NCBI GenBank assembly: GCA_021794835.1
Contig: JAJYQA010000015.1
Coordinates: 1 to 32,475 of the forward strand
Source: Actinomycetes bacterium
GTDB taxonomy: Bacteria; Actinomycetota; Aquicultoria; Aquicultorales; Aquicultoraceae
Length of the DNA stretch: 32,475 nt
Direction of reading: 5' to 3'
Shown: positions 1-32,475 of the stretch, piece after piece
Numbering within the stretch: position 1 is the first letter of the stretch
Layout: every line of letters begins with the position of its first letter
Position numbers and translations under genes: made by a program
Notes under the pieces: model-generated
What the model was told of the DNA's origin: nothing
Databases searched by the model: none
Seen by the model: the letters and a program-made list of their open reading frames with translations, nothing else

Positions 1-24
1 AATAGAATTGATACTATGGTGCAT
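1..24 (-). CDS. 5' end of an unidentified gene leaving the window
   Basis: Only the first eight codons are visible, reading MHHSINSI. An ATG at 24-22 follows a very strong Shine-Dalgarno sequence (AAGGAGGT, about 31-38 on the complementary strand), which is the reason for calling a gene start. The protein is too short to identify. The ribosome binding site lies inside a long inverted repeat, an arrangement known for IS200/IS605-type transposase genes among others, so a mobile-element gene is possible but unproven. It lies beyond the terminator that closes the TPR-gene operon, so it is probably a separate transcription unit. Confidence 0.4.
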
Positions 25-81
25 ATCAAGACCTCCTTATCATGTTTACTGGTTCTAAACGAGATAATGTGAGGTCTTGAT
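25..81 (-). promoter_or_regulatory. Hairpin sequestering the ribosome binding site of the leftmost gene
   Basis: A perfect 11-bp inverted repeat, ATCAAGACCTC at 25-35 and its complement at 71-81, encloses a 35-nt loop. A second short stem, 37-41 with 63-67, extends it. Read on the minus strand, the 3' arm contains the GGAGG of the ribosome binding site and ends directly at the ATG. The folded RNA would hide the start site. A smaller hairpin (GCAAG at 89-93, CTTGC at 100-104) precedes it. Translational control is inferred from the geometry. Confidence 0.55.
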
Positions 82-144
82 CTATTTTGCAAGCCCACAC
101 TTGCCTACTAAGAATTTACAGTACCCCACGCGGACATGAGAATT

Positions 145-171
145 AAAAAAGCGGATAGTTATAAACTCCGC
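145..171 (-). terminator. Intrinsic terminator after the TPR gene
   Basis: On the minus strand GCGGA at 171-167 pairs with TCCGC at 155-151, with an extra GTT/AAC pairing inside. Six consecutive T follow at 150-145. It lies about 44 nt beyond the TPR stop codon and would end the smc-ftsY-TPR transcript. An 8-nt direct repeat (GGTGATTA twice, 179-194 on the plus strand) lies between the gene and the hairpin. Confidence 0.75.
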
Positions 172-214
172 CCCTATAGGTGATTAGGTGATTACCAGAT
201 AAGTCTTTTTGTTT

Positions 215-955
215 TTAGATTAAGTCTTTTAGAGCATCGGCCGCACCCTCAAAGCCGCGCTCAAGTGATTTTGCAAAGGCCACCGCGGCGCGTTTTCTGT
301 CGTTTAATTGGATATATGAGTATCCAATCCAGTAATAGGCATATGCATTGTCATGGTCAATACTGGCCGCGACTTCGTGCTCTTTAATCGCCTCTTTAAA
401 CATCTCTTTTTCTAGGTAGCAAGATCCGAGATTGTAATGGGCGTTTGCGTTCATTGGGTCGTGCTTAATAATGCCTCTATACTGTTTAGCTGCCTCATCC
501 ACATTGCCCCGGTCAAACATTATAGTACCAAGGCCGAAACGGGCTTTTGTCATAGCGGGGTTAAGTTCTATTGACTTTTTAAAGTATTTAATAGCTTTGT
601 CATAATCATATCGCTCATAGTATATGCGTCCAATCATGAACCAAGCGTCGGCGTTACTCCTGTCTATAAGAATTGCCTGCTTGAGGTTCTTTATAGCTTT
701 AGCCAATTGCTTAAGGTTATAATGGATAACGCCCAGCGCGTAGTAATTTAGACCCTCTCCTGGGTTGATCGCAATAGCTTTTTCGATTTCACTTTTAGCG
801 CCTTGGAAGTTACCTTTGGTGGCGTACTCTTGGGCCCTTAGCTGGTATGGATTTAATTTGAGACCATCCTGGTTTCTGTTTTGATTTGCTTTCGCTGCGG
901 TTATAATTACAGTAGCAATTGCAATGCCGGCAGCTAGCGCGAAGATAAATTCCAT
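215..955 (-). CDS. Membrane-anchored tetratricopeptide repeat protein
   Basis: The 246-residue product begins with one hydrophobic segment (residues 3-20), probably an uncleaved signal anchor. A run of about five TPR units follows from residue 38 to the C-terminus, seen as repeated A-x-Y-x-x-G and A-I-x-x-x-K-x-A-I patterns closing with a conserved proline (INPGE, LNPAM, HDPMN). TPR arrays bind other proteins; the partner here is unknown. A strong GGAGG lies 8 nt before the ATG. The gene is 129 bp downstream of ftsY and is the last gene before the terminator, so it is probably co-transcribed with ftsY. Nothing shows an enzymatic role. Confidence 0.85.
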   Translation of the reverse strand: MEFIFALAAGIAIATVIITAAKANQNRNQDGLKLNPYQLRAQEYATKGNFQGAKSEIEKAIAINPGEGLNYYALGVIHYNLKQLAKAIKNLKQAILIDRSNADAWFMIGRIYYERYDYDKAIKYFKKSIELNPAMTKARFGLGTIMFDRGNVDEAAKQYRGIIKHDPMNANAHYNLGSCYLEKEMFKEAIKEHEVAASIDHDNAYAYYWIGYSYIQLNDRKRAAVAFAKSLERGFEGAADALKDLI

Positions 956-1084
956 TTATGCGTCCTCCAAAATTGCCTTTGTTTTGTTACCACGGATATA
1001 CGCTTTTTTTTAAGTGTAGTAATGCCGCTACAGTTTACTTATCGGACTAAATAAGTCGACCTTTAGCAAAATGGAGGAAGTTTT

Positions 1085-2149
1085 TTATTCTCCTACGAGG
1101 GCTTCTACGAATTCCTCAGGCTTGAATTCCTGCAGGTCATCCATGCCTTCACCCACACCCACATAGCGAATTGGGATTTTAAGCTCGTCCTGGATAGCAA
1201 GAACGATGCCGCCCTTTGCGGTCCCGTCCAGCTTGGTTAACACAATGCCATCGACGGTTAGAGCCTCGTCAAAAAGGCGTGCCTGCGCAATCCCGTTTTG
1301 CCCGGTTGTGGAATCAATTACCAGCAATGTTATAATTTCAGCGTCACCTTTTTCGCGCTCGGCAATCCTTTTAATTTTTTTTAGCTCTTCCATGAGGTTA
1401 ACGTAAGTATGAAGTCTGCCGGCGGTGTCTATTAAGAGGACGTCCGATTTTCTGGCGTTGGCGGCATGTACGGCGTCGTAGACAACAGCAGCGGGGTCAG
1501 AGCCTCGCTCGTGTTTTACTACGTCTACATTAAGCCTTCTTGCCCAAATATCGAGCTGTTCAATGGCTGCTGCCCTAAAGGTATCCGCCGCACCAAGTAG
1601 CACCGATTGATTATGTTTCAGAAAACTTCTGGCAAGTTTAGCGATAGTTGTGGTTTTACCCGTTCCATTAACCCCAACTATTAAATAAATCCTGCGGCGT
1701 GTGCTATCATGAAGTGTCTTGGGGGATTCGGTTTTTAGGATTTCTACAAGCTCATCTTTTAACAGGTTGATTATCTGCTTGACCTCGGTTACCCTTTCCA
1801 TAATAACCCTGTATTTAAGGTTATCTATTATATGCATTGTGGAGGGGACGCCGATATCTGCCTGGATTAAAATCGCCTCAATATCGTCCCATAGCTCATC
1901 ATCAATTTTTCCACGAAGCGAGATGAGGCCGCTTATCTGACCAACAATATTCTCACGGCTCTTTAGAAGGCCGTTTTTAAGTTTTTGAAGCCAGGAGACC
2001 TGCTCTTTCCCATGTGTCTCCTCTAGTATCTCTTCGACTTTCTCGGACTGCTCTTCTTCTGTAGCCTCTTCGGGTTCAGACTGTTCCGCCTCGATGGCTT
2101 CGTTTTTTTCGGGCTCTTCTTGTCCCCAACCGCGCCTAAACCAACGCAT
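1085..2149 (-). CDS. ftsY: Signal recognition particle receptor FtsY
   Basis: SRP-family GTPase that docks the ribosome-SRP complex at the membrane for co-translational insertion. The first ~50 residues are a Glu-rich acidic region (A domain) without a membrane segment. The NG domain follows, with P-loop GVNGTGKTT (about 160-168), DTFRAAA (190-196), DTAGR (241-245), TKLDGTAKGG (305-314) and the closing GVGEGMDDL. Numbering counts the longest reading frame, which starts one codon earlier at a TTG. The ATG at 2149 is preferred because a GGGGTG sits 5 nt upstream of it. About 354 residues is normal. It lies downstream of smc across a 207-nt spacer holding a dispersed repeat. Confidence 0.97.
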   Translation of the reverse strand: MRWFRRGWGQEEPEKNEAIEAEQSEPEEATEEEQSEKVEEILEETHGKEQVSWLQKLKNGLLKSRENIVGQISGLISLRGKIDDELWDDIEAILIQADIGVPSTMHIIDNLKYRVIMERVTEVKQIINLLKDELVEILKTESPKTLHDSTRRRIYLIVGVNGTGKTTTIAKLARSFLKHNQSVLLGAADTFRAAAIEQLDIWARRLNVDVVKHERGSDPAAVVYDAVHAANARKSDVLLIDTAGRLHTYVNLMEELKKIKRIAEREKGDAEIITLLVIDSTTGQNGIAQARLFDEALTVDGIVLTKLDGTAKGGIVLAIQDELKIPIRYVGVGEGMDDLQEFKPEEFVEALVGE

Positions 2150-2249
2150 CAAAACACCCCGTCGTTACCTGTTAGTTTTATAGATTCCCGTGATCTCGAG
2201 ATTTAATAATAGCATAAAATCAGACGTCAGAAGCCAGAAGCCCAAAGGA

Positions 2250-2359
2250 ATTAATAATGTGAAAGCAAGTAATGAGAGTAAATCACCGGCTTACCCGTTC
2301 ACCATTCACCTATTAACCGGTGTTTAATTCGACATTTAAAAATTCGTAAATCGAAATTA
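2250..2359 (-). repeat. Dispersed intergenic repeat, copy A, at the smc stop codon
   Basis: Read on the minus strand, the block starts at the TAA of smc (2359-2357). It shows TTTACGAATTT, then CGAATTAAA and ACCGGTTAATAGGTGAATGG, and further on the 18-mer CTCATTACTTGCTTTCAC (2276-2259). The same modules in the same order occur after fabK (copy B). The first two occur after the DRTGG gene (copy C). No coding potential is visible. Confidence 0.7.
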
Positions 2360-5300
2360 CCCGATTGGAATCGTAACTTCACTGAATTTTTGTGAGATGA
2401 GCTTGGATACACCATCTGCCTGCATGGAAACGCCGTAAAGTGAGTCGGCAACCTCCATAGTCCTTCGTTGGTGGGTTATGATGAGGATTTGGCTCCCTTG
2501 TTTTAGCCGGTTAAGCATAGCTATAAATCTCTGCAGGTTTATATCGTCAAGCGCTGCTTCTACCTCATCGAGGATATAAAACGGGCTGGGTCTTGTCCAG
2601 TATAGCGAGAAAGAGAATGCCAAAGCCACCAGTGACTTCTCTCCTCCAGAAAGAAGCGATAGCCTCTGCAATTTTTTGCCGCCAGGTTGGGCTACAATAT
2701 CGATTCCGCTTTTTTGGATATCGTCCGGCTCAGTTAGGATGAGCTCAGCCTGTCCCCCAGGGAAAAGCAACTCGAATACCGCCTGAAAATCCTCGTTGAC
2801 CTTTTCGAAAGTCTCGGTAAAGCGGATTTTCATCTTTTGCTCGATTGCACTTACTACCTTAACGAGGGCACGTTTACTACGTTGAAGGTCCTCTATCTGC
2901 TCTACAAAGAACTTATGCCGCTCTTCAAGAATAGTATACTCTTCAACGGCAATCGGATTAACTGGCCCGAGTGCGGATATCTTTCGCTTTAGATTTGAGA
3001 TCTCAATCTCTGTTTCTTCGTTTGGGGCAGTGAGTTTGTAGTCGACCGCCTTCTCAAGCGGTATCCCGTACTCGTTAACTACTTTCTGGACTGCAGTAGT
3101 TACCTTAAGCTCGAGCCGGGCTTTTTTTACCTCAGCTTCGTGCATCTGCCTTATCGTTGTCTCAATGCGGTCGTTTGTCTTATTGATCTCAAGTTGATCA
3201 TGTCGGAGTGTATGCCTAAGATCCTCGAGGGATCCTTCTTCGAAGGATGTCATCTCGCTCGCCTGCTCATTACGGAAAGCTATCGATACCAATATCTCAT
3301 TTAGTACTTTCCTTAGCGGATCAAACTTTGAGTTTAGCCCCTCCAGAAACTCAAGGAGCTGTTTTTGCTCATCGACCTGGCTGTCGAAGTTGTTTAGCTC
3401 ACTTGCAATACCAGCGATCCTTCTTATGCTATGGTCTATCCGCTCATTTAGCGATTTTATTTCTAGCTTTATCTTACTTTGCTCTACACGAAGCCTTGAT
3501 TCTTCCTTGAAGTATAGGTCACGGGTCTTAACCGAATCGTCCAGGCTAAATTGGTACGAGTAAAGTTTATCCTTCTGGGCTTTAGATTCCTGCCTAAACC
3601 TAATAATGGCCTCATTATCATTTTTTAGTTTTATCTCAAGCATTTGAATTTTTTCGCGAAGTAATTTTTCATGTGAGACTTCTGAGGAAAGCTCAGGCTC
3701 GATATCTTCGATGGATTGCTTGAGATTATTCCGCTCGGCTTTTCTAGTCTGAAGCCTTGCCCATATATCGTTTTTTTGCATCTTGAGCTTTTCAAGGCGT
3801 CTTGCAATTTCAGCCTGGTTTTTTTCAAGTTCTTTGATCTTGCCCTCTAGCTCATCCATTCGGGCACTTAATCCGTGCAGCTCACGTTGATAGCCAAGGA
3901 TACCAACCAGCTCATTCGACGCGCCGAAGATGACTTTACCGTTTGGAAGAATTATGTCACCATCCATGGTCACAACGATCTCGCTTTCGATTTTCTCCTG
4001 CAGGAGAAGCGCTGTATCGAAGTCAGGTACTATATAGACATGGCTTAAAAGCGCGCTTACTGCGTGTTCGAACTGTGAGGGATACGAGACTACATCGAGA
4101 GCCCATGTAGTAAATGGCAACCTTGCCGTGGGAAGTTTAAAGCGCGCCCGGTCACTTGCTATGAAGGACGCAAGGCCGAGCGGTTCGCTGCGCCGCTCAC
4201 TTGCAAGTTTTTTAAGGTATTTTGAGTTCTCGAGAACCATACAGAAAATGTCCCCACCAAGAACCGCTTCAATTGCACGCTCGAACTCTGGGCGTACCTC
4301 TATTGCATCCTTGAGAAGCCCAAGAAATCCAGGAATGTCAAATGTATCAATTGAATCCGCGATGTCGTCGATCGTTGGGAATGACTCAACTATGTCTTCA
4401 AGTGCCTTTATCCTTGCCTTTACCGCCGCATATTCCTGCCTTAAATCACCATCGCTCCGGCGAATTTCAGATTGCTCTTCTTTGATTTTTTTGGTTAGCA
4501 TGGCTAGTTCGTTGTGTTGAAACTCAAGCTCAGATAGCTCTATACCGACAAGCTCCACGTCTCTTTTCTTCTGCTCAATCTTTTGGTAAAGTACACCTTT
4601 TTTCTTAATTGTTTTAGCCAGCTCGTTTTTTAAGAAGCTAAGCTGGTTCTCATTGGTTTGGATTGCGAGCTGAAGCTCGTTAATCTCCGTTTGGTACTTG
4701 TCTGAGATACTGGTCTCGTTTGCGATTTTTGTATTAAGTTCGTTGACGTTCTCTTCGATACCAACTCTTTTTTTGTGGAGTTCGTCGATTTCCTGTTCAA
4801 GCTTACTAAGCGATGAGGAGCCGTTTTTAAGTTCCGCTTGAAGAGAGCTTTTCTCATCGGTAAACCATGCCTGCTGTTCAACAAGATCGTTTTTTCGTTG
4901 CTCAGACTGCGATATATAATGCTTAACTTCACCTATCCTCTGCTCGACATTCTTTTGTTTTTCGTCTAATAGGTCGATATTTGATCGGATACGCTCCTCG
5001 GCATATTGTAGCTTGCGCTTTTTCTCATTGATATCGCCCGAATAGAAGTTCTTAGTCTCAAACTCAAGCTGAAGTTTCTCATATGCCTCGTGCTGGCTAG
5101 CAAGCTCGGCTTTTAGATCAGACAGCCTTGTCTTTAACCCGCTCTCAAGATTTAGAATTGCCTGCCACTCGCCTTGAAGACCGTGAAGAATTGCCACTGC
5201 CAAACCAACCTCTAGCGTTCTTAATCTGTTGGATAGCTCAATATGTTCTTGAGCTTTGGCAGCCTGGTTTTTTAGAGGCTTAAGTTGCCTGCTGATCTCT

Positions 5301-5887
5301 TGCAATATATCCTTGCTTCTTTGAAGATTTTGATCCATCGAGCCAAGCCTCTTTAGGGCACGCTCTTTTCTCTTCTTATATTTAAGTATTCCGGCAGCTT
5401 CCTCAATAAGGATTCTCTTATCCTCAGGTTTACTGTTTAGTATTTCCTCTAAGCGGCCCTGGCCTATGATTGAGTAAAGACCTTTCCCAAGACCTGAATC
5501 TAAGAGCAGCTCTTGGATATCAAGGAGTCTACAAGGGGAGTTATTAATGTAGTAGTCGCTCTCACCCGAGCGAAAAAGCCTTCTTGTTATCGTTACTTCG
5601 CTGAATTCGATTGGCAGGAGTCCGTCGGTGTTGTTTAAAGTAAGAGACACTTCAGCCATACCAAGCGCGGGCCGAGCGGTACTACCGGCAAATACGACAT
5701 CTTCCATGGAGCTGCTGCGCAAGGATCGTGCGCTTTGTTCACCAAGCACCCACATAACTGCATCGCTAATATTGCTCTTACCACTTCCGTTAGGGCCAAC
5801 GATGGCCGTAATGCCAGGCTCGAATCGTATAACGGTTCTATTGGCGAACGACTTGAATCCTCTTAGGGTCAACGACTTTAAATGCAA
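2357..5887 (-). CDS. smc: Chromosome segregation ATPase SMC
   Basis: Structural maintenance of chromosomes protein, the ATPase core of bacterial condensin. The 1176-residue length is typical. An N-terminal head carries Walker A GPNGSGKSN (31-39). Long heptad-rich coiled coils (about 170-490 and 660-1000) flank a hinge at about 510-640. The C-terminal head has LSGGEK (about 1079) and Walker B ILDEVEAALDD. The start is a TTG at 5887, supported by AAGGAG 6 nt upstream and by MHLKSLTLRGFKSF, the usual SMC beginning. It follows rnc by 47 nt. No scpA or scpB is present in the window. Confidence 0.98.
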   Translation of the reverse strand: MHLKSLTLRGFKSFANRTVIRFEPGITAIVGPNGSGKSNISDAVMWVLGEQSARSLRSSSMEDVVFAGSTARPALGMAEVSLTLNNTDGLLPIEFSEVTITRRLFRSGESDYYINNSPCRLLDIQELLLDSGLGKGLYSIIGQGRLEEILNSKPEDKRILIEEAAGILKYKKRKERALKRLGSMDQNLQRSKDILQEISRQLKPLKNQAAKAQEHIELSNRLRTLEVGLAVAILHGLQGEWQAILNLESGLKTRLSDLKAELASQHEAYEKLQLEFETKNFYSGDINEKKRKLQYAEERIRSNIDLLDEKQKNVEQRIGEVKHYISQSEQRKNDLVEQQAWFTDEKSSLQAELKNGSSSLSKLEQEIDELHKKRVGIEENVNELNTKIANETSISDKYQTEINELQLAIQTNENQLSFLKNELAKTIKKKGVLYQKIEQKKRDVELVGIELSELEFQHNELAMLTKKIKEEQSEIRRSDGDLRQEYAAVKARIKALEDIVESFPTIDDIADSIDTFDIPGFLGLLKDAIEVRPEFERAIEAVLGGDIFCMVLENSKYLKKLASERRSEPLGLASFIASDRARFKLPTARLPFTTWALDVVSYPSQFEHAVSALLSHVYIVPDFDTALLLQEKIESEIVVTMDGDIILPNGKVIFGASNELVGILGYQRELHGLSARMDELEGKIKELEKNQAEIARRLEKLKMQKNDIWARLQTRKAERNNLKQSIEDIEPELSSEVSHEKLLREKIQMLEIKLKNDNEAIIRFRQESKAQKDKLYSYQFSLDDSVKTRDLYFKEESRLRVEQSKIKLEIKSLNERIDHSIRRIAGIASELNNFDSQVDEQKQLLEFLEGLNSKFDPLRKVLNEILVSIAFRNEQASEMTSFEEGSLEDLRHTLRHDQLEINKTNDRIETTIRQMHEAEVKKARLELKVTTAVQKVVNEYGIPLEKAVDYKLTAPNEETEIEISNLKRKISALGPVNPIAVEEYTILEERHKFFVEQIEDLQRSKRALVKVVSAIEQKMKIRFTETFEKVNEDFQAVFELLFPGGQAELILTEPDDIQKSGIDIVAQPGGKKLQRLSLLSGGEKSLVALAFSFSLYWTRPSPFYILDEVEAALDDINLQRFIAMLNRLKQGSQILIITHQRRTMEVADSLYGVSMQADGVSKLISQKFSEVTIPIG

Positions 5888-5934
5888 CGGTAGCTCCTTG
5901 AACAGACCAACCTATCGTATTACAACTACTAAAC

Positions 5935-6636
5935 TTACTTACTTTCACCCTCAAATTTTACCAGTGCTTCTTTCGCGGCCTCTTGCTCGGCTTTCTTTTT
6001 GCTTTTTCCCGTGCCATGCCCCCAGGATTTTTCATTTATATAAACTTTTACAACAAAGTTTCTATCGTGGACCGGCCCAAACTCATCGACTATGCGATAT
6101 CTTGGGATATTGCCATACTTGGCCATAACCAGTTCCTGGAGTCTGGTCTTGGGATCTCCAAATTGACCAAGAGATTCCCTCTCGTCAATAAGGGTTTTGA
6201 AGTTATTTAAGATAAATTCTTTTGTGGCCTCCATCCCTTGGTCAAGGTATATAGCACCGATTATTGCTTCGAGTGCATCCCCTAGAACCGACACGCGGGT
6301 GCGACCACCAGTTTGCTCTGCACCTTTACCCATAAGGAGTACTTCGCCGATACTGAGTTTCTTTGCTATTTCAGCAAGAAAATTAGCGTTAACGATGTTT
6401 GCCCGGAGTTTGGCCAAGTTTCCCTCATTGAGCTCCGGAAACTTATGGTAGATATACTCCGTCACAACCAAGTTGAGGACGGAGTCCCCCAAAAACTCAA
6501 GCTTTTCATTCGTTACCGAAAGGTCTTTCTCAAAGCTGTAAGACCGATGGGTTAACGCCTGAAACAACAAATTATTATCCTTGAAATTAATGCCTAGATA
6601 TTCCTTAGCTTTGTAAATATTCTCAGGAAAAGACAT
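5935..6636 (-). CDS. rnc: Ribonuclease III
   Basis: Double-strand-specific endoribonuclease for rRNA and structured mRNA processing. The catalytic domain carries the family signature NEKLEFLGDSVLNLVV (about 43-58) with the acidic metal ligands, and a second acidic cluster, GDALEAIIGAIY, near 119-130. A double-stranded RNA-binding domain ends the protein (about 158-228, with GHGTGKSKKKAEQEAA). At 233 residues it is full length. It starts 2 nt after the fabF stop codon, so it is probably translationally coupled to the fatty acid operon, and smc follows 47 nt later. The plsX-fab-acpP-rnc-smc-ftsY order is widespread. Confidence 0.97.
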   Translation of the reverse strand: MSFPENIYKAKEYLGINFKDNNLLFQALTHRSYSFEKDLSVTNEKLEFLGDSVLNLVVTEYIYHKFPELNEGNLAKLRANIVNANFLAEIAKKLSIGEVLLMGKGAEQTGGRTRVSVLGDALEAIIGAIYLDQGMEATKEFILNNFKTLIDERESLGQFGDPKTRLQELVMAKYGNIPRYRIVDEFGPVHDRNFVVKVYINEKSWGHGTGKSKKKAEQEAAKEALVKFEGESK

Positions 6637-6638
6637 TC

Positions 6639-7880
6639 CTAACCCTCAAATCTTTTTATAAGTATACTTGCATTGTGACCACCAAAACCAAATGAGTTTG
6701 ATAGGGCAATTTTTATATTTTTTTGCACGGCCTTATTTGGCACGTAGTTCAAATCACACTCTTCATCTGGTGTCTCTAAATTTATCGTCGGTGGGACCAA
6801 CCCATTTTTAACGACCAAGGAACAGGCAATCGCCTCAATCGCCCCCGCCGCACCAAGCAGGTGCCCGGTCATGGATTTAGTTGAGCTTATAAGCATATTG
6901 TAGGCGTGGTTACCAAAAAGCTCTTTTACGGCTTTGGTCTCGGCGATATCTCCTGGCCCAGTAGATGTACCATGCGCGTTGATGTAATCAACTTCTTCTT
7001 TTTGGATTCCTGCTTCCTTAATTGCCATATCCATTGCCCTACTTGCACCCCGGCCGCTGGGATCAGGCTGGGTTATATGAAATGCATCTGCAGTCATACC
7101 GTATCCTACTATCTCTGCGTAGATGTTGGCTCCCCTTGATAAAGCATTATTTAACTCTTCTAATATTATAATACCTGAGCCTTCGCCCATTACAAAACCG
7201 TCTCTTTCTATATCGAACGGCCTGCTGGCTTTCTCCGGTTCATCGTTTCGAGTGGATAGAGCCCTCAAACTATTAAAGGCTGCAATACCAAGGGGTGTGA
7301 TGGAAGCCTCGGCGCCTCCGGTTATCATAATGTCGGCGATCCCTCGCTTGATAGCCTCAAACGCATCGCCAATAGCGTGATTGCTTGATGCACACGCGGA
7401 CGTAGTGCAATAGTTGAGCCCCCTAGCCCCAAGCAACATGGAAATATGTCCTGCAGCTAGATCAGTTATCATCATCGGAACAACGAAAGGACCAACTTTT
7501 CGAGGACCTTTTTCTAGAAGAACCTTCATCGACTCCTCCATGGTCCCGAGTCCACCAATACCCGAGGCGACAATGACGCCGGTTGCATCGGCTATGTCAT
7601 CAGTAATCTTTAGCCCCGAATCATCAACCGCAAGTAAAGCAGATGCAACAGCCAGCTGTTGGAATCTATCCATACGTCTGGCTTCCTTACGGTCAATAAA
7701 CTCGGATGGATCAAAACCAGGAACCTCGGCGGCTATTGTTGTGGCATAGCCTTTGGGGTCGAAGAGGCTGATCGTCCTTACCCCTGACTTTCCGTTAATT
7801 AAGCCGGACCAAAATATGTCCTTTCCGGTTCCAAACGGGGATATTGCCCCTAACCCTGTTATCACGACCCGTCTATCCAT
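6639..7880 (-). CDS. fabF: Beta-ketoacyl-[acyl carrier protein] synthase II
   Basis: Condensing enzyme that extends acyl-ACP with malonyl-ACP. The Cys-His-His triad can be read: the nucleophilic Cys in TTSACASSNHAIGDA, then HGTSTGPGD and GHLLGAAG. GFGGHN near the C-terminus is also typical. The ATG at 7880 is chosen because MDRRVVITGLG matches the family; a GTG two codons earlier is also in frame. The start overlaps the stop of the short oxidoreductase remnant (ATGGATAG), so initiation may depend on translation of that remnant. Upstream GGTGG is only a weak ribosome binding site. rnc follows after 2 nt. Confidence 0.97.
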   Translation of the reverse strand: MDRRVVITGLGAISPFGTGKDIFWSGLINGKSGVRTISLFDPKGYATTIAAEVPGFDPSEFIDRKEARRMDRFQQLAVASALLAVDDSGLKITDDIADATGVIVASGIGGLGTMEESMKVLLEKGPRKVGPFVVPMMITDLAAGHISMLLGARGLNYCTTSACASSNHAIGDAFEAIKRGIADIMITGGAEASITPLGIAAFNSLRALSTRNDEPEKASRPFDIERDGFVMGEGSGIIILEELNNALSRGANIYAEIVGYGMTADAFHITQPDPSGRGASRAMDMAIKEAGIQKEEVDYINAHGTSTGPGDIAETKAVKELFGNHAYNMLISSTKSMTGHLLGAAGAIEAIACSLVVKNGLVPPTINLETPDEECDLNYVPNKAVQKNIKIALSNSFGFGGHNASILIKRFEG

Positions 7881-8019
7881 ATACACCCACCGGTTGTGCG
7901 GCTATTTCATATTCCATCGCTGCAGTAAGCCGCGCCATTGATATGCGCACAGCCATACCGCCTTGTATAATTGGCAGCCTTACTACCAGATTGCCTATTT
8001 TAAGGCTTGGTAAATTCAT
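7873..8019 (-). pseudogene. N-terminal remnant of a FabK/nitronate monooxygenase-type flavin oxidoreductase
   Basis: This 48-codon ORF lies in the acpP-fabF spacer and has a good ribosome binding site (AAAAAGGAAAG, 4-5 nt before the ATG). It reads MNLPSLKIGNLVVRLPIIQG and continues GMAVRISMARLTAAMEYEIA. LPIIQGGM is the conserved N-terminal motif of the FMN-dependent 2-nitropropane dioxygenase/FabK family. After about 35 residues the similarity stops and the frame ends at TAG, overlapping the fabF start. Full proteins of the family have more than 300 residues, so the TIM barrel is missing. Its N-terminus differs from the intact FabK at 10222-11181, so it is not a simple copy of that gene. It may survive as a leader ORF for fabF. 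Confidence 0.7.
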
Positions 8020-8069
8020 ATGCTTTCCTTTTTATGTTTAATGCTCAACTATCAACAAGCTATATTTAG

Positions 8070-8309
8070 CTATAGTTTGTGTTCGATGTATTCTACTACG
8101 TCCTCGACAGTGCCGATGGATGCAGCATCCTCATCCGGGATTTCGATGTCAAACTCCTCCTCCATAGCCATGATCAACTCAACAATATCCAGACTATCTG
8201 CCCCAAGGTCATCAACAAAGGATGTTGCCAACCCCACCTCATCCTCATCTACGCCCAATTGCTCAATTACGATATCTTTTACTTTTGTAAAGACTTGCTG
8301 GTCGGCCAC
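8070..8309 (-). CDS. acpP: Acyl carrier protein
   Basis: Small acidic carrier of growing acyl chains, 79 residues. The phosphopantetheine attachment serine is S39 in the motif [13 protein letters not shown]. The start is a GTG at 8309 with a strong GGGGGG tract 8 nt upstream. It lies 23 nt downstream of fabG. The fatty acid enzymes encoded around it use it as substrate carrier. Confidence 0.98.
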
Positions 8310-8332
8310 AATCAGTACCCCCCTTCTAAAAA

Positions 8333-9073
8333 CTACATTGCCATTCCGCCATCTATAACTATAACGTGACCGGTTATAAACCGTGCGTCGTCCGACGCGA
8401 GATAAGCGACGCCAGCCGCTACATCCTCAGGTTCGCCAAAGAAGCCTAAGGGAATTCGCTGGCGCGTTTTTTCTCTTATATCATCCGAAAGTCGTTTTGT
8501 CATCTCAGTTTCGATAAAGCCTGGTGCAATGGCATTTACTCTTATATTGCGACTTGCAAATTCCCTTGCAAGTGATTTTGTTAACCCTACAATACCGGCC
8601 TTTGATGCCGCATAATTTGCCTGGCCGGCGTTGCCGGCAAGACCGATAACGGATGAGATGTTTATAATCGAGCCCTGCTTTCTTTTTAGCATAAGTTTTG
8701 ACACCGCTTGGGTAACAATGAATGTCCCGGTGAGGTTGGTGTCAACCACCAATCGCCAGTCATCCTCTTTCATCCTAACGAAAAGGCTATCGCGGGCGAT
8801 TCCCACGTTGTTTACCAAGATGTCGATTGAGCCAAGCTGCTCCTCAACTTTGGCGACTACCTCATCCATTTTATTTTTATCGGTAACGCCTGCCTCAAAA
8901 AATAATGTCTTTTTGCCAATTCCTTCTACGGTAGAAATAACTTTAGCAGCTGCAACTTTATCACGCCCCGTAAGCGCGATATCTGCCCCTTCCTTTGCAA
9001 GCCCTATGCATATCGCGGCCCCAATCCCCCGGGTTCCGCCTGTTACTAGTGCAACTTTGCCGTTAAGTCTCAT
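8333..9073 (-). CDS. fabG: 3-oxoacyl-[acyl carrier protein] reductase
   Basis: NADPH-dependent reductase of the first reduction step in the elongation cycle. Short-chain dehydrogenase fold: nucleotide-binding TGGTRGIG (11-18), NNVGI (88-92), and catalytic S141, Y154 and K158 ([20 protein letters not shown]). The protein has 246 residues and the usual FabG C-terminus ([14 protein letters not shown]). The ATG overlaps the fabD stop by one base (TAATG), which indicates translational coupling. Confidence 0.97.
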
Positions 9074-10020
9074 TAAACATCCTTTAAATAATTAATAACC
9101 GCCTCTAAAGGCTCCGGTTTATCTGTTGTCAGGATATTCGCCTGTTTATCAATCCTTTTAATAATCTTGGATAGGACATCGCCCGGACCTATTTCGATAA
9201 ATGTCCTTATGCCTAGACCGATCATCTGCTCTATGGATTGCTGCCATTTTACCGAAGAAGACATCTGTGAGCGAAGGGCATCTCGCAACTCTATGGCATC
9301 AACCGCCGGCCGCGCCATTGTATTTGGCACAATTGGCACTTCGGAGGTTAAGAAGATACAGTTATCTAGAAGCTTCTTAAACTGTTCCTCTGCGCCGGCC
9401 ATCATTGGTGAGTGAAAAGCCCCACTTACAGGAAGCTCGACAATCTTCTTTGCGCCGGCCATCTTTAGAGCCCGAATGGCTGATTCCGTTATGTAAGCCT
9501 CAACTGAAACAACAATTTGGCCGGAGCAGTTATAGTTGGCAATAGCAATCGTACCTTGATCGGATAGCTCTTCGACCGCATCTTCAACTACCCTTAAATC
9601 TGCACCTAAAACCGCAAGCATCTTGCCTGGATATTTCTTAGCCTCTTTGCTCATTATTTCAGCTCTTTTTGCCACTATGCGCAAGCCATCGGAGAACTTA
9701 AATGTCTGAGAGGCGGTAAGCGCGCTATATTCGCCTAGGCTATGGCCAGCCATAATTTGTGGCTGAAAGCCATAGTTGTCGATAACTCTGTAAATGCCGA
9801 TGCTTAGAATATACACGCACAGTTGCGTATTAATTGTATTATTTAGCGTTTCTTCGGGCCCGTTAATACAGATGTCTAAATAGTCTGTCCCAAGTATTTC
9901 TTTTGCTTGCGTGAAGGTACGCTTTATCCCGGGATACTTATCAATGATATCCTTACCCATCCCGACATATTGCGACCCTTGGCCGGGGAAAACAAATGCT
10001 ATTCCATCCATACGCGCCAT
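9073..10020 (-). CDS. fabD: Malonyl-CoA:ACP transacylase
   Basis: Loads malonyl groups onto ACP. It shows FVFPGQGSQ (9-17), the active-site GHSLGEYSA with S94, and GAFHSPMM containing the catalytic histidine. The start is set at the ATG at 10020 (MARMDGIAFVFPGQG), preceded by ACGAGGAATT, giving 315 residues, the normal size. The open frame runs 51 codons further upstream to 10173, but that extension encodes the translated intergenic repeat (CHPERSRRRSRGIS) and should not be annotated as protein. The stop overlaps the fabG start. Confidence 0.96.
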   Translation of the reverse strand: MARMDGIAFVFPGQGSQYVGMGKDIIDKYPGIKRTFTQAKEILGTDYLDICINGPEETLNNTINTQLCVYILSIGIYRVIDNYGFQPQIMAGHSLGEYSALTASQTFKFSDGLRIVAKRAEIMSKEAKKYPGKMLAVLGADLRVVEDAVEELSDQGTIAIANYNCSGQIVVSVEAYITESAIRALKMAGAKKIVELPVSGAFHSPMMAGAEEQFKKLLDNCIFLTSEVPIVPNTMARPAVDAIELRDALRSQMSSSVKWQQSIEQMIGLGIRTFIEIGPGDVLSKIIKRIDKQANILTTDKPEPLEAVINYLKDV

Positions 10021-10055
10021 AATTCCTCGTTCCTCGAAATTAGCTCGCAGCTCAC

Positions 10056-10157
10056 AGGGTGAAAGCAAGTAATGAGGGCAAGTAATTTTTGATTGTATAA
10101 TTGAGATCCCTCGACTCCGCCTTCGGCTACGCTCGGGATGACAATTGCTTTCACCCT
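10056..10157. repeat. Inverted-repeat element inserted in intergenic repeat copy B
   Basis: A 13-bp perfect inverted repeat (AGGGTGAAAGCAA at 10056-10068, complement at 10145-10157) flanks about 76 bp. The centre holds a GC-rich part, CTCGACTCCGCCTTCGGCTA (10113-10132) followed by CGCTCGGGATGAC. That core resembles a short intergenic repeat whose translation (HPERSRRRSRGIS) often appears as a spurious N-terminal extension in genome annotations. The arms and size suggest a MITE-like or REP-like element without its own genes. Confidence 0.6.
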
Positions 10158-10224
10158 CGTATCTTTTTACCAATTAACCGATTCACCGGTTTTTAATTCG
10201 AAATTCGTAATTTCGAATTACCTA
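10158..10224 (-). repeat. Dispersed intergenic repeat, copy B, at the fabK stop codon
   Basis: Reading on the minus strand from the fabK stop TAG: GTAATTCGAAATTACGAATT, then TCGAATTAAAAACCGGTGAA, then TCGGTTAATTGG. It matches copies A and C in order and in position directly after a stop codon. CGAAATT-ACG-AATTTCG is a near-perfect palindrome within it. The 18-mer CTCATTACTTGCTTTCAC of copy A also recurs here, at 10076-10059. Confidence 0.7.
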
Positions 10225-11181
10225 GACTGGATTAATTTGGAGTACAACCTCTTGTAGTCGCCCAATAACTTCCTCGGTTTCCTCAACCATCTCTTTGATA
10301 ATTTCAGCTACCGGTTTTATATCTTTTACAAGACCAGCAATTTGACCGGCCATGACGCTTCCATAATTCATATCGCCTTCGACTGCAGCCAGGTGTAGTT
10401 TACCGGTTCCTAACTTCTCCAAATCCTCAACCGGAGCCCCTTCTTTTTCAAGCCGATCAAACTCCCGGCTTAGCTTGTTTTTCAAGATCCTAACCGGGTG
10501 ACCAGTCGTACGGCCCGTGACGGTCGTATCCCTATCTTTTGCTGTTAATAGTTTTTGCTTCCAGTTCTCGTGAACAGTACACTCGGTTGTGCATATAAAT
10601 CTAGTGCCAATTTGAACGCCGTTTGCTCCTAAGGACAATGCCGCCGCGATGCCTCTTCCATCCGCAATTCCCCCTGCCGCTATGACGGGGATATTCACTG
10701 CATCTACTACTTGCGGAACAAGAGCCATAGTAGTGAGTTCACCCACATGTCCCCCAGACTCGGTTCCTTCGGCGATAACTGCATCAACACCCGCCTTCTC
10801 CATTCTCTGGGCCAAAGCTACGGAAGGGATTACGGGAATGACTTTAGTTCCTATTTCCTTAAATCTGCCAATAAAAGCCCCTGGGTTGCCAGCTCCGGTA
10901 GTGATAACTGGAACTCGCTCTTCTAGGGTTACTTCAATAAGCTCATTTATGTGAGGGGTAAGAAGCATCAAATTTACCCCAAAAGGCTTGTTCGTCATTT
11001 TTTTGGCTTTGCGTATCTCCTGCCGCAAGGTGTTGGCCGGCATCTGGCCAGCACCTATAATGCCCAATCCTCCTGCATTAGAGACCGCGGCGACCAGCTC
11101 TGCGGTCGACACCCAGGCCATCCCTCCTTGGATAATAGGGTAATCAATTCCCAGAAGATCGCAAAGTTTTGTTCGTATCAA
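10222..11181 (-). CDS. fabK: Enoyl-[acyl carrier protein] reductase II, FMN-dependent
   Basis: Flavoprotein of the nitronate monooxygenase/FabK family. In this cluster it is the likely enoyl-ACP reductase, and no FabI-like gene is visible. Motifs include DYPIIQGGMAWVS near the N-terminus, GNPGAF, GTESGGHVGE (FMN and active-site region), PVIAAGGIADGRG and GANGVQIGTRF. The start is taken at a TTG at 11181: GGGAGG lies 9 nt upstream and the downstream sequence matches the family. This gives 319 residues. An in-frame ATG at 11205 would overlap fabH and lacks a ribosome binding site. The fabH stop lies inside this gene's ribosome binding region. Function as FabK rather than another nitronate monooxygenase rests on context. 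Confidence 0.9.
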   Translation of the reverse strand: MIRTKLCDLLGIDYPIIQGGMAWVSTAELVAAVSNAGGLGIIGAGQMPANTLRQEIRKAKKMTNKPFGVNLMLLTPHINELIEVTLEERVPVITTGAGNPGAFIGRFKEIGTKVIPVIPSVALAQRMEKAGVDAVIAEGTESGGHVGELTTMALVPQVVDAVNIPVIAAGGIADGRGIAAALSLGANGVQIGTRFICTTECTVHENWKQKLLTAKDRDTTVTGRTTGHPVRILKNKLSREFDRLEKEGAPVEDLEKLGTGKLHLAAVEGDMNYGSVMAGQIAGLVKDIKPVAEIIKEMVEETEEVIGRLQEVVLQINPV

Positions 11182-11195
11182 TGCTCTTTCCCTCC

Positions 11196-12185
11196 CTAAT
11201 ACCATCTAACAACATTAGCTCCCCAAGTAAGCCCGGCTCCATATCCTACAAACACCAGTACGTCGCCTCTCTTAAGAGACCCTGTTTTGTAAAGGTCATA
11301 GAGCGCCAATGGAATAGATGCCGTAGAAGTATTGCCGTACCTATCTAAGTTCACAACAACTTTTTCTTTACTTATGCCAAGCCTTTCGGCTCCTGAGTTA
11401 ATAATCCTTATGTTTGCCTGGTGGGGCACTAAATAATCAATATCATCCACTGTAAGACCGGCTTTGTCCAATGCTTTTTGGACGGCCTCAGGAAAAACTC
11501 TTACCGCAAACTTGAATACCTCGCTGCCGTTCATGTAAACGTAGTGAAGACCCTCTTTTATGGATTGCTCGCTCCCCGGGTGGCAAGAGCCGCCGGCGGG
11601 GATCTTTAAAAGATCCGCACCCGACCCATCGGCTGCAAGGTAGCTAGACAAAAGGCCGTATCCTTTCTCGGCCCTACGTAAAACAAACGCTCCCGCCCCG
11701 TCTCCAAAAAGGATACAGGTACCCCTATCCTTCCAGTTTATATGCCTTGTAAATGCGTCGGCGCCGATAAAAAGTACCGTCTTGTACATGCCGGTCTCAA
11801 TAAATTGCGACGCAACAGTCAGTCCGTAAACAAACCCGGTGCAGGCAGCCTGCAGATCAAACGCGGCCGCCCCTTTAGAATTTAGCTTTTTCTGAACAAG
11901 ACAAGCGGTAGATGGAAATATCATATCCGGCGTTGAGGCTGCAACGAGTATTAAATCGACTTCGTCTATGTGAACGCCCGCATCTTCAAGGGCCGCCTTT
12001 GCCGCGGGAACCGCCAGGTCTGATGTTGCGGTATCTCCTTCAACAACTCTCCGTTCAACAATACCGGTTCTGGTCCTTATCCACTCATCGCTTGTATCAA
12101 CTATTTTTTCCAGTTCGCTATTTGTAAGTATTTTTTCTGGGACATACACTCCCATACCGGCTATCCCGGCAGGACCATTATACAT
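11196..12185 (-). CDS. fabH: Beta-ketoacyl-[acyl carrier protein] synthase III
   Basis: Initiates chain synthesis by condensing an acyl-CoA primer with malonyl-ACP. The Cys-His-Asn triad is visible: C115 (LQAACTGFVYGL), H255 (VPHQANIRI) and N285 (RYGNTSTASIP). GDGAGAFVL is also conserved. 329 residues is normal. The ATG overlaps the plsX stop by 8 bp, and AAAGGAAAAG within plsX serves as ribosome binding site. Straight-chain versus branched primer preference cannot be read from the sequence. Confidence 0.97.
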   Translation of the reverse strand: MYNGPAGIAGMGVYVPEKILTNSELEKIVDTSDEWIRTRTGIVERRVVEGDTATSDLAVPAAKAALEDAGVHIDEVDLILVAASTPDMIFPSTACLVQKKLNSKGAAAFDLQAACTGFVYGLTVASQFIETGMYKTVLFIGADAFTRHINWKDRGTCILFGDGAGAFVLRRAEKGYGLLSSYLAADGSGADLLKIPAGGSCHPGSEQSIKEGLHYVYMNGSEVFKFAVRVFPEAVQKALDKAGLTVDDIDYLVPHQANIRIINSGAERLGISKEKVVVNLDRYGNTSTASIPLALYDLYKTGSLKRGDVLVFVGYGAGLTWGANVVRWY

Positions 12186-13191
12186 TAATAAATGCTTTTC
12201 CTTTCAAGTCTTCTTTGATTTTTGATACAACGTTGTCCTTTACAGCATTTACGGCCTGTAAAATTGCATTAGTGATTGCTTTAGCAGAAGAGCTGCCATG
12301 ACAGATAACGCAGACACCATTTACTCCTAAAAGAAGCGTGCCGCCGTATTCTTCATAGTCGAGCCTTTTTATCATTTTCCTCAAGCCAGGTTTAAGTAGC
12401 AGACCACCAATTTTTCCCATAAAAGAACTATTAACTATTGTTTTTAGCTCCGCAAAGACCGCTTTGACCAGGCTCTCGGATAGCTTCAAAACTATATTCC
12501 CTGTGTAGCCGTCGCAGACAATAATGTCGACAGTTCCCCGGGGGATGTCATGGCCCTCGACGTTTCCGTAAAAGTTAAGGCTTGATTTATCGAGTAGCTG
12601 GTAAGCTTCTTTTACAAGATCATTGCCCTTGGTTTTTTCCTCACCTAGGCTTAGAAGCCCGATCGAAGGGTTTTCTATCTTTAAAACAGAGCTTAGATAA
12701 GAATTCGCCATTATGGCGAAGTCAAGCAAGTTCTCGGGCTTACACTCGGCGTTTGCACCGGCATCCAAAAGATAGGTTGCCCGCTCTTTGATCGGAAATC
12801 TAGCAAGTATCGCGGGCCGAGAAATGCCCTTTATCCTACCCATTATCAGTAAGGCCGCCGCCATGACGGCGCCTGTATTACCTGGAGTCACGAGTGCTTG
12901 GGCCTTTCCCTCTTTTACCAGCCTACTACCTACGACAATAGTTGATTGACTTTTGTTTCTTACCGCCCAGACAGGCTCCTCGTTCATATTTATAACTTCG
13001 GACGCGTGTTCTATCTTTATATTACTAGGCCATCCGCTTTTTTCTAGTTCTGATTTAATAAGCTCTTCAGGGCCTAAGAGCACAATATCTACGTAAGAGA
13101 CAATCTTCGACGCGTCTAAACAGCCCTTTATGACCTCAGCCGGGCCCCGGTCGCCTCCCACAGTATCAACTAATATTACAATATTTTTCAT
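12178..13191 (-). CDS. plsX: Phosphate acyltransferase PlsX
   Basis: Converts acyl-ACP to acyl-phosphate, the donor for glycerol-3-phosphate acylation by PlsY. Recognised by TPGNTGAVMAAALL, RPAILARFP, LLDAGANAECKPENLLDFA, LGEEKTKGN and CDGYTGNIVLKLSE. 337 residues is the usual length. The normally near-invariant N-terminal D-A-M-G-G-D reads D-T-V-G-G-D here, a mild oddity. The ribosome binding site is weak. It is the first gene of the plsX-fab unit and follows a 404-bp non-coding region with several inverted repeats, probably including the promoter. Confidence 0.96.
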   Translation of the reverse strand: MKNIVILVDTVGGDRGPAEVIKGCLDASKIVSYVDIVLLGPEELIKSELEKSGWPSNIKIEHASEVINMNEEPVWAVRNKSQSTIVVGSRLVKEGKAQALVTPGNTGAVMAAALLIMGRIKGISRPAILARFPIKERATYLLDAGANAECKPENLLDFAIMANSYLSSVLKIENPSIGLLSLGEEKTKGNDLVKEAYQLLDKSSLNFYGNVEGHDIPRGTVDIIVCDGYTGNIVLKLSESLVKAVFAELKTIVNSSFMGKIGGLLLKPGLRKMIKRLDYEEYGGTLLLGVNGVCVICHGSSSAKAITNAILQAVNAVKDNVVSKIKEDLKGKAFINV

Positions 13192-13440
13192 CCGTATTGG
13201 CTACCTTATTTTAAACTCCGTCATATAGTTCGATATCTAATATTATCATAGGATAACACGAATTTAGTTATCTAGTGAGGTCTGCATTTCAGGCTTTAAC
13301 CTGCAAGCAATCACTAGCTATAAAGATTACAGGATTTATATGTTTTGAGGCAATAGTAAATAGCAGTAGTTTTCTTAAAGCACTGCTGCGGTAGCATAAG
13401 GGCTTTAGCTCTGCTAAACCATTTCACCGTACCGTGGAGC
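13192..13440 (-). promoter_or_regulatory. Structured leader and likely promoter region of the plsX-fab operon
   Basis: No coding frame is apparent. An imperfect 46-nt hairpin spans 13272-13317: outer arms CTAGTGA/TCACTAG, inner CAGG/CCTG around a 6-nt loop. Closer to plsX, TTATC at 13243-13247, GATAA at 13252-13256 and GTTATC at 13267-13272 form overlapping inverted half-sites next to an AT-rich stretch (TATGATAATATT on the minus strand) that could hold a -10 element. Upstream, AGCAGT/ACTGCT and GGGCTTTAGCTC-type complementarities occur at 13360-13415. No known riboswitch is recognised, and no FapR consensus is seen. Confidence 0.35.
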
Positions 13441-13456
13441 GCCCGATAAATCGGGC
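13441..13456. repeat. Short perfect palindrome
   Basis: GCCCGAT at 13441-13447 and ATCGGGC at 13450-13456 form a 7-bp stem with a 2-nt loop. No T-tract follows on either strand, so it is not a canonical terminator. It lies at the junction between the plsX leader and repeat copy C. Confidence 0.5.
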
Positions 13457-13598
13457 AACTAAATTATCCTATTCACCCATTTTTCCTTTTCGCCGATTCA
13501 CCGGTTTTAACCCTGGACCCCGGTCCCTGTCTTATTCCGGTTCACCAGTTCACCAGTCTTTAATTCGCCAACCGAAATTCGTAATTCGATATTCCTTA
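13457..13598 (-). repeat. Dispersed intergenic repeat, copy C, at the stop codon of the DRTGG gene
   Basis: From the TAA at 13598-13596 the minus strand reads GGAATATCGAATTACGAATT, then TCGG, GCGAATTAAAGACTGGTGAA and CTGGTGAACCGG. This is the same succession of modules as copies A and B. After a GC-rich block (GGGACCGGGGTCCAGGG) a second ACCGGTGAATCGGCGAA unit appears, so this copy seems internally expanded. Confidence 0.65.
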
Positions 13599-14654
13599 GA
13601 TTCCTATATCAGAAAGCAACGCATTCACGTCGACACTTTGCTTTACTAACTCGTATACCCGTTGCACCTTTTGAGTCTGGTGTATTCTAACTCTTCCAAC
13701 CAGTTCATCGGTCTTCTCGACAGCCGTCAATGTATCAAAATCAACTAGGATCATGGGGATGCCGAGATCCTCTGCCCTAGCCATAACAACCGGGCTAGGC
13801 TGTAGGTTACCGGTTAGAATTAAGGCCTTTGTTGGCGTCTCTAAGGCAGCAAGCTGCACGTCGGCTCGATCGCCACCGGTAATTACCGCCTTATTTGTCG
13901 TTCTCTGGAAAAATCTTAACGCCTTCTCCTGCCCCATTGCCCCGACCATAAAATTCTCGACTAGCTCGTCAGTCTTGTTCGTCGCGGTAAGTATGGTGCC
14001 ATTTAGATGATCCGCAATTTCACCAACAGTTACAGATATAAGCATCTTATCCCGCGGCATTATACCGTAGGTCTTTATCCCTTTTTGCTCTAGGTAAGGC
14101 AAAATCATATCAACGACCGGCCTCTGGCTGTTGGGCACCTGGTTGAAAATAACGCCCAGAAGCTTATCCCCAAGAAGATCTCGGGCCTCAAGAATATCAT
14201 CGACCACCAGCTCTGATCTATACCTCACCACCAAGACTACTGGAGCATTGAGCAATTCAGATATTTGAAAGGCGGACGCGTTAATAAACCGGCCCTCGTT
14301 AACGTCGGCCCCGTTTTCCAGCAAGACAACGTCTTTGCCTTTGGATATCTTCAGATAAGCATCTTTTATAATCTTTCCGCTGTCGATGCCTTGCCCGCGC
14401 AGATGGTCATGCATAAACTTTCTCGTAAGGGAAATTGGCGCCACGTCTTCGATGTTTTCTTCTATTTCAAGACGTTTTAGGATATAGTATGCGTCCAGAT
14501 CGACGGTTTTGTCATTAACCCTGCCCGGAGTTGTGCCTATCGGCTTCATATAGCCGACAATTTTGCCCCTCTCTTTCAATATTAATCCAAGGCTTAGGCA
14601 AATGCCCGTCTTGCCAGAGTAAGCCTCGGTTGAGACGACGTAAAGGTTTGCCAT
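13596..14654 (-). CDS. BioD-like/DRTGG-domain protein (phosphotransacetylase N-terminal-type)
   Basis: 352 residues in two parts. The first ~200 form a dethiobiotin-synthetase-like P-loop domain (STEAYSGKTG near residues 8-17, KPIGTTPG, LLENGAD). Residues ~210-320 form a DRTGG domain (MPRDKMLISVTVGEIA, AVITGGDRADVQLAALET, LILTGNLQPSP). Such fusions form the regulatory N-terminus of long phosphotransacetylases and also occur alone. The catalytic phosphotransacetylase domain is absent, so this is not a Pta enzyme by itself. It starts 6 nt after the acyl-CoA synthetase, with GAGGGGAT as ribosome binding site. Close coupling suggests a regulatory or accessory role in acetate/acetyl-CoA metabolism; that role is inferred. 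Confidence 0.85.
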   Translation of the reverse strand: MANLYVVSTEAYSGKTGICLSLGLILKERGKIVGYMKPIGTTPGRVNDKTVDLDAYYILKRLEIEENIEDVAPISLTRKFMHDHLRGQGIDSGKIIKDAYLKISKGKDVVLLENGADVNEGRFINASAFQISELLNAPVVLVVRYRSELVVDDILEARDLLGDKLLGVIFNQVPNSQRPVVDMILPYLEQKGIKTYGIMPRDKMLISVTVGEIADHLNGTILTATNKTDELVENFMVGAMGQEKALRFFQRTTNKAVITGGDRADVQLAALETPTKALILTGNLQPSPVVMARAEDLGIPMILVDFDTLTAVEKTDELVGRVRIHQTQKVQRVYELVKQSVDVNALLSDIGI

Positions 14655-14660
14655 ATCCCC

Positions 14661-16757
14661 TCACTCTCCTATCGTAATCCTAACATCTGCGGCAACGCCG
14701 CCATGTCCTTTATCAAGAACCATAAATGGGTTTATATCCATCTCTATTATCTCTGGAAAATCGGTTACAAGTTGCGACACTTTAAGGATTGTATCCACAA
14801 TAGCGTCTATATCCGCGCTTGGTTGGCCCCGCACACCCCGAAGAAGCGCGTAGGCGCGTATCTCTTGAACCATCCTTCTTGCCTCTAGCTCGGAGACGGG
14901 GGCTACCCTAAACGAGACATCCTTTAAAACTTCGACATAGATCCCGCCAAGACCAAAGAGGATAAGGTGCCCGAACTGGGGGTCGCGGTTTACGCCGATG
15001 ATCGTTTCGCGGGCTCCGGATACCATCTCTTGGACGCATATCCCCCAAATAAGAGCCTGCGGCATAAATCTGGTCACATTTGTAACGATACGATTAAAGG
15101 AAGTCTCAAGCTCAGTCTCATCTCGTACGCCAACCGCAATCCCGCCAACATCGCTCTTATGCAAGATGTCAGGTGAGGCCACTTTTAAAACAAGCGGAAA
15201 ACCAAGGTGCCTGCCGACTCTTAGGGCCTCGTCGACATCGTGGGCCAGGACACACTTTGCGATCCTTATGCCGTAGGCGTCAACAACCTGCGACGCCTGT
15301 ATATCGGGGAGATCGCGCCTTCCAAGCTTAATCGACTCGTCAAATATCTCGCGCACGGTACGCTTGTGAACTGTAAACGTCTCATAGGTTTTCGCCGGCT
15401 GTTCTTTAAAGTTAATATATGAGAGAACGGCAGCGACTGTCTCGATGGCTCGCTCGGGATAGTAGTAGTTTGGGACTTTGTTCTCGGTAAGTATTTTTAT
15501 CCCTGATGCAACATCAGCTCTACCCATAAAGCAGGCGTAAATAAGTTTATCGGGGTAGCTCTGGGAAAGCGATGCGATAACCCGCGCCGTTTCATCTATT
15601 TCGGTCATTGCCTGTGGGGTTAGGATAACTACTGCAGCCGACACGTCATCATCTTTAAGAACCAACTCGAGAGCTGTCTTATATCTATCGGCCTTAGCAT
15701 CCCCTAACACATCAACTGGATTATAGAGGCCAGCAGCCGGTGGGAGAGTTTCCCTTAGGGCATCTATTGTCTCGCGGCTGAAAGCGGCAAGCGGCACCCC
15801 ATGTTTTTCACAGGCATCGGTTGCCATGATGCCAGGTCCGCCCGCGTTGGTTAGAATTGCGACATTTCGTCCCTTTGGTAGAGGCTGGTATGCAAATCCG
15901 ACCGCATAGTCAAAGAGATCTTCAACTGAGTTTGCCCGGATAATCCCACTTTGTTTAAAGGCACTATTAAACGCCTGCTCTGAGCCGGCTAGCGTGCCGG
16001 TGTGCGAAGACACCGCCCTCGCACCGGCATCGGTAACTCCGGACTTTATTGCTATGATCGGCTTTTCTTTGGATACCTCGGTGGCGATGTTTACGAACTC
16101 ACGACCGCTGCTTATCCCCTCCATATAGGTACAGATAACTTTGGTCTGGTTATCAGCCCTTAATGCTTGTAGGAGGTCTATCTCGCTTATATCGGCCTTG
16201 TTTCCCAGGCTTACAAATTTAGAAAAACCGATATGCTCAGCCTTGGCCCAATCAAGGATTGCAGTAAGAAGCGCGCCCGATTGAGAGATCATGGCAATGT
16301 TTCCCTTATAGGGGGCTTCTTTTGCAAATGTGGCGTTAAGGCCGCAACCGGTATCAGCCACACCAAGGCAGTTCGGACCTAAGACCCTAATACCAAAGCG
16401 ACTTGCTATGTCCATTACCTCTCGTTCAAGCTTTGCGCCCTCGATGCCGGTTTCCTTAAAGCCGGCAGAAATAATAACCGCCACCTTAACCCCCTTTTCA
16501 CCCGCCTCCTCCAATGCCTGAGGGACGAGTTTTGCAGGGACAACAATGACGGTCAATTCAACCGGCTCTAGAATATCTTTAATTGAAGCGTAAACTTTTT
16601 CGCCGTGAATCTCTTTTGCTTTAGGATTCACCGCGAAATATTTTCCTTCGAAGCCAGCTTCTCTTATGTTATCAAAAATGTCATGGCCGACATTTCCCTC
16701 TTCGCGGCCAACGCCAATAACTGCTACTGCAGTTGGACAAAATAATCCTTCAAGCAT
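14661..16757 (-). CDS. Acetate-CoA ligase (ADP-forming), fused alpha-beta subunits
   Basis: NDP-forming acyl-CoA synthetase that interconverts acetyl-CoA (or another acyl-CoA), ADP and phosphate with acetate, CoA and ATP, giving substrate-level ATP in fermenters. The 698 residues comprise a CoA-binding domain (about 5-130, FAVNPKAKEIHG and GPNCLGV), succinyl-CoA-ligase-like domains (MISQSGAL), the phosphorylated histidine H252 in SSHTGTLAGS, and a C-terminal ATP-grasp domain from about 475 (FPLVLKVASPDILHKSDVGG and MDINPFMV). All modules are complete. It starts 40 nt after rpmF and precedes the DRTGG gene by 6 nt. Acyl specificity cannot be read. Confidence 0.93.
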   Translation of the reverse strand: MLEGLFCPTAVAVIGVGREEGNVGHDIFDNIREAGFEGKYFAVNPKAKEIHGEKVYASIKDILEPVELTVIVVPAKLVPQALEEAGEKGVKVAVIISAGFKETGIEGAKLEREVMDIASRFGIRVLGPNCLGVADTGCGLNATFAKEAPYKGNIAMISQSGALLTAILDWAKAEHIGFSKFVSLGNKADISEIDLLQALRADNQTKVICTYMEGISSGREFVNIATEVSKEKPIIAIKSGVTDAGARAVSSHTGTLAGSEQAFNSAFKQSGIIRANSVEDLFDYAVGFAYQPLPKGRNVAILTNAGGPGIMATDACEKHGVPLAAFSRETIDALRETLPPAAGLYNPVDVLGDAKADRYKTALELVLKDDDVSAAVVILTPQAMTEIDETARVIASLSQSYPDKLIYACFMGRADVASGIKILTENKVPNYYYPERAIETVAAVLSYINFKEQPAKTYETFTVHKRTVREIFDESIKLGRRDLPDIQASQVVDAYGIRIAKCVLAHDVDEALRVGRHLGFPLVLKVASPDILHKSDVGGIAVGVRDETELETSFNRIVTNVTRFMPQALIWGICVQEMVSGARETIIGVNRDPQFGHLILFGLGGIYVEVLKDVSFRVAPVSELEARRMVQEIRAYALLRGVRGQPSADIDAIVDTILKVSQLVTDFPEIIEMDINPFMVLDKGHGGVAADVRITIGE

Positions 16758-16797
16758 CCTTAACCACCTAAACAGGGTTTAAAGTGCTTATTCCCAA

Positions 16798-16977
16798 TTA
16801 CTCCACTTCAAGAACTTCTCTTTTGTTATAATATCCACACGATGAGCAAACGCGGTGCGGTAGTTTGGGCTCGTGGCACTGGGGGCACTCGACAAGCGTA
16901 GGTCCGGTTGCTGCCAACCAATGAGCTTTTCTTGAGTTTTTGCGAGCGTGCGAGGTTCTCCTCTTCGGTACTGCCAT
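16798..16977 (-). CDS. rpmF: 50S ribosomal protein L32
   Basis: A 59-residue basic protein beginning [20 protein letters not shown] and containing a four-cysteine zinc ribbon ([20 protein letters not shown]). It is the large-subunit protein L32. GGGAGG lies 8 nt before the ATG. A different, overlapping frame on the same strand gives a longer ORF, but that has no family features. L32 normally lies directly beside yceD; here three unrelated genes, about 4.5 kb, separate them. Confidence 0.96.
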
Positions 16978-17054
16978 ATATTTAGCACCTCCCTGGCAAT
17001 CTTAAAACAAACAATGTCATTTTACACGCGTCCAGGGAATATGTCTAGGCTAGA

Positions 17055-17753
17055 CTAATACCAGTGGTGTCTTACCCACCAGGCTTTGGCAGCAAGTGGC
17101 GAGCCGTAACGGCGTCGGATATACTCACACCCAGCTTTTGTTTCGCTTGCGGCATCTCCCAGGACCATCCAAGCGGGCGGGCTATGAAGTTGAAACAATC
17201 CATAGTAACCGCCACGGGGATTTATCCTACCTGGAGTTGTGCATTCGTGTGCAGATATCCAAACAAGAGCATCGAGCTGGGCTGGGTTTGGCCAATAGGC
17301 GGCGCCAGTTTCTCTGATTATGGACTCAGCATTTATAGAACGAGGGCTCCCCCTAGATACGGTTGGTTGGTTTGTCCAGTATCTACGGTGGAGCCGGTAA
17401 TGGTGTTTATAGCTGTATTTAACCAGCTGTGGCTCAGCTATGGCCTCAACTGCGCCGATTGTCGCCGATTCTTCGGAAAAGTTACGGTTCAAATCATCAG
17501 CATTTGCTTGCTTAGACTCTAGCTGGTTGTTTTTACTTAAAGGCTTTGCCTTTAAGGCCACATCATCTTTTAATTTCTTTATGTCGGTACTTTTTTGGTG
17601 TTCGACTGTAAGTAAAGAAAACACCATCAATATTGCAATTGTCACAAGTACGCTTGCCGTCAACTTTTTTTCATCTAGTATAATAATACACCTGCCTTGG
17701 CATAGTTTATTTACTCTAAACTCTCTTTTAGGCTGATTAACGCAAACGAGCAT
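17055..17753 (-). CDS. Membrane-anchored lytic transglycosylase/lysozyme-like protein
   Basis: 232 residues. A hydrophobic segment near residues 31-48 (LTASVLVTIAILMVFSLL) is followed by a hydrophilic linker to about 145. A C-terminal lysozyme-like domain (about 155-232) carries WISAHECTTPG, where the Glu could be the catalytic acid, then GGYYGLFQLHSP, and ends AAKAWWVRHHWY. This pattern matches small transglycosylase-like domains acting on peptidoglycan outside the membrane. The ATG at 17753 has only AAAGG four bases upstream. A later start nearer the membrane segment is possible and would give a more typical signal anchor. Confidence 0.75.
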   Translation of the reverse strand: MLVCVNQPKREFRVNKLCQGRCIIILDEKKLTASVLVTIAILMVFSLLTVEHQKSTDIKKLKDDVALKAKPLSKNNQLESKQANADDLNRNFSEESATIGAVEAIAEPQLVKYSYKHHYRLHRRYWTNQPTVSRGSPRSINAESIIRETGAAYWPNPAQLDALVWISAHECTTPGRINPRGGYYGLFQLHSPPAWMVLGDAASETKAGCEYIRRRYGSPLAAKAWWVRHHWY

Positions 17754-18095
17754 GTTGCCTTTTACTACAAGCGATTTTCGTTACTAAAGTTCATAACTAT
17801 ATTAGAGCGGCTAAAATTGGTTCCTATGCTGTTCGTTACTTGTTTGTGGTGGCAGTAAATTTGCTTTTACTGTGTTTTAGGGGTTTTAATACTGGCGATG
17901 GTATTCTGGTACTGATTTAATTAGTAGATAATAAAATTAATGTAGATTTAGTTCTTTGGTTAGAGCGGCATATCAAGCAACTTCCACAATCCATATTTAC
18001 TTTTGAGCAGATAGTCAGATACAAAGGTTCCCGGTTTTTACTGGTTGTCTACTTATCATTATACAGGATACTACATTTTAACGTTTATTGCAAAT
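17754..18095. other. AT-rich intergenic region without a recognised gene
   Basis: No frame of useful length, tRNA or strong terminator hairpin is seen in these 342 bases. AT-rich segments near 17790-17830 (minus strand CTCTAATATAGTTATG) could contain a promoter for the transglycosylase-like gene, but no convincing -35/-10 pair can be assigned. Confidence 0.4.
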
Positions 18096-20105
18096 CTAGT
18101 CCTTAACAGTTGCGCTATCCTCAGGCTTAATAGCAATTATTGCGACATCATCTGTTAATATACCGCTGGCATATTCCAGAACCTCTCTGAATATATTTTC
18201 CGGGATATCGTTTACCGACATGGGGCTTAGCGTTCTTAGAAATTCAATGAGTCGAGTTTCGCCAAAAAACTCACCGTGATGCCTGGCCTCAATTACTCCA
18301 TCTGTGTAGAGGACTAAAATGTCACCAGGCTTGAGGACAACCTCGTTATCTTCATACTCCAGGTCTTTGAACGCTCCAATGATTGGAGATCTTGACGGAA
18401 TAGATGTTGTAACTGACGTCTCTCTTTTAAGTATTGCTGGAGGATGGCCCGCACTACAATAAGTAAGTAACCCTGATACCGTATCAAGTATACCAAAAAA
18501 TACAGTTACAAATGAGGGCGGAAACGATTCCATGATAGCCAAGTTATTTGTCTTGGAAATTATAGCGGCCGGTGAGCTGTTTTCGTATGCATATGCCTTA
18601 ATGGTATTTTTAATAAGTGAGGCTAATGTTGCAGCTTCAAGCCCCTTACCGGAGACGTCTCCTATGGTTATACCAACTTTATGATGTTCTAGCTCAAATA
18701 AATCATAAAAATCCCCACCCACCCGCGCCGTCACGGTCGCCGAATGATAGAAGTAACCAAACTGCACCCCTGGGACCAGCCTGGGTACTGTAAGAAGAGC
18801 TTCCTGTAAGGTATCTGCAATGTTTCTCTCTGATGAATATAGCCGGGCGTTTTCTAAGGCAAGAGAAATTGATGCGGCAAGCTTTCTTGCAAAATCAACC
18901 TGGGCTTCACCAAAGGTGATCTTATGGGCATAGTAGTTAAACGATAACGCACCTATGACCTCGCCTCTTGCCATTAAGGGCATGACCATGAACGAGCGGA
19001 TCCCATGCTTCTCCATGACTTCAACGTTTACCCGCTTATCGGTAAGAGCATCATCAACCGCAACTGGCTCTTTTGTCTTAGCTGCAATTGCCGTAATTAC
19101 AGCTCTATCTTCGCTAATTTTTTTTCCCACGATGTTTTGCGGTAGCCCATAGACGTATCTTGTCACCCAATAATCCTGCTCGCGCAGCGCAATGCCCGCC
19201 GTTTCGGACCTTAAGGCCTTTGCTGATTCTGTAACAACCCTTTGCATAATTACGTCAAAATTAAGCGTTGAGTTTATGGCAGAATTTATTCTATTTAGGG
19301 CATCACTTAACTCTTTTGATTCTCTTAATTTTTTCTCGTATCTTTTTCGCCTGCTTATATCGCATGCAACCACCTGGACCGAAGAGCGTCCCTGATAAAT
19401 AACAGGCACGGCCGTAACCTCAACGTCGATCATCTTGTCATCAAGGCGGACAAACTTCTCTTCTATCGGGCCAACTGTCTTGCCTTGTTGCGCTCGCAAA
19501 AAGCTATCTTTTGTAGCTTTACGGTAAGCTGAATCTACAAAACTAAGGATAGGTTTTCCAATGAGCTCGTTTTGGTTGGATGCGCCGAGCATTGTTGCTC
19601 CTGCCGGGTTTACGTAAAGAAACCTCCACTCGCTATAAACCGCGATAAGATCAGGAGATACCTCAACAAGACGCCGGTATCTCTCTTCGCTCTCCCCAAG
19701 CAATTTTTCCGCAATCTTGCGATCAGTAATGTCGGTAAACGATTCGGCAACTCCGACGATTGTGCCTGCCTCGTCGCGAAGTGGAACGGCACTTATCGAT
19801 AAAGTTATTTTAGTTTCATCAGGCCGGATTACTAACATCTCTTGATTGTGGACCGATCGCCCTGTCCTCATAACTCGATTAAACGGCAATCTGTCGTCTG
19901 GAAATGGTTTCCCATCGACTGTTATATATCGCCAAATTTGCACTTTGTAACTGCGCCCTATAATCTCACTTCGTTTTAAACCTAAGATCTTCTCGGCTGA
20001 GGTATTGGCAAAAGTATAGATGCCTGACCGGTTTATAATAATAATGCCTTCGGCAATTGTCCTGATAAGTCGCTCAAGCTGATCTCTTCCGGCTACCTTG
20101 TCCAA
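18096..20105 (-). CDS. PAS-PAS-GAF sensor with PP2C-type (SpoIIE/RsbU) phosphatase output
   Basis: 669 residues without membrane segments. Two PAS domains (about 8-125, LIRTIAEGIIIINRSGIYTF; and about 138-255, YRRLVEVSPDLIAVYSEWRF) are joined by PAC-type linkers. A GAF domain follows (about 275-425), then a PPM/SpoIIE phosphatase domain (about 445-660) with GGDFYDLFEL, IGDVSGKGLEAATLAS, YCSAGHPPAIL, LYTDGVIEAR and a closing DDVAIIAIK that hold the metal-binding aspartates. Such proteins usually dephosphorylate anti-sigma-factor antagonists in partner-switching stress pathways. No antagonist or kinase gene is adjacent. The start is a TTG at 20105 with GGAGGT about 8 nt upstream. Confidence 0.92.
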   Translation of the reverse strand: MDKVAGRDQLERLIRTIAEGIIIINRSGIYTFANTSAEKILGLKRSEIIGRSYKVQIWRYITVDGKPFPDDRLPFNRVMRTGRSVHNQEMLVIRPDETKITLSISAVPLRDEAGTIVGVAESFTDITDRKIAEKLLGESEERYRRLVEVSPDLIAVYSEWRFLYVNPAGATMLGASNQNELIGKPILSFVDSAYRKATKDSFLRAQQGKTVGPIEEKFVRLDDKMIDVEVTAVPVIYQGRSSVQVVACDISRRKRYEKKLRESKELSDALNRINSAINSTLNFDVIMQRVVTESAKALRSETAGIALREQDYWVTRYVYGLPQNIVGKKISEDRAVITAIAAKTKEPVAVDDALTDKRVNVEVMEKHGIRSFMVMPLMARGEVIGALSFNYYAHKITFGEAQVDFARKLAASISLALENARLYSSERNIADTLQEALLTVPRLVPGVQFGYFYHSATVTARVGGDFYDLFELEHHKVGITIGDVSGKGLEAATLASLIKNTIKAYAYENSSPAAIISKTNNLAIMESFPPSFVTVFFGILDTVSGLLTYCSAGHPPAILKRETSVTTSIPSRSPIIGAFKDLEYEDNEVVLKPGDILVLYTDGVIEARHHGEFFGETRLIEFLRTLSPMSVNDIPENIFREVLEYASGILTDDVAIIAIKPEDSATVKD

Positions 20106-20246
20106 AAGAAGATACCTCCGACCCTAACTATGACATAAAGAAAACGCTAACTTATTTAAAAGCCATAACGGACACCTTATAGATTCCCATCCCGAGTGGA
20201 ATATTTGTTGTTTTTTTAAATAAAGGTATTTTTTCTTGGTTTATAG

Positions 20247-21323
20247 TTAGGATACGTGAGCCGGGTAGCGATATTTTAGAGGCACGTAATTGCAGAATGG
20301 GTCTTCGCCAAGATAATCACCGTTTATAGAGTATGCTCTGGCCCTACATCCGCCGCATATGTTGTTGTACTCGCATGAGCCACACTTACCCTTATGTTTC
20401 TTAGGGTCTCTGAGCTCCTGAAATAATTCCGAGTTCTCCCATATATCCTTAAATGAATGCTCTTTAAGGCTACCTGCAGCTTTCGGAAGGTAGCTGCACG
20501 GCAGCACGTTCCCATCTACATCGATAAAGGATATTATCTGGCCAACTACGCACCCCTTCGCGCCACCAGTTGAGAATTTGAAGGACCGCCTCTCAAACTT
20601 AAGTCCCTCTTCTTTGGATTTCTGGAACACCACTCGATAATAATGCGCGGCACATGCCGGCCGGACCAGTAAATCGTGCTCTTCTCTTTCCATTCGATAG
20701 TGCCAGCCAAGTATATCCTCATAGTCTTCTCTCGAGATGAGTTCACGTAGCAGGTCTTCGCCTCTTCCGGTTGGGACCACCATGAACATATACCAGGCAG
20801 TTGCACCCAGCTCTTTAGCCAATTTATAAACGTTTGGTATATCATGCTGGTTCCTTTTGGTAAATGAAGAATTTATTATAAATTCGATGCCATGCTTACG
20901 AAATAACCTTGTAGCATTTATTACCCCTTCAAAAGCACCCTTCTGCTTCCTAAAATCATCGTGGATATCGGCGGTTGATCCATCAAGGCTTAGCGAGATA
21001 ACCTTTACGCCGGTTCTTTTAATGTTTTTGCAGACTTCGTCGTTGACAAGTGTTCCGTTTGTTGCGATGCTTAAGCGCACGCCTTTCCGGACAGCATAGT
21101 CGGCGATCTCAAATATATCGTCTCTTAACAGCGGCTCACCACCGGACAAAACAATAACCGGATTTGAATAATCTATTAGCTCGTCGATTATTCTAAGGGT
21201 CTCCTTAGTTGACAAATCTGGATGGCCACTTGTGCTCATCTCGGAGTGAGATCGACAATGAATACAATTCAGGTTGCAACGTCGTGTAATCTCAAGGGCT
21301 ACCCACTTAGGCTTAAACTCCAT
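20247..21323 (-). CDS. Radical SAM/SPASM protein of the AhbD/NirJ (heme) type
   Basis: 358 residues. C16, C20 and C23 (CNLNCIHC) bind the SAM-cleaving [4Fe-4S] cluster, and SGGEPLL (60-66) is the SAM-binding motif. The C-terminal SPASM region has many cysteines ([35 protein letters not shown]). CAAHYYRVV and [20 protein letters not shown] recall AhbD, the enzyme that decarboxylates Fe-coproporphyrin to heme b, and NirJ relatives. The rest of a siroheme-dependent heme pathway is not in this window, so the substrate is inferred. AAGGAAGG lies 6 nt before the ATG. The gene has its own candidate promoter and is bounded by 140-160-nt spacers. Confidence 0.8.
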
Positions 21324-21373
21324 TAGTACCTTCCTTTCAGAGCAAACATTTAGTATGACGAAGTTAGGTTTCG

Positions 21374-21402
21374 ATTTTACTTAGTTTTATAGAACAGGGC
21401 AA
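21374..21402 (-). promoter_or_regulatory. Candidate housekeeping promoter for the AhbD-like gene
   Basis: On the minus strand TTGCCC (21402-21397) is separated by exactly 17 nt from TAAAAT (21379-21374). This places a start about 40-45 nt before the ATG. Found by eye. Confidence 0.45.
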
Positions 21403-21483
21403 TACTAAATGGAGAAAAAATTATTTGACAGGTGTGTTATACAGGGTTGATGTTAAGCCTGGTGGCCAATGGGAGAGCCAGAA

Positions 21484-22005
21484 TTACTTTCCCTTTTTTT
21501 CTTCCTTAAGGAGTTGTTTTAAGACCGCTAATCTTGCATCAACTTTGACTTCTTCATGGGGTTTATGTTTCGAAGTTATGACTTCTCCACATACTGCACA
21601 TATTCCTTGGCAGGACTCAGTACATAGGGGTTTTATGGGTATCGCAAGGACGAATTCTTCTTCGGTTGGTGGCCCTAGGTCAATTGTTCCGTTTCTTATC
21701 TCATACGCTTCTTCTTCCTTGGGCACGTTTTCCTTATAAAACAACTCGTCGATATGCCAGTCTACAGGGAAGCTAAACTCGGTTAGACAACGGCTGCACG
21801 TTAATTTCAGAGCTGATTTAACGTGACCTGAAACTCGTATACCGCTCCCCGTGTTTTCGAGGTCGATGTCGAACTTTACCGGTTCTACGAGTTCGATTTG
21901 GTCGGCATCTACCTTGATTGGTGAGAAGACCTTTTCAAACGAGAGATGTTCCTCCGCCCCAACCTCGTTTAATATATCTTTAGCGTCGATAATTACTTTG
22001 TTCAT
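21484..22005 (-). CDS. yceD: YceD/DUF177 family protein
   Basis: 173 residues of the DUF177 family, whose members are usually encoded next to rpmF and are linked to 23S rRNA/ribosome metabolism. A central LTCSRCLTEF pair of cysteines and a second cluster, CTESCQGICAVCG, are consistent with metal binding. The C-terminus (VDARLAVLKQLL) is typical. GAGGTG lies 6 nt before the ATG. It follows the SepIVA-like gene across a terminator and is itself separated from rpmF by three genes. Confidence 0.9.
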   Translation of the reverse strand: MNKVIIDAKDILNEVGAEEHLSFEKVFSPIKVDADQIELVEPVKFDIDLENTGSGIRVSGHVKSALKLTCSRCLTEFSFPVDWHIDELFYKENVPKEEEAYEIRNGTIDLGPPTEEEFVLAIPIKPLCTESCQGICAVCGEVITSKHKPHEEVKVDARLAVLKQLLKEEKKGK

Positions 22006-22135
22006 AGATTCACCTCGTTGCTATTTTAATACCCGTGGAATTAAAAAATATTTTAGCTTTAACTATCAGCCTTAAAGAAAAGAAATAAAATACTGGCTGC
22101 TGATAGCTGAATTGCTGAGGGCTAAAAGCTGTTTT

Positions 22136-22174
22136 AGCAAAATAAAAGTTCTTGCACATCAGTCGCAAGAACTT
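22136..22174 (-). terminator. Intrinsic terminator of the recG-rsmD-coaD-sepIVA unit
   Basis: On the minus strand AAGTTCTTGC (22174-22165) pairs perfectly with GCAAGAACTT (22155-22146) around a 9-nt loop. TTTTATTTT follows, partly overlapping the stem end. It lies 53 nt after the stop of the coiled-coil gene. A second imperfect inverted repeat (CTATCAGC/GCTGATAG type, 22064-22107) lies beyond it. Confidence 0.85.
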
Positions 22175-22226
22175 CAACTATAGAAACATTATAATTACAA
22201 GAGATTAAGACAGCTAGATGAACTTG

Positions 22227-22679
22227 TTATCTCTCCAAGTGGCCCTGTAATCTGTCTCTGCCACGCTGGACTGCTGTTAACAGCTTGCCTAGGTTTACCT
22301 CCAAGTTGGCAAGCATCTCGTCTGCGTAATCTTCGGCGCCAAGTCTTATCTCGCGCTCTCTAGCTTGAGCTGCTTCGAGAATCTCCGCCGCCTTTCTATC
22401 AGCTAGCTTTACGACCTCCATCTCGGATGCTAAAGCTTCCGCCTGCTGCCTTCCCTCTTCAATAATCCTGTTTGCATCCTTTTCGGCCTCTTCGATCATC
22501 TCTTTTCTTTCTTTGACGATCCAACGAGCCTGTTTTAGTTCTTCGGGAAGCGCGGCTCTTAGTTCATCTATTATGTCGTATATTTTCTGTTCTTGTAGCA
22601 CCACAGAACCGCTTAAAGGGATTTTTCTGCCGTTAGCTATTATATCCTCTAAACGGTCAATAAGGCCCATTATGTCCAT
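22227..22679 (-). CDS. SepIVA/DivIVA-like coiled-coil protein
   Basis: 150 residues, almost entirely helical and charged. A DivIVA-like N-terminus (MGLIDRLEDIIANG with QEQKIYDIIDEL) is followed by a coiled coil rich in Glu, Lys and Ala (about 50-130). Actinobacteria have the essential division protein SepIVA (Rv2927c), of similar build, encoded next to the DUF177 gene; here too yceD follows. A role in cell-envelope growth or septation is inferred from that. Two starts are possible, Met1 and Met4; a GAGG lies 3 nt from the first and about 12 from the second. It follows coaD by 22 nt. Confidence 0.75.
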   Translation of the reverse strand: MDIMGLIDRLEDIIANGRKIPLSGSVVLQEQKIYDIIDELRAALPEELKQARWIVKERKEMIEEAEKDANRIIEEGRQQAEALASEMEVVKLADRKAAEILEAAQAREREIRLGAEDYADEMLANLEVNLGKLLTAVQRGRDRLQGHLER

Positions 22680-22701
22680 TTACCTCATAACCCTCCTCAG
22701 G

Positions 22702-23178
22702 CTATGCCCACACACTACGTAGTAACTTCGCAACGTTCGGCGGGACAAGCCCGCTTACATCGCCCCCATACTGTGCAATTTCCTTAACTGCGCTTGAGCT
22801 CAGGTATGCGTATTCCGGACTAGCCATTACAAACATTGTTTCTATATCTGGATTAAGTCTTCTATTAAGTTGGGCCATTTGAAACTCGCGTTCGAAGTCC
22901 GATACTGCCCTCAGTCCTCTAATAATAACACGAGCCTTATGTTTCTTTACAAATCCAACCAATAACCCATCAAAAGAATCTACTTCAATCTTTTCGTTAT
23001 CTTTTATTGCCTCTCTAACCATTTTAACTCTATCTTCTAGAGAGAAAAGCGGTTTTTTACTTGGATTTACTACAACTCCCACAACAACCCCATCGTATAG
23101 CTTGGAAATTCTCCTTATAATATCCATGTGCCCAGCGGTTATCGGATCAAAACTACCTGGAACAACCGCTATAGTCAT
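22702..23178 (-). CDS. coaD: Phosphopantetheine adenylyltransferase
   Basis: Transfers AMP from ATP to 4'-phosphopantetheine, the penultimate step of coenzyme A synthesis. 158 residues with the nucleotidyltransferase motif GSFDPITAGH (8-17), IIRGLRAVSDFE, and YAYLSSSAVKEIAQYGGDVS. The ATG is 2 nt after the rsmD stop. It supplies CoA and thus the ACP prosthetic-group precursor used by the fatty acid genes further along. Confidence 0.98.
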   Translation of the reverse strand: MTIAVVPGSFDPITAGHMDIIRRISKLYDGVVVGVVVNPSKKPLFSLEDRVKMVREAIKDNEKIEVDSFDGLLVGFVKKHKARVIIRGLRAVSDFEREFQMAQLNRRLNPDIETMFVMASPEYAYLSSSAVKEIAQYGGDVSGLVPPNVAKLLRSVWA

Positions 23179-23180
23179 TG

Positions 23181-23735
23181 TTAGCCTTTCTTTCGATAGA
23201 ACGTTACGGCCGTATCCCCATAGGATCTCGTTGAGTCGATTTCAAGACCAGCTACAGGTTTTATCTTAGTCTTTATCGAGTGCTCTAGGATAAGCAACCC
23301 ATCAGTACTCAATAAGCTGGATGACAACATAAACAATATGGCATCTAAAAAGGATACGCTAATTCTATAAGGAGGGTCAAGAAAAATCAAATCAAACTTA
23401 AGCCCTTTTTTTACCAAATTTTTTAAAGCCTTATTTACATCAGCTCTTATAACAACGGCATATCCTTGAAGCCCGGTGATTTCAAGATTTTTATTGGTTA
23501 ACTCGATTGCTGGCGCTGCCGAGTCGATAAAATATGCGGCTTGCGCGCCTCTACTTAGTGCTTCGATACCAAGGCCCCCGGTTCCTGCAAAAGCATCTAG
23601 TACATTTTTATTTTTTACCCCAGGGCCGATTATGTTGAAAATCGCCTCTTTAACCCGGTCGGATGTCGGCCTTATGGCCTTTCCTTTCGGCGAATATAAT
23701 CTTCTTCCTTTTGCAATGCCAGCGATAACTCTCAT
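23181..23735 (-). CDS. rsmD: 16S rRNA (guanine(966)-N(2))-methyltransferase
   Basis: Rossmann-fold methyltransferase that modifies G966 of 16S rRNA. It begins MRVIAGIAKGRRL, with RPTSDRVKEAIFNII, SAM-binding LDAFAGTGGLGIEALSRGA and catalytic DPPY. The start is set at the ATG at 23735, which overlaps the recG stop as ATGA and matches the family start. An in-frame ATG five codons earlier lies inside recG. This gives 184 residues, a normal length. coaD follows after 2 nt; the rsmD-coaD pair is widespread. Confidence 0.95.
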   Translation of the reverse strand: MRVIAGIAKGRRLYSPKGKAIRPTSDRVKEAIFNIIGPGVKNKNVLDAFAGTGGLGIEALSRGAQAAYFIDSAAPAIELTNKNLEITGLQGYAVVIRADVNKALKNLVKKGLKFDLIFLDPPYRISVSFLDAILFMLSSSLLSTDGLLILEHSIKTKIKPVAGLEIDSTRSYGDTAVTFYRKKG

Positions 23736-25939
23736 GCTTGAAATAACCATTCTAAACTATCCCCAAACTTATCTCGGACCTCTTGCCGCAGGTGCTGATA
23801 TAATGGGGATGCGAGATAAGGATCTTTGTCAATAATTTTAAAGGCAGCTTTTCTGGCCTCGGCGAGGACTTCAATATCACGCGTAAGCTTGGCCACCTTT
23901 AGGTCGGGTAAGCCCGATTGACGAGTCCCAAAGAGCTGTCCTTCCCCCCGTATTTGCAGGTCAGCCTCGGCTAGTTCAAACCCATCCTTTATGTTTACAA
24001 TTGCCTCCATCCGCTTTTTTCCTTCCTCGGTTGTCGGGTCTGCAAACAGGATGCAGTACGACTTATGCTCACCTCTTCCAATTCTTCCCCTGAGTTGGTG
24101 AAGCTGCGCGAGGCCAAATCGGTCGGCGTCTTCAATAAGCATAACTGTGGCGTTGGGAACATCTATCCCAACTTCGATAACAGTGGTTGAGATCAGGATA
24201 TCAAGCTCGCCCTTATTAAACCACCTCATCACTTCCTCTTTTTCGCCAGCCTTCATCTGGCCATGTATGATGCCGACCCGCAGTTGAGGAAACACTTTGG
24301 TTTTCAGCCATTCGGCTTGGCTCATCACGGCTTTTACATTCTCGAGCTTATCTGACTCCTCAATCAGGGGGCAGACGATGTATGCCTGACGTCCCTTGGC
24401 TATCTCAATTCTTATCTTTTCGTAGGCAATATCGCGGCTGTTACGGTCAAATAAAACTGTATTGATATGCTCACCAATTTTTCTCCCTCCGGGGAGTTCC
24501 TTAATGATCGAGACGTCCAGGTCGCCGTAGAGAGTAAGCGAGAGTGTTCTAGGAATTGGGGTTGCGCTCATCACCAGCACATCGGGGTAATACCCTTTCT
24601 CTTTGAGATCTATCCTCTGCATAACCCCGAATCTGTGCTGCTCATCGATTACAACCATGCCGAGCCGACTAAAGTCGACCGTCTCCTGAATGATAGCATG
24701 CGTGCCGATTACTACATCTATGTCGCCGCTCTTTACTTCTTCAACCATTTTTAAGCGATCCTTTGGTGTGAGCGAACCCGTAAGAAGAGCAGTAGTTACG
24801 CCTAACTGATTGAGAATCTCTTTTATCTTAATATAATGCTGGCTGGCAAGTACTTCCGTCGGAGCCATCAGGGCAGCCTGGTAGCCGCTCTGCACAGATG
24901 TAAGAAGTGCGACCAGTGCGACTACGGTCTTGCCCGAACCGACCTCCCCTTGAAGAAGACGGTTCATCGGCATCGACTTTTCCATATCAGATTGAATTTC
25001 GTCGATCACTTTTTTCTGATCTTCTGTCAGCTTAAAAGGTAAAGCCTCGTAGAGCGCGCTGACGAGTTCGCCTTCGCGCCGATGCGCTATCCCCTTCGTC
25101 TGGACCTCATTTCTCTTCTTTCTGGCCGCAAGACCTATCTGCATCAAGAAAAGCTCCTCGAAGATAAACCGGGTGCGAGCTTTTAATAAAAGCTCTCTAT
25201 TGGTTGGAAAATGCATCTCCTTTAATGCCTCCACCCGGGGAAGCAGCTTATAGGCTTTAAGGATTTCATCGGGTAGCGGCTCGGCAACCTTGCCGTATTC
25301 GTCTAATGCATTTTTAACGACTCGCCTGATCGTATTAGTGGTTAGGCCCTGAGTTGCCGGGTGAATCGGGACTATCCTTCCCGAGTGAACCGGCTCACCA
25401 CTTTTCTCACTCAGCACATCATAGAAGGGATTTTCAATTTGAAGCTGCCGGTATTTATAAGCAACTTTTCCGCTGAAGGTAACCTGCATCCCCTCTTTTA
25501 GACGTCTTGCGATAAAATCCTGGTTAAACCATGTCCCGACGATATACCCGGTGCCATCAAAGATGCTTACATTTATAACCCGAGTGCCTTTGCGCCCACG
25601 CCAAAGCTTTACGTCTTTGACTTCACCGACAACCGTCGCGTTCTCTCCCGCTCTAAGCTCACCGATTTTTCGGATTTTTGAAAGATCGATATATCTGTGC
25701 GGGAAGTGATATAGGAGGTCACCAACCGTTTCAATTCCAAGTTTTTCAAGATTGTTCATGATTGCGGGGCCGACGAATTTAACTTTTGAAACAGGAAGCT
25801 TAAGCAGATCGATATTTTTATCATCGGCTGGTTTAGATGGTTGATTTACGCTTATAGGTACATTATTTGGCTTGCTCATAATGGATAAAAGAAGGCCTAA
25901 GGCTTCCGGCCCGCATATGTCCCTAATGATATTGTCCAT
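23732..25939 (-). CDS. recG: ATP-dependent DNA helicase RecG
   Basis: Superfamily 2 helicase that remodels stalled replication forks and Holliday junctions. 735 residues: a wedge/OB domain (about 60-200), Walker A QGEVGSGKTVVAL, Walker B as DEQH (VVIDEQHRFGVMQ), ATPIPRTL, and C-terminal GIDVPNATVMLIEDADRFGL and QLRGRIGRG. A 35-45-residue N-terminal extension before the core is predicted to be flexible; the internal Met21 is another possible start. It ends in an ATGA overlap with rsmD and is the first gene of its unit. Confidence 0.97.
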   Translation of the reverse strand: MDNIIRDICGPEALGLLLSIMSKPNNVPISVNQPSKPADDKNIDLLKLPVSKVKFVGPAIMNNLEKLGIETVGDLLYHFPHRYIDLSKIRKIGELRAGENATVVGEVKDVKLWRGRKGTRVINVSIFDGTGYIVGTWFNQDFIARRLKEGMQVTFSGKVAYKYRQLQIENPFYDVLSEKSGEPVHSGRIVPIHPATQGLTTNTIRRVVKNALDEYGKVAEPLPDEILKAYKLLPRVEALKEMHFPTNRELLLKARTRFIFEELFLMQIGLAARKKRNEVQTKGIAHRREGELVSALYEALPFKLTEDQKKVIDEIQSDMEKSMPMNRLLQGEVGSGKTVVALVALLTSVQSGYQAALMAPTEVLASQHYIKIKEILNQLGVTTALLTGSLTPKDRLKMVEEVKSGDIDVVIGTHAIIQETVDFSRLGMVVIDEQHRFGVMQRIDLKEKGYYPDVLVMSATPIPRTLSLTLYGDLDVSIIKELPGGRKIGEHINTVLFDRNSRDIAYEKIRIEIAKGRQAYIVCPLIEESDKLENVKAVMSQAEWLKTKVFPQLRVGIIHGQMKAGEKEEVMRWFNKGELDILISTTVIEVGIDVPNATVMLIEDADRFGLAQLHQLRGRIGRGEHKSYCILFADPTTEEGKKRMEAIVNIKDGFELAEADLQIRGEGQLFGTRQSGLPDLKVAKLTRDIEVLAEARKAAFKIIDKDPYLASPLYQHLRQEVRDKFGDSLEWLFQA

Positions 25940-25952
25940 ATCTGATTTGATA

Positions 25953-25988
25953 ATTATATTATAATCTATGAACCCAGCAAAAGTGCAA
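25953..25988 (-). promoter_or_regulatory. Candidate promoter upstream of recG
   Basis: Two overlapping consensus -10 boxes, TATAAT at 25963-25958 and at 25958-25953, lie 14-24 nt before the ATG. The best -35 is TTGCAC (25988-25983), 19 nt from the first TATAAT, which is slightly long. If used, the transcript would have a very short leader. Confidence 0.4.
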
Positions 25989-26037
25989 AGGCTTTTCTTA
26001 CGGGCCCGCCCATCTCAAGGCCTTTCCTATAATTCAC

Positions 26038-26598
26038 TCATTTATTACCTCCACCGGACCGGTTTTTTGTTTCTGCCGAATTACCCCGCGCTTTTGAACC
26101 GGTGAAAAAAATAAGAAGCGAAAGGACCACCGCGCCCAGCGTAAAGTAGAGAGAAATTCTAAGCGGTGCTTTTGTTGAATCAACGATCGCCTTATCTACA
26201 TCCTTTTTAACCGCCGCCTCGACCTGGGGAGGTGGATGTCTGACTCCCCCGCCAATTTGTCCGCTCAGGACGTCTATATGTTTAAGGTCTGAAATTATCG
26301 CACTTTTATAAGCACCCGGGATCGACCCGTCGGACTGAATATTGCAGGTAATATTAACCGCAAGCGTACTTGCTAAAATCGCCCCGAGTATGGCAATACC
26401 GATACTTGCTCCGACCTGGCGCATAACCGTGCTTTCACCGGACGCCTGGATTACAGCCCTACCGATAATAAGCGTGGTAGCATTTGTAGAAGTGGAGCCG
26501 ATAAAAGAGCCGGTGGCAAAAACAACCATCCCGATAAGAAAAATAAGCGCGTACCAGCGGTTTTTAAATGTGGCAAGGTTTGGCAACGAGAGCTTCAT
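26038..26598 (-). pseudogene. MFS (DHA2-type) transporter with internal deletion
   Basis: 186 residues. Residues ~14-52 (YALIFLIGMVVFATGSFIGS, then TTLIIGRAVIQASG) look like the second and third membrane helices of a 14-helix drug-efflux MFS protein. The next residues, VMRQVGASIGIAILGAILAS, are the motif normally found after helix 12, and the last helix is at ~148-168. The join loses roughly 300 residues but stays in frame, so no stop or frameshift betrays it. Transport activity is unlikely; it may be a decaying gene or a small membrane protein in its own right. It lies 29 nt downstream of the ATPase and is probably co-transcribed. Confidence 0.75.
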
Positions 26599-26627
26599 GC
26601 TACTTACTGCCCTTTAACGCCCTTATC

Positions 26628-29072
26628 TCAAACTTTCTTCATACCCGCAGTCCGGTGCGGCTCTTTATGGGTTTTCGGCTTGTTTAAAAAATTAAACACA
26701 TAACCTTTTATATAATCCATCACAAACATAAAAATCACTCCAACAATTAAAAGGGTTAGGATTTCCGGCAATCCGATAGCCGATACCAGGATTCCAAAGT
26801 AGGCAATAACTGCAATTAAAAGCATGGTGAGCACCAGCGCGACTATAAGCCAGTTGCTCGGGCGGGATGTCCAGAAGTGGTACCGCTCCCGTATTACAAA
26901 AAGGGTAAGGTGTCCGGTAAATACAAGCATAACAAAGATAAACGTTTGCAGTTGCGGAAGGGCCAGTCTAAAAACACCCATGCCAAGCCAGAGGACAACA
27001 AAAGACTCGACCAGGATTATCAGCGACAATCCAAGGGCGGTATTTACAAGGGCGCGCACGTGCCAGCGCTGCGGTGTGGGCGCGACGCGGGCGTTATCGG
27101 TGGCTATCGCCATCGTGGCAAAATCGTTTGAGAATAAGAGCAGCACAATCTGAAAAGGCGTAACTACGAATTGTTTGATTAAGAAAAACGCCAGGGTTAA
27201 AAAGAGCGCCACCTGAATTGTTTTAATGATTTTATTAAGGGTGTACGTGAACATACGCTGATAAATCTGGCGGCTCGTTGTTACCGCCCCGACGATATCG
27301 ATAACACCCGGGCTGGTCAAAACAAGGCTTGCCGCCGCTTTGGCAACATCGGTGGCGCCGGCCACCGCAATTCCGACCTCGGCCTGTTTAAGCGCGGGTG
27401 CGTCGTTGACCCCGTCGCCGGTCATGGCGGCGACGTGCCCTTTTTTCTGCAAATCCTTAACCAGCAAAAATTTATCCTGCGGGTAAATCCCGGCAAAAAC
27501 ATCGCAACCAGAGAAAACTTTCACCATGCCTTTTTCAACATCTTTCGGGGAGCAGACGCGGTTGCCGATACCGACTTCGCCTGCGATATGCAGGGCGATA
27601 GGTGCGCTGTCGCCGGTAAGCATCTTGATAGAGATGCCTAGTTCTTTCAAACGCTTTATTAAGGAAGCGGAATCTTGGCGCGGCGGGTCTTCCAGGGGCA
27701 GGATGCCGGCCAGGGTAAGCGTATGGTTGTCCTTGCCGCCTTCAGGTTTTTCATTGGCAGCCTGCCCGACCGCAACCGCAATAATCCGCAAACCCTGTTC
27801 GGCAAACTCCTCTATGTCTTTATTAACTTCCCCTGCATCAAAACCGGTTGCCTGCTGCAGGATAATCTGCGGCGCGCCTTTTATCACACGATGCAAAGTA
27901 TCGTCTTCTCGAAATATAGCCTCGGTGCGCTTGGTGGCCGGGTCAAAAGGCGTAAAGCTTGCGCGCTTACCCATATCAACGGCAACATTTCTATCCTTAC
28001 AACCTGCCAGTACAGCAAGGTCGATGGGGTCCTGCGTTGCAGGGTCTGATGCGTATGCCGCAAGCTGCAGAACTCTCTCCGGCGTAAAATGGGCGTATCC
28101 TTTAGGGTCAACAACGCTTAGCTTATTCTGGGTGATGGTTCCCGTTTTATCAAGGCAGGCAACATCAAGAGCGGCGGCCTCCTCTATGGCGTTTAAACGG
28201 GTAACCAGGACGCCTTTACGCGCAAGCTGCAAGGCACCGATGGCCGTTGCAACTGTAAAAGTGGCCGGAAGCGCCGCCGGCACCGAGGCGATAAGCAGAA
28301 TCAACGCAAAGGGAAAAGCATCGCTTAACGGGACGCGGGCAAGCAGGGCATAGCCCAAGAGCAAAACAACCAGGATCGCATCGAAGATAATAAGGTAGCG
28401 CACTATGCCCATAATCATTGTCTGCAGATGGGAAACCGGCTGTGCCTCCTGCACCAGCTGCGCTGTTTTGCCCGAGAAAGTACGGCTGCCCGTAGCCGTT
28501 ACTATCCCGCTGGCCTCGCCACGCACCACAACCGTCCCCGAATAAGCTCTGCCGTCTTTTGCTGCTTCGACGGGGAGGGATTCCCCCGTTATACTCGATT
28601 GATCGATCATAACCTGTCCCTCGCCCACCGAAAGGTCTGCCGGGACGATATCGCCCAGGCGGATATATACGAGGTCACCGGGCACAAGCTCTCTGGCCGG
28701 CAAAACTCGCCATTTCCCATCTCGCTTCACTCTTGCATTTACCGCAAGCCGCCTCTTTAGTAGCTCGAGGGCATTGCTGGCCCGGTTTTCCTGGTAAAAA
28801 CTGACCACCGCATTAAAAACCAGCAAAAATGCGATAATAATAGTATCGAGAGTTCTGCCCAGAAGCCAGGTCAGGACAATAGCGGCTTCCAGCATCCAGG
28901 GCACGGGGGCCCAAAATTTGCTAATAAGTACTGCAAGCGGATTTTTACGCTTTTCAACGACCTCGTTGGGCCCAAACTGGGTAAGACGCCGCCCGGCTTC
29001 TTTACTGCTTAAACCTTGTAGTACACCATCCGGCCTTTTTTCAGATGATGGCCCTGGATTACTATGCGCCAT
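26628..29072 (-). CDS. Plasma-membrane-type proton-pumping P-type ATPase (P3A)
   Basis: 814 residues. Actuator TGES (162-165), a membrane helix with PAALP (265-269), phosphorylated D308 in DKTGTIT, KGAPQ (nucleotide binding), MLTGD (484-488) and the hinge GDGVNDAPAL (552-561) are all present, with about ten membrane helices. Overall pattern and length match the P3A family that exports H+ using ATP, found in some bacteria and archaea as well as plants and fungi. The N-terminus is hydrophilic and lacks a heavy-metal-binding domain, and the CPC motif of metal pumps is absent. GAGGGTG lies 9 nt before the ATG. Ion specificity is from family resemblance. Confidence 0.9.
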   Translation of the reverse strand: MAHSNPGPSSEKRPDGVLQGLSSKEAGRRLTQFGPNEVVEKRKNPLAVLISKFWAPVPWMLEAAIVLTWLLGRTLDTIIIAFLLVFNAVVSFYQENRASNALELLKRRLAVNARVKRDGKWRVLPARELVPGDLVYIRLGDIVPADLSVGEGQVMIDQSSITGESLPVEAAKDGRAYSGTVVVRGEASGIVTATGSRTFSGKTAQLVQEAQPVSHLQTMIMGIVRYLIIFDAILVVLLLGYALLARVPLSDAFPFALILLIASVPAALPATFTVATAIGALQLARKGVLVTRLNAIEEAAALDVACLDKTGTITQNKLSVVDPKGYAHFTPERVLQLAAYASDPATQDPIDLAVLAGCKDRNVAVDMGKRASFTPFDPATKRTEAIFREDDTLHRVIKGAPQIILQQATGFDAGEVNKDIEEFAEQGLRIIAVAVGQAANEKPEGGKDNHTLTLAGILPLEDPPRQDSASLIKRLKELGISIKMLTGDSAPIALHIAGEVGIGNRVCSPKDVEKGMVKVFSGCDVFAGIYPQDKFLLVKDLQKKGHVAAMTGDGVNDAPALKQAEVGIAVAGATDVAKAAASLVLTSPGVIDIVGAVTTSRQIYQRMFTYTLNKIIKTIQVALFLTLAFFLIKQFVVTPFQIVLLLFSNDFATMAIATDNARVAPTPQRWHVRALVNTALGLSLIILVESFVVLWLGMGVFRLALPQLQTFIFVMLVFTGHLTLFVIRERYHFWTSRPSNWLIVALVLTMLLIAVIAYFGILVSAIGLPEILTLLIVGVIFMFVMDYIKGYVFNFLNKPKTHKEPHRTAGMKKV

Positions 29073-29222
29073 TTAAAACGTCACCCTCTTGTAAAAGAGC
29101 CTTATCTCAAGGCTTCTGCCAACAGCATAAATTGCAATAATCATGCCCAATACCGGTAAACCAGTAAAAATATTTACGGCACTTTTATGGACCCTAAAAG
29201 CCCCGATAGCGGTATGTAACAC
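29073..29222 (-). CDS. Possible small membrane protein ORF ahead of the ATPase
   Basis: A GTG-initiated frame of 49 codons ends with TAA directly abutting the ATPase ATG. It reads through one hydrophobic stretch (IFTGLPVLGMIIAIYAVG) and a basic tail (RSLEIRLFYKRVTF). No clear ribosome binding site is visible and the family is not recognised. It could be a real coupled microprotein, the 3' remnant of a longer gene, or chance. A hairpin (AGCCTT/AAGGCT, 29099-29115) lies within it. Confidence 0.25.
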   Translation of the reverse strand: MLHTAIGAFRVHKSAVNIFTGLPVLGMIIAIYAVGRSLEIRLFYKRVTF

Positions 29223-29285
29223 TTATATGGTGATTTACCCAAAGGAAATGCAGGTTATACATTCAAGATGTGGTGACTTGATAAG

Positions 29286-29417
29286 TCAGGGTGTTGCTTT
29301 TGGCAATATTTCCTCCTTAAGCTTTGCTTGCTTTAGGATACTGTTTAACGTCCCGGGACTTAGATCATCATTTGGATGGCCCGCAATTGTAACTCTTCTC
29401 AGGAAACTAGCATCCCC
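29286..29417 (-). pseudogene. C-terminal remnant of a HicA-like toxin
   Basis: The frame reads LRRVTIAGHPNDDLSPGTLN then SILKQAKLKEEI and ends at TGA. This is the conserved second half of HicA/YcfA mRNA interferases (V-T-I/V-P-x-H-x-x-x-D-L-x-P-G-T-L-x-S-I-L-x-Q-A). The N-terminal part with the catalytic histidine is missing, an in-frame TAG at 29420-29418 lies upstream, and no start codon is present. No HicB antitoxin is visible. In the same frame beyond the TAG, a 92-codon ORF (29418-29696) carries an unrecognised segment (LANVIHNLKPRYTAECIQSV) whose first half overlaps the HD fragment in another frame. Confidence 0.6.
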
Positions 29418-29547
29418 CTACCTCCGTCCCAGGTTGTCTCTACCCTCACCTGTAACACCACCCCTTTCGAGCACACTTTGAATGCACTCAGCAGTATACC
29501 TTGGTTTAAGGTTGTGGATTACGTTCGCAAGCTCTGTGTCCGGGGTA

Positions 29548-29772
29548 TCAAAGTTGTCCTTCATGAAATAGGCTGTAGCTACCAATGAAAACAGCAATGA
29601 TTGCTTCATACATAAGCGTTGCCAAATGCATAACACCAATTGAGTGTTCAAATCTCGTATGGTTTGCGCCGGGATACACCATATCAGTGAACGCAAGCTG
29701 TTTAATTCGGCGTAACCGCTGGAATGCGGAATGGTTGATTATTTGCTTCCCCCAATCGTTGAATGAGATGAA
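29548..29772 (-). pseudogene. N-terminal fragment of an HD-domain phosphohydrolase (dGTPase/SAMHD1-like)
   Basis: A 74-residue open frame without a start codon reads NDWGKQIINHSAFQRLRRIK, then QLAFTDMVYPGANHTRFEHS and IGVMHLATLMYEAI. FQRLRRIKQL, VYPGAxHTRFEHS and GVMHLA are hallmark motifs of the HD superfamily that hydrolyses (d)NTPs. The frame then drifts (IAVFIGSYSLFHEGQL) and stops, so the HD metal ligands further on are lost. The start of the gene is interrupted by TGA at 29775-29773, beside a 14-bp tandem duplication. It is clearly a gene relic. Confidence 0.75.
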
Positions 29773-29779
29773 TCATATA

Positions 29780-29806
29780 TAGCATCTCTTAGATAGCATC
29801 TCTTAG
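29780..29806. repeat. 14-bp tandem duplication
   Basis: TAGCATCTCTTAGA at 29780-29793 is followed at once by a second copy at 29794-29806, complete except for its last base. It adjoins the truncated 5' end of the HD-domain fragment, where the expected first motif of that family should be. This suggests local slippage or an excision scar. Confidence 0.7.
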
Positions 29807-29923
29807 CTCATGCAACCTCGGCACGGCTCTCCGTTCGAATGATTGCTGCCTTTGAAATTATAATGCAACCCCAGTAATTGGCCAACCGCTCGTTAATCGT
29901 TAAATAAGTATCGAAACGATGTA

Positions 29924-31120
29924 TCAATCGTGGCATAACTTTATAGCATACTCTAATTGGTCATCTTGCTGCTTGGTCAACAGATCGACAGTATTATGCA
30001 CCTCCACATCAGGTTCGATCCCTACCTCATTCATAATACTACGATCAGCTGCTAGGTATTTGAACGTTGTCACTTGAAGTTTTGTGCCGTCAAACAAGGG
30101 AAAAATAGTTGCCTCATGCGTCGATCCAGCGGTTTGCTTTCCTACCACACGGATTTTTTTACTGGAACCTTTTAGGGCTCTAATAAATATAAATTCAGCT
30201 GAGCTTGTTGTAAACTCGTCGCAGAGCACGACGATGTTCTTCAAACTTTGTTGAATGCCAGGTAAAGGTCTAACTCGTATTTCCTCACAGATACTTTCGT
30301 TGTTTACCCGATAACCTAAAAGCCTCTCCTCGGTCATAAATAGCGATGTCATATTTATCGTCTCGTTAATTAATCCTCCTTGGTTTCCTCTTACATCAAC
30401 AATAAGTGACGTAATATCACCACACTCCCCCAAAGCTTTAAGAAAGTCGTGAACAATGCTCTTATGCTTAAAAGCAAAGATCTTGATATAGCCAATATCC
30501 GCGTATGCCTTAGCCAAGCATTGGGGAAGTTTTACCTCAGGGGTTATCCCCTCCTTTGCTTGTTCTTGACTAAAAGATATGATATCTTGCTTTGCTATCA
30601 CTTCTGTCTTAATAATATTACCGTCTGTCGCCGTGATCTCAATGGCATCACCAAAATCTCCACGCATGAGTTCATTAATCAAAACTGCTTTTCGCATGCT
30701 TAAAGACGTGAAAGGAAATTGCGTGTAAATAGCATCCCGTATAGTCCCAATTGGTGTACCATTTACTTTAAGAATTTTCATTCCCGCTGTCAGCTTAGAA
30801 GTTTTATTTAACCTAAAGGGAATGTACAAGCCGTCGTCAATATTTACTAAGACCAGAGGATAAAATGATTTTTGAAACCAAGGTGATACAAGTATCCTGG
30901 TATGTGGATCCTTGAGTTCGAGAAGCATTCGATCTATATACTTGTACAAACTGCCATAAGAGCTTATCGTCTCAATATCTTGAAGGTATTTATACTTAAT
31001 GGTTTCCCAATCAACTCCTCTTTCAGCGAAAAGAGGGTATTTTTCGTTTACGAGCTTCCAGATCTGCAAGATTATATCGATTCGCGCCTCTTCAACTGGA
31101 GGGATCTCCACAATATGCAT
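29924..31120 (-). CDS. Cytoplasmic S41-family peptidase beside a radical SAM enzyme
   Basis: 398 residues with no signal peptide or membrane helix, unlike most periplasmic CtpA/Tsp proteases. N-terminal helical region with the family motif LKDPHTR (69-75), a PDZ-like segment (LTAGMKILKVNGTPIG, 110-125), then the S41 core: VDVRGNQGG (241-249), the probable nucleophile S306 in TTSSAEF, GKQTAGS (327-333), and GIEPDVEV (367-374). The lysine of the CtpA-type GKG motif is not conserved (AGS instead), which points to a tricorn/IRBP-like subgroup or altered catalysis. It starts 11 nt after the radical SAM gene; TAGGAGGT overlaps that gene's stop, so translation is probably coupled. A role in cleaving a modified peptide is inferred. 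Confidence 0.85.
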   Translation of the reverse strand: MHIVEIPPVEEARIDIILQIWKLVNEKYPLFAERGVDWETIKYKYLQDIETISSYGSLYKYIDRMLLELKDPHTRILVSPWFQKSFYPLVLVNIDDGLYIPFRLNKTSKLTAGMKILKVNGTPIGTIRDAIYTQFPFTSLSMRKAVLINELMRGDFGDAIEITATDGNIIKTEVIAKQDIISFSQEQAKEGITPEVKLPQCLAKAYADIGYIKIFAFKHKSIVHDFLKALGECGDITSLIVDVRGNQGGLINETINMTSLFMTEERLLGYRVNNESICEEIRVRPLPGIQQSLKNIVVLCDEFTTSSAEFIFIRALKGSSKKIRVVGKQTAGSTHEATIFPLFDGTKLQVTTFKYLAADRSIMNEVGIEPDVEVHNTVDLLTKQQDDQLEYAIKLCHD

Positions 31121-31131
31121 AAATTGACCTC

Positions 31132-32469
31132 CTATTCGGATTGGGTAGAGCTAATCGGAACGGCTGAAAGTTTACGCTCATATTTAAGATTGCAATACTC
31201 AAGACCCTCAATAATGCCCGTAGCCGACACTTCAAGAGCTCTACAATCAAAACAGCCATATCGATAAGCACACCCTTTACACTCTTGCACTTTGTCCTTG
31301 GTTAACCTATGATAATAATCGTACTTACTATTAGCCAGTATGGATATAATGCTCTGATACTTAACATTGCCTAAAACAAGCGTGCGCGACATAATACAGG
31401 GCAATATGTTACCTTCTGCGGTAACCGCTATTCCGTGACCATAGCAGTTATGATATTTTGCAACGTGACAGAATGTAGCCACATCAACCTTTCGTAATGC
31501 TCTTTTTCTGTCATACATGGCTTCAATAAATCGCTCGGAATAGAAATAATTATATGGGACTGGATACAAGTACTCCAATTTCATGTTTTTAGAGCCAGCA
31601 ATAGGAGTGTATCGCATAAATGCATCCTGAACTTCGTCCTCATTAAACCGACTAACAAGATAGCTCAAAGTAAAATTAACACCGCTTGATGCCAGTTGTG
31701 AAATGTTAGCGAAGACGATCTTTTCTGAATTCGGAACTCCTGTAATCTGTTCATATGTTTCACTGCTATTCGCTAATAATTGGACATTAAGCTCCATGTC
31801 ATAAGCCTTAATAACACTTAATATCTCTGTATTTAGCAACGTGCCATTAGTAAACACCATGATATTTTGTATACCTTGAGATCTGATATAAGACGCTAAC
31901 TCTTGGATGTCATTAATTCTCAAGAGAGGTTCCCCGCCAATGAACGTAATTTGTTTACACCCAAGTTTGGCAATCTGCCCAATAATATCCTTCCAGATAT
32001 CAATATCAGCTATAATACTCTCTGTTTTCCAACGTTTGCACCCCGTTTTTCGAAATAGCACATTGTCGTTCTTCCTGCAAAATACACAATCGAAATTACA
32101 GGTGGTATCAAGCTCTAAAAACGCGTTGCTAAGTAAATAGTTTGGAGGCATGATTTGTTCCATTTGCGGATGAATCCCAATATAAAATTTATCGATGTAG
32201 ACAGGGGCATTATGGTACATACCTACATTCCTATGGAACAGCTCGTCAAGAAAAGCTTTGTCTAATGCTTCTACTTGATTAAGTGGAGTATTGTTTTCAC
32301 ATTGTTTCAAGAAATTGTATTTATTGATATCGATTGCCAGCATATCTCCCGATCGCGCCCATATAATTCTGTAAAAAGGTTCATTTAAAGATGGGTTGAA
32401 AATGAGCCACCGTTCCTCAAGAATAGAAGTTACGACACTACTATTATAGGAGGAATAACGATGGCTCAA
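31132..32469 (-). CDS. Radical SAM/SPASM peptide-maturase-like protein, start uncertain
   Basis: About 445 residues from a TTG at 32469; the frame is open to the window edge, so the 5' end may be missing. Residues ~15-100 resemble a PqqD-like peptide-recognition region (RWLIFNPSLNEPFYRI, AIDINKYNFL, FLDELFHRNVG), although this is weak by eye. The radical SAM core has C124, C128 and C131 (CNFDCVFC) and GGEPLL (178-183). The C-terminus is a cysteine-rich SPASM region (FCHVAKYHNCYG, ILPC, ECKGCAYRYGCFDCRA, EYC) for auxiliary Fe-S clusters. This architecture fits enzymes that crosslink or otherwise modify ribosomal peptides. No precursor peptide is visible; one may lie upstream, beyond the window. 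Confidence 0.85.
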   Translation of the reverse strand: MSHRYSSYNSSVVTSILEERWLIFNPSLNEPFYRIIWARSGDMLAIDINKYNFLKQCENNTPLNQVEALDKAFLDELFHRNVGMYHNAPVYIDKFYIGIHPQMEQIMPPNYLLSNAFLELDTTCNFDCVFCRKNDNVLFRKTGCKRWKTESIIADIDIWKDIIGQIAKLGCKQITFIGGEPLLRINDIQELASYIRSQGIQNIMVFTNGTLLNTEILSVIKAYDMELNVQLLANSSETYEQITGVPNSEKIVFANISQLASSGVNFTLSYLVSRFNEDEVQDAFMRYTPIAGSKNMKLEYLYPVPYNYFYSERFIEAMYDRKRALRKVDVATFCHVAKYHNCYGHGIAVTAEGNILPCIMSRTLVLGNVKYQSIISILANSKYDYYHRLTKDKVQECKGCAYRYGCFDCRALEVSATGIIEGLEYCNLKYERKLSAVPISSTQSE

Positions 32470-32475
32470 GAAAAG

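What the first reader, a model, noticed from the sequence alone, without database searches (positions are those of the whole stretch)
29924..32469. Radical SAM/SPASM maturase coupled to a leaderless S41 peptidase: possible undescribed RiPP system
Seen: the two genes are 11 nt apart with the second ribosome binding site overlapping the first stop codon, so they are expressed together. The maturase has CxxxCxxC, GGEPLL and a multi-cysteine SPASM end, plus an N-terminal region that may be a PqqD-like recognition domain. The peptidase lacks a signal peptide. Known: SPASM enzymes often modify ribosomal peptides, and such peptides need a leader-removing protease. Inference: the pair modifies and then cleaves a peptide encoded upstream, outside the window. 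The flanking gene relics and the AT-rich look (by eye) suggest an acquired module.
Basis: partly seen in the sequence, partly recalled or inferred. Interest (0 to 1): 0.75.

Follow-up and report, generated by a model that had tools for sequence, protein, structure and literature searches.

The report
Broken half of a thuricin-CD-like cluster
The two genes are the surviving tail end of a gene cluster that makes a two-part, cross-linked peptide antibiotic like thuricin CD; a jumping gene has cut into it, removing the enzyme's front end, and the peptide genes are not found in the assembled genome.

Summary
The gene pair is real: a radical SAM/SPASM enzyme followed 11 nt later by an S41 peptidase. 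Its 5' end is misread. The last 125 bases of the window (32351-32475) are the end of an IS256-family insertion sequence, repeated at 100% identity at eight other contig ends. It supplies the called TTG start and the first ~42 codons and causes the contig break. An intact relative in Candidatus Aquicultor secundus (same family) shows the original operon: two short precursors (MEIIN...VGG...Cx3Cx3C), a TrnC-like radical SAM enzyme, the window's enzyme (54% identical, with 30 extra N-terminal residues), and the S41 peptidase. A Bacillota-side genome matching the published Caldicellulosiruptor thuricin-CD-like cluster has the same order. The system is therefore a thuricin-CD-type two-component sactipeptide cluster, a kind predicted since 2011, here in Actinomycetota. 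In the window's genome it is broken: the N-terminus is cut off, and no TrnC homologue or precursor was found in the 97.8%-complete assembly. 'Undescribed' and 'functional pair' are not supported. The main interest is the new host lineage and a TrnD-like enzyme with a full seven-cysteine SPASM domain.

The parts
32351..32475 (+). End of an IS256-family (Mutator-type) insertion sequence. The outer end is at 32351 (...TATATGGGCGCGATC read on the minus strand). The transposase start codon opens ATG 32461-32475 on the plus strand with SD GGAGGAA; the contig breaks inside the element.
   Evidence: 100% identical 124-126 bp at 8 other contig ends, each followed by different sequence; 1355-bp relative copy with Transposase_mut 5.5e-92 in G007; 8-9 bp target duplications at other copies
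32343..32350 (-). Expected 8-bp target duplication of the insertion, GGGAGATA; no matching left junction found in the assembly
31132..32350 (-). TrnD-like radical SAM/SPASM gene, 5'-truncated by the IS; first native ATG at 32343 (403 codons); catalytic motifs intact
32077..32100 (-). CNFDCVFC, radical SAM CxxxCxxC motif
31192..31446 (-). Seven-Cys SPASM region: Cx10Gx4C ... Cx2Cx5Cx2C ... C
29924..31120 (-). S41 peptidase, 398 aa, intact, no apparent signal peptide; conserved His73 (DPHT) and Ser306/307 (TTSSAEF); no Lys at the CtpA position

Best explanation
The pair is the 3' half of a thuricin-CD-type two-component sactipeptide operon (precursor 1, precursor 2, TrnC-like maturase, TrnD-like maturase, S41 peptidase), interrupted by an IS256-family element that replaced the first ~30 codons of the TrnD-like gene. 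In intact relatives, by analogy with thuricin CD, the two radical SAM enzymes act as a complex: the TrnC-like enzyme forms Cys-S to alpha-carbon bridges on the Cx3Cx3C core, the TrnD-like enzyme helps bind the leader, and the S41 peptidase most likely removes the leader near the GG motif. In the window's genome the TrnC-like gene and the precursors were not found and the leader/partner-binding end of the TrnD-like enzyme is cut, so the pathway is most likely dead. Shown: homology, gene order, truncation, absence of the partners from the assembly. Inferred: the chemistry, the peptidase's role and loss of function.
For: Repeat end at nine contig ends in all, with target duplications proving transposition at other copies. 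Homology of the window ORF to the intact orthologue starts at GDM, one codon inside the IS edge, and all six aligned relatives carry 27 or more further N-terminal residues. Intact operon with two GG/Cx3Cx3C precursors in Ca. Aquicultor secundus and the same order in G601, whose peptides match the published Caldicellulosiruptor kristjanssonii description. The TrnC-like Cys pattern Cx11Gx4Cx35Cx2Cx5Cx2Cx16C almost equals that of TrnC. Own-genome searches: no orthologue of the first radical SAM enzyme and no precursor, while the same profile finds G007 and G601 at 1e-21 to 1e-23. Removing the N-terminal RRE of TrnD abolishes cross-linking (PMC12093266).
Against: The rest of the ORF and the S41 gene have no stops or frameshifts, so they may have been used until recently or still be used. 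The assembly is fragmented by the same IS, so an upstream piece could be missing (97.8% complete). A start at ATG 32343 could give a 403-aa protein. TrnD itself has a three-Cys twitch domain, whereas this enzyme has the full seven-Cys SPASM.
Confidence: 0.88

Rival explanations
1. The truncated maturase and the peptidase are still functional, read from the IS-supplied start or from ATG 32343, acting on peptides encoded on a piece missing from the assembly.
For: Open frames and intact catalytic motifs in both genes; contig broken by the IS; in thuricin CD the TrnC enzyme alone keeps weak activity.
Against: About 30 N-terminal residues present in every aligned relative are gone; deletion of TrnD's RRE abolished cross-linking; no TrnC-like gene or precursor found; no left IS junction carries the matching duplication.
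Confidence: 0.1
2. The S41 peptidase is a self-protection or resistance protease, like the nisin resistance protein, rather than a leader peptidase (a rival about this one part; compatible with the cluster identification).
For: Weak sequence relation to NSR (4y68, E 8e-6); TTSSAEF resembles TASSAEM and His73 could match the Ser-His dyad type; Murphy et al. leave immunity open.
Against: No apparent signal peptide or membrane anchor, so it should be cytosolic, where it could not easily meet external peptide; gene order precursors-maturases-S41 kept in both close clusters.
Confidence: 0.2
3. The pair serves a non-peptide pathway (cofactor or enzyme activation).
For: Best NCBIfam profile scores of the window enzyme are generic (MoaA, AhbD) and far below cut-off.
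Against: Intact orthologous operons carry two peptide genes and a peptide-maturase-type radical SAM enzyme.
Confidence: 0.02

Closest known systems
Thuricin CD cluster of Bacillus thuringiensis (TrnA, TrnB, TrnC, TrnD, TrnE; PMC12093266, PMC3132745)
   Same: Two GG/Cx3Cx3C precursors, two unlike radical SAM enzymes in the order TrnC-TrnD, then a C-terminal-type protease; TrnC Cys pattern nearly identical
   Different: The window has only the TrnD and S41 parts, the first truncated; the Aquicultor TrnD-like enzyme has a full seven-Cys SPASM instead of the three-Cys twitch reported for TrnD
Caldicellulosiruptor kristjanssonii thuricin-CD-like cluster, Calkr_0220-0226 (PMC3132745)
   Same: Same gene order and peptide layout (GG at 14, first Cys at 19); G601 radical SAM proteins 38-41% identical
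   Different: Bacillota host; dedicated ABC transporter adjacent; in G601 the S41 gene is itself interrupted by a transposase gene
Huazacin / thuricin Z type (e.g. Ruminococcus albus 7 plasmid pRUMAL03)
   Same: Two precursor copies and tandem TrnC-like and TrnD-like enzymes
   Different: Only about 24% identity for the TrnD-like enzyme, longer peptides with extra Cys, no S41 gene in the stretch read
Nisin resistance protein NSR (S41)
   Same: S41 family, TxSSAE motif and a possible Ser-His dyad
   Different: NSR is membrane-associated and acts on external lantibiotic; this one has no apparent export signal

Membership tests
Thuricin-CD-type two-component sactipeptide cluster (window genome) | Two precursors with GG leader end and Cx3Cx3C core | tested here: not met
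   Profile of four precursors finds none in G000 (best E 0.27) but finds G007 and G601 at 1e-21 to 1e-23; assembly gaps remain possible
Thuricin-CD-type two-component sactipeptide cluster (window genome) | TrnC-like radical SAM/SPASM enzyme | tested here: not met
   Only distant radical SAM proteins in G000
Thuricin-CD-type two-component sactipeptide cluster (window genome) | TrnD-like radical SAM enzyme with its N-terminal recognition region | tested here: not met
   Orthologue present (54% identity) but its N-terminal ~30 residues are replaced by IS sequence
Thuricin-CD-type two-component sactipeptide cluster (window genome) | S41-type peptidase directly downstream of the TrnD-like gene | tested here: met
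Thuricin-CD-type cluster (intact relative, Ca. Aquicultor secundus) | Two GG/Cx3Cx3C precursors, then TrnC-like, TrnD-like and S41 genes | tested here: met
   L030:759-5494
Thuricin-CD-type cluster (intact relative, Ca. Aquicultor secundus) | Three-Cys twitch domain in the TrnD-like enzyme | tested here: not met
   Full Cx10Gx4C...Cx2Cx5Cx2C...C present; the Cys are also aligned in the other relatives
Thuricin-CD-type cluster (intact relative, Ca. Aquicultor secundus) | Sactionine (S to alpha-carbon) bridges in the product | not testable with these tools
   needs mass spectrometry or NMR
PqqD/RRE domain in the window enzyme | N-terminal winged helix recognised by profile or fold | tested here: inconclusive
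   No Pfam PqqD hit; AlphaFold pLDDT 47; TrnD's own RRE is reported as non-canonical

The most novel reading that the evidence does not exclude
Aquicultoria (Actinomycetota) carry a branch of two-component sactipeptides in which both maturases keep a full SPASM domain and may both be catalytic, unlike thuricin CD where only TrnC's radical chemistry is essential, and in which a cytosolic Ser-His S41 peptidase removes the leader.
Probability: 0.35. Interest if true: 0.45.

Novelty: new member of a known kind. Interest (0 to 1): 0.28.

Why it matters
It extends thuricin-CD-like clusters to Actinomycetota (two of 396 sampled genomes of the phylum, both in one family), shows such a cluster being lost through an insertion sequence, and gives a TrnD-like enzyme with a complete SPASM domain to compare with the auxiliary TrnD of thuricin CD. 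It also warns that an ORF running into a contig end can borrow its start from a mobile element.

Tried and rejected
Precursor inside the window: a scan of all frames for GG plus C-rich small ORFs gave only one chance minus-strand frame elsewhere in the window, with no resemblance to the precursors. Upstream half on another contig: no left IS end carries GGGAGATA, and no TrnC-like gene or precursor was found in G000. AlphaFold models of the TrnD-like enzyme and of the S41 peptidase were too poor to use (pLDDT 47 and 49), so no fold search was run. Plasmid searches gave only the distant R. albus cluster as a tandem of both enzymes. The one genome-contig scan gave the Aquicultor contig and four distant radical SAM loci. 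Viral contigs: no relative of the S41 peptidase. A TATAAT-like hexamer in the IS just upstream of the gene was not called as a promoter by the scan (its 15-bp spacer is outside the scan's rule); not used as evidence.

Full report
What is there. The window ends with two minus-strand genes: a radical SAM/SPASM ORF called at 31132-32469 and an S41 peptidase at 29924-31120, 11 nt apart, with the second ribosome binding site overlapping the first stop. Motifs CNFDCVFC, GGEPLL and a seven-Cys SPASM end are present. The S41 protein has no apparent signal peptide. The pair is poorer in G+C (38-40%) than window bases 1-28000 (45.6%).

The start is not native. The last 125 bases of the window occur at 100% identity at eight other contig ends of the same genome, always ending in TATATGGGCGCGATC and then running into different sequence. 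A related copy of 1355 bp in genome G007 has inverted ends and a Mutator-type (IS256-family) transposase. Two other insertions in the window's genome can be paired by 8 and 9 bp target duplications. So the window stops because of a repeated insertion sequence; on the plus strand its transposase starts at 32461. The TTG start at 32469 and the first ~42 residues of the called maturase are insertion-sequence DNA read in the antisense direction.

What was cut off. The closest relative, in G007 (Candidatus Aquicultor secundus, contig PFFU01000125.1; Actinomycetota, class Aquicultoria), is 54% identical, and the similarity begins at Gly-Asp-Met, the first native codons of the window gene. All six other aligned relatives have 27 or more further residues there, with a shared Y...(C/A)(I/L)Y(N/D) block. 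The window gene has lost this end. From the first native ATG (32343) 403 codons remain, with all catalytic Cys.

The intact operon. In G007 the order is: peptide MEIINNTTQNDQVGGWPACAFFCTAACVVSLVYTTVALVSYAL (L030:759-890), peptide MQIINKEVAEEQVGGGLTCLGSCALTCFFFGPEASLFGALWYFV (L030:965-1099), a 504-aa radical SAM/SPASM enzyme, the 436-aa orthologue of the window enzyme, and the 406-aa S41 peptidase. The first enzyme falls among Cys-rich-peptide and sactipeptide maturases (CcpM 1e-71, RumMC 9e-57, below the curated cut-offs). A Bacillota-side genome, G601, has the same order plus an ABC transporter. Its peptides (CLIACVGGC at Cys19; a second with CWLGCGSFC) and its 421-aa second enzyme match the published description of the Caldicellulosiruptor kristjanssonii thuricin-CD-like cluster (PMC3132745). 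The name Caldicellulosiruptor for G601 is an inference from that match. Ruminococcus albus 7 plasmid pRUMAL03 has a more distant version annotated with huazacin-family peptides.

How it most likely works. [quoted passage not shown] TrnC's radical chemistry is essential and TrnD's is not; deleting the N-terminal recognition region of either abolishes cross-linking (PMC12093266). The Cys spacing of the G007 first enzyme (Cx11Gx4Cx35Cx2Cx5Cx2Cx16C) is almost that of TrnC (Cx11Gx4Cx36Cx2Cx5Cx2Cx14C). By analogy the pair of enzymes installs S-to-alpha-carbon bridges on each Cx3Cx3C peptide and the S41 peptidase removes the leader; the second point is only inferred, and Murphy et al. also leave immunity open. 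The peptidase has conserved His73 (DPHT), Ser306/307 (TTSSAEF) and His335 in three relatives and lacks the Lys of CtpA-type enzymes, which resembles the Ser-His arrangement of the nisin resistance protein (PMC4698656); no residue was tested.

State in the window's genome. A search for the first enzyme found only distant radical SAM proteins. A precursor profile found nothing (best E 0.27), although it finds both intact clusters at 1e-21 to 1e-23. No left insertion-sequence junction carries the expected duplication GGGAGATA. The upstream half is deleted or missing from a 97.8% complete assembly. The identical insertion-sequence ends suggest recent spread (inference), which fits the still-open frames.

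Distribution. Of 396 genomes sampled across the phylum only these two carry the enzyme; of 398 genomes sampled from the phylum of G396 four do, one of them close. The patchiness and low G+C fit horizontal acquisition but do not prove it.

Known or new. The parts and the order are those of a kind described in 2010-2011. New here, as far as the searches show, are the Actinomycetota host (a paper search found no report for this species) and a TrnD-like enzyme with a full seven-Cys SPASM, whereas TrnD is reported to have a three-Cys twitch domain. The finding is a remnant of a known kind of system, not an undescribed one.

Noticed in passing
L056:7017-8300 (G601:C1 about 149516-150800): In the Caldicellulosiruptor-like cluster the S41 gene is also interrupted, by a different (DDE_Tnp_1) transposase gene; a second, independent insertion into the same type of operon.
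   Followed up: partly
window 20247-21323 (-): A second radical SAM/SPASM gene, closest to heme b synthase AhbD (416 bits, cut-off 500) and TIGR04053; unrelated to the peptide system.
   Followed up: partly
window 29590-29780 (-): Broken gene fragment that looks by eye like an HD-domain hydrolase; Pfam gave no hit to a 48-aa piece.
   Followed up: partly
L058:3960-7760 (G577:C25): Another two-peptide cluster (MRMLKVISNGEVMPDGGWICWAGCIGGCAAGC... and MYTVTSDTAISPDGWLCAIICGAGCAAGC...) with TrnC-like and TrnD-like enzymes and ABC transporter genes, without an S41 gene nearby.
   Followed up: no
L045:1029-4026: Cloacimonadota MAG: radical SAM/SPASM gene overlapping an ABC transporter gene, a possible unrelated peptide cluster.
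   Followed up: no
G000 contigs C2, C6, C14-C16, C18, C19, C23, C24, C26, C34-C37, C41 (ends): Recent, nearly identical copies of one IS256-family element break much of the assembly.
   Followed up: partly
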